The position numbers and the translations under genes are program-made. This document shows, piece after piece, positions 1-64,000 of a stretch of 64,000 nt of DNA (position 1 is the first letter of the stretch; the number at the start of each line of letters is the position of its first letter). The notes under the pieces are model-generated. The model saw nothing but the letters and a program-made list of their open reading frames with translations. It was not told where the DNA came from and did no database searches. This stretch comes from Kordiimonadales bacterium IMCC3096 (GTDB lineage Bacteria; Pseudomonadota; Alphaproteobacteria; Minwuiales; Minwuiaceae): the NCBI GenBank assembly GCA_016865035.1, contig CP018227.1:3501501-3565500 (forward strand), read 5' to 3'.

Positions 1-2147
1 ATTCCGGCGGCGGACATGCGATCAACCCGCGCGTCGCCGGTCAGTACGTAGGCGAGGCGGGTTTCGAGGGCGGCATCGATGACGCCGGGATCAACATTGG
101 CCTGACTGTCCGTTTGCCTGTTGTCTGACCGGCCGCTGTCCTGTGCATGCAGACTGCCCGGCGTGACGAACCCGGAGGCGAGACCCAGCGCCAGTCCGAT
201 GGGCAGGGCGTAGGCGAGGCGGCGCATGTTCAGCATCCCGCGCAGCGCCAGCGCCACCAGCGCGTCCACCAGCAGCAGGATCAGGGCGGCGGTCAGCAGC
301 CATGGGCCGATGTCCAGTTCCGGTCGGGCGCCGACAACCCCGCGTGCGACACCTGACGGCAGCGCCTGAAGTGGCTGGGGTTCCGTCGCGCTGGTTCCGA
401 CGTTGAGCGCACGCAGGCTTGGGCGGGTGCCATACAGGCCCGGTGGGCTGGCAGGTCCGACGACGGTTGCGGACAGCGCCGCCTCCTGCACGGCGCGCAC
501 ACCGACCCGCGGATCGGTGCGTCGTCCCAGTCCGTCAAGGGTGACGGCGGGTTCCAGCATGCGTTCGGCGTTCGCCGTGGATTCGATGCCGATCGACAGC
601 GAACTCAGCCGTCTCAGCATGTCAACGAACAGGCCGGAGAGCGGCAGGTTCGACCAGTCCGTATTGGCGGTCGTATGGACCAGCACAAGCCAGCCGTCCC
701 CGCGCCGTTCGGCGGTGACCAGCGGCGTGCCATCGACCAGACTTGCCCAGGTCTTCTCAGGCAGGTCCAGAGTGGGCTCTGCCAGGACCTGGCGCTGGAT
801 CACCACGTCGCGCGGAATGGGCAGGCCGGCGAAGGGACTGTCCTCCGGGAAGGGCGCCATGCGGGCCGGCTCGGCCCAGCTCATGGTGCCTTCCAGGCTG
901 CGACCGCCGCTGCGGAGCCGGACCGGCACCAGTTCGCCTGCGTTCTCCGCCAGTTTCGGTCCCGCGAACCTGACGAGTACGCCACCCCTTTCGATCCAGT
1001 CGCTCAGCCGCAACTGGTCGCCGGCAACCAGGCGCCCGAAATCAGGCAGCATCAGGATGGAGAGGGGGGTGTCGAGCAGGTCACTGACGACACCTTCCCT
1101 GATTTCCGCGAATGGCAGCAACGCGCGCTTCAGATAATAGAGGTCGGCCAGCAGTGGCTGCGCCTGTTCCTGGGAGGGGTTGCCGCTCAGGCCGACCCGG
1201 AAGCGACGAAGGCCGGAATCGATCAGACTGACGGTCGCGGCACTCTGGCGTCCCTCGATCTCCAGCCGCTGGATGGCGTTCATCGCTTCCAGCGGCAGGG
1301 TTTCGTCGAAGGACAGGCTGGTTTCACCTGCAGCGAATGTCAGTTCCCGTCGGAACAGGACCCCGCCATCACCACCCGTGGCGCGCAAGGCCAGGGTTTC
1401 CGGCTGCTCGGCCAGATCACGTTCGATCACCACTTCCAGCCGGGTGCCGCTGCCGGTGGGGGAGCGGAGCAGCATGACGCTGCGGGTCGCATCGCGTCCG
1501 AGGACGGTCAGCGGTCCAAGTCTGCGGGCGACTTCGATCAGTTGCGTATCGGCTTCGGAGGCAATGCCGTCCGAGATCCAGTAGACATTCGCTGACCGCT
1601 CCAGACTGACCGTGCCCAGGGCGGCCACGGCTGCGGCGCGATCCGGTGCCCAGGGGCGGGGCTGCAGGCCGCCGATCGTGGCCAGGGCCTCCTCTGCGGT
1701 GCCGAGGCGTGCCACGGGACCGGTGCCGTCTTCCGAAGCAGTGGTCCGCAGCAGCAGCACGTTGCGGTCCTGCCTGCGGGCGCGGCGCGCGATGTCCGTC
1801 ATGCTCGCCACCTGGTCATCCCAGGACTGGGCGGCGGCCCAGCCGTCATCGACGATCAGCACGACCGGGCCCGGTGTCTCGAAGGTGCTGCCGGGGTTCA
1901 GGACCGGCTTGGCGAGGGCCAGCACGATCAGTGCCGCGATCAGCAACCGCAACAGCAGCAGCCACCATGGTGTCCGGGCCGGTGTCTCCTCCGTCCGGGC
2001 CATGTCGAAGATCAGCCGGGCCGGTGGAAAGGAAACCAGTTCCGGCGCGGGTGGGGTGGCACGCAGCAGCAGCCAGATCACCGGCAGCGCGGCGAGACCC
2101 AGCAGCAGCCAGGGGTAGGCGAAGGTGATGGCGGCAAGGGCACTCAT
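1..2147 (-). CDS. BatA-type N-terminal / DUF4159 membrane protein, 3' end outside window
   Basis: About 715 residues are visible before the left edge. The N-terminus is BatA-like: a membrane segment at residues 8-28, the FPPARLI motif near 46, and a second segment near 65-85. A von Willebrand A-like region follows (VVLIVDDGW, near 110). Two more hydrophobic segments precede LAYVLTGDARVDRMSAAG, which marks the start of a DUF4159 domain. The ATG at 2147 overlaps the DUF58 stop by four bases, so it is the third gene of a MoxR-DUF58-BatA/DUF4159 operon. In such operons MoxR is thought to act as a chaperone with the other members in envelope stress or metal/cofactor insertion. No specific substrate can be inferred. 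Confidence 0.85.
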   Translation of the reverse strand, partial: MSALAAITFAYPWLLLGLAALPVIWLLLRATPPAPELVSFPPARLIFDMARTEETPARTPWWLLLLRLLIAALIVLALAKPVLNPGSTFETPGPVVLIVDDGWAAAQSWDDQVASMTDIARRARRQDRNVLLLRTTASEDGTGPVARLGTAEEALATIGGLQPRPWAPDRAAAVAALGTVSLERSANVYWISDGIASEADTQLIEVARRLGPLTVLGRDATRSVMLLRSPTGSGTRLEVVIERDLAEQPETLALRATGGDGGVLFRRELTFAAGETSLSFDETLPLEAMNAIQRLEIEGRQSAATVSLIDSGLRRFRVGLSGNPSQEQAQPLLADLYYLKRALLPFAEIREGVVSDLLDTPLSILMLPDFGRLVAGDQLRLSDWIERGGVLVRFAGPKLAENAGELVPVRLRSGGRSLEGTMSWAEPARMAPFPEDSPFAGLPIPRDVVIQRQVLAEPTLDLPEKTWASLVDGTPLVTAERRGDGWLVLVHTTANTDWSNLPLSGLFVDMLRRLSSLSIGIESTANAERMLEPAVTLDGLGRRTDPRVGVRAVQEAALSATVVGPASPPGLYGTRPSLRALNVGTSATEPQPLQALPSGVARGVVGARPELDIGPWLLTAALILLLVDALVALALRGMLNMRRLAYALPIGLALGLASGFVTPGSLHAQDSGRSDNRQTDSQANVDPGVIDAALETRLAYVLTGDARVDRMSAAG

Positions 2148-3070
2148 CTGCGCGCGTTGCCCGAAATGGCCTGATAGAGCGCCAGCAGTGCGGTCTGCGG
2201 AGGCTGATCGGTATGGTGCAGCCCGTGGGTCCAGCCGGCGTTTCGCGCGATCTGGCGCAGCGCCACCTCGCGCTCGTCCACCCGGCGGGCGAAGGTGTCG
2301 CGCAGATCCTCCGCGCGACCCACCAGGACATTGCCTTCACCTTCGGGGCCGACAAACCGGACCCTGCCGGAATAGGGCAGGCGGTGTTCGGCAGGATCCA
2401 TGATCTGCAGCAGATGACCGGCAACACCGGCGGCGGAGAACTGGCGCAGGAAGTCGCGCACATCGTCCAGCGGTGTCAGGAAGTCACCGATCAGCACCAC
2501 CTGCGCGAAACGCGGCAGGTTGGCGGGCGGCGGCAGGCTGTGGTGGTCCTCCACCAGTCCCCGGCTGATCGCCAGCGCGTAGTCCTCCAGCAGGGCGCGG
2601 GAAGAGCCCGGCGGGTGGTCGAGCCCCAGAAACGCGACCCGCTCCCCACCTCTCAGCAGCAGTGATGCCAGCGCCATCAGCAACAGGGTGGCGCGGCGCA
2701 GTTTCGTCGTCTGGCCGAGGTGGGAACGGAAATCCATCGAGTCGGAACCGTCGCGCCACAGCCACACCGCCTGCGCCGCCTCCCACTCGTTCTGCCGGAC
2801 GTAGGTCGGTACGCGTTTCGCGGACTGTCGCCAGTCGATGGAGGTTGCGGGATCGCCCTGCTGGTAGCGGCGGAACTGCCAGAAGCTTTCGCCATCACCG
2901 ACCCGACGCCGCCCGTGAACGCCCTGGCTGACGGTCTGCGCCACACGCTCCGCCTCCACCATCAGCGGCGGCATGGCGTCGGCCAGCCGGTCCGCGCGGT
3001 TGCGCAGCCGGGGATCGAAGCGGCTGGAACCCTGGTTCCCGGTTCTCAATGTCCTGGGGTCAAGCGCCAT
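2144..3070 (-). CDS. DUF58 domain protein
   Basis: This 308-residue protein carries the DUF58 signature: GESFWQFRRYQQGDP at about residues 60-74, then DWRQSAK. The part after the motif resembles a vWA fold, including WLWRDGSDSMDF in the place of a degenerate MIDAS. DUF58 proteins are encoded beside MoxR ATPases and are presumed partners of them. The gene starts 10 bases after the moxR stop and overlaps the next gene by four bases, which indicates translational coupling. It has no signal peptide or membrane segment and is probably cytoplasmic or membrane-associated through its partners. Confidence 0.9.
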   Translation of the reverse strand: MALDPRTLRTGNQGSSRFDPRLRNRADRLADAMPPLMVEAERVAQTVSQGVHGRRRVGDGESFWQFRRYQQGDPATSIDWRQSAKRVPTYVRQNEWEAAQAVWLWRDGSDSMDFRSHLGQTTKLRRATLLLMALASLLLRGGERVAFLGLDHPPGSSRALLEDYALAISRGLVEDHHSLPPPANLPRFAQVVLIGDFLTPLDDVRDFLRQFSAAGVAGHLLQIMDPAEHRLPYSGRVRFVGPEGEGNVLVGRAEDLRDTFARRVDEREVALRQIARNAGWTHGLHHTDQPPQTALLALYQAISGNARR

Positions 3071-3080
3071 ATGCCTGGAT

Positions 3081-4076
3081 TCAGATCCTGTCGATCAGCC
3101 GCTGGATGATGTTCTCCACCGTGATGCCGTCGGCACGGGCCGCGAAGTTGACCGCCATGCGGTGCCTCAGGATCGGCGGGGCCAGCGCCGCCACATCGTC
3201 GGCGGAGGGGGCGAAGCGTCCGTCCAGCATGGCCCGCGCCCGAACGGCAAGCATCAGCGCCTGACTGGCGCGCGGGCCAGGTCCCCAGGCGACGTGATTG
3301 CGCACGTCATCCAGCTCGGTCTCCTCCGGCCGGCCATTGCGGACCAGCTTCAGGATGCTCTCGACCACGGCCTCGCCCACCGGCAGGCGGCGGACAAGGC
3401 GCTGGGCATGCAGCAGTTCGTCAGCGGTCATCACCATCGGCGGTTCCGCCTCATCGGCACCGGTGGTGGCCAGCAGCATCCGCCGCTCCGCCTCCATGTC
3501 CGGGTAGGGGACGTTCACCTGCATGAAGAAGCGATCGAGCTGGGCCTCGGGCAGGGGATAGGTGCCTTCCTGTTCCAGGGGGTTCTGCGTGGCCAGGACA
3601 TGGAACGGACGCGGCAGGTCATGCCGTTCCCCGGCGACCGACACGTGATATTCCTGCATGGCCTGCAGCAGCGCCGACTGGGTACGCGGGCTGGCACGGT
3701 TGATCTCGTCAGCCATCAGCAGCTGGCAGAACACCGGCCCCTTGATGAAGCGGAAGCTGCGGCGACCATTGTCGCTTTCCTCCAGCACCTCGGAACCGAG
3801 GATGTCCGCAGGCATCACGTCCGGCGTGAACTGCACGCGGCGGCTGTCGAGCGACAGCACCTTGCCCAGCGTGACCACCAGTTTGGTCTTTGCCAGACCG
3901 GGTACACCGATCAAGAGGACATGACCGCCGGAAAACAGGGTGATCAGCGTCTCGTCGATCACTGACTGCTGTCCGAAGATGACCTGTCCGACTGACTCGC
4001 GGATCTGCCGGGCCTTGGCGCCGAGCGTTTCCACTTCCTGGGCGAAGGCCTCGCCCGCTTCACTGACGTTTTGCAT
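3081..4076 (-). CDS. MoxR family AAA+ ATPase
   Basis: A 331-residue AAA+ ATPase. Walker A is GVPGLAKTK (near residue 50), Walker B is LMADEINRASPR, and LATQNPLEQEGTYPLPEAQL is the MoxR-specific sensor region. The C-terminus forms the lid domain. The open frame extends further upstream, but the ATG at 4076 (MQNVSEAG) gives the normal MoxR length, and the upstream part looks non-coding. It is the first gene of the three-gene minus-strand operon and is divergent from the DUF1285 gene. MoxR proteins are predicted to remodel or mature partner complexes using ATP. Confidence 0.93.
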   Translation of the reverse strand: MQNVSEAGEAFAQEVETLGAKARQIRESVGQVIFGQQSVIDETLITLFSGGHVLLIGVPGLAKTKLVVTLGKVLSLDSRRVQFTPDVMPADILGSEVLEESDNGRRSFRFIKGPVFCQLLMADEINRASPRTQSALLQAMQEYHVSVAGERHDLPRPFHVLATQNPLEQEGTYPLPEAQLDRFFMQVNVPYPDMEAERRMLLATTGADEAEPPMVMTADELLHAQRLVRRLPVGEAVVESILKLVRNGRPEETELDDVRNHVAWGPGPRASQALMLAVRARAMLDGRFAPSADDVAALAPPILRHRMAVNFAARADGITVENIIQRLIDRI

Positions 4077-4188
4077 ACCGGAGACTATATTGGGCGTTGC
4101 GGCAGTGCGAAACGAAATCCCGCGCTGTTGCACAATTCCGTCGAACACAAATGTGCTATCCATGCCGAACAGGGAGAGGAGTTCGCAC

Positions 4189-4818
4189 TTGGCCGAACGT
4201 GGTAACGACAAACCCCATCTGGATATCGCCGATCTGGCGGAGCGCATGTCAGCGTCTGCGGGGCGCGGCTATCCGCCCGTGGACCAGTGGCACCCGGAAC
4301 ATGAGGGCGTCATCGACATGCGCATCACGGCTGACGGGACCTGGCTCTATCAGGGGTCCCCGATTCAGCGCGCAGCCATGGTGCGCCTGTTCTCCACCGT
4401 CCTGCGGCGTGACGAAGACGGACACCATTACCTGGTCACACCGGCGGAAAAGCAGCGAATCACCGTCGACGTGGCCCCGCTGCACATCGTCGAGATGTTC
4501 CGGGAAGGCTCGGGTGAGGGCCAGAAGATTGCTTTCCGCACGCTCACCGACGACATGGTGGTGCTGGACGCCGCGCATCGCCTGCGGGTGGAGGTCGATC
4601 CGGAGAGCGGGGAGCCGACCCCCCTGGTGCCGGTGCGGGGCAATCTGCAGGCGATCATCCTGCGGTCGGTCTTCTATGATCTGGTCGATATTGCCGAGGA
4701 GCGGGAAGTGGAGGGCGTGACGGTGCAGGGCGTGATGAGTGAAGGGGTCTTTCACATCATCGGTCGCCTGGACGGCACGCCACACCTCGGGCAGCCGGAA
4801 GGGGACAAGGGCAAATGA
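4189..4818 (+). CDS. DUF1285 domain protein
   Basis: A 209-residue protein of the DUF1285 family. The conserved core includes WLYQGSPIQRAAMVRLFSTV and YLVTPAEKQRI. The start chosen is TTG 4189, because AGGGAGAGGAG at 4171-4181 lies about 8 bases upstream. An in-frame ATG at 4162 is possible but lacks a good ribosome site. It overlaps the Nudix gene by ATGA, as in many alphaproteobacteria where DUF1285, CoA pyrophosphatase and DUF6111 are neighbours. The function is unknown. Structures of the family show two small domains, suggesting ligand binding, but nothing here identifies the ligand. Confidence 0.85.
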   Translation: MAERGNDKPHLDIADLAERMSASAGRGYPPVDQWHPEHEGVIDMRITADGTWLYQGSPIQRAAMVRLFSTVLRRDEDGHHYLVTPAEKQRITVDVAPLHIVEMFREGSGEGQKIAFRTLTDDMVVLDAAHRLRVEVDPESGEPTPLVPVRGNLQAIILRSVFYDLVDIAEEREVEGVTVQGVMSEGVFHIIGRLDGTPHLGQPEGDKGK

Positions 4819-5429
4819 GGCCTGACGATATTCGCGCGCGACTGATGCAGCCTGTCCGGTCCGAATGGGGACATTCCGATTATGATCTGACGCCGGACGC
4901 GCGCCCGGACGAGAAGCCGCTGAAGCCTGCCGCGGTGCTGGTGCCGATCATCGACCGTCCGGAAGGACCAACCGTTCTGCTGACCCGACGGACGGCACAT
5001 CTGTCGTCCCATGCCGGGCAGATCAGCTTCCCCGGTGGCCGCGCCGAGCCGGAAGATCCTTCGCCCGAGGTCACCGCACTGCGGGAGACGGAGGAGGAGG
5101 TCGGGATCGATCGGGAGATCATCGACATCGTCGGGCGGCTGGATACCTATCGCACCGTCACCAACTATGCCGTTACACCCGTTGTCGGCATCGTCAGGCC
5201 CGGCTTTGCCCCCAGTCCGGACCCCTACGAGGTGGCGGAGGTCTTTGAGACGCCGCTAGCCTTCCTGCTCGACAGCCGCAACCACCAGCGGCACTCCGGG
5301 TGGTTCAACGGCACGCCGCGCCGCTGGTGGGCGATGCCGTTCGGCGAATATTACATCTGGGGCGCGACGGCGGGGATGCTGATGAATCTGCATGCCCGGC
5401 TTTCCGACCCGAAACCGGAGGACGCATGA
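4815..5429 (+). CDS. Nudix hydrolase, CoA pyrophosphatase type
   Basis: 204 residues with a Nudix box: FPGGRAEPED followed by ALRETEEEVGI (residues about 73-100), which supplies the metal-binding glutamates. The upstream LLTRRTAHLSSHAGQISFPG matches the CoA/short-chain-acyl-CoA pyrophosphatase subgroup (NudL/YeaB-like), which cleaves CoA to 4'-phosphopantetheine and 3',5'-ADP. The start overlaps the DUF1285 stop, and the stop overlaps the DUF6111 start. Substrate choice rests on subgroup resemblance only. Confidence 0.9.
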   Translation: MRPDDIRARLMQPVRSEWGHSDYDLTPDARPDEKPLKPAAVLVPIIDRPEGPTVLLTRRTAHLSSHAGQISFPGGRAEPEDPSPEVTALRETEEEVGIDREIIDIVGRLDTYRTVTNYAVTPVVGIVRPGFAPSPDPYEVAEVFETPLAFLLDSRNHQRHSGWFNGTPRRWWAMPFGEYYIWGATAGMLMNLHARLSDPKPEDA

Positions 5430-5692
5430 CCAAGATCATCCTGCTGCGGGTACTGCTGTTTCTCGTGCCCTTTGTTCTCTACTGGCTCTACTGGCGTCTG
5501 CTGAAACGCCGGCACGACAAGGGCAAGCCGACCTATCCCGTGGCAGTCCTGGCCATCTGCGGTCTCGTACTGGTCGCGGCCTCCTTCCTCGTCCTGCGGG
5601 CGACGGAGGGGGAGGGCACCGATTCCACCTACGTTCCGCCAAGGTACGAGGACGGAAAGATCGTTCCTGCCCAGAATATCCCGAAGGAATAG
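5426..5692 (+). CDS. DUF6111-like small membrane protein
   Basis: 88 residues with two strongly hydrophobic helices (about residues 3-23 and 38-58), a basic loop between them (KRRHDKGKPTYP) and a polar C-terminus with YVPPRYEDGKIVPAQ. It matches the short inner-membrane DUF6111 family found next to CoA-pyrophosphatase genes in alphaproteobacteria. The ATG at 5426 overlaps the Nudix stop. In relatives the next gene is often the CCA-adding enzyme; here it is a dehydrogenase. Function is unknown. Confidence 0.8.
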   Translation: MTKIILLRVLLFLVPFVLYWLYWRLLKRRHDKGKPTYPVAVLAICGLVLVAASFLVLRATEGEGTDSTYVPPRYEDGKIVPAQNIPKE

Positions 5693-5696
5693 ACCC

Positions 5697-6773
5697 ATGG
5701 CGGCAAACGACACGATCTCCATCGCGGTCCTGCCGGGCGATGGCATCGGACCCGAAGTCACGGCGCCTGCGCTGGATGTGCTGCACGCGGTGGCGGGACG
5801 CCATGGCTTCGGCGTGGACGCCCGGGAACATGGTGCCGGGGCCGGCCACTACCGCGATCACGGCTCGGCCCTGCCGGAGGAGACCATCCGTGCGGTGGAG
5901 AGCGCCGACGCCACGCTGCTGGCCGCCATGGGACTGCCCGACGTGCGCTATGCCGACGGCACCGAGATCGTGCCGCAGATCGACCTGCGGGAGATTTTCG
6001 GCCTCTACGGCGGCGTGCGGCCCATCCGCGCCTGGTTGCCGGAGGCGGTGCCGCTGAAGGACCCGCGCGGGGCGGACATCGATTTCGTGCTGGTGCGGGA
6101 ATCGACGGAAGGACTGTTCGTCGAACGGGGCAAGCGTAACGGGGACGCCGACCATGCCACGGATACCATGCGGATCACGCGGACGGTGTCGGAGAAGCTG
6201 TTTCACTTCTCCTTCCAGCTCGCCCGCCAGCGCCGCAGTCACCTTACCCTGATCGACAAGGCCAACGTGCTGGGGTCGATGGCTTTCTTCCGGGAAGTCT
6301 TCGACGAGGTCGCGGCCGAATATCCCGATGTCACGACCAGCCGCCTCTATGTCGATGCGACGGCGATGCTGATGGTTCAGCGCCCCTGGGACTTCGACGT
6401 CATGGTGACCGAAAACATGTTCGGCGACATCCTTTCGGACCTGGCGGCGGGACTTGTCGGCGGCCTCGGTCTCGCGCCATCGGGCGACATCGGGGACAAG
6501 GTGGCGATCTTCCAGCCGAGCCACGGCACTGCGCCCGACATCATGGGCAAGGGGATCGCCAATCCGCTGGCGACGATCCTGTCCGTTTCGCTGATGCTCG
6601 ACTGGCTGGGACGGCGCCGGGACGATCCGCGCCTGCTGGCCGGTGCGGCGGATATCGAACAGGCGGTGCGCAAGGCCCTTGCTGCCGGTGACGCCACCAC
6701 GGTCGATCTGGGGGGCAAGGTGCGGACCGGGGATGTGGCAAGGGCCGTGATCGCACGGCTCGGCGACAGGTGA
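5697..6773 (+). CDS. Isocitrate/isopropylmalate dehydrogenase family protein
   Basis: 358 residues of the beta-decarboxylating dehydrogenase family. The N-terminal [23 protein letters not shown] (about 131-142), DKANVL, and [20 protein letters not shown] are the substrate- and metal-binding motifs, and [15 protein letters not shown] is the NAD(P) region. Spacing to DUF6111 is 4 bases, and the stop overlaps the next GTG. The sequence does not decide between 3-isopropylmalate, tartrate/malate or another 2-hydroxy acid. Pairing with a Gfo/Idh oxidoreductase rather than leuCD argues against a dedicated leucine-pathway LeuB. Confidence 0.88.
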
Positions 6774-7783
6774 CTCAGGTGTTGCGGGTTGCCGGGGTCG
6801 GCGCCGGGTACTTCAGCCAGTTTCACTACAATTCATGGCAACGTATTGATCGCGTTGATCTGGTAGGAGTCTGCGATACCGATTTGGCGAAAGCCGAGGC
6901 GGTTGCGCCGGATCGCGCCTTTGCCTCCGTTTCGGACATGCTGGCTGCCACCGGGATTGATCTGGTGGATGTCATCACACCCCCCGCTGCCCGTCTGGCA
7001 GTGGTGGAGGCGGTGGCTGCAGCAGGCCTGCCGATGATCGTGCAGAAGCCGCTGGCCGACGACCTGATGGCGGCGCAGGAGATTGCCCGTGTCGCCCGTC
7101 GGGCCGGTGTCGCGATGCTGGTGCATGAGAATTTCCGGTTTCAGCCCTGGTACCGGGAGGCGCGGCAACTGCTGGACGCCGGCCTGCTGGGACAGCCGCA
7201 GGGCATCCAGTTCCGGCTGCGGCCAGGTGACGGGCGCGGCCCTGAGGCCTATCTGGCGCGCCAGCCCTATTTCCAGCAGATGCCCCGGTTCCTGATCCAC
7301 GAGACCGCGGTGCATTTCATCGACACCTTCCGCTATCTGATGGGCGAGGTCGGATCGGTCATGGCTGATCTGCGCAGGCTCAATCCTGTCATTGCGGGGG
7401 AGGATGCGGGGATCGTCCTGTTCCGCTTCCGAGACGGCGCAAGCGGCATCTTCGACGGCAACCGGCTGGCAGAGATGGAGGCGCGGAACCCACGCCTCAC
7501 CATGGGGGAGATGCTGCTCGACTGTGCCGAAGCGAGCCTGCGACTGGATGGTAACGGCGGCCTGCACCTGAAGCCCCATGGACAGCCGGAACGACCGCAC
7601 GCCTACGAATGGTCGGACCGGGACTTCGGCGGGGACTGTGTTCATGCCTTCCAGCAACATGCCGTGGCCCATTTCCTGGATGGTGCCAAGGCTGAGACAT
7701 CGGTTGATAAATATCTCCGAAACGTCCGAATTGTCGAAGCAATCTACGAATCTGCAGCCGAAGGTGAGTGGGTGCAGATCTGA
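6770..7783 (+). CDS. Gfo/Idh/MocA family oxidoreductase
   Basis: 337 residues. The N-terminal Rossmann motif [11 protein letters not shown] (9-19) binds NAD(P). The family's EKP motif appears as QKP (residues 92-94), with the catalytic-site lysine kept. The C-terminal alpha/beta domain includes [14 protein letters not shown], typical of this family. The GTG start overlaps the previous stop (GTGA), so the two dehydrogenases are probably translationally coupled. Substrates in this family are sugars, inositols or their acids; none is indicated here. Confidence 0.88.
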
Positions 7784-7790
7784 TCCTGCG

Positions 7791-8951
7791 TCAGGTGCGC
7801 CGGACCCGTGACAGCCAGTAGATTCCCCCGCCGGCGAGCAGCCCCCAGAAGGCCCCGCTGACGCCTGCGAAGGTCAGGCCCGATGCGGTGACGATGAAGG
7901 TCACGATCGCGGCCTGACGGTCCCGTTCCTCCTTCACCGCGCCCATCACCGCGCCGCCGAACGCGCCCAGCAGTGCCAGCCCGGCCACGGCCTCGATCAG
8001 GACGGGCGGTGCCGCATTGACCAGCGCCGTCGCTCCACCGGCGAACAGACCGAACAGGATGTAGAACACACCGGCCACGATGGCCGCCCAGTAGCGCCGC
8101 GCCGGATCGGGATGCGCATCCTTGCCGGCACAGAGGGCGGCGGTGATGGCCGCCAGATTGACCGCATGGCCACCGAATGGTGCCCCGATCAGGCTGAAGA
8201 TGCCGGTGGCCGTGAACAGGGGACCGGGCGCGGGGCGATAGTCATTGACGTTCAGCACCGCGATTCCGGGGATGTTCTGCGAGGCCATGGTCACGATGAA
8301 CAGAGGTACCGCCAGACCCAGCGCCGCGAGCGAGAAATCCGGCATGACGAAGATCGGTTCGGGGACGATGGCCGACATCGGGATCGGTGGCAGCTCGATC
8401 ACCAGAATCAGCAGGCCGAGCGCGACCGCCACTGCTGCGGGAACCGCAAGCAGGGGCCGGAACCGGGCCACCAGCGCCCAGACGAGAAAGATCGCCAGGC
8501 CGCTGACCGGTTCCTCTGCCACCGCCCTGACCGGGGCGAGGCAGAGGCCCAGCAGGACACCGGCGAGCATCGCGTTGGCCAGGGGCGCGGGGATCCGCGC
8601 GACCGCATTGCCGAGCGGTCGCCAGAGTCCGGCCAGAATGATCATCAGCGCGGAGATGATGAAGGCGGCGACAGCGGTGGCGAAACCACCCTCCACCGCG
8701 GCGGAGGTGGCGAGCAGGGCGGCACCGGGCGTCGACCAGGCGATGCTGATCGGCATGCGGTAGCGCAGGCTGAGCATGATGGCCGAAACACCCATCGCGA
8801 ACGACAGCGCCATCAGGCCGGAGGCCGCCTGCGTCGGGCTTGCGCCGATGCCGCTGAGGCCTGCCAGCACCACGGCAAACGAACTGGCGCAGCCAACGAA
8901 GGCCGACAGCATTCCGGCGCTGGCCGCCTGCAGACTGAATCCACGAAACAT
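7791..8951 (-). CDS. benE: BenE-type benzoate/H+ symporter family transporter
   Basis: 386 residues, very hydrophobic, with about 10-12 predicted membrane helices. Family features include the N-terminal FSLQAASAGMLSAFVGCASSF and the region SQNIPGIAVLNVNDYRPAPGP. The start at 8951 (MFRGFSL) gives the normal BenE length; the open frame upstream of it lies in the deacetylase gene. It follows the deacetylase by 4 bases and ends 7 bases from the convergent Gfo/Idh gene. No benzoate catabolic genes are nearby, so the real substrate is uncertain. Confidence 0.85.
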   Translation of the reverse strand: MFRGFSLQAASAGMLSAFVGCASSFAVVLAGLSGIGASPTQAASGLMALSFAMGVSAIMLSLRYRMPISIAWSTPGAALLATSAAVEGGFATAVAAFIISALMIILAGLWRPLGNAVARIPAPLANAMLAGVLLGLCLAPVRAVAEEPVSGLAIFLVWALVARFRPLLAVPAAVAVALGLLILVIELPPIPMSAIVPEPIFVMPDFSLAALGLAVPLFIVTMASQNIPGIAVLNVNDYRPAPGPLFTATGIFSLIGAPFGGHAVNLAAITAALCAGKDAHPDPARRYWAAIVAGVFYILFGLFAGGATALVNAAPPVLIEAVAGLALLGAFGGAVMGAVKEERDRQAAIVTFIVTASGLTFAGVSGAFWGLLAGGGIYWLSRVRRT

Positions 8952-8955
8952 CCGC

Positions 8956-9984
8956 TCAGTCCTTTCCGCCGAGGGCCACGAACTGCCGTCCGAACCAGTA
9001 CCAGCCCCCCGCGCCATCGGGCAGTGTGCAGTTGAAACGTGACCGGCCCGGCTGCAAGGGCGCCGGAGCCTGGAAAGCGACTCGGTCCCCTTCGATGTCC
9101 AGGTCCACGGCACCGGAACCGGTCGAGTGGTAGCAGGTCACGGCACCCGGACGGAGACCGTCGTCCAGCCTGAATGCGAATGTCGGTCGGGAACCGGCCT
9201 CAAGCTGCGTCTCCGCCGGTGTGGCGTCGTGGACGGGCAGGGGGCGTGTGCCGACCGCGGTGCGGAACCGTGATATCTCGCCGTAGCGTTCATTCATGGC
9301 GAAGCGCGGCAGGTCGAAGCGGTCGCGTCGGCGCCCGACAGCCCCGGAATGCTGCCCGAACGCCGCCCTGAAACCCATGTCGGAGATGACCTTCCGCAAG
9401 CGCAGGCTGTATTCCCCGAACGGATAGGCGAAGACGTCCGGCGACTGGCCAAGTTCGGTCTGCAGCCGTTCCATGCCCCGCGCGACATCCGCACGCGCGG
9501 CGGCTGGGTCCATGAAGGTGATGTGACCATGACTGGCTGAATGGCCACCAATCTCCATGCCCTCATCGCGGAGCTGCCGGATCTGGTCCCAGGACAGATA
9601 GCGGCGCAGTCCCTGATCGACGGGATCGGTGGCGACGAACAGGGTCATGGGCCAGCCGCGTGCCTTCAGGCGGGGCCAGGCTTCGGTCATGACGGACAGG
9701 TAGGCATCATCGGCGGTGATCGCGACGGCCTTCTCCGGCAGTGGCTCCCCGTCTGCCAGCGCATCCAGCACCGTTGCCAGCGGCAGCACACTGTAGCCTT
9801 CCGCCTCCAGATGCTCCAGATGCGCCTCGAACTGTTCCAGCCGGATATTGGTCAGGGGCACATCGTCTTCGCCGAAGCGGTGGTACATCAGCACGACCGT
9901 GTGATCCGCAGCCACAGCCGGGGCTGTGACCAGCAAGACCAGCAATGCAGCCCAGCAATGACGAAGGAACATCGTCGTTGGCAT
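8956..9984 (-). CDS. Secreted polysaccharide deacetylase (NodB-like)
   Basis: 342 residues with an N-terminal signal peptide (hydrophobic [12 protein letters not shown], likely cleavage after AVAA near residue 26). The NodB-fold motifs are visible: TADDAY (motif 1, metal-binding DD), GGHSASHGH (motif 2, histidines) and YPFGEYS (motif 3). The first 240 residues are the catalytic domain. The C-terminal 100 residues form an unassigned beta-rich extension with two cysteines. It probably acts on cell-surface or exopolysaccharide N-acetyl groups. It is divergent from the nitroreductase gene. Confidence 0.85.
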
Positions 9985-10096
9985 GTTCGTAACCCTTCTT
10001 TGCTGTATATGCAGGGGCGGCGGTGGCGCTGAGACACGCCGGGACTATTACCAGTCACACCAGCGCCGGGGAACGCCTGCAGGGAAGGATACTGTC

Positions 10097-10687
10097 ATGT
10101 CGCAGATGCTGAACGATGCCGGAATGGATCTGATCTTCCGCAACGCCAGAACGCACAATGCCTGGACCGACAGGCCGGTCAGCGAGGTCACGCTGCGCGC
10201 GCTCTACGACCTGATGCGCAATGGACCGACCAGTGCCAATGGCTCCCCCGCGCGGCTGCTGTTCCTGACCTCGGAAGAGGCGAAGCTGCGGCTGAAGCCT
10301 GCCCTTTCGGAGGGCAACATGGCCAAGACGCTCGCGGCCCCCGTGACCGTGATCGTTGCCCATGACCTGAAGTTCTACGAGCTGATGCCGAAGCTGTTTC
10401 CGCACGAACCGGATGCGAAGAACTGGTTCAAGGTACCGGAGGTGGCGCAGGTGACGGCATTCCGGAACGGATCGCTGCAGGGGGCCTACATGATGATCGC
10501 CGCCCGCGCGGTCGGACTGGATTGCGGCCCGATGAGCGGGTTCGACAACGCGATTCTGGACCAGGAATTCTTCCCCGAAGGGCAGGTGAAGTCGAATTTC
10601 CTCTGCAATCTCGGCTACGGCGATCCCGAAGGGCTGTTCCCGCGCAGCCCGCGTCTGGAGTTCGAGGAAGCCTGCGAGATCCTTTGA
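10097..10687 (+). CDS. Malonic semialdehyde reductase / RutE-type nitroreductase
   Basis: 196 residues of the nitroreductase family. The N-terminal [14 protein letters not shown] and [19 protein letters not shown] resemble the HadB/RutE subgroup, FMN enzymes that reduce malonic semialdehyde to 3-hydroxypropionate in pyrimidine degradation. GPMSGFDNA is the second flavin-contact segment. The start at 10097 is preceded by AGGGAAGG at 10081-10088. No other rut genes are seen, so the physiological substrate is open. Confidence 0.85.
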
Positions 10688-10712
10688 GGCCCCCAAGCTT
10701 GATGCACCGACC

Positions 10713-11378
10713 GTGATCCTCGCCATCGATACAGCCTCCCGCGCCCTGTCCATTGCGCTGGGCGATGGCCGTGGCGTGTCTTATGCCGCGCACCAGATGC
10801 GGTCGCGCGGGCAGGCCGAGAACCTGATGCCGATGATCGCGCGCGGTTTTCGCGCCACGGGATGCAGGCCTGATGATCTGACAGGCCTGGCCGTGACCGT
10901 CGGGCCGGGGACCTTCACCGGCCTGCGTATCGGCCTTGCTGCGGCGCGGGCGATGCGCGTGGCCCTGAACGTTCCCCTGTTCGGTATGAGTGCGCTGGAG
11001 GTCCTGGCGGCCGAAGCGGCCTCGCGGTTTCCGGACCGCCCGGTACTGGCGGCGCTGGATGCCCGCCGCGATCAGGTCTATGCGCAGATGTTTCGTCGCG
11101 CGGCACCGCCCTTCGCGGAATGCTGGTCGGCACCCATGGCCATCGCTGCCGGAGACGCGGCGCAGATGGCGGTGCCGGGGACCGTTCTGATCGGCAATGG
11201 CGCGGCCCTTGTCGCGGCGCATCTTGGCGGGGAAACCGTGGTGCTCGACGGGGTGGAGCCGGACGCGCGGCATCTTCTCCGCTTGGCGGCGGCGCGGCCG
11301 CTGCCAGCATATCCTGTTCCGTCGCCTGGTCCGCTCTACCTTCGCGCGCCGGATGCGAAGCTGCCGACGCGGCGATGA
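10713..11378 (+). CDS. tsaB: TsaB, t6A tRNA modification factor
   Basis: 221 residues starting at GTG 10713 (MILAIDTASRALSIALGD). The ASKHA-fold features AVTVGPGTFTGLRIGLAAAR (about 55-75) are diagnostic of TsaB, the non-catalytic dimerisation partner of TsaD in making N6-threonylcarbamoyladenosine at A37 of ANN-decoding tRNAs. Its stop overlaps the rimI start by four bases. It is the first gene of the long core block; tsaD and tsaE are not in the window. Confidence 0.93.
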   Translation: MILAIDTASRALSIALGDGRGVSYAAHQMRSRGQAENLMPMIARGFRATGCRPDDLTGLAVTVGPGTFTGLRIGLAAARAMRVALNVPLFGMSALEVLAAEAASRFPDRPVLAALDARRDQVYAQMFRRAAPPFAECWSAPMAIAAGDAAQMAVPGTVLIGNGAALVAAHLGGETVVLDGVEPDARHLLRLAAARPLPAYPVPSPGPLYLRAPDAKLPTRR

Positions 11379-11839
11379 AGCCGGTCACGGAAACCGTGGG
11401 TGTCGCGGCGGCAGGGCTGCTGGCCGAGCTGCATGCGCGCAGTGTTTCGCAGCCCTGGGATACCCGGGCCTTCACCGAACTTCTCGGCATGCCGGGGGCC
11501 TGTGCGCTGGTCGCCCGGACACGGGAACCTGTTGGCTTCATCCTGCTGCGTCAGGTCGTCGACGAGGCGGAAGTGATCATGATCGCCGTCGAACCGTCCG
11601 CGCGCCGTCAGGGGATTGCCCGAATGCTTCTTGCCAATGGCATCAAGTGCTTGCAGGGACTTTCGCAGGTTTTTCTTGAGGTAGCGACGGACAATCAGGC
11701 TGCCATAGCGCTCTACACGCATGCGGGCTTTGAAAGGGTGGGAGTCCGGCGCGCCTATTACACCGATGATTCCGGCAACACGACGGACGCGCTTGTCATG
11801 CGGTTGATGCCAGCCCTTTCTTGCCGCGAACCGGACTGA
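11375..11839 (+). CDS. rimI: RimI-type GNAT N-acetyltransferase
   Basis: 154 residues from an ATG that overlaps the tsaB stop. The acetyl-CoA motif IAVEPSARRQGIARMLL contains the RxxGxA loop, and the C-terminal ALYTHAGFERVGVRRAYYT motif is typical of RimI, which acetylates the N-terminal alanine of ribosomal protein S18. The tsaB-rimI neighbourhood supports the name. A larger open frame exists upstream in this phase, but it runs inside tsaB and is not coding. Confidence 0.9.
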   Translation: MKPVTETVGVAAAGLLAELHARSVSQPWDTRAFTELLGMPGACALVARTREPVGFILLRQVVDEAEVIMIAVEPSARRQGIARMLLANGIKCLQGLSQVFLEVATDNQAAIALYTHAGFERVGVRRAYYTDDSGNTTDALVMRLMPALSCREPD

Positions 11840-11877
11840 GCACTATACATTCCCCAATAGAACAACAGGCGGGGGCC

Positions 11878-12306
11878 ATGGAATCCACACTGGCGCAGAA
11901 GTGCATCGAACACGGTATGCGGATGACGGACCAGCGCCGCGTGATCGCGCATGTGCTGTCGACCGCCGAGGACCATCCGGACGTGGAGCAGCTCTACGAG
12001 CGGTCCAGCGCCATCGATTCCCGGATCTCCATCGCGACGGTCTATCGCACGGTCCGCATGTTCGAGGAGGCAGGCATCCTGGAACGGCACGACTTCGGTG
12101 ACGGCCGTGCCCGCTACGAGGAAGCCAACGACGAACACCATGACCATCTGATCGACGTGAACTCGGGGGAAGTGATCGAGTTCACCAACGAGAAGATCGA
12201 GGAACTGCAGCGCATCGTTGCACGGGAACTGGGCTACGAACTGGTTGACCACCGGCTCGAACTGTTCGGCACCCGCATCGGCCGCAAGCAGGGATCCAAC
12301 GACTGA
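11878..12306 (+). CDS. fur: Fur family metal-responsive regulator (Fur/Mur type)
   Basis: 142 residues with a winged-helix N-terminus (RMTDQRRVIAHVL, then ISIATVYRTVRMFEEAGIL as recognition region) and the metal site ANDEHHDHLIDV. The cysteine pairs of enterobacterial Fur are absent, as is usual in alphaproteobacterial Fur/Mur proteins, which often sense manganese. The heme-binding motif of Irr is not evident. It follows rimI by 38 bases and overlaps the acyltransferase start by one base. Confidence 0.88.
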   Translation: MESTLAQKCIEHGMRMTDQRRVIAHVLSTAEDHPDVEQLYERSSAIDSRISIATVYRTVRMFEEAGILERHDFGDGRARYEEANDEHHDHLIDVNSGEVIEFTNEKIEELQRIVARELGYELVDHRLELFGTRIGRKQGSND

Positions 12307-13085
12307 TGCGGACCGCCTATATCACGGCGATCATCCTGTTCCTGATCCTCTTCACCCTGGTCATCATGCCGCCGCACCTGCTGGGCATCCTCTTCGGTTG
12401 GCGGATTTCCCGCTACATCCCGCAGCTCTGGCATCAGGTGGCCTTCCGCCTTCTTCGGCTGAAGATCCACATCGAGGGAACGCCGGTGCGCGGCGAGGGG
12501 GTGCTGTATGTCAGCAACCATGTCTCCTGGGTCGATATCGTCGTCATGGGTGCGACCCTGCCGGCCAGTTTTGTCGCCAAGAGCGAGGTCGGGACCTGGC
12601 CGGTGATCAAGTGGCTCGCCAATCTGCAGCGCACGGTCTACGTCAGCCGCGACCGCAAGACCGCTGACAGGGAACGCAAGGCGATGGAGGCCCGGCTGTC
12701 CCGTGGTGACAGTCTGATCCTGTTCCCGGAGGGCACGTCGGGCGACGGCCTGCGTATCCAGGAGTTCCGTTCCGCGTTCTTCTCGCTGGCCGACCTGAAG
12801 GTGGACGGTCAGCCGGTGAAGGTGCAGCCGATCTCCCTGACCTATACCCAGGTCGACGGATTTCCGGTCACCCGCCGGTCGATGCCGCAGGTGGCCTGGT
12901 ACGGCGACATGGACCTGGCGCCGCACCTGAAGAACTATCTCTATGGTGGCCCCTATGAGGTCCGCCTGAAGTTCCACGAGCCCGTGACCCTGGAAGCGAT
13001 CGGCAACCGCAAGAAACTGGCGAGCTATTGCCACGAGAAGGTTGTGGCGGGCAACTCGGAGGCGTTGAGCGCGTCCGCAGCTTGA
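12306..13085 (+). CDS. 1-acyl-sn-glycerol-3-phosphate acyltransferase (PlsC-like)
   Basis: 259 residues. It has an N-terminal membrane helix (about 5-28), the acyltransferase motif I NHVSWVD near residue 70, and motif III FPEGTS near 144. The family moves an acyl group to lysophosphatidic acid or a related lysolipid at the inner membrane. Its place between fur and miaB matches rhizobial and rhodospirillal gene order. It could instead be an ornithine-lipid (OlsA-like) acyltransferase; the sequence alone does not settle this. Confidence 0.87.
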   Translation: MRTAYITAIILFLILFTLVIMPPHLLGILFGWRISRYIPQLWHQVAFRLLRLKIHIEGTPVRGEGVLYVSNHVSWVDIVVMGATLPASFVAKSEVGTWPVIKWLANLQRTVYVSRDRKTADRERKAMEARLSRGDSLILFPEGTSGDGLRIQEFRSAFFSLADLKVDGQPVKVQPISLTYTQVDGFPVTRRSMPQVAWYGDMDLAPHLKNYLYGGPYEVRLKFHEPVTLEAIGNRKKLASYCHEKVVAGNSEALSASAA

Positions 13086-13180
13086 CTTGACCCCAATGCC
13101 TGATACATGTCCCGGAAATCAGGTGGCACGGATACCGGGAGCCGGTGTTCCGCCCGCCAGTTCAGCGTGACACAGCAGGC

Positions 13181-14545
13181 GTGACCCAGAAACTCTTCAT
13201 CAAGACCTATGGCTGCCAGATGAACGTCTACGACTCCGAGCGTATGGCGGATATCCTGGCGCCGTTGGGATATGCGGAGACCGGCAGTCCCGATGATGCC
13301 GACATGGTCATCCTGAATACCTGCCACATCAGGGAAAAGGCGGCGGAGAAGGTCTTTTCCGAACTCGGCCGTATCCGCAAGCTGAAGGATCGGCGCCGCG
13401 CCGCAGGGGCCGACATGGTGATCGGCGTCGCCGGCTGTGTGGCGCAGGCCGAAGGCGACGAGATCGTGCGCCGCGCGCCCTTCGTCGATATCGTCTTCGG
13501 GCCGCAGAGCTATCAGAACCTGCCGGAGATGGTGGCACGCGCCGCGCGGGCGAACGGCCAGCCCGTGCTGGAAACGGATTTCGAGGTCGAGGACAAGTTC
13601 GATCGCCTGGCGGAGACACCGGGCCGGTCCGGACCGACTGCGTTCCTGACCATCCAGGAAGGCTGCGACAAGTTTTGCGCCTTCTGCGTCGTGCCCTATA
13701 CCCGCGGTGCCGAATATTCCCGCTCCGCGCCCGAGATCATGGTGGAGGCGCGTCGGCTGGTGGCTTCCGGTGCCGTGGAGATCACGCTGCTCGGCCAGAA
13801 CGTCAACGCCTGGCATGGTGCCGGCCCCGATGGCGGGGCCGGCTGGGCGCTGGGGCGGCTGGTGCGGGAACTGGCGGAGATCGATGGCCTGCAGCGCATC
13901 CGCTACACCACTTCGCACCCGCTGGAGATGACGGCCGACCTGATCAGCGCCCACGCCGAGGTCCCGGCCCTGATGCCCTATCTGCATCTGCCGGTGCAGG
14001 CCGGTTCGGACCGGATCCTGCGGGCGATGAACCGTCGCCACGACCGCGACACCTATTTCCGCATCGTCGACAAGCTGCGTGATGCACGGCCCGATCTGGC
14101 CCTGTCCTCCGATTTCATCGTCGGCTTTCCGGGTGAGACCGACCGGGATTTCGCCGATACGCTGAACCTCGTCACGCAGGTGAAATACGCGCAGGCCTAT
14201 TCTTTCAAGTACAGCCCGCGCCCCGGAACCCCGGCGGCGGCGGAGAGCGTGCAGGTTGCGGAATCAGTGAAGGACGAGCGGTTGCAGTCACTGCAGGCCC
14301 TGATCAATGAACAGCAGGCGGCGTTCAACGCCGACATGGCTGGCCGTACGATGCCGGTACTGCTGGAGCGCGACGGACGGCATGCCGGGCAGCTGGTCGG
14401 GCGCAGCCCCTATATGCAGGCAGTGCATCTGGATGCGCCCGCGAGCTTGCGCAACCGGATTGCAGACGTCACGATCATCGAAGGGCGAGCCAACAGTCTC
14501 TCCGGTCGTCTCGCCCGGAACCCGGATGTCGTAGATGCTGCCTGA
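13181..14545 (+). CDS. miaB: MiaB, tRNA-2-methylthio-N6-dimethylallyladenosine synthase
   Basis: 454 residues from GTG 13181; a GTG at 13145 in the same frame is an alternative but adds residues outside the family. The N-terminal MTTase domain has cysteines in YGCQMN, NTCHIR and GCVAQAEG for the auxiliary 4Fe-4S cluster. The radical-SAM motif [16 protein letters not shown] (CxxxCxxC) follows, then a C-terminal TRAM domain. The enzyme methylthiolates i6A37 in tRNAs. It heads a miaB-phoH-ybeY-corC-lnt series. Confidence 0.95.
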
Positions 14546-14566
14546 AGAGAAGGGCTGACCAAGGCT

Positions 14567-15559
14567 TTGACCACACCTGACAATGTGCGCACGTCCCAGG
14601 GCGGCCTGACGGTCGATTTCGAGGACAATCGCCTGCTTGGTGCCCTGTTCGGCGATCATGACAGCAATCTTGCCCGGATCGAACAGGAACTGGGCGTTTC
14701 CCTGACATCGCGCGGCAACCGCATGGTCATCGGCGGCGACACCGCTTCCTGCGAGCGCGCGCGCGGCATTCTGCGCGCCCTGTATCAGCGGGTGGAGCAG
14801 GGGGATCCCGTCGGCCAGCGTGAGGTGGATGACGCCATCCGCCTGGGGCATGACAGCGGCGTGGCCAACGGTGTCCTGATCCAGACGCGCAAACGCGCGA
14901 TCAAGCCACGCTCCCCCAACCAGATCCACTACGCCCGCAATCTGATGGAGAAGGAACTGGTGTTCGGCATCGGCCCCGCCGGTACCGGCAAGACCTATCT
15001 CGCGGTGGCGGCGGCGGTCAGCATGATGCTGACCCATCAGGTGGACCGCATCGTGCTCTCGCGACCGGCCGTCGAGGCGGGCGAGCGGCTGGGGTTCCTG
15101 CCGGGCGACATGCGCGACAAGGTCGATCCCTATCTGCGTCCGCTCTATGACGCCCTCTATGACATGCTGCCCGCCGAACAGGTGGCGAAGAAGCTGGAGA
15201 CCGGCGAGATCGAGGTCGCACCGCTTGCCTTCATGCGTGGGCGCACGCTCGCAAACGCCTATGTCATCCTGGATGAGGCGCAGAACACGACCACTGTGCA
15301 GATGAAGATGCTGCTGACCCGTCTGGGCGAGAACTCCCGCATGGCGATCACCGGCGATCTCTCGCAGATCGATCTGCCGCGCGGCACCCGCTCCGGACTG
15401 CGCGAGGCGCTGGAGGTGCTGGAGGGTGTGGAAGGCATCGCCTTCACCTCCTTCGATGCGCGCGACGTCGTCCGCCATCCGATGGTGACCCGCATCGTGC
15501 GCGCCTATGCCAGTCATGAGCAGGCCGAACTGTTCGAGGGACCGGAGAAGGAGTCGTGA
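14567..15559 (+). CDS. phoH: PhoH family ATPase (YbeZ)
   Basis: 330 residues starting at TTG 14567. A KH-like N-terminal part is followed by the PhoH domain with Walker A GPAGTGKT (about 137-144) and Walker B VILDEAQN. PhoH/YbeZ is a putative RNA helicase or ATPase that works with the endoribonuclease YbeY, whose GTG start overlaps its stop by four bases here. GAAGAGAAGGG just upstream may serve as an off-centre ribosome site. Confidence 0.92.
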   Translation: MTTPDNVRTSQGGLTVDFEDNRLLGALFGDHDSNLARIEQELGVSLTSRGNRMVIGGDTASCERARGILRALYQRVEQGDPVGQREVDDAIRLGHDSGVANGVLIQTRKRAIKPRSPNQIHYARNLMEKELVFGIGPAGTGKTYLAVAAAVSMMLTHQVDRIVLSRPAVEAGERLGFLPGDMRDKVDPYLRPLYDALYDMLPAEQVAKKLETGEIEVAPLAFMRGRTLANAYVILDEAQNTTTVQMKMLLTRLGENSRMAITGDLSQIDLPRGTRSGLREALEVLEGVEGIAFTSFDARDVVRHPMVTRIVRAYASHEQAELFEGPEKES

Positions 15560-16062
15560 GCGCCGCCGCCCCGGTTTCGTCTGTTTCCGACCTGCCCCGG
15601 GTCGAGGTCGTGCATGCGGCGGAGGGCTGGCCCGATGACGCTGACGCCGTGGTTCAGCGCGCCGCCCGGGCCGTCCTGTCGGGATTTGCGGATGCAGCAT
15701 CCTTCGGCGACATCTCGGTCGCCCTGATGGATGATGCGTCCATACAGGTTCTGAACCGCGACTACAGGGGCAAGGACGCCCCGACAAACGTGCTTTCCTT
15801 CCCCGTGGAGGAAGATGGCGGCATTCTGCCACCGGGTGAGCGACTTCCGCTGGGCGATATCGCGGTGGCGCTGGAGACCGTGGTGCGGGAAGCGGTCGAG
15901 GAAGAAAAGACGCTGGCCGCACATCTGACACACATGGTCGTGCACGGTACCCTGCATCTGCTGGGTTACGATCACGAACTGGACAGCGAGGCCGAGGAAA
16001 TGGAAACCATGGAACGGGATGTTCTTGCCAGCCTCGGTATCGCCGACCCCTACAGGACATGA
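15556..16062 (+). CDS. ybeY: YbeY endoribonuclease
   Basis: 168 residues from GTG 15556, overlapping phoH. The zinc-binding motif HGTLHLLGYDH lies near residues 131-141. DIAVALETV and NVLSFPVEED are conserved flanking segments. YbeY matures 16S rRNA 3' ends and takes part in late ribosome quality control. Its coupling to phoH and the following CorC gene matches the widespread ybeZ-ybeY-ybeX-lnt operon. Confidence 0.94.
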   Translation: MSAAAPVSSVSDLPRVEVVHAAEGWPDDADAVVQRAARAVLSGFADAASFGDISVALMDDASIQVLNRDYRGKDAPTNVLSFPVEEDGGILPPGERLPLGDIAVALETVVREAVEEEKTLAAHLTHMVVHGTLHLLGYDHELDSEAEEMETMERDVLASLGIADPYRT

Positions 16063-16078
16063 CAGGACTGACACGCTG

Positions 16079-17026
16079 ATGAGCGATTCATCTTCCAGTA
16101 TGCAGCCCCGCAACGGCGGGGCCGATGACGAGACCGAACAAGGCGTCAGAAAGGGGTCGTGGCTGGGCGACCTGGTTCGCAACCTGACAGGCAGCAGGCC
16201 GGAAGAGAACGGCTGGCGCGAAAGCCTGGAGGAATTGCTGGAAGAGCACGAGATCGGCGACGCCGAACTTGGCCCGGAAGAGCGGCACATGCTCTCCAAC
16301 ATCATTTCCCTGGGCGAGAAGCGTATCGAGGATGTGATGGTCCCGCGGGCCGACATCGTCGCACTGGAAATGGGTTTGCCCCTGCAGGAAGTGGTGGAGA
16401 GCTACCTGGCCGCACCGCACTCCCGCCTGCCGATCTATCGGGAGAACCTGGACGACATTGTCGGCATTCTCCACATCAAGGACCTGGTCCAGCTCTGGGG
16501 GCAGGAGGGCGATGTCGATCTGGCGCCGATCCTGCGTCAGCCGCTGGTCGTGCCGCCCTCCAAGCCGGTGACCGATCTGTTGGTGGAGATGCGCGCCCAG
16601 CGCCGCCATTTCGCCATCGTCGTCGACGAATATGGCGGCGTCGATGGGCTGGTGACGATCGAGGATCTGATCGAGGAAGTGGTCGGCGACATTCGCGACG
16701 AGCATGATACGGAGGAGGAGCCGGTCTTCATCGAGCATGAGGACGGGACCATCGAGGTCGATTCCCGCTACGAGCTGGAAGACTTCGAGGCGCGCGTGGA
16801 TTGCGACCTTCTGACCGATGCGGATGACGAGGAAATCGACACGCTGGGCGGTTTCATCTTCGTGACCCTGGGGCGGGTGCCGAAGCGCGGCGAGGTGGTG
16901 CGTCACGACTGCGGGCTGGAGTTCGAGATCGCCGATGCGGACCCGCGGCGGATCAAGTTGCTGCGTGTCCGTCGTTTTTCCCCTTCCGCCACTGACGTGG
17001 AGCGGACGGAGAAGGGCGGACTGTGA
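16079..17026 (+). CDS. CorC/HlyC-type CBS-domain protein (YbeX-like)
   Basis: 315 residues. A soluble N-terminus with [16 protein letters not shown] leads into two CBS domains (about 70-190; [11 protein letters not shown] and [19 protein letters not shown] are hallmark segments) and a C-terminal CorC_HlyC domain. There are no membrane helices, so this is the cytoplasmic YbeX/CorC form linked to magnesium homeostasis and ribosome maturation. Its stop overlaps the lnt GTG by four bases. Confidence 0.92.
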
Positions 17027-18588
17027 CGCAACTGGCCGGTCGTATGGCCGCGCTTTCCGGCTGGCGACGCCTGTTGCTGGCCTTCCTGCTCGGTGCCCTG
17101 ATGAGTCTCGGCTTCGCGCCGTTCCACCTTTTCCCTGTCTTCTGGATCGGATTTGGCGGCCTGTTGCTGCTGCTGCGCGGTGTGCATCGCGGGCGGGCCG
17201 CATTCGCCCTTGGCTGGTGGTTCGGCTGGGGGCATTTCATCGCCGGCCTCTACTGGATCGCTTCCGCCTTTCTGGTGGAGCCGGACAAGTTCGCCTGGAT
17301 GGTGCCGTTTCCGGTACTGGGCCTGCCCGCCCTGCTGGCACTCTTCCCGGCGATTGCCGTCTGGCTTGCCTGGCGTCTGAGCGGGCCGGGCACATTCCGC
17401 CTCTTTCTTCTGGCGGCAAGCTGGACACTGGCCGAAGTGGCGCGCGGTGAGGTCATGACCGGGTTTCCCTGGAACCTGGCAGGCTATGGCTTCGGTTTCG
17501 CCGATGCCGCGATGCAGCCCGCTGCCTGGATCGGCACCGTGGGGCTGAGCTTCCTGGCGGTCCTGGCCGGGGGCGCGCCGTCGCTGGCCCTCGTGGGGCG
17601 GGGGCACTGGCGTGCACCCGTTGCGATCGTGCTCGGCACGCTGGTCCTGATCGGAGCAGGGGCGTGGCGGCTTTCGGATGCGACCCCGGACAACGCGGCC
17701 GCCGATGCGCCGACGATCCGCATCGTGCAGGCCAATATCGCGCAGCGGGACAAGTGGCGGCCGGATCGGATCGAGACCAATTTTGCCAGGAACCTGGCCA
17801 TGAGCCTGCCTTCCGCAGCGGAGCGGATGCCTGATCTGGTGATCTGGCCCGAGACGGCCGCGACATTCCGGATCAACGCGGACCTGACCGCGCGGCAACG
17901 CATTGCCCAGGTGGCCGATCGCATCAACGGATTGGTGATAACCGGCGCTCCGCGTGCCGAGGTCGGTGCGGACACGGTACGATTCTTCAATTCCGCCGTC
18001 GCGATCAACCCTGAGGCGCAGATCATCGACAGTGCCGACAAGCGCCACCTTGTGCCGTTCGGAGAGTATCTGCCGTTTCGGGATCTGCTGTCGCGCGTGG
18101 GGTTGGACAAACTGGCGCAGGGGAGAGGTGATTTCTCGCCCGGCGCAGGGGGCAATGACGGACTGCTGCACCTGCCGGGACTGCCGCCTGCGCGGGTCCT
18201 GATCTGTTACGAGGTGATCTTCGCGGACGAGGTCGCCACCGGCGATTCGCGACCCGGCTGGCTGCTCTCGTTAACCAACGATGCCTGGTTCGGGACACTT
18301 ACCGGGCCGGATCAGCATTTTGCCATGGCCCGATTCCGTGCGGTTGAGCAGGGGCTGCCTCTGGTCAGGGCAGCCGGAACGGGAATTTCAGCGATTGTTG
18401 ATGCTTACGGTCAAGTGCAGAGCAGACTTGATTTAGGGGTATCAGGGGTTCTGACAGGCACCTTACCGGGGCATGCCCAAGAAACCCTGTATGCATCTGT
18501 GGGGCGATGGCCGATTATTCTGGGTATCTGCATGCTTCTTGTTGTGTCTTTGATTACCATGATCACGGGTATGCGGCGGGAAACGTGA
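17023..18588 (+). CDS. lnt: Apolipoprotein N-acyltransferase
   Basis: 521 residues starting at GTG 17023. About six N-terminal membrane helices (to about 220) precede a nitrilase-fold domain and a C-terminal helix near 487-510. The catalytic triad is visible as E in IWPETA, K in DKRHLVPFGEYLP and C in LICYEVIF. The enzyme adds the third acyl chain to lipoproteins at the inner membrane. It ends the miaB-lnt run; a 246-base spacer follows. Confidence 0.95.
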   Translation: MTQLAGRMAALSGWRRLLLAFLLGALMSLGFAPFHLFPVFWIGFGGLLLLLRGVHRGRAAFALGWWFGWGHFIAGLYWIASAFLVEPDKFAWMVPFPVLGLPALLALFPAIAVWLAWRLSGPGTFRLFLLAASWTLAEVARGEVMTGFPWNLAGYGFGFADAAMQPAAWIGTVGLSFLAVLAGGAPSLALVGRGHWRAPVAIVLGTLVLIGAGAWRLSDATPDNAAADAPTIRIVQANIAQRDKWRPDRIETNFARNLAMSLPSAAERMPDLVIWPETAATFRINADLTARQRIAQVADRINGLVITGAPRAEVGADTVRFFNSAVAINPEAQIIDSADKRHLVPFGEYLPFRDLLSRVGLDKLAQGRGDFSPGAGGNDGLLHLPGLPPARVLICYEVIFADEVATGDSRPGWLLSLTNDAWFGTLTGPDQHFAMARFRAVEQGLPLVRAAGTGISAIVDAYGQVQSRLDLGVSGVLTGTLPGHAQETLYASVGRWPIILGICMLLVVSLITMITGMRRET

Positions 18589-18834
18589 ACTCTGATGTAT
18601 GTTCTTTTCAGCAATATTGAATAAATTTGGATGTAATTGAAGTCTGGTCAGTTAATGCCGTAGACAAGCTCATGAGATCAACAAGTGTTCGATGCAACCA
18701 AGGGTTTAGTTTCCTGTTTCTCGCTTGACGAATTGTCGTGAAATCTTCATAGGGAAGTCGTCGGGGGACGGGTAAGGGCGATGCTGGCTGGAATGGCCGC
18801 GCGGCAACTTTGTAGGTAGTGCGAGGACTCAATA
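18589..18834. other. AT-rich spacer between lnt and the XRE gene
   Basis: The first half is much richer in A and T than its surroundings (for example around 18600-18740), as expected for a regulatory region. No convincing gene is seen; a minus-strand open frame here has no family features or ribosome site. A possible promoter lies at 18725-18753. Confidence 0.6.
18725..18753 (+). promoter_or_regulatory. Possible sigma-70 promoter for XRE-metK
   Basis: TTGACG at 18725-18730 is a good -35 box. With a 17-base spacer the -10 would be CATAGG (18748-18753), which is weak. The AT-rich setting upstream of a TTG-start regulator gene supports a promoter here, but no transcript data are available. Confidence 0.4.
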
Positions 18835-19266
18835 TTGGCTGAACATCCACATCCGGTCGATGTCTACGTTGGCGGACGAATCAGGCTGTGCCGGACCCTG
18901 AAAGGCCTCAGTCAGCAGAAGCTGGCCAATGCGCTGGGACTTACCTTCCAGCAGGTGCAGAAATACGAGCGTGGTGCGAACCGTGTGGGCGCAAGCCGGG
19001 TATTCGAACTCAGCGAGATCCTGGACGTGCCGCCGTCCTTCTTCTTCGATGGTGCGCCTGCGACGGGGAAGGGGAGCAGTGTCGCACCTTCCGGACTGGC
19101 CGAATCAGAGCCTGCGCCGTTTGACTCGGAGCGTCTGTTCCGCCGCGAGATCCTGGAATTCGTGCGGGCATACGACAAGATTTCCGACCCGGCCGTGCGC
19201 AAGCGGCTCTTCGAACTCGTCAAGGCAATTGGCGCGCAGTTCGAGACGGAAGTGTCCAAGGACTGA
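18835..19266 (+). CDS. XRE family HTH regulator upstream of metK
   Basis: 143 residues starting at TTG 18835, with GAGGAC 7 bases upstream. The helix-turn-helix is LSQQKLANALGLTFQQVQKY (about 25-44), followed by ERGANRVGASRVFELSEIL. The C-terminal half is acidic with RREILEFVRAYDKI, a possible dimerisation helix. It is a conserved alphaproteobacterial neighbour of metK. The targets are unknown; control of the SAM/methylation cycle is only inferred from position. Confidence 0.9.
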   Translation: MAEHPHPVDVYVGGRIRLCRTLKGLSQQKLANALGLTFQQVQKYERGANRVGASRVFELSEILDVPPSFFFDGAPATGKGSSVAPSGLAESEPAPFDSERLFRREILEFVRAYDKISDPAVRKRLFELVKAIGAQFETEVSKD

Positions 19267-19292
19267 CATGCGACCCTCTGGGTGCAGCGACA

Positions 19293-19321
19293 ATCCGGTC
19301 GAGTGTGGCACTTGACCGGAT
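19293..19321 (+). promoter_or_regulatory. 13-bp hairpin between XRE gene and metK
   Basis: The arms 19293-19305 (beginning ATCCGGTCG) and 19309-19321 (ending GACCGGAT) pair over 13 positions with one G-U pair and a TGG loop. No run of T follows, so it is not a standard intrinsic terminator. It lies 27 bases after the XRE stop and 70 before metK. It may be a processing or attenuation element. Confidence 0.7.
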
Positions 19322-19342
19322 CATTCGTGCTTGTCACAAAGC

Positions 19343-19389
19343 GTCGCGTTTGAAATTTCAGAGCACTGAAAGCTGACAGGAGGGGCGAC
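19343..19389 (+). promoter_or_regulatory. Structured metK leader enclosing the ribosome site
   Basis: GTCGC at 19343-19347 can pair with GCGAC at 19385-19389. These lie on either side of a 6-bp hairpin TTTCAG (19356-19361) / CTGAAA (19366-19371), loop AGCA. The strong Shine-Dalgarno AGGAGGGG (19378-19385) sits between the inner hairpin and the closing arm, next to the TTG start. This could gate metK translation. It does not match what I recall of the SAM-II or SAM/SAH consensus. Confidence 0.45.
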
Positions 19390-19390
19390 T

Positions 19391-20560
19391 TTGCCGCGGC
19401 AGAATTTTCTTTTCACTTCCGAATCCGTTTCGGAAGGTCACCCCGATAAGGTCTGCGACCGGATTTCGGATGCTGTTGTCGACCTGTTTCTGGCTGCCGA
19501 GCCGGACGCGCGTGTCGCCTGTGAAACGCTGACGTCGACGAATCTGATCGTCCTTGCCGGCGAGACCCGTGGGCCTTCCTCCATCACCAATGAGCTGATC
19601 GAGAAGACCGCGCGCGATGCGGTCAAGGCGATCGGCTACGAGCAGGATGGCTTCCACTGGAAGAATGCCCAGGTCCAGATCCATCTGCATGAGCAGTCGA
19701 GCGACATCGCGCAGGGCGTAGATGCAGCAGGCAACAAGGATCTGGGTGCCGGCGACCAGGGGATCATGTTCGGCTATGCGGTGCGCGAGACCGAAGAACT
19801 GATGCCCGCACCGATCCATCTCTCGCATCGCATCCTTCAGGACATGGCTGCCGCGCGCCACGATGGCAGCCGTCCGGAGTTCGGCCCCGATGCCAAGAGC
19901 CAGGTGACGCTGGAGTATCGTGACGGCAAGCCGGTCCGCGCCACGTCGGTGGTGGTTTCCACGCAGCACATCGACGGTGTGGGCCAGGAAGAAGTGCGGG
20001 AACTTGTCCGCCCCTTCGTCGTCGCCGCCCTGCCGGAAGGCTGGATGTGCCCGGAGGACGAGTTCTACGTCAATCCGACCGGCAAGTTCGTGATCGGCGG
20101 CCCCGATGGTGATGCCGGTCTGACCGGACGCAAGATCATCGTCGATACCTATGGTGGTGCGGCGCCGCATGGTGGTGGTGCCTTCTCCGGCAAGGACCCG
20201 ACCAAGGTCGATCGCTCCGCTGCCTATGCCGCGCGGTATCTGGCGAAGAACGTGGTCGGCGCCGGTCTCGCCGACCGATGCGTCATCCAGCTTTCCTATG
20301 CCATCGGCGTCTCCAAGCCGCTGTCGGTCTATGTGGACCTTCAGGGCACGGGCCAGGTTGACGAAACGAAGCTGGAGAACGTGCTGCGGGAGGTCATGGA
20401 CCTCAGCCCTCGCGGGATTCGCCAGCACCTCGACCTGCTGCGTCCGATCTACGAGCGGACGTCGGCCTATGGCCATTTCGGTCGCACAGCCACCGACGAC
20501 GGCGGTTTCTCCTGGGAAAGGCTGGACCTCGTCGATGCGCTGAAGGGCGCATTTTCCTGA
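19391..20560 (+). CDS. metK: S-adenosylmethionine synthase
   Basis: 389 residues, the usual length. The start is TTG 19391, five bases after [21 protein letters not shown] at the N-terminus carries the ATP-binding histidine, [12 protein letters not shown] is the central signature, and [19 protein letters not shown] the P-loop-like motif with catalytic lysine. It makes SAM from methionine and ATP in the cytoplasm. It is preceded by a structured leader and an XRE gene and followed by trmB, itself a SAM user. Confidence 0.97.
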
Positions 20561-20587
20561 GTTCAGCAATCCGGACGGCGGTCGCGA

Positions 20588-21286
20588 ATGGGCAAGGCGC
20601 GGACAGCAGAGGCGCGACCTTACCGGTTCTATGGCCGCCGACAGGGCAAGAAGCGCAGTGATCGCCAGCAGCATCTGCTCGACAGTGTCCTGCCGCGGGT
20701 GGGCGTCGAGACGGGCAGCCTGGGGGCTGACGGGCGTGCGGTGTGGCTGGAGATCGGGTTTGGCGGGGCTGAACACCTTCTCGGTCAGGCGCGGGCCAAT
20801 CCGGATGTGCATCTGATCGGCTGCGAACCCTTTCTGGAAGGTGTCGTCAAGGCGCTGGACGGTATCGAGGGGGAGGGGCTGACGAACGTCAGCGTGCACG
20901 CGGAGGATGTGCGTCCGTTGCTCGACGGCATGCCGGAGGCGGTTCTTGACCGGGCCTTCATCCTGTTCCCCGACCCCTGGCCGAAGACCCGCCACCACAA
21001 GCGGCGCCTGGTCTCGACAGCGACACTGGACAGTCTGGCGCGGGTGATGCGGGACGGGGCCAGCCTGCGGATCGCGACGGATCACATGGGTTATGCGCGC
21101 TGGATACTGTCCCATTGCCTGCGCCACCCGGCGTTCGAGTGGACTGCGGAGCGCGTTGCCGATTGGCGCGAGGTGCCCGCCGATCATGTAACGACGCGCT
21201 ACCAGTCGAAGCTGCTTGCCGGTTCCGAACCGCTTTTCCTGACGTTTCGCCGACGGGAACGGTCACCGGGCGGAGAAGAAGGTTGA
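20588..21286 (+). CDS. trmB: tRNA (guanine-N7)-methyltransferase
   Basis: 232 residues. SAM-binding motif LEIGFGGAEHLL lies near residue 54, and FPDPWPKTRHHKRRLV is the TrmB signature for substrate binding. The enzyme methylates G46 of tRNA. It starts 27 bases after metK, so it is probably on the same transcript. The basic N-terminus (RPYRFYGRRQGKK) is common in alphaproteobacterial homologues. Confidence 0.95.
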   Translation: MGKARTAEARPYRFYGRRQGKKRSDRQQHLLDSVLPRVGVETGSLGADGRAVWLEIGFGGAEHLLGQARANPDVHLIGCEPFLEGVVKALDGIEGEGLTNVSVHAEDVRPLLDGMPEAVLDRAFILFPDPWPKTRHHKRRLVSTATLDSLARVMRDGASLRIATDHMGYARWILSHCLRHPAFEWTAERVADWREVPADHVTTRYQSKLLAGSEPLFLTFRRRERSPGGEEG

Positions 21287-21352
21287 TATCCGGGCGTTTG
21301 CGGCTATAACGCCTCTCTACACCAGTAATCGCTTACCAGAGCGAACGTCAGG

Positions 21353-21375
21353 GTGGGCCAGCGGCCCACTTTTTT
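21353..21375 (+). terminator. Intrinsic terminator/attenuator just before rimP
   Basis: A 7-bp perfect GC stem, GTGGGCC (21353-21359) and GGCCCAC (21363-21369), loop AGC, is followed by six T (21370-21375). It is only 23 bases from the rimP start. A terminator this close to the nusA operon is well placed for NusA-dependent attenuation, besides ending the metK-trmB transcript. Confidence 0.85.
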
Positions 21376-21397
21376 GTTTGTGTCGAGTGGAGGTTCA

Positions 21398-21946
21398 ATG
21401 TCAGGCGGGCCGGGTGATCGGATTTGGACCCTGATCGAGCCATCCATGCTGGATATGGGCTACCGTCTGGTGCGTGTGCGTTACACAGGTGGCAAGCGTC
21501 CGACCCTGCAGGTCATGGCGGAGCGGCTGTCTGACGGCGCCATGGAGATTGATGATTGCGAGACGGTCAGCCGGGCGATTTCCGCGCTGCTGGACGTCGA
21601 GGACCCGATTGATGGCGCCTACGCGCTGGAGGTTTCCTCGCCCGGCATCGACCGGCCACTGGTACGGCGAGAGGATTTCGAGCGCTACAGCGGTCACGAG
21701 ATAAAGCTGGAGCTGGCCCGGCCACTGGATGGCCGGAAGCGGTTCCGGGGGCAGCTTCTGGGCATGAACGGTGACAATGTGCAGTTGCGCATGACCGGGG
21801 TCCCGGCGGAAGAGGCAGATGTCGAACTGGATTTCGAGGCCATCGGAGAAGCCAAGCTGGTACTGACCGATGCGCTGATCGAAGCAAGCCTGCGTGAAAG
21901 CAAGGCCCGGGAAAATGCCCGGAAGAAGTCGAATGGAACGGAGTAG
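21398..21946 (+). CDS. rimP: Ribosome maturation factor RimP
   Basis: 182 residues from ATG 21398 with GGAGG at 21389-21393; a GTG at 21353 lies inside the terminator and is rejected. The RimP fold is shown by [16 protein letters not shown] and [20 protein letters not shown]. The C-terminal KARENARKK tail is basic. It assists 30S assembly. It is the first gene of the rimP-nusA-infB-rbfA-truB-rpsO-pnp operon. Confidence 0.94.
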
Positions 21947-21949
21947 AAG

Positions 21950-23530
21950 ATGGCGGTGACAACAGCCAACAGGCTCGAACTTCTGCAGGTTGCGGATGCA
22001 GTCGCGCGGGAGAAGTCCATCGATCACGAGATCGTGCTGGAGGCGCTGGAGGAGGCGATCCAGCGGACGGCGAAGACGACCTATGGTGCCGAGCACATGA
22101 TCCGGGCCGAGATCGACCGCAAGACGGGCGAGATCAGCATCTGGCGACTGCGCGAGACCGTTGAGGAAGTCGAGGACGCGACGACGCAGATCCCGCTTTC
22201 CCGCGCCCAGGAAATGAACCCGGATGCCCGCGTCGGCGACCTGATCTCGGAGCCGCTGCCGCCCATCGATTTTGGCCGCGTCTCCGCGCAGGCCGCGAAA
22301 CAGATCATCTTCCAGAAGGTGCGGGACGCGGAACGCGACCGCCAGTACGACGAATTCAAGGACCGTGCGGGCGAGATCATTTCCGGCCTGGTCAAGCGGG
22401 TGGAGCATGGCAACGTCATGGTCGATCTCGGTCGGGCGGAGGCGATTGTCCGCCGTGATGAGCTGCTGCCGCGCGAGACCTTCCGCCCCGGCGACCGTGT
22501 GCGTGCCTACATCTATGACGTGCGTCGCGAGACCCGGGGGCCGCAGATCTTCCTGTCGCGCACCCATCCGCGCTTCATGGCGATGCTGTTCGCGCAGGAA
22601 GTGCCGGAAGTCTATGACGGGATCATCGAGATCCGGGCCGTTGCACGGGATCCCGGCAGCCGGGCCAAGATCGCCGTCCTCTCCAACGACTCGTCGATCG
22701 ATCCGGTGGGTGCCTGTGTCGGCATGCGCGGCAGTCGCGTCCAGGCGGTCGTGAACGAACTGCAAGGCGAGAAGATCGACATCATTCCCTTCACGCCCGA
22801 TCCGGCGACCTTCATCGTCAGTGCACTTGCCCCTGCCGATGTCATCAAGGTCGTGCTGGACGAGGACAAGAACCGCATCGAAGTGGTTGTCCCCGACGAC
22901 CAGCTCAGCCTGGCGATCGGCCGGCGCGGGCAGAATGTGCGGCTGGCCTCCCAGCTCTCGGGCTGGGATATCGATATCCTGACCGAGCAGGAGGAATCGG
23001 AACGCCGTCAGCAGGAATTCCAGGAACGCAGCAACATGTTCATCGAGGCGCTGGACGTCGACGAGATGATCGCGCAGTTGCTGGTTTCGGAAGGTTTCGA
23101 TGCGGTCGAGGAAATCGCCTTTGCCCCGCTTGACGAACTGGAGGAGATCGACGGCTTTGACGAGGATGTCGCCGAAGAACTGATCCGTCGCGCAAATGAT
23201 TATCTCGCCCGCATGGAAGAGGCGCTGGACGAGAAGCGCAAGGAGATCGGTGTCGAGGATGCGGTGGCCGCGATCGAGGGGCTGACCCCGGCGATGCTGG
23301 TGAAGCTCGGCGAGGCCGGGATCAAGACACTCGACGATCTGGGCGACCTGGCTTCGGAAGAGCTGGTTTCCGACACCAATGCACCGCTGCGCGACAGCGA
23401 CCTGTCACTCGACGATGCCAATCGCATCATCATGGCGGCCCGCGCGCACTGGTTTGACGATGAGGAAACTGGCGAAGCAGCCGGTGATGCCGGGGAAGAG
23501 ACTTCGGTCGTGGAGGAATCAGACGACTAG
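21950..23530 (+). CDS. nusA: Transcription termination/antitermination factor NusA
   Basis: 526 residues, starting 3 bases after rimP. Domain order: N-terminal RNA-polymerase-binding domain (1-130), S1 domain (about 135-200, [20 protein letters not shown]), two KH domains (about 230-345, including [18 protein letters not shown] and [15 protein letters not shown]), then two helix-hairpin-helix acidic repeats to about 500 and an acidic tail. NusA controls pausing, termination and antitermination, and probably its own operon through the leader terminator. Confidence 0.97.
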
Positions 23531-23555
23531 GACTCCGAAAGGAAGCGAAAGGCAG

Positions 23556-24155
23556 GTGTCGGAGCGTCGCTGTGTTGTCACAAGGCAATGCCGCGATACA
23601 TCCAGCATGATCCGGTTCGTGCGCGGCCCCGACGGGGACGCGGTGCCTGACCTGGACGAGAAGCTGCCCGGACGTGGAGCCTGGGTGGTTGCGGATCGGG
23701 AAGTGCTGGCGCAGATGCAGAAGCGCAATCCTTTCTCCAGGGCTTTCAAGGTGGAAACCCGACTGGCAGATGACCTGCCGGAAGTCCTGGTTCGGCTGCT
23801 GCGGCGCAAGTGTCTTGAACTGATTGGCTTGGCCCGCAGTGCGGGGCAGGTGGTCACTGGGCTGGAGAAGGTCACGGCGCATGCGATGAAGCATCCGGTC
23901 GGGGCAATGGTGGTCTCTTCCGATGCGGGACCAGGCGCGGTGGAGAAGGCGACAAGACTGGCCCGTTCGGCCCCTGTGATCGATTGCTTCGACCGGGACG
24001 AATTGGGTTTGGCCTTGGGCCTTGATAATATGGTACATGCTGCGATCGCTCCGGGGCGGCTCGCGGCTCGCCTCCTTCGGGAGGTGGAACGACTGTCCGG
24101 TGTGCAGTACGGCACCCGGCAAATGCATGACGAAAGACAGGCGATCGATGAGTGA
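23556..24155 (+). CDS. YlxR (DUF448) - L7Ae fusion RNA-binding protein
   Basis: 199 residues from GTG 23556. The N-terminal YlxR domain has [10 protein letters not shown] and the basic loop PGRGAWV (about 1-85). The C-terminal half is a ribosomal L7Ae/YlxQ-like domain, [19 protein letters not shown] to APVIDCF. In Firmicutes these are two separate genes (ylxR, ylxQ) between nusA and infB; the fused form is common in alphaproteobacteria. It probably binds RNA or modulates RNase P or ribosomes. Its stop overlaps the infB start by eight bases. Confidence 0.88.
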
Positions 24156-26787
24156 AGCGAAAGAGACGGGCGACAAGAAAACCCTGAGCGTATCGCAAGG
24201 CGGGCGACTCGGCCTGAAGTCAGGCGGTGGCGCTGGTGGTGTGCGCCAGAGTGTGTCCGGCGGTCGCGGTAACAAGACGGTTCAGGTCGAGGTCCGGCGG
24301 AAGCGCGGCGCGAAGCGCGACGGCGAGGCGGCACCTGCGGCGGATGTGGTTCGGGAAACCCTGAAGAAGAGCCAGGCTGAGCAGCCGAAGCGCGAGCAGC
24401 CGAAGCGTGAGGAGCCGAAGCGCTCGGTCGATCAGACCCGCGGTCGCATGGTTCTTCCGCGTCTGACGGACGAGGAAAAGACTGCCCGGCAGCAGGCGCT
24501 GGTGAATGCCAAGGCGCGTGAGGCCGAGCGTGCACGCCAGGAAGAGATCGAGGCCAAGCGCCGCGCGCTCGAAGAAGCACGGATGCGGACGGAGCGCGAG
24601 GAGCAGGCCAAGGCCGCGGCGGAGGAAGAAGCCCGCAAGCAGGCCGAGGCCGATGCTGCCCGCAAGGCGGAAGAAGAGGCCAAGGCGAAGGCCGAGGCCG
24701 ATGCAGAGCGCGCCAGGCAGGCGAAGGTCGAGGCCGAGAAACGAGCCGCGGCGCCGGAAGAAGCTGCCGCACCGGGGGCTGCACCCCGTGGTGCCCCGGC
24801 TGACGAGGAGGCGGATTCCCGTGGCAAGCCCCGCAAGGGCAAGTCGTCTGCCCCGGCACCGGCGCGTCCGTCGCGCGGCAAGGGTGGTGATCGCCGCCGC
24901 AGTGGCAAGCTGACCATCAGCCAGGCGCTGGATGGCTCGGGAGAGCGCCAGAAGTCTCTGGCCGCAACCCGCCGCCGTCGGGAGCGCGAGAAGCGCACTG
25001 CAGAGGGGGGGGGCGAGGCCGCAGGCCGCGTCGTCCGCGATGTTGTCGTGCCTGAGGTTCTGACCGTGGCCGAGCTCGCCAACCGCATGGCGGTGCGTGG
25101 CAGCGATGTCATCAAGTCGCTGATGAGCATGGGCGTGATGGCGACGATCAACCAGTCGATCGATGCCGACACCGCCGAGCTGATCGTCGAGGAATTCGGC
25201 CATCGCATCCGTCGCGTCTCCGACGCCGATGTGGAAGTCGCGATTGCGGCACCTGAGGATGACGATGCCGAGATGGTGCCGCGCCCGGCCGTGGTCACGG
25301 TCATGGGTCATGTCGATCACGGCAAGACCTCCGTGCTCGACGCCTTGCGCAAGACCGACGTTGTCAGGGGCGAGGCCGGTGGCATCACCCAGCACATCGG
25401 TGCCTATCAGATCACCACGGATGGTGGTCAGAAGGTGACGTTCCTGGATACGCCGGGCCATGCCGCCTTTACCTCCATGCGTGCCCGTGGCGCGAAGGTG
25501 ACCGATATCGTCGTGCTGGTGGTTTCTGCCGATGACTCGGTGATGCCGCAGACGGTGGAGGCGATCAATCACGCCAAGGCCGCGAACGTTCCGATCATCA
25601 TTGCGATCAACAAGATCGACAAGCCCGACGCGACGCCGGAGAAGGTGAAGCAGGACCTGCTGCAGCACTCCATCATCGTGGAAGAGATGGGTGGTGAAGA
25701 CCTGGCGGTGGAGATTTCCGCGCTGAAGGGCACCAACCTGGACAAGCTGGTCGATACGATCCTGCTGCAGGCGGAACTGCTGGAACTGAAGGCCAATCCG
25801 AACCGCGCGGCAAACGGTACCGTTGTCGAGGCGCAGCTGGAGCAGGGACGCGGCGCGGTTGCCACTGTCCTGTTGCAGGGCGGCACACTGCGGACCGGCG
25901 ACATCTTCGTCTGCGGTGCCACCTGGGGCCGCGTGCGTGCGCTGATCGATGATCAGGGCAACCGCATCGACGAGGCTCTGCCTGCGCAGCCGGTCGAGGT
26001 TCTGGGCTTCCAGGGCGCGCCGGAGGCCGGCGACGAGTTCACCGTTGTCGAGGATGAGGGTCGTGCCCGTGAAGTGGCCGAGTTCCGTGCCCGTAGGACG
26101 CGTGAGCAGCTTGCCACCCAGGCCGGTCGCGGGACGCTGGAACAGATGCTGTCCGCCATCAAGGAAGGCCAGGCGGCGGAAGTTCCGATCCTGATCAAGG
26201 GCGACGTGCATGGTTCGGTCGAAGCGATCATCAACTCTGCCGAGAAGCTCTCCACGGATGAGGTGAAGGCGCGCATCCTGCACGCAGGTGTCGGCGGTAT
26301 CACGGAAACCGACGTGACGCTGGCGAAGTCGGCGGGCGCAGTGATCTTCGGCTTCAATGCCCGCCCCAACAGGCAGGCACGTGAGGCAGCGGAACGTGAT
26401 GGCGTCGATATCCGCTACTACAATGTCATCTACGAGCTGACAGATGACCTGAAGGCGATGATGAGCGGCAAGCTTGCGCCGGAAGCCAGGGAGATCACCC
26501 TGGGTACGGCGGAGGTCCGCGAGGTTTTCAACATTACCAAGGTCGGCAAGATTGCCGGTTGCCTGGTGATCGAGGGTGTCGTGCGCAAGGGGGCCGGCTA
26601 TCGCCAGCTTCGCGACGGTATCGTGCTGCACGAAGGCAAGATCGCGACGCTGAAGCACTTCAAGGAAGATGTGGCGGAAGTCCGGCAGGGTTCCGAATGC
26701 GGCATGTCCTTTGCCAACCATCAGGACATCCAGCAGAAGGACCAGATCGAGGTCTATCATATCGAGGAAATCGCCCGCTCGCTCTGA
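24148..26787 (+). CDS. infB: Translation initiation factor IF-2
   Basis: 879 residues from ATG 24148. The long, charged N-terminus holds short repeats ([15 protein letters not shown]) and an alanine/glutamate-rich coiled-coil region to about residue 230. Next comes the IF2_N helical domain ([20 protein letters not shown]), then the G domain with [17 protein letters not shown] and NKIDKPDA (about 388-550), and C-terminal domains that bind initiator tRNA. It delivers fMet-tRNA to the 30S subunit. Confidence 0.97.
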
Positions 26788-26800
26788 CGCGGTTGATGCG

Positions 26801-26822
26801 GGAAGGTCTGTTCGGGCCTTCC
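26801..26822 (+). promoter_or_regulatory. Hairpin in the infB-rbfA spacer
   Basis: GGAAGGTC (26801-26808) pairs with GGCCTTCC (26815-26822) over 8 positions including one G-U, with loop TGTTCG. No T-run follows. It is 13 bases after the infB stop and 43 before rbfA. A processing or partial-attenuation role is possible. Confidence 0.55.
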
Positions 26823-26865
26823 TGCCCCCTCGGTCAGGACCCTCCGGCGATTGGACAGGTACCAG

Positions 26866-27309
26866 ATGGCCAAGCGAAAGAATGTCGCCGGTGCAGCACC
26901 GGGGACGCGTCAGTTGCGTGTCGGTGAACTGATCCGCCACGCATTGTCCGAGATCCTTCAGCGGGACGAGATTCGCGATCCGGATGTGTCCGGGCGGTCG
27001 ATCACTGTCACCGAGGTCACGGTTTCGCCCGACATGCGCAACGCGACGGCCTATGTGGAGCCGCTCGGCGGCCTTGAAGTGGAGGCCGTACTTGCCGGTC
27101 TCAACCGCTCGGCGCCCTATCTGTCGGGACGCATTGCCCGGTCGGTGCACATGAAGTACGCGCCGCGCATTGCCTTCCACCGTGACCGGTCGTTCGACAA
27201 TGCCAGCCATATCGATGCCGTGATGCGGGCGGCGCGGGCCGACGACGAGCGGCGCCGGAAGGCGCAGGGGAACGGCGACGGCCCGGACGGCGCAGCCAAT
27301 GGGTCGTAG
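26866..27309 (+). CDS. rbfA: Ribosome-binding factor A
   Basis: 147 residues from ATG 26866 (MAKRKNVAG), with ACAGG upstream; a TTG at 26851 is possible. The KH-type fold is evident from RVGELIRHALSEIL and ITVTEVTVSPDMRNATAYVEPL. It is needed for 16S 5'-end maturation and cold adaptation. The C-terminal tail is basic, then Gly/Asn-rich, and its last 11 bases overlap truB. Confidence 0.93.
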   Translation: MAKRKNVAGAAPGTRQLRVGELIRHALSEILQRDEIRDPDVSGRSITVTEVTVSPDMRNATAYVEPLGGLEVEAVLAGLNRSAPYLSGRIARSVHMKYAPRIAFHRDRSFDNASHIDAVMRAARADDERRRKAQGNGDGPDGAANGS

Positions 27310-28204
27310 GCGGCGCGGCGACCCGGTCAGCGGCTGGCTGGTACTCGACAAGCCGGTCGGTCCGACCTCCACGACCGCCGTCAATCGCTGCCGCTGGTTG
27401 CTGAATGCACAGAAGGCGGGCCATGCCGGAACGCTCGATCCGCTGGCCAGCGGCATCCTGCCGATCGCGTTCGGCGAGGCGACGAAGTGCATCAACTTCC
27501 TGACCGATGCCACCAAGACCTATCGTTTCACGATCCGGTTCGGTACCTCCACGACCACGGATGACGGGGAGGGGGAGGTGCTGGCGGAAAGTGCGTCCCG
27601 CCCCGCAGCGGCTGACATCGCGGCGCTGCTTGACCGGTTCACCGGTGATATCCTGCAGGTGCCGCCCGCATTCTCCGCCATCAAGGTCGATGGCCAGCGC
27701 GCCTATGACCTGGCCCGTGACGGGCAGCCGCCGGAAATGAAGGCCAGGCCTGTTCAGGTGGAAAGCCTGACCCTGCTGGGCATGCCTGACGATGATCACG
27801 CGGAGCTGGAACTGGTCTGCGGCAAGGGCACCTATGTCCGGTCGCTCGCCCGTGACATCGGCTCCCTGCTTGGCATTCCTGCGCACGCCAGCGCCATCCG
27901 CCGGACGGCGGTCGGACGCTTTGTTGAATCCGGCTCAATTTCACTGGCAACGTTCGAGGGGCTGTGCCATAAGCGCAGCGGCCTTGAGGCCCTGAGACCT
28001 GTCGAGACCGCGCTGGACGACATCCCGGCACTGGCCGTGACAGGTGAGCAGGCTGACCGGATACGACATGGTCAGGCTGTCAGGGTGCTGAATTTCACGT
28101 ACCGCGATGATGAACTCATTTGCGCCATGCATGATCAACGGCCCGTGGCGCTGGCTCGATATCGGGCCGAATGGGTTGAGCCGGTTCGTGTCTTCAACCT
28201 CTGA
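27299..28204 (+). CDS. truB: tRNA pseudouridine-55 synthase
   Basis: 301 residues. GHAGTLDPLASGILPIAFGEATK (near 42-64) contains the catalytic aspartate. QVPPAFSAIKVDGQRAYDLARDG and GKGTYVRSLARDIG are further TruB motifs. It makes pseudouridine at position 55 of tRNAs. The ATG at 27299 lies 11 bases inside rbfA. Confidence 0.96.
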   Translation: MGRRRRGDPVSGWLVLDKPVGPTSTTAVNRCRWLLNAQKAGHAGTLDPLASGILPIAFGEATKCINFLTDATKTYRFTIRFGTSTTTDDGEGEVLAESASRPAAADIAALLDRFTGDILQVPPAFSAIKVDGQRAYDLARDGQPPEMKARPVQVESLTLLGMPDDDHAELELVCGKGTYVRSLARDIGSLLGIPAHASAIRRTAVGRFVESGSISLATFEGLCHKRSGLEALRPVETALDDIPALAVTGEQADRIRHGQAVRVLNFTYRDDELICAMHDQRPVALARYRAEWVEPVRVFNL

Positions 28205-28243
28205 CCGGGTTTCCCCCGGTCGATCCATTGATGGAGGAACATG

Positions 28244-28513
28244 ATGTCGATTACGCCCGAGCGCAAAGCCGAGCTTATCGCCGAGTATGGTCGTGGTGAA
28301 GGCGACACCGGATCGCCCGAGGTTCAGGTCGCAATCCTGACCCAGCGCATCCTGACCCTCACGGAGCACTTCAAGGCTCACAAGAAGGACAATCACTCCC
28401 GTCGCGGACTGCTGACCATGGTCAGCCAGCGCCGGCGGCTGCTTGATTATCTCAAGAACAAGGACGATGCCCGTTACCGGGAACTCATTTCACGACTCGG
28501 CCTGCGCCGGTGA
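28244..28513 (+). CDS. rpsO: 30S ribosomal protein S15
   Basis: 89 residues, the standard S15 length. Two adjacent ATGs occur at 28241 and 28244. The second is chosen because GGAGG (28233-28237) is then 6 bases away and the protein begins MSITPERK as in relatives. [12 protein letters not shown] and [12 protein letters not shown] are hallmark motifs that bind 16S rRNA helices 20-22. It lies upstream of pnp, as in most proteobacteria. Confidence 0.97.
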
Positions 28514-28521
28514 TCGTGACC

Positions 28522-28543
28522 GTCCGACCAATGGCGGTCGGAC
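28522..28543 (+). promoter_or_regulatory. First hairpin in rpsO-pnp spacer
   Basis: GTCCGACC (28522-28529) and GGTCGGAC (28536-28543) form a perfect 8-bp stem with loop AATGGC, nine bases after the rpsO stop. No T-run follows. In enterobacteria this spacer holds the rpsO terminator and an RNase III-cut stem that controls PNPase; this hairpin may be the counterpart. Confidence 0.65.
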
Positions 28544-28560
28544 AAGCGGGACAGGTTCAG

Positions 28561-28588
28561 GGCGGATCGGGCAGCGGCCCGGTTCGCC
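28561..28588 (+). promoter_or_regulatory. Second hairpin in rpsO-pnp spacer
   Basis: Bases 28561-28572 pair with 28577-28588 over all 12 positions (two G-U pairs) with loop AGCG. It lies 51 bases before the pnp ATG. It is a candidate RNase III / PNPase autoregulation stem. Confidence 0.65.
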
Positions 28589-28639
28589 TCCTGTCATTTG
28601 TGCGGCGGGATGGTCTGCTGCAGGAAGGTTGAGAAGAAG

Positions 28640-30817
28640 ATGTTTGATATACACCGCAAGGAAATCGACTGGGGCGGGCGCAAGCTCGTGCTGGAAACGG
28701 GCAAGATCGCCCGGCAGGCGACCGGTGCCGTCATGGCCACATATGGCGAGACGATGGTCCTCTGCACCGTCGTTGGCAGCAAGAGCGCCAAGGAAGGTCA
28801 GGACTTCTTTCCCCTGACCGTGAATTACCAGGAAAAGGCCTTTGCCGCAGGCAAGATCCCCGGCGGTTTCTTCAAGCGTGAGGCCCGCCCGTCGGACGCC
28901 GAGACGCTGACCTGCCGTCTGATCGACCGGCCGGTCCGCCCGCTGTTCGCGGAAGGTTTCAAGAATGACACGCAGATCATCTGCACGGTGCTGCAGCACG
29001 ACCTGGAAAACGATCCCGACATCGTTGCCCTGGTTGGTGCCTCCGCCGCGCTGACGATCTCCGGCCTGCCCTTCATGGGTCCGCTGGGTGCCTGCCGGGT
29101 CGGCTTTGCCAATGGCGAATATCTGCTCAACCCGACGCTGGAGCAAATGTCCGATTCCAAGCTGGATCTCGTCGTCGCCGGCACGCAGGACGCCGTGATG
29201 ATGGTGGAATCCGAAGCCGACGAGCTGTCGGAAGAGGAAATGCTGGGTGCGGTGACCTTCGGTCACAAGGCCTTCCAGACGGTGATCGATGGGATCATCG
29301 ATCTGGCCGAGACCGCGGCGAAGGAGCCGTGGGCCGAGCCGGCACCGCTCTATACCGAGGCTCTGGCCGCTCAGGTTGCCGACATTGCCCGCGCCGATCT
29401 GGCCGCCGCCTATGGCATCAAGGACAAGAAAGCTCGTCAGGACGCCGTCTCCGCCGCCAAGGCCAAGGTCATGGAAGCGCTCGGCGATCACGAGGAAGGC
29501 GGCATGGCCGTCGCCTCTGCCTTCAAGTCGCTGGAAAAGAACACGGTCCGTCGCTCCATCCTGGATACCGGGCTGCGCATCGACGGTCGCGACACGAAGA
29601 CCGTCCGGCCCATCGAGTGCGAGATCGGCGTCCTGCCGCGCGCCCATGGTTCGGCCCTGTTCACGCGTGGCGAGACCCAGGCGCTGGTGGTGACCACCCT
29701 CGGCACCGGTCAGGACGAGCAGATCATCGACGCGCTGGTGGGCGAGAGCCGTCAGCACTTCATGCTGCACTACAACTTCCCGCCGTACTCGGTTGGCGAG
29801 ACCAGCTTCCGCATGGGGCCGGGCCGTCGCGAGATCGGTCATGGCAAGCTGGCCTGGCGCGCGCTGCATCCGCTGATGCCTGCCAAGGACGAGTTCCCCT
29901 ACACGATCCGTATCGTGTCGGAAGTGACCGAGTCCAACGGTTCGTCCTCCATGGCAACGGTCTGCGGGTCGTCGCTGGCGATGATGGATGCCGGTGTGCC
30001 GCTGCGCCGTCCGGTTGCCGGTATCGCCATGGGTCTGATCCTGGAAGGCGACGAGTTCGCCGTCCTGTCCGACATCATCGGTGACGAGGATCATCTGGGC
30101 GACATGGACTTCAAGGTTGCGGGCACCGAGGCGGGTGTCACGTCGCTGCAGATGGACATCAAGATCGCCGGCATCACCGAGGAGATCATGAAGATCGCCC
30201 TGGCGCAGGCACATGAGGGTCGCAACCACATCCTCGGCAGGATGGCCACCGCCATCACGTCGGAGCGTGAGGAACTGCGCGATACCGCCCCGCGGATCAC
30301 GCTGATCAAGGTCCCGACCGACAAGATCCGCGATGTCATCGGTACCGGCGGCAAGGTGATCCGCGAGATCACGGAGCAGACCGGCTGCAAGATCGACATC
30401 GACGACGATGGTTCGATCAAGGTCGCCTCCTCCGACGGTGCCGCTGCCGAGAAGGCCATCAACTGGATCAAGTCGATCACGGCAGAGCCGGAAGTCGGCG
30501 CCATCTACAAGGGCAAGGTCGTCAAGACCATGGACTTTGGTGCCTTCATCAACTTCTTCGGCCCGCGCGACGGACTGGTGCACATCTCGGAGCTGCAGGA
30601 CGGCCGCACCGAGAAGGTGACCGATGTCGCCAACGAGGGTGATGAAGTCTGGGTCAAGCTGCTGGACGTGGATGATCGCGGCAAGGTTCGCCTGTCGATG
30701 CGCTACGTCAATCAGGAGACCGGCGAGGAGATCGAGGGCGTCGAGCCCCTGCCGCAGCGGGAACGTAGCGGTGGCGGTGGCCGTGGCGGAGACCGTCCGC
30801 GCCGTCGTCGCGACTGA
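28640..30817 (+). CDS. pnp: Polyribonucleotide nucleotidyltransferase (PNPase)
   Basis: 725 residues from ATG 28640 ([21 protein letters not shown]). Two RNase PH domains flank an alpha-helical linker; [22 protein letters not shown] and [23 protein letters not shown] are diagnostic. A KH domain ([15 protein letters not shown]) and an S1 domain ([18 protein letters not shown]) end the protein, with a Gly/Arg-rich tail. It degrades RNA 3' to 5' with phosphate, often in the degradosome. It is the last gene before a strong terminator. Confidence 0.97.
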
Positions 30818-30848
30818 TACGACCGGTCACTTTCAGACAGGTCCACGG

Positions 30849-30881
30849 AAAGGGGCCCCGGCAGATGCCGGGGCCCCTTTT
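30849..30881 (+). terminator. Strong intrinsic terminator after pnp
   Basis: A perfect 14-bp stem (30849-30862 with 30867-30880), loop AGAT, ends in TTTT. The A-rich 5' side gives partial function in both directions, so it may also serve the convergent DUF2254 gene. Confidence 0.9.
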
Positions 30882-30922
30882 CGTTCCGGCGGCATCCGTT
30901 TCACCGGGGCGTTGGAGGAGCT

Positions 30923-32203
30923 TCAGGAGAAGTTGGCTTCCGCCGTTTCGCGGACCCGCGCCCGTTCGCTGTCCAGCAGCAGGGCGTTCTCCGCCCGCTC
31001 CAGGGCCATGCGCGAGTGCCGCAGGGCCTGCTTCCGCATTTCCTGATGCCCAGTGGCGTAGAGGGCTCCCAGGCCGTTCTGCAGTGCGATATGCACGTCC
31101 ACATGGGGGGCGCCGTCGCGGGCGAGGGGGGTGAAGAGGTCGTCGAACAGGTCGGGCAGCAGCAGGGGCGGCACCCAGATCCTCGGGAAACGCAGTTCCT
31201 GCCTGTCCTTGTCCTGCTCTCGCTGGCTCCACAGCAGCAGCAGCCGCACGGCGCGGGCCAGCACGTCCTTGGCGGTGCCGGAATCGTTCACCGCCGGTGA
31301 CAGCGCGCGGGAGGCGATTTCCGACAGCACCACGAGGCCGAAGCGCGGATCCTGGTCGAAGGACCGGTCGCGACCGATGCGGAAGGCGGGGGCCAGGTCC
31401 TGCGGGTCGAAACCGTCCGGAAAACCGCTCAGCCAGGCCACGTCCATTGCCGGATGGATGAACTGTCCCGGCAGCACCGTCACGAAGATCTCGCCGCCGG
31501 CGCTCTCCGCATGATCCGACAGCTGGTCGACGGCCAGGTGCTGCAGGTAGCCGATGGTCGGCACGTTGAGAGGCACGGCATCATCGGGGACCGCGGTGCT
31601 CTCCTCATCGAGGATCCGCCCGCCCAGCGCCGGATCCTCGACCCGGCCGCAGATGGCGGCGAAGGCCGCATGCTCGACGCGGTCCGTGGTGTCGCTGACC
31701 CGACCAAGCCGCGAGAGGTGCTCGATCCAGCGGAACAGGGTCATGACCATCAGCAGGATGACGGCCACGGTCACCGCCAGCACGGCGACCTGCCCGGCAT
31801 CGCCGTAGAAGCCGGTGTTCAGCGCCACGATGCCCACCAGCGAGAAGACGAAGGTGCCGATGAAGGTCGCAAGGACGTTCTGGGTCGTCGTGTCCTGCAT
31901 CAGCAGCGCCGTGGCCCTGGGTGTCACGCTGGTGGCCGCCGCCGAATAGGCCGAGACCATCACGCTGAGGGAGAATGTGGTCACCGCCAGCATGCTGGAG
32001 GCAAGGATGTGCAGGATGTCCTCCACCGCGCCCGCACCGACCCTGCGCGACAGCTCCGGCGGCACCAGCGGATCCAGATAGGTCGCAACGAGTGCCGTGA
32101 TCACTGCCAGCAGGCAGAACAGCGCGACGCGTATCCAGAGGGTCCTGGAAAGCTGGAGCATCAGCCATTGCCACTTGGAAATCATCGTCACTGTTCCCGC
32201 CAT
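30923..32203 (-). CDS. DUF2254 membrane protein
   Basis: 426 residues. Four hydrophobic segments occupy the first 165 residues (about 24-44, 65-85, 105-130 and 135-155). A soluble C-terminal region contains HPAMDVAWL and the conserved segment RDRSFDQDPRFGLVVLSEIASRALSPAVND, which identifies DUF2254. Function is unknown. A second possible start is the ATG at 32185. The gene begins two bases from the decayed SDR gene, so its original promoter region may have been replaced. Confidence 0.85.
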   Translation of the reverse strand: MAGTVTMISKWQWLMLQLSRTLWIRVALFCLLAVITALVATYLDPLVPPELSRRVGAGAVEDILHILASSMLAVTTFSLSVMVSAYSAAATSVTPRATALLMQDTTTQNVLATFIGTFVFSLVGIVALNTGFYGDAGQVAVLAVTVAVILLMVMTLFRWIEHLSRLGRVSDTTDRVEHAAFAAICGRVEDPALGGRILDEESTAVPDDAVPLNVPTIGYLQHLAVDQLSDHAESAGGEIFVTVLPGQFIHPAMDVAWLSGFPDGFDPQDLAPAFRIGRDRSFDQDPRFGLVVLSEIASRALSPAVNDSGTAKDVLARAVRLLLLWSQREQDKDRQELRFPRIWVPPLLLPDLFDDLFTPLARDGAPHVDVHIALQNGLGALYATGHQEMRKQALRHSRMALERAENALLLDSERARVRETAEANFS

Positions 32204-32204
32204 G

Positions 32205-32672
32205 CTACGCCTGTATGGAATTCAATCCGGCATTGCCCCGCATCGCCGCCGTCGCCGACGTCACCAGCAGCGTTCCTTTGCCCCGTTCCACCATCAGCGG
32301 ACAGACGGCCGAGGCCGTGCGAAACAGGCCAAGCGTCGCCATTCGCCAGCCGAGTTCGAAGGTTTTCAGACTCGTCTCGGCAAGCGAGCGATTGCCGACC
32401 TGAGCGCCCAGATTGAAGACCACCACTTCAATCGGCCCGATGTCGGCCTCAACGGCGGCGATCCGATCCTCGATCACATCAGGCTCGACGGCGTTCAGGA
32501 GATAGCCTGACGCGTCGCCGCCCTCGGCCTTGATGTCGCCCACCAGCGCCTCCAGGCCTTCCGCGTTGCTGCGCCGGCAGAGCACCGCGTGTTATCCGGC
32601 GCGCGCGAACCGCTTGCCGACCGTGCCGCCGATCCCGGCGCCCGCGCCGATGACCAAACATACTGGTTTCAT
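32205..32672 (-). pseudogene. Broken SDR family oxidoreductase
   Basis: A good ribosome site (GAGGAGGG) precedes ATG 32672, which opens a Rossmann start with IGAGAGIGGTVGKRFARAG. An in-frame TAA at 32594-32592 then interrupts it, where relatives would have a tyrosine codon (one base change). The frame continues with HAVLCRRS and VVVFNLGAQVG to SATAAMRGNAG. SDR similarity stops near 32228 and a TAG follows at 32207-32205. About 155 codons remain of the usual 240, and the catalytic Tyr-Lys part is gone. It was probably the last gene of a MATE-SDR operon. Confidence 0.8.
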
Positions 32673-32688
32673 GACGAATTCCCTCCTC

Positions 32689-34050
32689 TTAACGACGAAC
32701 AATGCGCGGCCGCCACCCTGGCCCCAAAAGACAAAGCCCCTGGCCGACGCCCATCATGGTGAGGCCAATCGCAGCCGCTGCAAAGACGTTCCAGATGTCC
32801 ATACCGGCTGCGATCACAGCGCCGCCGAGCAGCGCCACCGTTAGAAAGCGGCTAAATGTGACCAGCACCGGCAGCCGCATCCGGCCCGTCCCCTGACTGG
32901 CGAAGTAGAGCGCCTGCCCGGCCCCAAAAATCCCGTAAAACGGCGCAGCGATCCCAAGATAACGGGCGCCGATCGCGGTCGCCGCCGGATCATCCGTGAA
33001 CAAGCCCAGCCACAGGTTCGGCGCGAACGCCGCCGTCAAACCGATGGCGCCGGTCCCGACCATCACAACGCCCGCGCCCACCATCGCGATCCGACGCGCG
33101 CGGGCATGCTGATTGGCGCCCACATTGACCCCGACCGCCGCCGTCAGCGCAGCGCCCATGCCGAAGGCGATGGGCACCAGCATTAGCTCAAGCCGCGCCC
33201 CGACGCCGTATCCTGCCAGCGCTTCGATGCCGAACCGGCCGATATATCCCGTCACGACAACAACCGTCATCGCCATGCAGAGGCTGTTGAAAAGGCCGAG
33301 GCCGCCAACGCTCATAATGTCGCGGAGATGCGCCCAGACGAACGGCTGCCGCCGCAATCTAAGGCCACCGCGCCCGCGCAATAGGCAGACTGTCAGATAA
33401 AGGGCGGCGGAGCCCTGACACACGACCATAGCAGCCGCCGTGCCAACCAGCCCCAAGCGCGGCGCCCCAAACCAGCCAAGGGTCAGCGCGCCCGATAGGA
33501 CGACCTGGATAACAGCGGCCACAGTGATCGCACGCGCTGGCGTCACGGTGTCGCCTGCGCCCCGATGGACCGCAGCGATCACGAACAAGAACCATGTGGC
33601 CGCCCCTCCGCCGAAAGCGATCCGGGCATAGGCGACAGCGCCGTCGAGTGCGGCGCCCTCGCCGCCAAGCCGCATGAATATCGGTCGCGGGAAGAGACCA
33701 AGCACGACCATGAAGATGCAAGACATCGTCGCCGCGATCAGCACCGCATGCCAAGCCAGTCGCTCCGCCTTTTCAGCGTCGCCGGCGCCAAATGCACGGG
33801 CGATGGCGGACGTGACGCCGCCGCCGATGGCGCCGCCGGCCATCATTTGCATCAATGTTAGGAACGGGAAGGCAAGCGCCAGGCTCGCCAGCGGCGCGAC
33901 CCCCAAGCGGCCGGCATAGACGGCGTCGGCGAAGGTCACCGCGGTCATCGTCGCGACCGCCACAACATTGGGCGCGCCCAGGCGCCAGAGCACCGTTTTA
34001 ATCGGCGCCTCTGTAATCAATGCGGCGCGTGAGGGGTACTCTGCTGACAA
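32689..34050 (-). CDS. MATE family multidrug/Na+ antiporter
   Basis: 453 residues, about 12 hydrophobic segments in two halves. MATE features include TMTAVTFADAVYAGRLGVAPLASLALAFP at the first helices and LPVLVTF with GTGRMR in the second half. TTG 34050 (SAEYPSRAALI) is chosen because AAGGAA lies about 6 bases upstream and the length is normal; the open frame further upstream is not family-like. It exports organic cations or drugs in exchange for Na+ or H+. It follows a DUF1330-like fragment by 10 bases. Confidence 0.87.
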   Translation of the reverse strand: MSAEYPSRAALITEAPIKTVLWRLGAPNVVAVATMTAVTFADAVYAGRLGVAPLASLALAFPFLTLMQMMAGGAIGGGVTSAIARAFGAGDAEKAERLAWHAVLIAATMSCIFMVVLGLFPRPIFMRLGGEGAALDGAVAYARIAFGGGAATWFLFVIAAVHRGAGDTVTPARAITVAAVIQVVLSGALTLGWFGAPRLGLVGTAAAMVVCQGSAALYLTVCLLRGRGGLRLRRQPFVWAHLRDIMSVGGLGLFNSLCMAMTVVVVTGYIGRFGIEALAGYGVGARLELMLVPIAFGMGAALTAAVGVNVGANQHARARRIAMVGAGVVMVGTGAIGLTAAFAPNLWLGLFTDDPAATAIGARYLGIAAPFYGIFGAGQALYFASQGTGRMRLPVLVTFSRFLTVALLGGAVIAAGMDIWNVFAAAAIGLTMMGVGQGLCLLGPGWRPRIVRR

Positions 34051-34060
34051 ACCGAATTCC

Positions 34061-34339
34061 TTAAATCGGCAAATTATCGCCGTTGCACCGGTGAATAACA
34101 GCGAAGGCGACGCAGGCCGCGCGCAGGCGGTAGTTCTCCTCTGCGCCCGCCGCCTGCGGCATCGCAACGAACGCCGCGTGCGATGGATACCAGACCGCCA
34201 ACACCTCATCGATCGGCTGCTCGCCGACAATCTGGCCGTGGACGGCGCTTCGCCAAAGGACGCGGGCGCCGACTTCAGCCGGGATTTCCCATGTAAATGG
34301 CTCTCCGTTCAGAAAGTTTGGTCCAGATCGGCTTCGCCT
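34061..34339 (-). pseudogene. 5'-truncated DUF1330-like fragment
   Basis: An open frame of 92 codons with no start codon before a TGA at 34342-34340. It contains GARVLWRSAVHGQIVGE, then DEVLAVWYPSHAAFVAM and ENYRLRAACVAFAVIHRC, a ferredoxin-like DUF1330-type pattern. It ends at TAA 34063-34061, 10 bases before the MATE start, so it was likely the first gene of the same operon. The 5' part is missing, apparently because of the IS insertion or a linked deletion. Family naming is from pattern only. Confidence 0.6.
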
Positions 34340-34429
34340 TCAAGCAGAGTGTTTCTGACGGCTGCCGAAGGGTCAATCTGTTCGGCAGAATGCCGATTGA
34401 CAGCCGTGCAGGGTTGAAATGGGCGCGTT

Positions 34430-35950
34430 TGCCAGATTTTGGGCGCACTGATGGCGCGAGCTTCCTCGTTCACTGATGAACTGGCCGTCATGCCGGAGCA
34501 GGCTTTGGTCTGAGGCGGTCGATGCGGCGTAGTATGTCGGCAAACAGGGCTCGGGGAATGGCGACCTCCGCCATCTGGAAGGTAACGTAGCGCCCGTGGC
34601 GGACAATCTTCGCGCCGATTTTGATCAACCTGTCTCTGAGCGTCGTCATCGACCACTGCTGCACGGCATCAGGCAGCGCCAGTGTGCGTAGGAAGTTGCC
34701 GAGATTGTAGGCGAGCGCATGCAACTGCAGCCGCACGGCGTTGTGGGCGAACTTGCGGCAGGAGAGACGCGTCCACCGGATGGCGTTCTTGCCTTCTTTG
34801 ATATGCTGCTCTGCCGTGCCGCGTTGATTGTAGAAGGCGACGACACGCTCGGCAGGGCGGGCGAGGTTGGTCACTATGAACCCGACCCGGGGATAGAGTT
34901 CGCCTGGATGCCACTCGACCTTGGCGACGACGCGGCGAGCCTTGCTCCAACTGGCGGCCTTGTAGCTGAAGTTTGCGTAGTAGCGGCGCACGTCCTTCGG
35001 CGGTCGACCAACCGGGCGCTTCAGGAGGTGGGCGATATTGCCCTGCAGAATGGTGTTCGCCGGCAGTCGGATCGCATAGCCAAAGCCCTCGGCTTCGAGG
35101 AACTCATAGACGCCAGGCAGAGCGAAGGCCGCGTCGCCTCGGAAGAAGCGCCGCAGTCGCTTGTCCCGGTAGCGGGCGACGACTGGCTCCAAGACATTGC
35201 GCCAGTCATGGGCGCTGTGGACGTTGCCGGACCGAAGTGCACAGCGTTCGAGATCGCCGAACTGGTTAAACACGAACAGTGGGTGATAGCAGCTACGGCC
35301 AAAGTGGCCGTTGTAGGCCGTGCCTTCCTGCGCGCCGTGGGTTGGGCTGACGGAGCTATCCATATCCAGAACGATGGTCTTCAACGGCTTGTGCCGATGA
35401 ACCGTGTTGATCCATGCGCCTGACAAATCAGCGAGGGCGGCGAGATTATCGGTCATCGAAAGCAACTCGGTCTCAAACCGGCCCATCTGGCTGGTTGATG
35501 CGCCGCCACGTTCGATAGCCTTACCGCCGACGATCCAACGCATCGCAGGATCACGCCCCAGCCGGTCGGCGTCATTCACATCCTCATAGCCCGCAAGGCG
35601 TCCATAGACAGACTGGCGCAACAGTCCGGCAAGACTATGCCAGCCATTCTTGCCCGTGCGGTTATCCGCGAGTACGCCGGCCGCCGTATCGGTCAGGCCA
35701 AGCGCATCGTCGAGGTCGCGATAGGCCAGCAACCCAGCATCGGATGTGATCCGCGAACCATGGAACTCAAGCTTCAGCCGACGATCAAAACCAAGGCCTA
35801 GAGGCGATCTATCGGCTTCACCCTCTGGATTCTGCATCACAGCGGCCCCTAAATCCATTTAACACACTGAATACTATACAAAAACCATGGTCAGTGGGAG
35901 CGAAATAGACCATTCACCTGGGAAATGCGGGTCAATAGGCAAATGAGGGA
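34430..35950 (-). mobile_element. IS1380-family insertion sequence (ends approximate)
   Basis: The element is defined by its intact transposase. Exact ends could not be fixed. TTTGCC reads inward near both candidate ends (about 34427 on plus and 35945 on minus), but similarity beyond six bases is weak, and I could not identify the target duplication. The expected length for this family is about 1.6-1.7 kb. It separates the DUF1330-like fragment from ftsB. Confidence 0.55.
34488..35858 (-). CDS. IS1380 family transposase
   Basis: 456 residues. The N-terminus LEFHGSRITSDAGLLAYRDLDDALGLT and the central VLDMDSSVSPTHGAQEGTAYNGHFG carry the first DDE aspartate. RRFFRGDAAFALPGVYEFLE carries the second. 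NQRGTAEQHIKEGKNAIRW is the Y-region with the catalytic glutamate. These motifs are typical of IS1380. It appears full length, so the element may still be active. Base use is less GC-rich than in the core genes on either side. Confidence 0.95.
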   Translation of the reverse strand: MDLGAAVMQNPEGEADRSPLGLGFDRRLKLEFHGSRITSDAGLLAYRDLDDALGLTDTAAGVLADNRTGKNGWHSLAGLLRQSVYGRLAGYEDVNDADRLGRDPAMRWIVGGKAIERGGASTSQMGRFETELLSMTDNLAALADLSGAWINTVHRHKPLKTIVLDMDSSVSPTHGAQEGTAYNGHFGRSCYHPLFVFNQFGDLERCALRSGNVHSAHDWRNVLEPVVARYRDKRLRRFFRGDAAFALPGVYEFLEAEGFGYAIRLPANTILQGNIAHLLKRPVGRPPKDVRRYYANFSYKAASWSKARRVVAKVEWHPGELYPRVGFIVTNLARPAERVVAFYNQRGTAEQHIKEGKNAIRWTRLSCRKFAHNAVRLQLHALAYNLGNFLRTLALPDAVQQWSMTTLRDRLIKIGAKIVRHGRYVTFQMAEVAIPRALFADILRRIDRLRPKPAPA

Positions 35951-35982
35951 CTTGTCGAGAGTTCGTCGACTTTTGCTTGACC

Positions 35983-36010
35983 GTCGAATCGGTTTCTGAT
36001 TCGATTCGAC
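35983..36010 (+). promoter_or_regulatory. Inverted repeat and possible promoter abutting ftsB start
   Basis: GTCGAATC (35983-35990) and GATTCGAC (36003-36010) form a perfect 8-bp repeat ending one base before the ftsB ATG at 36012. TTGACC at 35977-35982 could be a -35 box. No Shine-Dalgarno is visible, so the repeat may be an operator or a translation-blocking hairpin. Confidence 0.5.
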
Positions 36011-36011
36011 G

Positions 36012-36314
36012 ATGAAGATCAAATCTCGCATCACCCGATACCTGCCGCTGCTGCTCGGCGCGCTGTGCGTTGGCTATTTCGGTTTCCACGCCACCTGGGG
36101 TGACCGGGGGCTGCTGGCGACAGAGAGCCTCCAGGCACGGACGGTGGAGCGCGCGGCGCATCTGGCGATGCTGGAACAGGAACAGGCTGCGTTGCAGCGC
36201 CGTGTGCGGCTGATGTCCGGACCGGCGGTCGATGCGGATATTCTCGATGAGCAGGTTCGCCGGGTGCTGGGCTGGACCCTGCCGGAAGACATCGTGATCC
36301 TGAAGAAGGACTGA
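36012..36314 (+). CDS. ftsB: FtsB/DivIC septum formation initiator
   Basis: 100 residues: a short cytoplasmic basic start (MKIKSRITR), one membrane helix (about 10-27), then a periplasmic coiled coil (residues 40-75). RVRLMSGPAVDADILDEQVR is the FtsB/DivIC C-terminal signature. It joins FtsQ and FtsL at the divisome. In relatives eno usually lies just upstream; here IS1380 remains do. pdhA follows after 183 bases. Confidence 0.88.
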   Translation: MKIKSRITRYLPLLLGALCVGYFGFHATWGDRGLLATESLQARTVERAAHLAMLEQEQAALQRRVRLMSGPAVDADILDEQVRRVLGWTLPEDIVILKKD

Positions 36315-36497
36315 GCCTGTCCGCTCCGGCCGGTGATTTTCGGGTATTAACCGATATTCAGTTAATGATGCAATTGTTCATGCAATCGACTTGTCGTTGT
36401 GCGTTACTGTTGCCAGCGAAACGCCAGTCCGCGCCCGGAACCCTGGCACAATCAGGGTCGATGATCGGCGTGGATTTCCAACCCTTGAGGAGGACTC
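36315..36497 (+). promoter_or_regulatory. Probable promoter/operator region of the pdh operon
   Basis: The middle of this spacer (36345-36410) is AT-rich. A 7-base direct repeat, ATGCAAT, occurs at 36368-36374 and 36380-36386, starts 12 bases apart, so it could be a regulator site. TTGAGGAGGA at 36485-36494 is a strong ribosome site for pdhA. No definite -35/-10 pair was assigned. Confidence 0.4.
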
Positions 36498-37550
36498 ATG
36501 GCCAGGACCCCGCAGACCCGCACGACGCGCAGCCGCAGGACGCCTGCAAAATCTGCCGCGAAATCAACCGCTTCGAAGCAGCCCGACGTCAGCAAGGAAG
36601 AACTGCTGGAGCTCTATCGGGAGATGCTGCTGATCCGCCGGTTCGAGGAGAAGGCCGGACAGATGTACGGCATGGGTCTGATCGGCGGCTTCTGTCACCT
36701 CTACATCGGCCAGGAAGCGGTGGTCGTCGGCATCCAGGCGGCGCTGACCGGCAACGACAAGGTCATCACATCGTACCGCGACCATGGTCACATGCTGGCC
36801 TGCGGGATGGAATCCAACGGTGTCATGGCGGAACTGACAGGGCGCGCCGGGGGCTATTCCAAGGGCAAGGGCGGCTCCATGCACATGTTCAGCCGCCAGA
36901 AGAATTTCTATGGCGGGCACGGCATTGTCGGCGCCCAGGTGCCACTGGGGACCGGGCTGGCGTTTGCGGAGAAGTACAAGGGCTCGGACGCCCTGAGCGT
37001 CGCCTACTTCGGTGACGGCTCCGCCAACCAGGGGCAGGTCTATGAGGCCTTCAACATGGCCGCGCTCTGGAAGCTGCCGGTGATCTACGTGATCGAGAAC
37101 AACCAGTACGCCATGGGCACTTCGGTTGCCCGGTCGTCGGCGCAGCCCGAACTGGCGAAGCGCGGCGAGAGCTTCGGCATTCCCGGTGTCCAGGTCGACG
37201 GCATGGACGTGCTCGCCGTGAAGGCGGCGGCGGAAGAGGCCGTTGCCTATGTCCGCGGCGGCAAGGGACCGATGATCCTGGAAATGAAGACCTATCGCTA
37301 TCGTGGCCACTCCATGTCGGATCCGGCGAAGTACCGGTCGAAGGAGGAGGTCAACAAGATGCGGGCGGAGCGCGATCCGATCGAACGGGTGCGCCAGATG
37401 CTGCTGGAGAAGCTGAACGCGACCGAGGATGAACTGAAAGCCATCGACAGGGATGTGAAGGCCATCGTCAGCGATGCCGCCGAGTTCGCCCAGAACAGCC
37501 CGGAGCCGGACGCGTCCGAGCTCTACACTGACGTGCTTGTCGAAGCCTGA
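36498..37550 (+). CDS. pdhA: Pyruvate dehydrogenase E1 alpha subunit
   Basis: 350 residues. The N-terminus is Lys/Arg/Thr-rich and disordered (to about 30). The E1 signature [20 protein letters not shown] is followed by the thiamine-diphosphate motif [20 protein letters not shown] (about 172-191) and the phosphorylation-loop region [15 protein letters not shown]. With PdhB it decarboxylates pyruvate and passes the acetyl group to lipoyl-E2. First gene of pdhABC-lpd-lipA. Confidence 0.96.
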
Positions 37551-37564
37551 GGGAGGGAAGACGG

Positions 37565-38986
<1,422 letters not shown>

Positions 38987-38997
38987 GGGGACGCGAC

Positions 38998-40341
38998 ATG
39001 CCGATTACCATTACCATGCCGGCGCTTTCCCCCACGATGGAAGAGGGCACGCTGGCGAGCTGGCAGGTGAAGCCGGGTGATACTGTCTCGTCCGGCGACG
39101 TGCTCTGCGAGATCGAGACGGACAAGGCCACGATGGAAGTCGAGGCCGTGGAGGAGGGCACCATCGGCAAGCTGCTGGTGGAGGCGGGGACGGAAGGCGT
39201 GAAGGTCAACGCCCCCATCGCCGTGCTGCTGGAGGAGGGCGAGGACGAGAGCGCCCTTGACGGTTTCGAGGCAAAGTCGGCCGGGGGTGGCTCCGGCGGA
39301 GATGCAGATGCCGGGAAGGCACCCGAGCCTGAGCCCGAAGCCGAGGCTGAGGCCAAGGACGATCCGAAACCCGTGCCGAAGGCCGCCTCAGGTGGCGGTT
39401 CCGGCGGTGGCAAGGGCGGGCGCGTCTTTGCCAGCCCGCTGGCCAAGCGCATGGCGTCCCAGGAAGGTCTGGACCTGTCGCAGATCGAAGGAACGGGGCC
39501 AAAGGGGCGCGTCGTGAAGCGCGATGTCGAGGCCGCGCTTGAAAGCGGGACCGGCAGGAAGCAGGCGGATGCGCCGAAGGCGGAAGCGGCGTCGGACGCC
39601 CCGGCGAAATCGGCCCCATCGGCCCCCGCCGCCGCGAAGGACTATCCTCCGGTCACCGACGATTACGAGGAGATCAAGCTCAACTCCATGCGGAAGACCA
39701 TCGCGCGCCGGCTCACCGAGTCGAAGCAGACGGTGCCGCATTTCTATCTGACCATCGACATCGAACTGGATGCGCTGCTGGCGCTGCGGAAGGACCTCAA
39801 CAGCCGCTCCGACGCCTACAAGATCTCCGTCAATGACTTCATCGTCCGGGCCTCGGCCCTGGCGCTGCGCAAGCATCCGGAGATCAATTCCCAGTTCACC
39901 GAGAATGCCATCCTGCAGCATCGCAAGGTGGACGTGTCGGTGGCCGTGGCGATAGAGGGCGGGCTGATCACGCCGGTGGTGCGGAACACGGACCAGAAGG
40001 GCCTGCAGCAGATCTCTGCCGAGACCAAGGACCTGGCGGGTCGGGCGCGGGACGGCAAGCTGAAGCCCGACGAGTTTGCGGGCGGCACCTTCACCATTTC
40101 CAACCTCGGCATGTTCGGCATCGACCAGTTCGTGGCCGTCATCAATCCGCCGCAGGCGGCGATCCTGGCTGTCGGCTCGGGAACCCAGAAGCCGGTGGTG
40201 AAGGATGGCGCGCTGGCGGTGGCAACGGTGATGACTGCAACCCTGTCGGCGGATCACCGTGTCTTCGGTGGTGCCGAGGGCGCGGCGTTCCTGGAAACCC
40301 TCAAGGGCCTGCTCGAAGACCCGCTCACCATGCTGCTCTGA
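38998..40341 (+). CDS. pdhC: Dihydrolipoyl acetyltransferase E2
   Basis: 447 residues. Lipoyl domain (1-80, lysine in [12 protein letters not shown]), flexible linker, E3/E1-binding domain (VFASPLAKRMASQEGLDLSQI, about 142-175), second linker, and catalytic domain from about 225. The active-site motif reads DHRVFGG (419-425): the histidine is kept, but the usual aspartate of HxxxDG is glycine. A similar loss is seen in plastid-type E2 proteins. It transfers acetyl groups to CoA as the core of the complex. Confidence 0.95.
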   Translation: MPITITMPALSPTMEEGTLASWQVKPGDTVSSGDVLCEIETDKATMEVEAVEEGTIGKLLVEAGTEGVKVNAPIAVLLEEGEDESALDGFEAKSAGGGSGGDADAGKAPEPEPEAEAEAKDDPKPVPKAASGGGSGGGKGGRVFASPLAKRMASQEGLDLSQIEGTGPKGRVVKRDVEAALESGTGRKQADAPKAEAASDAPAKSAPSAPAAAKDYPPVTDDYEEIKLNSMRKTIARRLTESKQTVPHFYLTIDIELDALLALRKDLNSRSDAYKISVNDFIVRASALALRKHPEINSQFTENAILQHRKVDVSVAVAIEGGLITPVVRNTDQKGLQQISAETKDLAGRARDGKLKPDEFAGGTFTISNLGMFGIDQFVAVINPPQAAILAVGSGTQKPVVKDGALAVATVMTATLSADHRVFGGAEGAAFLETLKGLLEDPLTMLL

Positions 40342-40356
40342 CGGAGGACGAAGATC

Positions 40357-41757
40357 ATGGCGAAGAATTTCGACCTCGTCGTCGTGGGCGGTGGCCCCGG
40401 CGGATACGTGGCGGCGATCCGGGCGGCACAGCTCGGCATGAACGCGGCACTTGTGGAGCGGGAACACCTGGGGGGCATCTGCCTCAACTGGGGCTGCATC
40501 CCGACCAAGGCACTGCTGCGCTCGGCCGAGGTCTATCACCTGATGAGCCACGCGCAGGATTACGGCTTCCGCATCGACGGCAAGATCGAGATCGACAATG
40601 CCGCCATCGTGAAGCGCTCCCGCAAGGTGGCCGGACAGCTTTCCGGCGGCGTGAAGCACCTGCTGAAGAAGAACAAGGTCACGGTCTTCGACGGGCAGGG
40701 GGCACTGGCCGGCAAGGGCACCGTCAGTGTCACGAAGGACGGCAAGACGGTGGAGGAGATCAAGGCAAAGCACATCATCCTCGCCACCGGTGCCCGGGCG
40801 CGGTCGCTGCCGGGCCTGGAACCCGACGGCAAGCTGGTCTGGACCTATCGTGAAGCCATGGTGCCTGAGGAACTGCCGAAGTCGCTGCTGGTTGTCGGCT
40901 CCGGTGCCATCGGCATCGAATTCGCCAGTTTCTACCGCACCCTGGGTGTGGATGTGACGGTGGTCGAGGTCATGGACCGGGTGCTGCCGGTCGAGGATGC
41001 GGAGATCTCGGCCTTCGCCGAGAAGGCCTTCACCAAGCAGGGCATGAAGATCATGACCGGCGCGACGGTGGAGAAGCTGGACCGCAAGTCGAATTCCGTT
41101 ACCGCCTCCATCAAGGGCAAGGATGGCAAGAGCCAGTCCCTGACCGTGGACCGGGTGATCCTGGCTGTCGGCATCGTCGGCAATGTCGAGGACATCGGGT
41201 TGGAGAACACGAAGGTGAAGGTCGACCGCACCCATGTGGAGATCGATGCCTACTGCCGGACCGGGGAACCGGGCGTCTATGCCATCGGCGACCTCTGCGG
41301 CCCGCCCTGGCTGGCGCACAAGGCGAGTCATGAGGGCGTGATCTGCGTCGAGAAGATTGCCGGTCTGGATGTGCATCCGCTGGATACCAGCAACATTCCC
41401 GGCTGTACCTACTGCCAGCCCCAGGTGGCCAGCGTCGGCCTGACCGAGGCTGCGGCGAAGGAGAAGGGCCATGACGTGCGCGTTGGCCGCTTCCCCTTCA
41501 TGGGTAACGGCAAGGCGATTGCGCTGGGCGAGCCGGAGGGCATGGTGAAGACCGTGTTCGACAAGAAGACCGGCGAGTTGCTGGGCGCGCACATGATCGG
41601 CGCGGAGGTCACCGAACTGATCCAGGGCTATGGCATTGCCAAGACGCTGGAAACGACGGAGGCCGAACTGATGCACACCGTCTTCCCGCACCCGACCCTG
41701 TCGGAAATGATGCACGAATCCGTCCTTGACGCCTACGGTCGGGCCATCCACTTCTGA
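40357..41757 (+). CDS. lpdA: Dihydrolipoyl dehydrogenase E3
   Basis: 466 residues. FAD-binding VVVGGGPGGYVAAIRAAQLG lies at the N-terminus, the redox disulfide is in GGICLNWGCIPTKALL (about 40-55), the NAD motif is VVGSGAIGIEFASFYRTLG, and the C-terminal active-site base is H in HTVFPHPTLSEMMHE. It reoxidises dihydrolipoamide in the complex. It starts 15 bases after pdhC. Confidence 0.96.
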   Translation: MAKNFDLVVVGGGPGGYVAAIRAAQLGMNAALVEREHLGGICLNWGCIPTKALLRSAEVYHLMSHAQDYGFRIDGKIEIDNAAIVKRSRKVAGQLSGGVKHLLKKNKVTVFDGQGALAGKGTVSVTKDGKTVEEIKAKHIILATGARARSLPGLEPDGKLVWTYREAMVPEELPKSLLVVGSGAIGIEFASFYRTLGVDVTVVEVMDRVLPVEDAEISAFAEKAFTKQGMKIMTGATVEKLDRKSNSVTASIKGKDGKSQSLTVDRVILAVGIVGNVEDIGLENTKVKVDRTHVEIDAYCRTGEPGVYAIGDLCGPPWLAHKASHEGVICVEKIAGLDVHPLDTSNIPGCTYCQPQVASVGLTEAAAKEKGHDVRVGRFPFMGNGKAIALGEPEGMVKTVFDKKTGELLGAHMIGAEVTELIQGYGIAKTLETTEAELMHTVFPHPTLSEMMHESVLDAYGRAIHF

Positions 41758-41793
41758 AGCACCGACTGAAACACAGCAGGACCGAACAGAGTC

Positions 41794-42750
41794 ATGCCTG
41801 ACACCACCAAATCGACCGTCCGTCACCCCGAGAAGGCGCACAGGCCGGACAATCCGGTCTGGAAGAAGAAGCCTGCCTGGATCCGGGTGAAGGCGCCGAC
41901 GTCGCCGGAGTACATGGAAACCCGGCGCATCATGCGCACGCACAAGCTGAACACGGTGTGCGAGGAGGCGGCGTGTCCGAACATCGGCGAGTGCTGGGCC
42001 AAGGGTCATGCGACCATGATGATCCTGGGCGACACCTGCACGCGCGCCTGCAGCTTCTGCAACGTCAAGACCGGCAAGCCTGGTGCGCTGGACCCGTTCG
42101 AGCCGGAGAATGTGGCACAGTCGGTGGCGAAGCTGGGACTGGCGCACGTCGTCGTGACATCCGTTGACCGGGATGACCTGGCTGATGGCGGGGCGGACCA
42201 TTTCGCCCGCACCATCACCTGCATCCGCCAGGCCAGCCCGAAGACCACCATCGAGGTGCTGGTACCCGACTTCCAGAAGAAGCCGGGTGCGCTGGAGATG
42301 GTGGTGGAGGCGAAGCCGGACGTCTTCAACCACAACATGGAAACCGTGCCGCGGCTCTATGCGTCGGTGCGGCCCGGCGCGCGCTATTTCCACTCCCTGC
42401 GCATCCTGGCCGAGGTGAAGGAAATGGATCCGTCGATCTTCACCAAGTCCGGCATCATGGTCGGACTGGGGGAGCAGCGGGAGGAAGTGCTGCAGATCAT
42501 GGACGACCTGCGCTCGGCGGACGTCGATTTCATGACCATCGGCCAGTACCTGCAGCCGACGGTAAAGCATCACGCGGTGGACCGCTTCGTGACCCCGGAA
42601 GAATTCGCGGCCTACGAGCGCAATGCCTATGGCAAGGGGTTCCTGATGGTCTCCGCCACGCCACTGACCCGGTCGTCGTACCATGCCGGTGATGATTTCG
42701 AACGGCTTCGTGCCGCGCGGGAAAAGCGCCTCGCCACCGGAACAGCCTGA
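41794..42750 (+). CDS. lipA: Lipoyl synthase
   Basis: 318 residues. [16 protein letters not shown] provides the auxiliary-cluster cysteines and [10 protein letters not shown] the radical-SAM CxxxCxxC motif (about 86-93). It inserts two sulfurs into octanoyl groups on E2 and other lipoyl domains. Its place directly after lpd puts cofactor synthesis in the same transcript as three lipoyl-using proteins. lipB is not in the window. Confidence 0.96.
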
Positions 42751-42765
42751 CCCGGGTTCCCTGAC

Positions 42766-43197
42766 ATGCCCAAACATTCCGAAACGCGCGTGCTGCCGCA
42801 CACGCCGGAGCAGATGTACAGCCTTGTCGCGGACATCGGGCGCTATCCCGAGTTCCTGCCCTGGTGCGTTGGCGCGCGCATCGTGCGTCAGTCGGAGCAT
42901 GAGGTGCTGGCGGACCTGCTGATCGGGTTCAAGGTCTTCCGGGAGCGGTTTCGCTCCAAGGTCGATCTGGATCCGGCGACCCTGACCATCGATGTGGCCT
43001 ATGTGGAAGGGCCGATGCGATACCTCGAGAACCACTGGCACTTCCGGCCCCACCCGGACGGCTGTGAGATCGACTTCAAGGTGGATTTCGAGTTTCGCTC
43101 CCTGCTGCTGCGAAAGGCCATCGAGCCACTGTTTCACGAGGCAGTGCGCCGCATGGTGGCGGCATTCGAGAAGCGGGCGGCAGCACTCTACGGATGA
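42766..43197 (+). CDS. COQ10/RatA-like START-domain protein
   Basis: 143 residues. HTPEQMYSLVADIGRYPEFLPWCVGARI is the family signature, and the C-terminal RSLLLRKAIEPLFHEAVRRMVAAFEKRA is the long helix closing the hydrophobic cavity. Such proteins bind ubiquinone (COQ10-type) and are also annotated as the RatA toxin. Context with respiratory carbon metabolism favours the quinone-binding role. Last gene of the pdh operon. Confidence 0.88.
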   Translation: MPKHSETRVLPHTPEQMYSLVADIGRYPEFLPWCVGARIVRQSEHEVLADLLIGFKVFRERFRSKVDLDPATLTIDVAYVEGPMRYLENHWHFRPHPDGCEIDFKVDFEFRSLLLRKAIEPLFHEAVRRMVAAFEKRAAALYG

Positions 43198-43479
43198 TCC
43201 ATGATGTGGGTTTCATGTACCACTGCCGAAGCTGTAACTCCCTGACATCGCGCTGATTTGAGCACAGTAGTGTGTGAATCAACACACTCTGCCGGAATCA
43301 TATGGCATCCCCTGCGGATTTCGCTTCACGACCAGCGCGAGACATGAACATGTAAAGAAACAATTAACAGGCTGGCGTTGATGACACCTCGGGTCACCCG
43401 GGGTCGCCTACCGACCAGCCGTTCGAGGGGGTGCCGAGAATCTTCTGCCTGGCTCAAAGCGCCGGACGGTCTCTGACGC
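43198..43479. other. Spacer upstream of the RTX gene
   Basis: No gene is supported here. A perfect 7-bp inverted repeat, AGTGTGT (43269-43275) and ACACACT (43282-43288) with loop GAATCA, lies about 70 bases after the COQ10-like gene and may end the pdh transcript or act as an operator. The stretch 43340-43370 is A-rich and may hold the RTX promoter. No clear ribosome site precedes the RTX start. Confidence 0.5.
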
Positions 43480-45078
43480 GTGGTCACCACCACAGCGCAC
43501 TGGGCGTCTGACATGGCCCTGCCGGAAGATCCCTTTGCAGATGTGACCCTGACAGGAACAGCAGGCAACGATGTTCTGTGGGGTTATGCTGGCAATGATG
43601 TCGTTTCCGGCGGCGACGGAGACGATCGTCTGCACGGCGCGCGCGGCAACGACACCATAACAGGCGGCACGGGCAGTGACTTCCTGATTGGCGGCAGCGG
43701 CAACGACACTTACCTGATCGGTCGTGATCTGCTGCCAGGCGACCATTCGATCATCATCGAGACACCAAGCCGCGACACGAACGTCATCCTGTTTCAGGAC
43801 GGGATCGTGCGGGAAGAACTGTCTTTCGACCGTGTCGGCAACGACCTGTTCATCGGCATTGCGGCTGGCGGAACAATTGTCCTGCGCGGGCAGTTCAGTT
43901 CGCTGAGCGGCGGTATCGACGGTCTGCATTTCGAGGATGGTTCGATACTGGACCTTCGCGAACCGAATTCACCGCTGCTGAGGCCCACCGAGGACACTCT
44001 GTCCGGCAGTGGCGATGACACGCCCGCAGGTGGTGGCTCCGGCGACACGCTCTCGGGCGGCGGCGATGACACGCCCGCAGGTGGCGGCTCTGGCGACACG
44101 CTGACGGGCGGCGGCAATGACACGCCAGCGGGTGGTGGCTCCGGCGACACGCTGACGGGCGGTGGCGATGACACGCCCACGGGTGGTGGTTCCGGCGACA
44201 CGCTGACGGGCGGCGGCAATGACACGCCAGCGGGTGGTGGCTCCGGCGACACGCTCTCGGGCGGCGGCGATGACACGCCAGCAGGCGGCGGTGTCGATGA
44301 CACACTGACGGGCGACGGCGGGCCGGGGGGCGGCGCAGGCGACCCGTCGGCACCGGTGCTGCGTGGCGACAACGGCCCGGACCGCATGCATGGCGGCATA
44401 GGCGACCAGGTGATGCGCGGCAGGGGCGGCGACGACAGGATCTCAGGTGGTGCCGGGGCGGACACGATCATCGGCGGCGATGGCATCGATCGGCTGTTCG
44501 GCGATGATGGTGACGATGTCCTGAGTGGCGGTGAAGACCGTGACATCATCTTCGGTGGTCTGGATGATGACGAACTGCGGGGCAACGGCGGACGCGACAA
44601 CCTGTTCGGGGACGCGGGCGACGATCTGCTCGACGGCGGCGCCAAGCTGGACGTCCTGCATGGCGGCGATGGTGCGGATACGCTGATCGGTGGCGACGGC
44701 GACGACAAGCTCTTCGGCGGCGACGGCGACGACGTGCTGATTGCCGACGCTGGCTATGATCGCCTTTCCGGCGGTGCGGGTGATGATCTGTTCGTGCTCC
44801 GTATTGAAGACCTTGGTGGACCCATCGACCAGATCACCGAGTGGAATGATGGCGACAGGATCGTCATTCAGGGCGTTCCTGACGCTCTCATCGGGGCAGT
44901 CAGCTCCGGCCAGGTGTCGGATTTTCTCGCTGTCCGCCAGGTCGGTGGCGACAGCTTCCTGCAGATCGACCTGGATGGGACTGGCGACGGACACGACCTC
45001 GTCAATCTGGTGCGGATCAGGGAGCACACTCTGGACCTCGACGAGGTCAGCTTCGATCCCGCATCAGGCCTGTTCTGA
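43480..45078 (+). CDS. RTX calcium-binding protein with internal DTPAGGG repeats
   Basis: 532 residues from GTG 43480; ATG 43513 is an alternative, and neither has a clear ribosome site. RTX nonapeptides (GGxGxDxLx) occupy about 28-75 and about 305-440. Between them lies a low-complexity block of six 17-residue repeats (DDTPAGGGSGDTLSGGG). The C-terminal 90 residues form a non-repeat domain of the kind seen as a type I secretion signal region. There is no Sec signal peptide. No ABC exporter, membrane-fusion or enzymatic domain gene is adjacent, so secretion would use a distant system. The activity is unknown; an adhesin or surface-layer role is possible. Confidence 0.88.
   Translation: MVTTTAHWASDMALPEDPFADVTLTGTAGNDVLWGYAGNDVVSGGDGDDRLHGARGNDTITGGTGSDFLIGGSGNDTYLIGRDLLPGDHSIIIETPSRDTNVILFQDGIVREELSFDRVGNDLFIGIAAGGTIVLRGQFSSLSGGIDGLHFEDGSILDLREPNSPLLRPTEDTLSGSGDDTPAGGGSGDTLSGGGDDTPAGGGSGDTLTGGGNDTPAGGGSGDTLTGGGDDTPTGGGSGDTLTGGGNDTPAGGGSGDTLSGGGDDTPAGGGVDDTLTGDGGPGGGAGDPSAPVLRGDNGPDRMHGGIGDQVMRGRGGDDRISGGAGADTIIGGDGIDRLFGDDGDDVLSGGEDRDIIFGGLDDDELRGNGGRDNLFGDAGDDLLDGGAKLDVLHGGDGADTLIGGDGDDKLFGGDGDDVLIADAGYDRLSGGAGDDLFVLRIEDLGGPIDQITEWNDGDRIVIQGVPDALIGAVSSGQVSDFLAVRQVGGDSFLQIDLDGTGDGHDLVNLVRIREHTLDLDEVSFDPASGLF
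44014..44319 (+). repeat. Six 51-bp in-frame tandem repeats in the RTX gene
   Basis: Units begin at about 44014, 44065, 44116, 44167, 44218 and 44269. Each encodes 17 residues, DDTPAGGGSGDTLSGGG with N/D, S/T and A/T swaps. Codon-level similarity is high in the four central units, which suggests recent unit duplication. The last unit ends with VDDTLTG. Confidence 0.9.
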
Positions 45079-45093
45079 GGCTGAACGAAGGAA

Positions 45094-45120
45094 GACCAGC
45101 CGCCCGCCGGGCGACTGGTC
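45094..45120 (+). terminator. Hairpin after the RTX gene
   Basis: GACCAG-C-CGCCC (45094-45105) pairs with GGGCG-A-CTGGTC (45109-45120) with one C-A mismatch and loop GCC, 16 bases after the RTX stop. It is followed by TGCAAAAG, not a T-run, so termination would be weak or Rho-assisted. Confidence 0.5.
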
Positions 45121-45190
45121 TGCAAAAGATATGGTCCGGGTTGCGCGGTTCTTGACGCCGCTTCGGACTTCAGTGGACTGACGGTCGGCG

Positions 45191-45382
45191 TCAGACCCGT
45201 CCGACGGCCGGGGTCTTGGGGCCGAAGAGCAGCCACAGGATCAGGCCGAGTACCGGCAGCAACAGGATGACCACGATCCATATGACCTTGGCGCCTGTGC
45301 CCGCTCCGCTGCCGAAGATCTTCACGATGGCCCAGATATCCGCGATCAGGATGATCAGGCCGAGAATGCCAGTGACTTCCAT
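45191..45382 (-). CDS. PLDc_N-type small membrane protein
   Basis: 63 residues with two membrane helices (about 3-24 and 33-53). The second helix ending LPVLGLILWLLFGPK matches the phospholipase D-nuclease N-terminal (PLDc_N) motif, present on its own in many small bacterial membrane proteins. It has no catalytic domain. It lies 49 bases after the entericidin gene on the same strand and may share its transcript. Function is unknown, possibly envelope-related. Confidence 0.8.
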   Translation of the reverse strand: MEVTGILGLIILIADIWAIVKIFGSGAGTGAKVIWIVVILLLPVLGLILWLLFGPKTPAVGRV

Positions 45383-45431
45383 TTGTTCAGTTCCTCTCGT
45401 CGTTCAACTATCGCGAAGTGGGAGGGAACCG

Positions 45432-45575
45432 TTACTCGGTCGAGTCTTCGACGGCCTCGGCGCTGTCGTTGATGTCCGCACCGATGCCGCGGATCGTGTT
45501 GTCACAGGCCGCCAGGCCACCGATCATCACGGCAAGGACACCAATCAGGCTCAGACGTTTCAGGATGTCAGTCAT
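45432..45575 (-). CDS. Entericidin EcnA/B family lipoprotein
   Basis: 47 residues, too short for most gene callers. It has a lipoprotein signal (MTDILKRLSLIGVLAVMIGG), a lipobox LAAC with Cys24, and the family core NTIRGIGADINDSAEAVED. GAGGAG lies 7 bases before the ATG at 45575. In E. coli, entericidin A and B act as an antidote/toxin lipoprotein pair linked to stationary-phase lysis; single copies like this one are common in alphaproteobacteria and their role is unclear. The first bases overlap the end of the upstream hypothetical gene. Confidence 0.85.
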   Translation of the reverse strand: MTDILKRLSLIGVLAVMIGGLAACDNTIRGIGADINDSAEAVEDSTE

Positions 45576-45756
45576 GTTTCTTCTCCTCGGTGATGCGCTG
45601 CAGCAGGGTCTTGCCCTGCATCGCAGCCTGTAAACTTCTGCGTGCTTTGGGATCTTCGAGAGTTAATCTCGACGCTTTATCTGATTTTCCCAAATAATTG
45701 TCGTTCGATTCCTCCAATATGTCATCTTCTGTCACAAGTGATAGAAGAAGCGGCAT
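45568..45756 (-). CDS. Hypothetical 62-residue protein before entericidin
   Basis: From ATG 45756 (preceded by GAGGGAG) it encodes a hydrophobic start (MPLLLSLVTEDD) and a charged, helix-prone C-terminus ending ITEEKKHD. The stop overlaps the entericidin ATG by eight bases and the entericidin ribosome site is inside it, which suggests translational coupling. The upstream part of the gene is AT-rich compared with the region, with codons unlike the core genes. No family recognised. A longer start at 45876 is possible. Confidence 0.45.
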   Translation of the reverse strand: MPLLLSLVTEDDILEESNDNYLGKSDKASRLTLEDPKARRSLQAAMQGKTLLQRITEEKKHD

Positions 45757-45977
45757 GAGAAAATCTCCCTCGTTTTGTGTTGTCGTTAAAATGATGATTG
45801 CCGAGAGGAATTCAAATTTTTTCGTATGTGTCGGTTGGTGTGGCGATGTATTGTCAATAACCTGCTCAGGATACATGAACTAGGGCAACTCAATTACTTC
45901 CGTTGGTGTAGTGGAATTGGTCATTGGAGTGGTTGGAGTAAGTGGCGTATGTTGATGCTTCAATGGAGGTCCGATGA
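45757..45977. other. AT-rich intergenic stretch
   Basis: 45640-45890 is clearly richer in A and T than the rest of the window. It probably holds the promoters for the minus-strand small-protein genes and the plus-strand RHH gene. No RNA gene or repeat was recognised. GGAGGT at 45965-45970 is the ribosome site of the RHH gene. Confidence 0.5.
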
Positions 45978-46196
45978 ATGCCCGAGAACATGCCGCCGAA
46001 GCGCACCGAGAAACTGCAGCTGATGCTGGACGACCTTGAGATGGAGGCGATCGATGACTGGCGGTTCCGCCATCGCATGCCGTCGCGTGCTGCCGCGATC
46101 CGGGAGCTGATCCGTCGCGGCCTCGCTGCGGTTGATCTCGAGGAGCCGACCGCGGACAAGACCTCCACGGAATTTCGCGTCGTTGAACCTGAGTGA
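45978..46196 (+). CDS. Small ribbon-helix-helix-like protein
   Basis: 72 residues. PPKRTEKLQLMLDDLEMEAIDDW suggests a beta strand and first helix, and SRAAAIRELIRRGL the second helix, as in Arc/CopG-type DNA-binding proteins. There is no toxin gene next to it, so a classical toxin-antitoxin pair is not supported. It lies 108 bases before the Ldh-type gene, which has its own ribosome site; it could regulate that gene. Confidence 0.75.
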   Translation: MPENMPPKRTEKLQLMLDDLEMEAIDDWRFRHRMPSRAAAIRELIRRGLAAVDLEEPTADKTSTEFRVVEPE

Positions 46197-46304
46197 CCGG
46201 TCGCACCCTTTCCGGAGGGTGACCCTGTCAGAAGTTCGAATGGCTTTTCGTCTCTCCGCATTGCTGCAAGACTGAGACAAGCAGGAAAATGGGGAGGAAG
46301 ACGG

Positions 46305-47375
46305 ATGCCGACAATCGCGGCTGAGAAGCTTGAGGGATTTGTGGCCGAGATCGCCCGTGCGGGCGGGTCCGGCGACGTGGAGGCGGGCAAGATCGGTCAC
46401 CAGCTTGTCGGTGCCAATCTGCGTGGTCATGACAGCCACGGCATCGGCATGATGCCTGCCTATGTCAACGCATTGCAGTTCGGCAAGCTGAAAGCCAATC
46501 AGCATGTCAGCGTCGTCCGGGATGATGGCGCGATCCTGCAACTGGATGGCAATGCCGGTTACGGGCAGGTCATCGGTGAAGAGGCGATGGAGATGGGTAT
46601 TGCCGTCGCCAAGGCGCAGGGGCTCTGCCTCATGAGCCTGCGCAACAGCCATCACCTTGGTCGCATCGGTGCTTGGGGCGAACAGGCAACCGACGCGGGA
46701 CTGATCTCGATTCACTGGGTGAACGCCATCACGCGGATGCCGCTGGTTGCACCGCACGGCGGCTCCGACGCCCGCTTCACCACCAATCCCTATTGCACGG
46801 CGGTGCCCGCCACACCCGGTCACCCGCGCATGGTGCTGGACATGGCGACGACGAAGGTCGCGATGGGCAAGGTGCGTGTGGCGCATAACAAGGGTGTGGA
46901 GATGCCACCTGACTGCCTGATCGACCCCGAGGGCAACCGCACGCTGAACCCGTCTGTCATGTTCGACGAACCGCGCGGCGCGTTGCTGGCGATGGGGGAG
47001 CACAAGGGCTATGGCCTGGCGCTGGTCTGCGAAGTGCTGGCCGGAGCGCTTTCGGGCGGTGGTTCCTTCCTGCCGGAGCGCTCCGACGGGCATTCCATCA
47101 TCAACAACATGCTGACCATCCTGGTCGACCCGGACCGGCTGACAGATCGGAGCGCGCTGATGAGCGAACTCGACGGTTTCATCAGCTACGTGAAGCAGTC
47201 GCCCCCCGCACCGGGTGTCGAGGAAGTCATGATCCCGGGCGATCCGGAGCGCAAGTCGATGGCCGAGCGCCTGGCGAACGGCGTGCCCGTCGATGACACG
47301 ACCTGGGAGGAGATGGTGCAGGCCGCCGTTCAGGTCGGCATGGACGAGGGCAAGGCCCGCGCCTGGGCAGAATAG
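46305..47375 (+). CDS. Ldh family malate/lactate/ureidoglycolate-type dehydrogenase
   Basis: 356 residues. The family core is evident: VGANLRGHDSHGIGMMPAYV (about 36-55, catalytic histidine), RNSHHLGRIGAWGEQA and LDMATTKVAMGKV. This fold differs from classical Rossmann malate/lactate dehydrogenases. GGGGAGGAAG upstream is the ribosome site. It is followed after 35 bases by an SDR gene, probably in one operon. Substrate not determinable; 2-oxo acids are typical. Confidence 0.9.
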   Translation: MPTIAAEKLEGFVAEIARAGGSGDVEAGKIGHQLVGANLRGHDSHGIGMMPAYVNALQFGKLKANQHVSVVRDDGAILQLDGNAGYGQVIGEEAMEMGIAVAKAQGLCLMSLRNSHHLGRIGAWGEQATDAGLISIHWVNAITRMPLVAPHGGSDARFTTNPYCTAVPATPGHPRMVLDMATTKVAMGKVRVAHNKGVEMPPDCLIDPEGNRTLNPSVMFDEPRGALLAMGEHKGYGLALVCEVLAGALSGGGSFLPERSDGHSIINNMLTILVDPDRLTDRSALMSELDGFISYVKQSPPAPGVEEVMIPGDPERKSMAERLANGVPVDDTTWEEMVQAAVQVGMDEGKARAWAE

Positions 47376-47410
47376 ACAGGACCAACAGAGAAGCATGGGG
47401 AGGGCTGGGC

Positions 47411-48187
47411 ATGTTCAGGCTCGGACTGGAAGACAAGGTTGCGATCATCACCGGCGGCAGTGACGGGCTCGGCCGTGCCAGCGCGGCGCTGCTGGCGGCG
47501 GAAGGGGCGAAAGTGGTCATCTGTGGCCGCCGCAAGGATCATGTGGAAGCAGTGGCGAAGGAACTCTCGGCGCAAGGCGGCGGCCCGGTGCTTGGCGTAC
47601 AGGCCGACGTGACCCGGCTGGCTGACTGCGAGACGCTGGTTTCCCGCACGGTCGAGGCCTTTGGTGGCATCGACATCCTGGTCAACAATGCGGGCGCGTC
47701 AGCGGCCCACAGGCTTCAGGATCTGGATGACGCGGCCTGGCAGGCGGATTTCGACCTGAAGATCATGGGGGCGGTGCGTATGTGCCGGCTGGCGATTCCG
47801 CATATCAGGGCGCGGGGCGCAGGCTCCATCATCAATGCCTCCATCGGCGGCGGCAAGACGCCCCGGGCCGGACAACTGCCGACATCGCTGTCGCGTGCGG
47901 CCGGTCTGAACCTGACGAAGTCGCTGTCGGATGAACTGGCCGGCGACAACATCCGCGTCAACGCGATCTGCATCGGCTTGCTGAAGAGTGCCCAGTGGGA
48001 CCGCCGGGCCACTGCCGAGACGCCTGTCGAGACGCTGTACGAGAACCTGGCGTCGCGCATCCCGCTCGGACGGGTGGGTGAGGCAGAGGAATATGCGGAC
48101 CTGGTCGCCTTCCTGGCCTCGGAGCGTTCCAGCTACATCACCGGGACCGCGATCAACATCGATGGCGGGATGTGCGCGGCCTTGTAG
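47411..48187 (+). CDS. SDR family protein with altered catalytic motif
   Basis: 258 residues. The cofactor motif GGSDGLGR (15-22), NNAGASA (92-98) and the SDR C-terminus (ASERSSYITGTAINIDGG) are intact. The active-site YxxxK is replaced: the aligned segment reads LPTSLSRAAG (156-165), with Thr for Tyr and Arg for Lys. Such sequences form a recognisable SDR subgroup, so this is probably a natural variant rather than decay. It may be a binding protein or use another mechanism. Confidence 0.87.
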   Translation: MFRLGLEDKVAIITGGSDGLGRASAALLAAEGAKVVICGRRKDHVEAVAKELSAQGGGPVLGVQADVTRLADCETLVSRTVEAFGGIDILVNNAGASAAHRLQDLDDAAWQADFDLKIMGAVRMCRLAIPHIRARGAGSIINASIGGGKTPRAGQLPTSLSRAAGLNLTKSLSDELAGDNIRVNAICIGLLKSAQWDRRATAETPVETLYENLASRIPLGRVGEAEEYADLVAFLASERSSYITGTAINIDGGMCAAL

Positions 48188-48234
48188 GTCGATCCGTGAC
48201 CGGACTGCGGTACCCGTTGTAAGGGGCGAAGGGT

Positions 48235-49269
48235 CTAGGCGTCGATCACCAGGACGGTGATGAACAGCGAAAGGATGATCAGCAGGCTTGCGCCAATAGC
48301 CTGCTTCAGCCTGCGGCGTGACCGGTAGATCTTCGGACCGTCGCCGCCGGAGCGGCTGCGGGAGCGTCGGCGACCGTGATGCTTCGCGGGCGGTTCTGTC
48401 AGCAGGGGGGCGATCTCCCGTTGCCTTTCCAGCGGTTTCATCTGTGCGCGCATTTCCGCAACCATGGCTTCAACCTTCTCCGGAGTCGGGTCCAGACCCG
48501 GTTCGTTGCGCATGATCAGTTCCGCGGTCGCGCGAAGGTAGTTCTCGCTGGCGTCGGCATTGGGACGGGTGAAGTAGACCGCAGTCCGCTCGCCGCTGGC
48601 TTCGTCGATTGCATTCGAATGCGGGATTTCGGCCACCAGCACGGCATCGCCGTGGGTCCGGCGCATCTCCAGTGCGCGTTTCATTTTTGCAGGCGCCCAG
48701 TTCTCGGCCATGGTGATCAGGATCATCGATCTGTCGATGCGTGTCTGACCGGCATCGTTCAGCCGCTCGATGGTTGACGTCAGGCGCGCCATGCCGTCCA
48801 GGGCGTACTGCTCGGGCGGTACCGGTACAAGGACCGTGTCCGCAGCAATGAGAGCATTGACGGAGAGGATGCCGAGTGACGGGGGACAGTCCAGGAATAT
48901 CCAGTCGAAGCTGTCTGCCAGAGCGGCGATGACCGGACGCAGCCGGTGCAGGCGGTCGGTCTCCCCGGAAAGTTCCAGCTCCACACCCGCCATTTCGAGA
49001 GAGGAGGCCAGGACCGAGAGATTTGGACACGCCGTCGCCTGTGCCCAGCGCGGAGAAACATCGTCGCTGTTGACCAGCGCGTGATAACTGCCCGGCAGTT
49101 CCGCTGTTGCTTCGGGTATCCCGAGGGCGGTTGTTGCATTGGCCTGGGAGTCGAGATCGATCAGGAGCACGCGCCGACCGGCCAGCGCCGTCGCGACCGC
49201 CAGATGCAGCGCAGTGGTTGTCTTGCCGACGCCGCCCTTCTGGTTCGACACCGCAACAGTTATTGCCAT
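48235..49269 (-). CDS. ParA-like ATPase with C-terminal membrane anchor
   Basis: 344 residues from ATG 49269. The deviant Walker A SNQKGGVGKTTTA (8-20), VLLIDLDSQANATTALG and FLDCPPSLG are ParA/Soj features. Beyond the usual end near 260, the chain continues with a basic linker (HHGRRRSRSRSGG) and a final hydrophobic segment (about 319-341, ASLLIILSLFITVLVI) at the very C-terminus, so it is likely tail-anchored in the inner membrane. No parB-like gene or parS repeats are nearby. It may position an envelope complex rather than DNA. Confidence 0.85.
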   Translation of the reverse strand: MAITVAVSNQKGGVGKTTTALHLAVATALAGRRVLLIDLDSQANATTALGIPEATAELPGSYHALVNSDDVSPRWAQATACPNLSVLASSLEMAGVELELSGETDRLHRLRPVIAALADSFDWIFLDCPPSLGILSVNALIAADTVLVPVPPEQYALDGMARLTSTIERLNDAGQTRIDRSMILITMAENWAPAKMKRALEMRRTHGDAVLVAEIPHSNAIDEASGERTAVYFTRPNADASENYLRATAELIMRNEPGLDPTPEKVEAMVAEMRAQMKPLERQREIAPLLTEPPAKHHGRRRSRSRSGGDGPKIYRSRRRLKQAIGASLLIILSLFITVLVIDA

Positions 49270-49444
49270 GAAGCATTCCCCCGCCTGCTTCCGGGCCAAC
49301 AATTCGGTCGGCCTGATTATTCATTCCTGCTGCGGGACGAGAGCAAGCTTCCTGCCAGCAGGTACGGGAACCGCGCGAACGCCGACACGTCAGAAGGCTG
49401 ACGCCACCCGGGCGGTTGGCCGATTATCCTTGAATGACAGGCAA

Positions 49445-50731
49445 TTATATCTTGTCGAGCGCCTGCGCAAGGTCCGCGATGATGTCATCGACCGTCTCGA
49501 TGCCGATGGACAGTCTTACCACATCAGGTCCCGCACCTGCCGCGATCTGCTGCTCGACCGTCAATTGACGGTGCGTTGTGGATGCGGGGTGCAGAATGAG
49601 ACTGCGCGTATCACCGATGTTGGCGAGGTGAGAGAGGATGTTCACACCCTCCACCACCTTCACACCGGAATCGAAGCCGCCACGCACACCGAAGGTGAAG
49701 ACCGCACCCGCACCCTTCGGCAGGTACTTCTGCTGCAGCGCGTGATAGCGATTGCCCTCCAGCCCGGAATGGGAAACCCAGGTCACTGCGGGATGCTGGT
49801 CCAGGAAACGCGCGACGGCCAGCGCGTTCGCCGTATGGCGCTCCATCCGCAGCGGCAGGGTTTCCGCGCCGGTCAGGATCATGAAGGCGTTGAACGGCGA
49901 AAGTGAGGGGCCAAGGTCGCGCAGGGCCACCGCGCGCCCGTAGGCTGTCAGCGCAAACCGCCCGAAGGTCTCGTAGAAGTTCAGCCCGTGATAGGCGGGG
50001 CAGGGGGCCGCGACCGCCGGGAAACGGCCGTCGATCGACCAGTCGAACTCCCCGCTCTCGACGATCACGCCGCCGAGGGAATTGCCATGACCGCCGAGGA
50101 ACTTGGTCGCCGAATGCACGACGACATCCGCGCCCCACTCGAAAGGCCGACAGCCCCAGGGGGTCGCACAGGTATTGTCCACGATCAGGGGGATGCCTGC
50201 CTGCTCCGCAATCCTGGCGAAGGCCTCAATGTCGGCGACGACACCGCCCGGATTGGACAGGCTTTCGATGAAGATGGCCTTGGTCCGTTCGTTTATCGCG
50301 GCGCGGAAGCTCTCCGGGTCGTCCGGATCGCAGAAGCTGCAGGACCAGCCCATCTTCTGGAAACTGACGCCGAACTGGGTGATTGACCCGCCGTAGAGTT
50401 TGGTCGAGGCAACGAAGTCGTCGCCGGATTCCATCAGGGCGAACATCAGCACCATCTGCGCGGCGTGACCCGAGGCAACGGCCAGCCCGGCGGCGCCCCC
50501 TTCCAGCGTCGCGACCCGCTCCTCCAGCACCGAGACGGTGGGATTGGTGAGGCGGGAGTACATGTTGCCGAAGGACTGCAGGTTGAACAGGCTGGCGGCC
50601 TGGTCCACGTCCTCGAACACATAGGACGATGTCTGGTAGATCGGCGTGATGCGCGCGCCGGTCACCGGATCCGGGGATGCCCCGGCATGGATGGCCTGGG
50701 TTTCAAATCCATATGTTTCACGCGTGCTCAT
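49445..50731 (-). CDS. metY: O-acetylhomoserine aminocarboxypropyltransferase
   Basis: 428 residues. The PLP-binding lysine is in HSATKFLGGHG (about 205-215). The N-terminus FETQAIHAGASPDPVTGARITPIYQTS and the length match MetY, which uses O-acetylhomoserine and sulfide (or methanethiol) to make homocysteine or methionine. It supplies methionine for MetK. It is divergent from nrdJ across 263 bases, in which I see no known SAM or cobalamin riboswitch consensus. Confidence 0.94.
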   Translation of the reverse strand: MSTRETYGFETQAIHAGASPDPVTGARITPIYQTSSYVFEDVDQAASLFNLQSFGNMYSRLTNPTVSVLEERVATLEGGAAGLAVASGHAAQMVLMFALMESGDDFVASTKLYGGSITQFGVSFQKMGWSCSFCDPDDPESFRAAINERTKAIFIESLSNPGGVVADIEAFARIAEQAGIPLIVDNTCATPWGCRPFEWGADVVVHSATKFLGGHGNSLGGVIVESGEFDWSIDGRFPAVAAPCPAYHGLNFYETFGRFALTAYGRAVALRDLGPSLSPFNAFMILTGAETLPLRMERHTANALAVARFLDQHPAVTWVSHSGLEGNRYHALQQKYLPKGAGAVFTFGVRGGFDSGVKVVEGVNILSHLANIGDTRSLILHPASTTHRQLTVEQQIAAGAGPDVVRLSIGIETVDDIIADLAQALDKI

Positions 50732-50994
50732 GGGGCGTCATTTCCGTTTCGTCTGTCTGTCCGGTCACGGTGAAGGTAGCCGCATTGAGCCGCATTCTCC
50801 AAGGGGATGAAACAATACACCGGCTGTGGATGAATTGCGCCGGGGTCCGGTGGCCGGGCCGCACGGGTGGACCCAGCCGTGGATTGTTCATGTAAACATA
50901 ACGGGAACATTGCAATTGCCGCCCCACCTCTGGTGACGTATCATGCGCGCCCGATGAAACAGGACGCCTTCCGCAGAAAACGGAGCTGACCGGC

Positions 50995-53337
50995 ATGACG
51001 GCCCTCTCACCGATTTCCCAGCAGATCTGGGACATGAAGTACCGCCTGAAGGGCCCCGATGGCGCCGTCGTCGATGCGACGCTGGAGGATACCTGGCGAA
51101 GGGTGGCCCGCGCCCTGGCTTCGGTGGAGACGGAGCCGGAGGTCTGGGAGGAGCGGTTCTACGGCGCGCTGGAGGGATTCCGCTTCCTGCCCGCCGGTCG
51201 CATCATCGCCGGGGCAGGGACGGCCCGGCGTGTGACCCTGTTCAACTGCTTCGTCATGGGAACCATTCCCGACGACATGGCCGCGATCTTCGAGAATCTG
51301 AAGGAAGCGGCCCTGACGATGCAGCAGGGCGGCGGCATCGGCTATGACTTCTCCACGCTGCGGCCCAAGGGGGCACCCGTGAAGGGGGTCGGGGCCGATG
51401 CTTCGGGACCGCTGACCTTCATGGATGTCTGGGATGCCATGTGCCGCACCATCATGAGTGCCGGGCACAGGCGCGGCGCGATGATGGCGACCATGCGCTG
51501 CGACCATCCGGATATCGAGGCCTTCATCGCCGCGAAGGAGGATGCCGGGCGGCTGCGCATGTTCAACCTGTCGGTCCTGATCACCGATCCGTTCATGGAG
51601 GCGGTGAAGACCGACAGCAGCTGGGAACTGACGTTCGAGGGGCGGACCTATGGCAGTGTCCGTGCCCGCGACCTGTGGGACCGCATCATGCGCGCGACCT
51701 TTGCCTATGCGGAACCCGGCGTGATCTTCATCGACCGGATCAACAAGCAGAACAACCTGCACTATTGCGAGACCATTTCCGCCACCAACCCCTGCGGAGA
51801 GCAGCCCCTGCCGCCCTATGGCGCCTGTCTGCTGGGGTCCGTCAATCTGGCGGCGCTGGTCCGGGAACCGTTCACGGCGGAGGCCGAGCTGGACCTGGAC
51901 GCGCTTGACGGGATCATCCCGCTGGCCGTGCGGATGATGGACAATGTGACGGACGTGTCGAACTTCCCGCTGGAGGAACAGCGCAGGGAGGCGCAGGCGA
52001 AGCGCCGCATCGGACTCGGCGTCACAGGTCTTGCGGATGCCCTGATCATGTGCCGGGCGCGCTATGGCACGGCAGAGGCCGTGGCCCTGACGGAGAAGTG
52101 GATGGCGGCCATCCGCCACCGGGCCTATCTGGCATCCGTCGATCTCGCGCGGGAGAAGGGGCCGTTTCCCCTGTTCGACCGCGATGCCTACCTGTCCGGA
52201 ACCGCTATCCAGGATCTCGAACCCGAGGTCCGGGCGGGAATTGCCGAACATGGCATCCGCAACGCGCTGGTGACCTCCATCGCGCCGACGGGCACGATCT
52301 CCCTGTTCGCGGACAATGTGTCGTCGGGGCTGGAACCGGTCTTCAGCTTTTCCTACACCCGTTCGGTGCTGATGCCCGACGGGTCGCGGCGGGAGGAGGA
52401 AGTCTCCGACCACGCAGTACGGCGCTGGAAGCACAGCCACGGCAACCAGCCGCTGCCCGACTATTTCGTCGATGCCCAGTCCCTTTCACCCGCCGACCAT
52501 GTGCGGATGCAGGCGGCGGTGCAGAAGTACGTCGATGCCTCGATCTCCAAGACCATCAACTGCCCGGAAGACATCTCCTTCGAGGATTTCCGGGAAGTCT
52601 ACATGATGGCCTATGAAACCGGCTGCAAGGGGTGCACTACCTACAGACCGAACGAGATCACGGGGTCGGTGCTGCATGTGAAGAAACCGGAGGCTCAGCC
52701 GGCAGCCGACACGGTGGACGTGCAGGCGGAACTGCCGCTCTCCGCCCCGCCTGCCGCAATGGCCGCGAAGCCGAAGGACCCCTACGAGAGCGGCGGCGTC
52801 GTCTACATGACGCAGCCGCTGGACCGTCCCGGTGTCCTGCCCGGCCAGACCTACAAGCTGAAATGGCCGGAGAGCGATCACGCCATCTACATCACCCTGA
52901 ACGACGTCATCCAGGACGGGCGCCGCCGACCCTTCGAGATCTTCATCAATTCCAAGAACGTCGAGCATTTCGCCTGGACTGTGGCCCTGACCCGCATGAT
53001 CTCGGCCGTGTTCCGGCGGGGCGGCGATGTCAGCTTCATCGTGGAGGAGCTGAAGGCCGTGTTCGATCCACGTGGCGGGGCATGGGTCGGCGGGCGCTAT
53101 GTCCCCTCGATTCTTGCCGCGATCGGGGAAGTGATCGAGCAGCACATGATCGCCACCGGCTTTCTGGCTGACCCGAAGGCCCGGACTCAGGAGATCGAGG
53201 CGCAGAAGGTCGCCGCAGGCTCCGGCAACCGTCCTGCGGGCGTGCTGCGGCAATGTCCGCGGTGCGGAGACGCGGGTCTGGCGAAGCAGGAGGGGTGCGA
53301 CACCTGCTATTCATGCGGCTATTCGAAGTGCGGTTGA
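50995..53337 (+). CDS. nrdJ: Adenosylcobalamin-dependent ribonucleotide reductase (class II)
   Basis: 780 residues in one chain. TLFNCFVMG supplies an active-site cysteine, and NPCGEQPLPPYGACLLGSVNL is the radical-site N-C-E signature. APTGTISLFADNVSSGLEPVF is the phosphate-binding part. The C-terminus has a Cys-rich tail (CPRCGDAG and CDTCYSCGYSKCG) for redelivering electrons. The enzyme needs vitamin B12 but not oxygen, so it works in both aerobic and anaerobic growth. Confidence 0.95.
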   Translation: MTALSPISQQIWDMKYRLKGPDGAVVDATLEDTWRRVARALASVETEPEVWEERFYGALEGFRFLPAGRIIAGAGTARRVTLFNCFVMGTIPDDMAAIFENLKEAALTMQQGGGIGYDFSTLRPKGAPVKGVGADASGPLTFMDVWDAMCRTIMSAGHRRGAMMATMRCDHPDIEAFIAAKEDAGRLRMFNLSVLITDPFMEAVKTDSSWELTFEGRTYGSVRARDLWDRIMRATFAYAEPGVIFIDRINKQNNLHYCETISATNPCGEQPLPPYGACLLGSVNLAALVREPFTAEAELDLDALDGIIPLAVRMMDNVTDVSNFPLEEQRREAQAKRRIGLGVTGLADALIMCRARYGTAEAVALTEKWMAAIRHRAYLASVDLAREKGPFPLFDRDAYLSGTAIQDLEPEVRAGIAEHGIRNALVTSIAPTGTISLFADNVSSGLEPVFSFSYTRSVLMPDGSRREEEVSDHAVRRWKHSHGNQPLPDYFVDAQSLSPADHVRMQAAVQKYVDASISKTINCPEDISFEDFREVYMMAYETGCKGCTTYRPNEITGSVLHVKKPEAQPAADTVDVQAELPLSAPPAAMAAKPKDPYESGGVVYMTQPLDRPGVLPGQTYKLKWPESDHAIYITLNDVIQDGRRRPFEIFINSKNVEHFAWTVALTRMISAVFRRGGDVSFIVEELKAVFDPRGGAWVGGRYVPSILAAIGEVIEQHMIATGFLADPKARTQEIEAQKVAAGSGNRPAGVLRQCPRCGDAGLAKQEGCDTCYSCGYSKCG

Positions 53338-53449
53338 TGGCTGCTCTGCGTTCAACGGCAATGCTGGGCCGTTGTGACCTGCACAAGGCGGCGCTACAAC
53401 AACGCCATTAGTGCGGATGAATCGCCGGACGGATCGGGTGGGGCCAGCA

Positions 53450-55435
53450 ATGTTCAAGAAGATACTGATAGCTAACCGGGGCGAAATCGCCTGCCGCGTC
53501 ATCAAGAGCGCCCGGAAGATGGGGATCGCCACGGTCGCGGTCTATTCGGAGGCGGATGATGGCGCATTGCACATGCGCATGGCGGATGAGGCCATCTTCA
53601 TCGGCCCGCCCGCTGCGTCGGAAAGCTATCTGCTTGCGGACCGGATCATCGACGCCTGCAAGCAGACGGGGGCAGAGGCGGTGCATCCGGGCTATGGCTT
53701 CCTGTCGGAGAACCAGGGCTTCGCGAAGCGGCTGGAAAAGGAAGGCATCGCCTTCATCGGTCCCGGCATCCGTGCCATTGCCGCCATGGGCGACAAGATC
53801 GAATCCAAGAAGCTCGCGATGGGCGCCGGTGTGAACACGGTTCCCGGCCATACGGATGTCATCGACGAGGTCGAGGACGCCGTGAAGATTGCCGCTGACA
53901 TCGGCTATCCGGTGATGATCAAGGCTTCGGCGGGCGGCGGCGGCAAGGGCATGCGCGTGGCCTGGAACGACGAGGAAGCACGCGATGGCTTCAAGTCCGC
54001 CAAGTCGGAGGCCGCGTCGAGCTTTGCCGACGACCGGGTCTTCATCGAGAAGTTCATCGAGGAACCGCGCCACATCGAGATTCAGGTGCTGGCTGACGGG
54101 CAGGGGACCTGCCTGTACCTGGGGGAGCGCGAATGCTCCATCCAGCGCCGCCACCAAAAGGTGATCGAGGAAGCGCCGAGCCCGTTCCTGGACGAGGCAA
54201 CACGCAAGGCGATGGGCGAACAGGCCTGCACCCTGGCCAATGCCGTGGAATATCGCTCCGCCGGGACCGTCGAGTTCATCGTCGACAAGGACCGGAACTT
54301 CTATTTCCTGGAGATGAATACCCGCCTGCAGGTGGAGCACCCGGTGACGGAACTGATCACCGGCATCGATCTGGTCGAGTGGATGATCCGCATCGCCAAC
54401 GGCGAGAAGCTGACGCTGGCGCAGGACGACATCAAGCTGAACGGCTGGGCGGTGGAAAGCCGCATCTATGCCGAAGACCCCTATCGCGGCTTCCTGCCGT
54501 CGATCGGTCGGCTTTCGCGTTTCTCGCCGCCGCCGGAGAGCGCCACCGTGCGTGTCGATACCGGTGTGGTCGAGGGGTCGGAGATCACGATGTTCTACGA
54601 TCCGATGATCGCCAAGCTGTGCAGCTATGGTCCCGACCGGAAGACGGCCATCGACAACATGGTCGGTGCGCTGAACGGGTTCCGGCTGGAGGGCATCAGC
54701 CACAACATCAACTTCGTCAATGCCGTCTGCAATCACCCGCGGTTCCGCGAGGGCCGTCTTTCGACCAACTTCATTGCCGAGGAATATCCGGACGGATTCC
54801 TGGGCGCGGAGATCGACGAGGTGACCCGGCGCCGACTGGTGGCGGTTGCTGTCGTCGTGCATCTGCGTGACCGGATCCGTGCCACGGGCATTTCCGGCCA
54901 GGTGCCGCATTTCCGTCCGCGCATCGGTCAGGACTGGCGTGTGTCTGTGGGCGAACAGGACTTCGGTGTCCGTGCCACTGCGGGCGACCGCGCCACGGAC
55001 GTGCATGTCGAGGGCGAGCATCTGGTGGTCGAGAGCGATTGGCGCCCCGGCAAGCCGGTCTTCAACGGCATCGTTGGCGGGCAGCGGATGCAGGTCCAGG
55101 TCCGCTCCACGGTCGAGGGTTTTGCCCTGACCTTCAACGGTGCGACCGATGATTATTGCGTCCGCACCCCGGCGGCGGCCGAACTGGCGGAACTGATGCC
55201 GGTCAAGGAAGCGCCGGACCTCTCGAAGCTGCTGCTCTGCCCCATGCCGGGCATGATCATGCAGATCCACGTGGAAGTGGGCGACGAGGTGAAGACCGGT
55301 CAGGCGCTCGCCGTTGTCGAGGCCATGAAGATGGAGAACGTGCTGCGCGCCGAAGCCGACGGTGTGGTGGCGTCCATCAATGCCGGGCCGGGCGACAGCC
55401 TGGCCGTGGATGATGTCATTCTGGAGCTTGAATAG
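53450..55435 (+). CDS. pccA: Propionyl-CoA carboxylase alpha (biotin-containing) subunit
   Basis: 661 residues from ATG 53450. Biotin carboxylase domains start FKKILIANRGEIACRVI; the ATP-grasp loop is KASAGGGGKGMRVA and the active site EMNTRLQVEHPVTE. A BT domain links to a C-terminal biotinyl domain with EAMKMEN (about 628-634). Length and BT domain favour propionyl-CoA over acetyl-CoA or methylcrotonyl-CoA carboxylase. The beta subunit is not in the window. It ends with a 20-base convergent overlap with the LysR gene. Confidence 0.92.
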   Translation: MFKKILIANRGEIACRVIKSARKMGIATVAVYSEADDGALHMRMADEAIFIGPPAASESYLLADRIIDACKQTGAEAVHPGYGFLSENQGFAKRLEKEGIAFIGPGIRAIAAMGDKIESKKLAMGAGVNTVPGHTDVIDEVEDAVKIAADIGYPVMIKASAGGGGKGMRVAWNDEEARDGFKSAKSEAASSFADDRVFIEKFIEEPRHIEIQVLADGQGTCLYLGERECSIQRRHQKVIEEAPSPFLDEATRKAMGEQACTLANAVEYRSAGTVEFIVDKDRNFYFLEMNTRLQVEHPVTELITGIDLVEWMIRIANGEKLTLAQDDIKLNGWAVESRIYAEDPYRGFLPSIGRLSRFSPPPESATVRVDTGVVEGSEITMFYDPMIAKLCSYGPDRKTAIDNMVGALNGFRLEGISHNINFVNAVCNHPRFREGRLSTNFIAEEYPDGFLGAEIDEVTRRRLVAVAVVVHLRDRIRATGISGQVPHFRPRIGQDWRVSVGEQDFGVRATAGDRATDVHVEGEHLVVESDWRPGKPVFNGIVGGQRMQVQVRSTVEGFALTFNGATDDYCVRTPAAAELAELMPVKEAPDLSKLLLCPMPGMIMQIHVEVGDEVKTGQALAVVEAMKMENVLRAEADGVVASINAGPGDSLAVDDVILELE

Positions 55436-56366
55436 CCGCGGGTTCGTCTTCGTCGAACGGCGTCCTTGAGGCTTCGGACAGGATCCAGTCTCGGAAGGCG
55501 CTGATGCGCAGGCGCGTCGCGTTCCGCGGCGGGCAGACGAACCAGTAGGACATGGACAGCGGTTGTTCCCCCTGGAAGGGCGTCACCAGCCGTCCCGTCG
55601 CCAGGTCATGCGCGGCAAGGGAGCGGCGGGTCAGCACCACGCCCATGCCATCTATCGCAGCCTGAACCGCATGGTCGGCATAGGAGAAATGGGTGCCGCG
55701 CCGCCAGTCCACCTTGTCCTCGGCGCCGACCGCCATCAGCCACGCCCGCCAGTCCGGCGTCATCGGATCATAGCGCAGCGAGTCGTCATGGATCAGCGGC
55801 AGGCGCGACAGGTCCGACGGCTTCGTGACGCCGCCGACGCTCGCCAGCAAGGTCGGGCTTGCGGCGGGCAGGACCGTGTCATCCAGAATCTTCCAGGCCT
55901 TCAGATCCGGGTAGTTGCCGGATCCGAAGCGGATGGCGCAATCGAAGCCGCCCGTGCTGAAATCCGTCATCTCCATGCTCGCCGAAATGCGGACATCCAG
56001 TTCCGGATGCGCCCGGTTGAAGCGCTCAAGCCTGGGGATGAGCCATTTCACGGCAAATGACGGCACCGTCGAGACCGAGATCACGTTCTCCCCGTCGTCT
56101 TCATCCAGCGTCGACAGGGCATCGACCATCAGGTCGAACGCGCGGGTGAGATCGGGCTGCAGACGCCGCGCCGCATCGGTCGGTTCAACGGCCCGGTTCA
56201 GGCGGTGAAACAGTTCCACCCCCAGAAAGTCCTCCAGTGTGCGGATCTGGTGCCCGACCGCCGCAGGCGTGACGGACAGCTCGTCCGCAGCCGCCTTGAA
56301 ACTCTCGTGCCGGGCCGCAGCCTCGAAGGCGCGGAGGGCGTTCAGCGGGGGCAGTCTGCGTCGCAT
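55416..56366 (-). CDS. LysR family regulator, GcvA-like
   Basis: 316 residues. The N-terminal HTH is LPPLNALRAFEAAARHESFKAAADELSVT, with LFHRLNRAVEPTDAARRL. The C-terminal half is the substrate-binding domain (WLIPRLERFNRAHPELDVRI and GFDCAIRFGSG are GcvA-subgroup features). It is convergent with pccA and divergent from the DUF1127 gene; the 168-base gap could hold its operator. Target genes are not known. Confidence 0.88.
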   Translation of the reverse strand: MRRRLPPLNALRAFEAAARHESFKAAADELSVTPAAVGHQIRTLEDFLGVELFHRLNRAVEPTDAARRLQPDLTRAFDLMVDALSTLDEDDGENVISVSTVPSFAVKWLIPRLERFNRAHPELDVRISASMEMTDFSTGGFDCAIRFGSGNYPDLKAWKILDDTVLPAASPTLLASVGGVTKPSDLSRLPLIHDDSLRYDPMTPDWRAWLMAVGAEDKVDWRRGTHFSYADHAVQAAIDGMGVVLTRRSLAAHDLATGRLVTPFQGEQPLSMSYWFVCPPRNATRLRISAFRDWILSEASRTPFDEDEPAAIQAPE

Positions 56367-56534
56367 GTGCGGGTTCCCGATGTTTCAGCTTCTGCCTGAT
56401 ATAGATTTCCTTTCCCGAAAGCCAAGAATTCGTCGTTTGTTGCAGTGCACACTTCGCCCCATCTCTGTCCTATCGAAGACACCGAAGTTCAACGGCTGGA
56501 CCTGAAAAGGCCAGCCAGTACAAGGAGAGAGACC

Positions 56535-56762
56535 ATGACCGTACAGTCCTATGACCTGACGCATTCTGACAGTGGACTGCTGGCCCGTGCGGCTGCCTGG
56601 GTGCAGGATCGCTTCACCGACCTGACCGTCGCACGGCAGAACGCGAAGCGGCTGCGGGAACTGGAAGCCCTGAGCGATGCGACCCTGCACGACATCGGAC
56701 TGAGTCGGTCCGAGCTGACATCCATCGCCATGCACCGGAGCGACATCACAAGAGCCCGCTGA
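56535..56762 (+). CDS. DUF1127 small protein
   Basis: 75 residues from ATG 56535, preceded by AAGGAGAGAG. The DUF1127 core is RQNAKRLRELEALSDATLHDIGLSRSELTSIA (about 40-70), an arginine-containing helical motif. In Rhodobacter and Agrobacterium, proteins of this family affect RNA turnover and stress or phosphate responses. A strong terminator follows within 30 bases, so it is a single-gene unit. Confidence 0.88.
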   Translation: MTVQSYDLTHSDSGLLARAAAWVQDRFTDLTVARQNAKRLRELEALSDATLHDIGLSRSELTSIAMHRSDITRAR

Positions 56763-56789
56763 ACCCGCCGGGCGCGCCTGAACCGACCC

Positions 56790-56825
56790 AACCCCCGTGG
56801 CCTGATCCGGCCGCGGGGGTTTCTT
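56790..56825 (+). terminator. Intrinsic terminator after DUF1127
   Basis: A 13-bp stem (56790-56802 with 56809-56821, one G-U pair) and loop TGATCC, with T-rich sequence (TTTCTTC) at the 3' side. The short distance from the gene makes a small 3'-UTR RNA possible. Confidence 0.85.
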
Positions 56826-56917
56826 CGTGCGGGGTCAACTTATCCTCCCAAAACCCCATGGCCCTGTACTAATGTTGCGGACACGGCCTGATGGACTGAA
56901 CGGGGGGAGAGAAAGAC

Positions 56918-58150
56918 ATGGATCGTTTGCGTTTCGGGGCATTTCTGGCGCCACATCATCCGATCGGCGAGCATCCGATGCTCCAGTTCCGGTCCGATCT
57001 GGACCTGGTCAGCCAGCTTGACCGGCTTGGCTATGACGAATTCTGGTGTGGTGAGCACCATTCCACAGGCTGGGAGATCATTGCATCGCCGGAGATGTTC
57101 CTGGCAGCCGCCGGTGAGCGTTCGCATCGCATCCGCCTCGGCACGGGTGTCGTTTCCCTGCCGTATCACCATCCCTTCATCGTGGCACAGCGGATGGTGC
57201 AGCTTGACCACATGACCGGCGGGCGGGCGATCTTCGGGTCCGGTCCCGGTGCCCTGCCTTCGGATGCGCACACGCTGGGCATCGATCCCATGACCCAGCG
57301 TGACCGTCAAGACGAGGCGATCGGTGTCATCCGCCGCCTGCTGCGGGGGGAGGAACGGTTCGACTACAAGTCCGACTGGTTCGAGATGCGCGACGCGAAG
57401 CTGCAACTGATGCCGCTGCAGGAAGATCTGCCGTTCGCGGTGGCGTCGATGATCAGCCCGTCCGGCATGACACTGGCGGGCAAGCACGGCACCGGCGTGC
57501 TGTCGATCGGTTCCATGTCGTCCGCCGGACTGCAGTCGCTGGCGACGCAATGGAGCTTCGCCGAGGAATCGGCGGCAAAGCACGGCAATACGGTCAACCG
57601 CAGGGACTGGCGCATCGTCATGATGTGGCACATCGCCGAAACACGGGAACAGGCGATTGCCGAGGCCAAGGATGGCCTGCTGCGCTGGCACAATGAATAT
57701 AACGTCGGCACGCTGATGCGCCCCGGTGTGGAGGCATTCAAGACCGCCCATGAGGCGGTTGAAACCACGGCACTGGCCGATGGTGCGACGGCTGTCATCG
57801 GCACGCCCGACGATCTGGTGAAGCGTATCCGTGACCTGGTGCAACTGACCGGTGGCATCGGCGCAGTGATCGGCTTCGTCCACGACTGGGCCAGCCGGGC
57901 GAACACGTCGAAGAGCTGGGATCTGGTCGCGCGCTACGTCATTCCGGAGGTCAACGGACTGCTGGATGCCTATCGCGACTCCCGCCAGTTCGTGGTCGAG
58001 AACCGGGAAACCTTCGAGCAGGCGCAGAAGGCCATCCTGAGCAAGATCATGGACAATCCGCGCGCGGCGGCGGCGCTGAAGGAAGGCGGTGTCAATGCGC
58101 CCGTGATTGGCCCGCATGCAGGCCCCGACCTGAACAAGGAAGCCGGATGA
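56918..58150 (+). CDS. LLM class flavin-dependent monooxygenase-like protein
   Basis: 410 residues, luciferase-like TIM barrel. The N-terminus FGAFLAPHHPIGEHP, then DEFWCGEHHSTGWEIIASPEMFLAA and LGTGVVSLPYHHPF, are family features for FMNH2-using bacterial luciferase-type oxygenases. GGRAIFGSGPGALPSDA binds the phosphate. The stop overlaps the next start by four bases. The substrate is unknown; a separate flavin reductase would be needed and is not obvious nearby. Confidence 0.88.
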   Translation: MDRLRFGAFLAPHHPIGEHPMLQFRSDLDLVSQLDRLGYDEFWCGEHHSTGWEIIASPEMFLAAAGERSHRIRLGTGVVSLPYHHPFIVAQRMVQLDHMTGGRAIFGSGPGALPSDAHTLGIDPMTQRDRQDEAIGVIRRLLRGEERFDYKSDWFEMRDAKLQLMPLQEDLPFAVASMISPSGMTLAGKHGTGVLSIGSMSSAGLQSLATQWSFAEESAAKHGNTVNRRDWRIVMMWHIAETREQAIAEAKDGLLRWHNEYNVGTLMRPGVEAFKTAHEAVETTALADGATAVIGTPDDLVKRIRDLVQLTGGIGAVIGFVHDWASRANTSKSWDLVARYVIPEVNGLLDAYRDSRQFVVENRETFEQAQKAILSKIMDNPRAAAALKEGGVNAPVIGPHAGPDLNKEAG

Positions 58151-58770
58151 GCGAGAAGTACGACCGTCTCGACAGCATTGAGGCGCTGGAGGCGCATTAC
58201 GGTGCGCCCATGCAGCGTTCCCTGGACAAGGAACTGGGGCATATTTCCGATCTCTATCGCCAGTTCATCGAGCGGTCGCCGTTCGTCGTGCTGGCGACAT
58301 CGGGACCGGAAGGGCTGGACTGCTCGCCACGCGGCGATCCACCGGGCTTCGTCCGCGTCGTCGACAAGCGGCGGGTGCTGCTGCCGGACCGGCGCGGCAA
58401 CAACCGGATCGACAGTCTGCGTAACATCGTGCGCGATCCGCAGATCTCGCTCCTGTTCATGATCCCGGGTATCGGGGAGACCCTGCGGATCAACGGCAAT
58501 GCGGTCCTGCTGACCGACCATGACCTTTGCCAGTCCTTCGCTATTGAGGGCAATGCGCCGCGCAGCGTGATCTCGGTGACGGTCGACCGCATCTACTATC
58601 AGTGCCAGAAGGCCCTGCACCGGTCACGTCTCTGGGATCCGGCAGCATTCGCCGCGCGTGACGAAGTGCCCACGGCGGGCGCAATGCTGAAGGCCACCGT
58701 CAGCGGTGACTTCGACGCCGAGAGCTATGACAACGACTATCCGGAGCATATGGCCAGGACGATCTACTGA
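58147..58770 (+). CDS. PPOX-type FMN-binding protein (MSMEG_1061 type)
   Basis: 207 residues of the pyridoxamine-phosphate-oxidase-like split barrel. SPFVVLATSGPEGLDCSPRGD and LLPDRRGNNRIDSLRNIV are hallmark segments, and LRINGNAVLLTD follows. The start overlaps the LLM gene, suggesting the two work together, perhaps one supplying reduced flavin or acting on the same compound. Confidence 0.87.
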   Translation: MSEKYDRLDSIEALEAHYGAPMQRSLDKELGHISDLYRQFIERSPFVVLATSGPEGLDCSPRGDPPGFVRVVDKRRVLLPDRRGNNRIDSLRNIVRDPQISLLFMIPGIGETLRINGNAVLLTDHDLCQSFAIEGNAPRSVISVTVDRIYYQCQKALHRSRLWDPAAFAARDEVPTAGAMLKATVSGDFDAESYDNDYPEHMARTIY

Positions 58771-58788
58771 CCCTGGGGAGGGATCGAG

Positions 58789-59706
58789 ATGAAACTGCCG
58801 GAGCATATCCTGTACGAGGTGGCCGACGGTCGCGCGCGGATCACGCTGAACAGGCCGGAGAAGCGCAATGCCCTCTCGGTCGATCTGCTGCGGGAACTGA
58901 ACGAGGCACTCTGGGAAGCCGACAATGACAAGGCTGTCCACAGTGTCATCCTGCGCGGTGCGGGACCCTGCTTCTCCGCCGGATATGATCTGACGCCGGG
59001 TCTCAACAGCACCCAGACCAGCGGCAGTGGAAACCGGAACTATCGCGATGGCGGGATCTATGCCGACCCGACGATCGACGATGACATCTGGCGGCTGGAG
59101 TATGGCCAGCGTCTGCGCATGGCGCTGTTCGACATGCACAAGCCGGTGATTGCGCAGGTGCACGGCCACTGTCTGGCAGGTGGAACGGATGTGGCACTGC
59201 TGTGCGACATGGTGATCGCGGCGGATGATGCGGTGATCGGCTTTCCGCCCGCGCGGGACCTGGGCTCCCTGCCGAACCAGATGTGGCTCTACAACTGCGG
59301 ACCGCAGTGGGCGAAACGCCTGCTTCTCACCGGTGACACGGTGACGGGGGAGGAAGCGGCGCTGATCGGACTGGTGCTGAAGTCGGTACCGGGCGACCTG
59401 CTGGAAGCGGAGGTCGAGGGACTGGCCAGTCGCATGGCCGGTATCGACCCTGATCTGCTGGCGGCGAACAAGCGCATCGTCAATCTGGGTATCGAGCTGA
59501 TGGGGGGGCGGACCCTGCAGCGGCTTTCCGCCGAGAATGACGCACGGGCGCATCTGGCCCCCGGAACGCAGAAATTCCGGCAGGTGGCCAGGTCGGAAGG
59601 GCTGAAGGCTGCGCTGCAGACACGGGACCAGAACTTCGGCGACGGTCGCGCGCGGGTGCGCGGGCCGGAAATCCGCGACGAGAAAGGCCATCTCATTCCT
59701 GAATGA
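58789..59706 (+). CDS. Crotonase/enoyl-CoA hydratase family protein
   Basis: 305 residues. ARITLNRPEKRNALSVDLLREL, the oxyanion-hole segments SAGYDL and HGHCLAGGTDVALLCDMVIAA, and the C-terminal helical region mark the family. The insertion between residues 70 and 100 (NSTQTSGSGNRNYRDGG) is longer than in simple hydratases. It follows the PPOX gene by 18 bases and is likely co-transcribed. The reaction could be hydration, isomerisation or hydrolysis of a CoA ester. Confidence 0.88.
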   Translation: MKLPEHILYEVADGRARITLNRPEKRNALSVDLLRELNEALWEADNDKAVHSVILRGAGPCFSAGYDLTPGLNSTQTSGSGNRNYRDGGIYADPTIDDDIWRLEYGQRLRMALFDMHKPVIAQVHGHCLAGGTDVALLCDMVIAADDAVIGFPPARDLGSLPNQMWLYNCGPQWAKRLLLTGDTVTGEEAALIGLVLKSVPGDLLEAEVEGLASRMAGIDPDLLAANKRIVNLGIELMGGRTLQRLSAENDARAHLAPGTQKFRQVARSEGLKAALQTRDQNFGDGRARVRGPEIRDEKGHLIPE

Positions 59707-59953
59707 CCGGGTCATGTGGCATGTCGGGTGACATGAGGCTGAGCCCGATTGCCGGGATCCCTGCGCTGCCGGGTCTGCGTCCGGCGCTGGCCGGGCATTG
59801 ATCGATAGCGTCAGGCCGGTCCTGCAACCCGTGATGTGATCCACTTCGCATCCGGCACGGGTTACGTCGCGTCCCGTGGCCTTGGTCGTTTATTTTTCCC
59901 CCGACATGGCGGATAGTGACCGAAGGGGACTTTCACGTATCGAGGGGATACCG
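59707..59953. other. Spacer before malic enzyme with inverted repeat
   Basis: No gene is supported. AACCCGTG (59826-59833) and CACGGGTT (59856-59863) form a perfect 8-bp inverted repeat with a 22-base centre. It could be a weak terminator of the crotonase transcript or a regulator site for maeB. GAGGGG at 59942-59947 is the maeB ribosome site. Confidence 0.5.
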
Positions 59954-62260
59954 ATGAGCGACGAACTCAACAAGATGGCGCTGGACTATCACCGCTATCC
60001 GACGCCGGGCAAGCTGGCGATCATGCCGACCACGAAACTGGCCAACCAGCGCGACCTCTCGCTGGCGTACAGCCCGGGTGTGGCCGCGGCCTGCTCCCTG
60101 ATTCACGAGGACCCGCTCGAGGCCGCCAACATGACCGCGCGCGGCAATCTGGTCGCCGTCGTGTCGAACGGGACCGCGGTGCTGGGTCTGGGCAACATCG
60201 GCCCGCTGGCGTCCAAGCCGGTGATGGAGGGCAAGGCCGTCCTGTTCAAGAAGTTCGCCGGCATCGACGTCTTCGACATCGAGATCAACCAGATGGGTAT
60301 CGAGGAGACCGTGGAGGTCGTGGCGGCCCTGGAGCCGACCTTCGGTGGCATCAATCTGGAAGACATCGGCGCACCGGCCTGTTTCGAGATCGAGCGGCTG
60401 TGTCGGGAGCGGATGAACATCCCCGTCTTCCATGATGACCAGCACGGTACCGCCATCTGCGTCGGCGCCGCGATCTACAACGCCTGCCGCGTCGTCGGCA
60501 AGGACCTGGACAAGATCAAGGTCGTCTGTTCCGGCGCGGGTGCGGCGGCGCAGGCGTGCATGGCACTGATCGTGTCCCTGGGCGTCGCCAAGGAAAACAT
60601 CACCGTCTGCGACCGTTCCGGACCGATCTACAAGGGCCGCAAGGAAAAGATGGACAAGTACAAGGAGTACTGGGCCGTCGAGACCGAAGCCCGCTCCATC
60701 GGTGAGGCGGTGAAGGGCGCCGACGTGTTCGTCGGCGTGTCCGGCCCCGGCACCCTGACCGGCGACATGGTGAAGACCATGGCCAAGACGCCGATCATCA
60801 TGGCGCTGGCCAACCCGAACCCGGAGATCCTGCCGGAGGAGGCGCGTGCCGCCAGCCCCGACGCGATCATCGCCACCGGCCGTTCGGACTATCCGAACCA
60901 GGTCAACAACGTGCTCTGCTTCCCGTTCCTGTTCCGGGGCGCGCTCGACTGCGGTGCCACGACCATCAACGAGGAAATGAAGGTCGCGGCCACCAAGGCC
61001 ATTGCCGATCTGGCGAAGCAGGAAGTCTCCGACGTGGTGGCCAAGGCCTATGGCGTCGACAGCCTGGAGTTCGGCCCGGACTACATCATCCCGAAGCCGT
61101 TCGACCCGCGCCTGATGGTGGAGGTTTCCTCCGCCGTGGCCCAGGCCGCCATGGATTCCGGTGTTGCCGTGCGTCCGATCGAGGACATGGACGCCTATCG
61201 CGCCAAGCTGAACGAGCATGTCTACAAGACCGGCTTCGCAATGAAGCCCGTCTTCGACCGCGCCAAGGCGGATCCGAAGAAGATCGCCTATGCCGATGGT
61301 GAGCAGGAACGCGTGCTGCGCGCTGCCCAGGTCATCATCGACGATGGTCTTGCCCGTCCGCTGCTGATCGGACGCAAGGAAGTGATCGAACGCCGGATCG
61401 GGCGTTTCGGCCTGCGCATGAAGGTCGGTACCGATCTGGATGTCTTCGATCCGGGCGATGACGCCGGTATCGCGACGCTGACCACCGCACTGATGGAACG
61501 CATGGGCCGCAAGGGCGTGACGCCGGACGAGGCCCGTTACCTGATCCGGACGAACACCACCGTCATTGCCTCCCTGCTGCTCGACCGTGGCGATGTGGAT
61601 GGCATGCTGTGTGGTCTGGTGGGGCGCTATGACCGCCACATCAAGTTCGTGCAGGACATCGTGGGTCTGCGTCCGGGCGTTTCCGAGCCGTCGGCAATCG
61701 AACTCGTCGTCATGGATCGGGGCACGATGGCGATTGCGGACACCCATGTGACCGACGACCCGACTGCGGAGCAGATTGCCGAAATGGCGATCATGGTTGC
61801 TGAAGTCGTGGATCGTTTCGGGATCGAGCCGCATGTGGCGCTGCTGGCGCACTCCAACTTCGGCGACAATGACGATCCGTCGTCAAGGAAGATGCGCAAG
61901 GCACTGGAACTGGTGCGCAAGATGGCCCCTGATCTGGAGATCGATGGCGAGATGAAGGGCGACACGGCCCTGAACGAGTCGGTGCGCAAGCGCATCAACC
62001 CGAACTCGACCCTGACCCGGAACGCCAGTGTGCTGATCGCGCCGAACATGGATGCAGCCAACATTGCCTTCAACCTGGTCAAGGAGACGACCGAGGGGAT
62101 GTCCGTTGGCCCGATCCTGATCGGCATGCAGAAGTCAGCGCATGTGGTGACCCCGGCCATCACCACGCGCGGCATCGTCAACATGACCGCTGCGGCGGTG
62201 GTTGGCGCGCAGGACCATCAGTCCGGCGCTATCGCGGCGGCGCCCGTCGCCGCTGAGTGA
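59954..62260 (+). CDS. maeB: NADP-type malic enzyme fused to phosphotransacetylase-like domain
   Basis: 768 residues from ATG 59954. The malic enzyme half (to about 430) starts [18 protein letters not shown] and has the catalytic region [33 protein letters not shown] (metal site) and the NAD(P) motif [13 protein letters not shown]. The C-terminal PTA_PTB domain (about 440-760) is a regulatory, usually non-catalytic part of MaeB. It decarboxylates malate to pyruvate, feeding pyruvate dehydrogenase. Its end overlaps tetR by 43 bases on the opposite strand. Confidence 0.94.
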
Positions 62261-62865
62261 TCCGGGCCATAGAGCCTGAGAAGTTGTGAGATTGCCCGCC
62301 CGGCGCGCCGTTCGCATTCGGCATCGTCGGGCGGGTCGATCACACCGATCACCCGCCTGATCTGCAAGTCCCCGATCAGCAACCCGACAAAAGTCTCAGC
62401 CATCTCGGCCACGGGTGCACCGACCAGGTCCCCCGACTGTTGCAGTCTGGCAATCTGTGCACCGATCAGCGGCACCACGGTTTCGCGTCCTGACGCCGCG
62501 ATCGTCTGCCCCAGTGTCGCGGTATCATTCACATCCGCCGCCGCCGCCCGATTGAGTGCCACGGCTTTCGGTCCCGTCACCAGTTGCAGCAGCAGCGGCG
62601 CCATCTCCGACAGGGCCGCCAGCGGCGGGGCATCCTCCGCCAGTCGCGCCTGCAGGAGGTCACGCACCTCAGCGGCATTGTCTTCGACCAGCGTCCGGAA
62701 GAGTCCCTGCTTGTTGCCATACCAGCGATAGAGCGTCTCGTTGGAGGCACCGGCCTGCCGCGCGATGGCGAGCATGGACGTGGCGCGATATCCCTCTGAC
62801 TGCAGCAACGCGTAGGCCGCGTCGGCAATCTGCCTGTGACGTGCCTGCTGCCGTTCCGCTCTCAT
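62218..62865 (-). CDS. TetR/AcrR family regulator
   Basis: 215 residues. The HTH is QIADAAYALLQSEGYRATSM with LAIARQAGASNETLYRWYGNKQGLF (about 14-58), typical of TetR. The C-terminal ligand domain resembles TetR_C_7-type helices. It is divergent from the DUF1772 gene with a promoter carrying an inverted repeat, so it probably represses itself and perhaps that gene. Confidence 0.9.
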   Translation of the reverse strand: MRAERQQARHRQIADAAYALLQSEGYRATSMLAIARQAGASNETLYRWYGNKQGLFRTLVEDNAAEVRDLLQARLAEDAPPLAALSEMAPLLLQLVTGPKAVALNRAAAADVNDTATLGQTIAASGRETVVPLIGAQIARLQQSGDLVGAPVAEMAETFVGLLIGDLQIRRVIGVIDPPDDAECERRAGRAISQLLRLYGPDHSAATGAAAIAPD

Positions 62866-62955
62866 GCCTGCGGCCTCCCTGTTTCCCTGATCGCTGATCC
62901 GTTCACCGGTCGGAGCATTGATGTTCGACCTCTCCCACAGATTCAGATTGACCGG

Positions 62956-62992
62956 ATCGTATAGATATGTACGGTTCTGTCAAAGGCGTACA
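62956..62992 (-). promoter_or_regulatory. tetR promoter with overlapping inverted-repeat operator
   Basis: On the minus strand a perfect -35 TTGACA (62983-62978) is 16 bases from TACGAT (62961-62956), which would start transcription about 85 bases before tetR. TGTACG (62968-62973) and CGTACA (62987-62992) form a perfect 6-bp inverted repeat with a 13-base centre enclosing the -35 box, a typical layout for TetR autorepression. Confidence 0.65.
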
Positions 62993-63122
62993 CATTGATA
63001 CGGATATGGAGAATTCGAATGCGCGGCCAATCGGTTGCCACACCGCCCGAACGCACGCAGGACCAGTCACCGCAGCGTGCGCGGCTTGTTGCCTGCCATA
63101 CAATCGGGGGAGGCAAGTCGTG

Positions 63123-63632
63123 ATGAGCACCGGTTTGAGGTTCGGGGTCATTCTTCTCAGCCTGCTTCTGGGGCTGATGGCGGGCTTCTTCTATGCCTTC
63201 TCCTTCACGGTCATGCCGGGGCTGGATCTGCTGACAGGCGACGCGGCGATGGACGCCATGCGCGGGATCAATGTCGCGGTACGCAATCCGGTCTTCTTCG
63301 CCACCTTCGCGCTGACACCGGTTCTGGGGTTCCTGCTGGCAGGGGCCTGCCTGTTCACCGGACGCCGGTGGCCCGGTGTGCTCCTGCTTGTGTCCTTCGC
63401 TTTCTATGCGGCGGGTGTGGTGGCGCTCACCGCCTCCCTGAATGTGCCGATGAACCGGGCGCTGGCGGAGGGATCGCTTTCGGGCATGGCCAACTGGCTG
63501 GAGTGGTCGGCCACCTGGACCGGGGCGAATCATCTCCGTACTGCGGCATCCCTGTTTGCGCTGCTGCTGGCGTTGCTTGCCCTGTGTCGTCTGTCTGTCG
63601 AGCGGGTTGGGGTTGCGCATCGTCCGGGATGA
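63123..63632 (+). CDS. DUF1772 membrane protein
   Basis: 169 residues from ATG 63123 after GGGGGAGG; a GTG at 63120 is also possible. Four membrane helices are predicted (about 5-27, 58-80, 85-105 and 143-160). [25 protein letters not shown] and [19 protein letters not shown] are DUF1772 (anthrone-oxygenase-like) motifs. Function unknown. It is divergent from tetR, whose operator may control it. Confidence 0.87.
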
Positions 63633-63693
63633 CAAGTCGTTGCGGGTCTCGCACAATGGCGCCACACACATATTTCCGGGGAGGAAAGTTGCG

Positions 63694-64000
63694 ATGCGTG
63701 GTCAGGGACCATTGAGTGGAGTGAAGGTCGTCGAGCTGGCGGGTATTGGCCCGGGTCCGATGGGGGCGATGCTGCTGGGCGATCTCGGGGCCGATGTGGT
63801 CCGCATCGACCGTCAGACGGCTGCTGATCTCGGCATCGACCGGGGCAGCAACAAATGGGATCTGCTCAATCGTTCCAAGCGTTCGGTGGCCGCCAACCTG
63901 AAGGTTGCGGAAGGTGTCGAGACGGTCCTGAAACTCGTCGAGAAGGCCGATATCCTGATCGAGGGTATGCGCCCCGGCGTCACGGAGCGGCTGGGTCTTG
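63694..64000 (+). CDS. CaiB/BaiF family CoA transferase, alpha-methylacyl-CoA racemase type (5' part)
   Basis: 102 residues are visible, cut by the right edge. [20 protein letters not shown] and [14 protein letters not shown] are the family's N-terminal CoA-binding motifs, and [13 protein letters not shown] and [16 protein letters not shown] continue it. The [14 protein letters not shown] wording favours the racemase branch, which inverts 2-methylacyl-CoA esters. GGGGAGGAAAG precedes the ATG. Confidence 0.9.

Follow-up and report, generated by a model that had tools for sequence, protein, structure and literature searches.

The feedback control of polynucleotide phosphorylase (PNPase) in E. 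coli is a classic example and is understood there in detail. Is the short spacer between rpsO and pnp in a Minwuia genome a control segment of the same kind and, if so, from what RNA parts is it built? The genome that carries the window, as the whole stretch of 64,000 nucleotides analysed is called here, is of 4.29 Mb in one contig and belongs to Minwuia, order Minwuiales, class Alphaproteobacteria; its PNPase is 96-98% identical to that of Minwuia thermotolerans and Minwuia sp. A sequence-only reading of this DNA had proposed that two perfect stems fill a 126-base spacer in a conserved gene order, and that they are probably an independent version of the enterobacterial control in which RNase III cuts a stem ahead of pnp and PNPase then degrades its own leader. 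The gene order is indeed that of E. coli K-12 and the spacer length was correctly given, rpsO ending at 28513 and pnp starting with the ATG at 28640. Like these two genes, truB was named by NCBIfam; genes upstream are presumably nusA, infB and rbfA. The features that matter for the argument are these:

28241-28513, forward strand: rpsO, 30S ribosomal protein S15, the upstream gene (TIGR00952, 133.9 bits)
28514-28639, forward strand: rpsO-pnp spacer, 126 bases, three hairpins (z -5.8, 0 of 300 shuffles; single full-length copy in the genome)
28522-28543, forward strand: H1, 8-bp stem with a 6-nt loop (this geometry recurs in all 7 Minwuia-genus genomes examined, and elsewhere in 9 of 93 spacers)
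28550-28595, forward strand: H2, inner 12-bp stem (28561-28588) with a tetraloop, set off by a one-sided internal loop from the outer helix 28550-28554/28591-28595
28601-28622, forward strand: H3, 9-bp stem with a 4-nt loop (its geometry likewise in all 7 of those genomes, and in none of the 93 spacers from elsewhere)
28623-28628, forward strand: GGAAGG, likely ribosome-binding site of pnp, so named from its sequence and position
28640-30817, forward strand: pnp, polynucleotide phosphorylase (TIGR03591, 1062 bits; ATG at 28640)

Over the start of rpsO (28198-28300, forward strand) the Rfam S15 leader, RF00114, gives a match below its threshold (22.3 of 39.5 bits, E 0.007), for which the S15 regulator of Alphaproteobacteria, going by part of PMC4137082, may be a more suitable comparison than RF00114. 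Right after pnp, on the opposite strand, a 426-aa open frame (30923-32203) has no NCBIfam match, and an IS1380-family transposase (34488-35858, reverse strand; NF033539, 394.7 bits) follows a few kb downstream of pnp.

Three hairpins and their stability

H1 starts 8 nt past the rpsO stop; its arms, GTCCGACC and GGTCGGAC, form the eight Watson-Crick pairs that had been ascribed to them, and AAGCGGG, without a U-tract, follows. The inner stem of H2 has its 12 pairs and a 4-nt loop, and since two of the pairs are G-U, the description 'perfect' is valid only if wobbles are counted. Across a one-sided internal loop, five further pairs join 28550-28554 to 28591-28595, giving H2 a total of 17-19 pairs (12-13 plus 5-6) with a one-sided loop or bulge. 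The two stems taken to fill the spacer thus both exist, but the outer helix of H2 and the whole of H3 had been missed. The base of H3 can be extended by three pairs (28597-28599 with 28624-28626) into GGAAGG, and in five Minwuia genomes UUU is able to pair with the GAA of that motif.

Does the spacer fold beyond what chance provides? It does. The fold z-score is -5.34 for a 171-nt stretch (none of 200 shuffles equally stable) and -5.8 for the 126-nt spacer (none of 300); 508 windows of the spacer's length were sampled across the 64 kb, on either strand, and while one equals the spacer in energy, not one attains its z, the nearest (-5.71) overlapping it. Taken singly, the H2 stretch (28545-28600) has z -5.2, with none of 300 shuffles equally stable, the H3 stretch -3.3 (2 of 300) and the H1 stretch -2.8 (7 of 300). 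An opposite-strand window from 28477 has z -2.9, which makes the pnp strand the more strongly folded of the two. The length of the longest arm was also tried as a test of H2 and discarded: its 19 pairs were matched in length by 11 of 20 shuffles, the measure being uninformative in GC-rich sequence.

Conservation within Minwuia

The sequence-only reading hinged on the hairpins recurring in close relatives, and there they are conserved. In the close set of five Minwuia genomes (G000, the one carrying the window, with G001, G002, G004 and G005), all 185 pair cells of the 37 pairs are intact, the G000 row pairing by construction as the structure was derived from it, whereas only 36-50% pair when partners are slid by 1-3 columns. 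The covariation that it had proposed as a check is there in one sense and not in another. The formal score across the five genomes falls short of significance, being equalled by 181 of 500 shuffles, because with a mean column identity of 95% there is little divergence. The base changes nonetheless avoid breaking pairs. Relative to G000 there are 25, of which eight fall in paired columns and one would break a pair if alone, whereas random re-placement of 25 changes on the same bases puts 15.1 in pairs and breaks 9.65, with a minimum of two broken in 20,000 trials. That sole potentially pair-breaking change is one half of a double change, from G-C to A-U, in H3, the only hairpin to hold one; H1 and H2 are less variable than H3 in the five genomes. 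The pairing of the hairpins is preserved across the genus.

All nine Minwuiales genomes examined have rpsO. Two more of the same genus, G003 and G006, again have three hairpins, in a spacer of different sequence that is not alignable by eye. There H1 has 7 bp and a 6-nt loop, H2 is long and bulged and closes on a loop of 4 nt, and H3, also of 7 bp and with a 4-nt loop, stands immediately before the ribosome-binding site, which the predicted fold leaves outside H3. Their whole-spacer z-scores are only -2.6 (6 of 400 shuffles) and -2.1 (11 of 400). By criteria fixed after inspection of G000 and G006, the joint geometry of H1 and H3 is found in all seven genomes of the genus that were examined; shuffles yield it in 0 of 5000 for each of G003 and G006 and in 2 of 5000 for each of G000 and G002. 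In the other 93 spacers the H3 geometry occurs in none and that of H1 in nine. The other two genera of the family are without the H1 and H3 layout: in one (G007) a small hairpin and a canonical U-tract rpsO terminator are followed by a 21-pair stem before pnp (L036/L007), and the other (G008) has an unremarkable spacer with z -1.2.

Folded rpsO-pnp spacers in Alphaproteobacteria

How unusual is a folded spacer at this place? Of 110 loci from the class, counted without L001, which duplicates L002, there were 108 with rpsO then pnp on one strand, L018 and L110 being those that did not; six identical duplicates and two spacers of more than 700 bases (L072, L086) were dropped, and the 100 left include no identical pair but ten pairs more than 0.9 alike, so that they are not all independent. 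Their median z is -3.4. A z of -4 or lower is reached by 39 of the 100. Among controls of equal length, which are coding rather than intergenic, 2 of 100 stretches of pnp and 3 of 98 of truB reach it; the z-scores of the controls rest on 12 shuffles, those of the survey on 20. Arms of at least 40 pairs occur in 15 spacers, against three pnp-coding and two truB-coding stretches. A hairpin begins within 45 nt of the rpsO stop in 50 of the 100, in 14 of them with a T-rich tail, G007 being among these. By these figures a folded rpsO-pnp spacer is common in the class, and that of Minwuia is a compact version.

A pnp-leader RNA of Hyphomicrobiales

The survey also brought out 15 loci that share a stem of near-fixed sequence before pnp. 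Their titles are Bosea, Pannonibacter, Xanthobacteraceae, Phyllobacteriaceae, Pinisolibacter, Pseudolabrys, Hyphomicrobiales or Rhizobiales, all of which we take to belong to Hyphomicrobiales. One arm of at least 25 pairs has the near-invariant strands CCATGGCAGGATCGCC and GCCGTCTTG, and RNAalifold gives 27 pairs, 11 of them with double changes. The covariance model R1 matches 90 of 199 genomes of one order, that of G196 and presumably Hyphomicrobiales, at E <= 0.001 (89 once, one twice), and 8 of 385 class-wide at E <= 0.01. Thirty of the 90 order-level matches were fetched for placement; in 31 of the 36 loci fetched in all, the match has rpsO on one side and pnp on the other and is on the strand of pnp, and the remaining five are weak class-wide matches with neither gene nearby. 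Over the 43 sequences that are distinct, pairing holds in 96.4% of 1154 cells and double changes are seen in 15 pairs. Their covariation score of 0.382 compares with 0.155 for shuffles, none of 500 attaining it, and with no more than 0.108 after sliding; the alignment, A5, had been fitted to the R1 structure and so leans towards it. Example rows among the 45 of A5 are L088:2377-2462, L049:414-507 and L122:1501-1581. The Hyphomicrobiales element is a stronger result than the Minwuia finding.

Seven loci that carry the element had no match over threshold in Rfam 15, and in four loci no match was found at the element up to E 1. A published description of it was absent from the matches listed and, by term search, from the portions of PMC2245857 and PMC1273637 covered; the portion of PMC2864571 covered flags no alphaproteobacterial pnp motif. 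The element is apparently undescribed so far. A leader peptide within its stem (ATG GCA GGA TCG) was considered and rejected: in the 44 of 45 rows with the pattern (L148, lacking it, was dropped), open-frame lengths scatter from 9 to 200 codons, 200 being the ceiling, and a Shine-Dalgarno-like 4-mer occurs in 11 of 44.

Does Minwuia have the same leader? The two have in common the spacer, the class, a hairpin ahead of pnp and the 5'-arm hexamer GGATCG, which, with a GACAG/CTGTC outer helix present also in Pannonibacter, suggested membership; the models fail to bear it out, the Minwuia spacer scoring 6.0 bits with R1 and 4.8 with R2, a second model of the Hyphomicrobiales leader, below three other places in 701 bases. 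It matches neither, so the models lend no support to homology of the two leaders.

Separately, in seven loci (L051, L054, L059, L060, L063, L065, L084) the rpsO-pnp spacer holds arms of 36-49 pairs that are not matched by R2. Several of these loci are titled Acetobacteraceae or Rhodopila, so they may carry yet another leader specific to a lineage.

Comparison with known pnp leaders

The E. coli rpsO-pnp leader has the gene order and spacer position of Minwuia, and a strong hairpin between the terminator position and the start of pnp. By the same script the K-12 spacer has z -6.1 and a 37-pair arm that none of 20 shuffles matches; it is 246 bases long against 126 in Minwuia. CsrA acts on the E. 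coli pnp leader; no CsrA gene was found in the Minwuia genome. The E. coli leader is an RNase III site with PNPase autocontrol, whereas that of Minwuia is known from its sequence and predicted fold. Besides that one 37-pair arm, in contrast to the three short hairpins of Minwuia, the E. coli spacer contains a terminator with a U-tract and an internal promoter for pnp, according to part of PMC5872136. The same part describes a hairpin in the rpsO-pnp spacer of Streptomyces coelicolor that is cut by RNase III, though that organism is of another phylum and has two promoters in the spacer. Actino-pnp RNA (RF01688) of Actinomycetales is likewise a structured RNA upstream of pnp that was found by comparison (PMC2864571, in part). 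No Rfam family exceeds its gathering score in the window; up to E 10 in 28100-28760 there are only sub-threshold matches to other families, Actino-pnp not among them, and the two that touch the spacer, C4 (19.8 of 45 bits) and narK (13.7 of 43.2 bits), were taken as chance.

The Minwuia leader may or may not be independent of the enterobacterial version, as had been supposed: folded rpsO-pnp spacers are common in the sampled Alphaproteobacteria, while the Minwuia sequence is unalignable by eye even to two members of its own genus.

Cleavage, termination or translational control?

What would such a spacer do? That it serves, as a conserved segment, in post-transcriptional control of one messenger carrying both rpsO and pnp has, in our judgement, an even chance of being right, and all beyond the conserved fold we infer. 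The two genes would share one transcript. H2, the longest helix, would be cut by a nuclease, most likely RNase III, whereupon H1 would cap the 3' end of the rpsO half, and with this protection S15 mRNA would outlive pnp mRNA. H3, against the ribosome-binding site, would govern translation or decay of the pnp half, and PNPase would remove the cut strand, as in E. coli, and so limit its own synthesis. Taken jointly, co-transcription, cutting of H2 and protection by H1 seem to us evenly poised; RNase III in particular as the nuclease is a tentative choice, and autocontrol by PNPase is rather doubtful. RNase III is encoded in the genome (PF14622 over the cut-off, G000:C1:215009-215386). A promoter scan of 27000-31500 found no sigma-70-like promoter (0.6 expected), in weak agreement with co-transcription. 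By the measure of the minimal helix lengths of RNase III, H1 is short and H2 modest.

According to part of PMC8708148, RNase III represses PNPase in E. coli, B. burgdorferi, S. coelicolor, S. pyogenes and C. jejuni. Is it always RNase III that counts? In Rhodobacter sphaeroides, according to part of PMC7866481, pnp mRNA answers to RNase E and not to RNase III, its level being unchanged in an RNase III mutant and rising more than twofold at 42 C when RNase E was mutated. In Minwuia, RNase E could similarly cut single-stranded gaps, with the hairpins as exonuclease barriers and a 5'-end stabiliser and with no RNase III/PNPase feedback. We regard this as unlikely, though the shortness of H1 and H3 would suit it, as would the gap AUUUGUG between H2 and H3, which is invariant in the five genomes but is partly taken up by the H3 extension.

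A less probable reading still has H2 (or H1) reduce pnp relative to rpsO by weak intrinsic termination or attenuation, as what is left of the rpsO terminator found elsewhere. E. coli has a terminator at that place (PMC5872136, in part), and the T-rich tails of the 14 surveyed spacers, that of the same-family G007 included, are in keeping with such a remnant. H2 is listed as terminator-like by a loose pattern scan, and a second loose rule flags it in G000, G001 and G002; it fails that rule in G004 and G005, however, the scan of 27000-31500 gives two sites against 2.5 in shuffles, and neither H1 (AAGCGGG) nor H2 (CCTGTCATTT) is followed by a contiguous U-run. That H3 alone counts, as a lid on the pnp ribosome-binding site for translation control with the remainder filler, is very improbable: H3 adjoins GGAAGG in the genus, has the only double change, and is flanked by the UUU able to pair with GAA in the five genomes, but H1 and H2 vary less than it does and the predicted fold of G003 and G006 puts the ribosome-binding site outside it. 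A dispersed, REP-like hairpin repeat was rejected, there being one full-length spacer copy in the genome and a next best match of 24 bases (E 0.01).

For control by RNase III and PNPase, as the sequence-only reading had it, place, fold, conservation and an encoded RNase III fit; the short H1, the shuffle-like length of H2 and the R. sphaeroides result do not. Overall that interpretation is partly supported.

A proposed control of pnp by lineage-specific leaders

The Minwuia leader is a conserved structured pnp leader, and its spacer a variant, specific to this lineage, of a type of control region already known; RNase III cutting and PNPase feedback in Minwuia are plausible. The sequence of the Hyphomicrobiales helix is near-invariant beyond the needs of pairing, which points to a specific protein and not only to a generic double-stranded cut site, candidates being PNPase, RNase III or another. 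With some reserve, we put forward that Alphaproteobacteria control pnp by lineage-specific operator RNAs in the rpsO-pnp spacer, the Hyphomicrobiales element and the three-hairpin form of Minwuia among them, and that the Hyphomicrobiales helix would be read by a specific protein. The Hyphomicrobiales element is a defined RNA, with consensus and covariation, on which pnp control can be tested. Should it share its function with the Minwuia hairpins, this control would be built from different RNA parts in different lineages, and the lack of effect of the RNase III mutation in R. sphaeroides would turn into a question to be put genus by genus.
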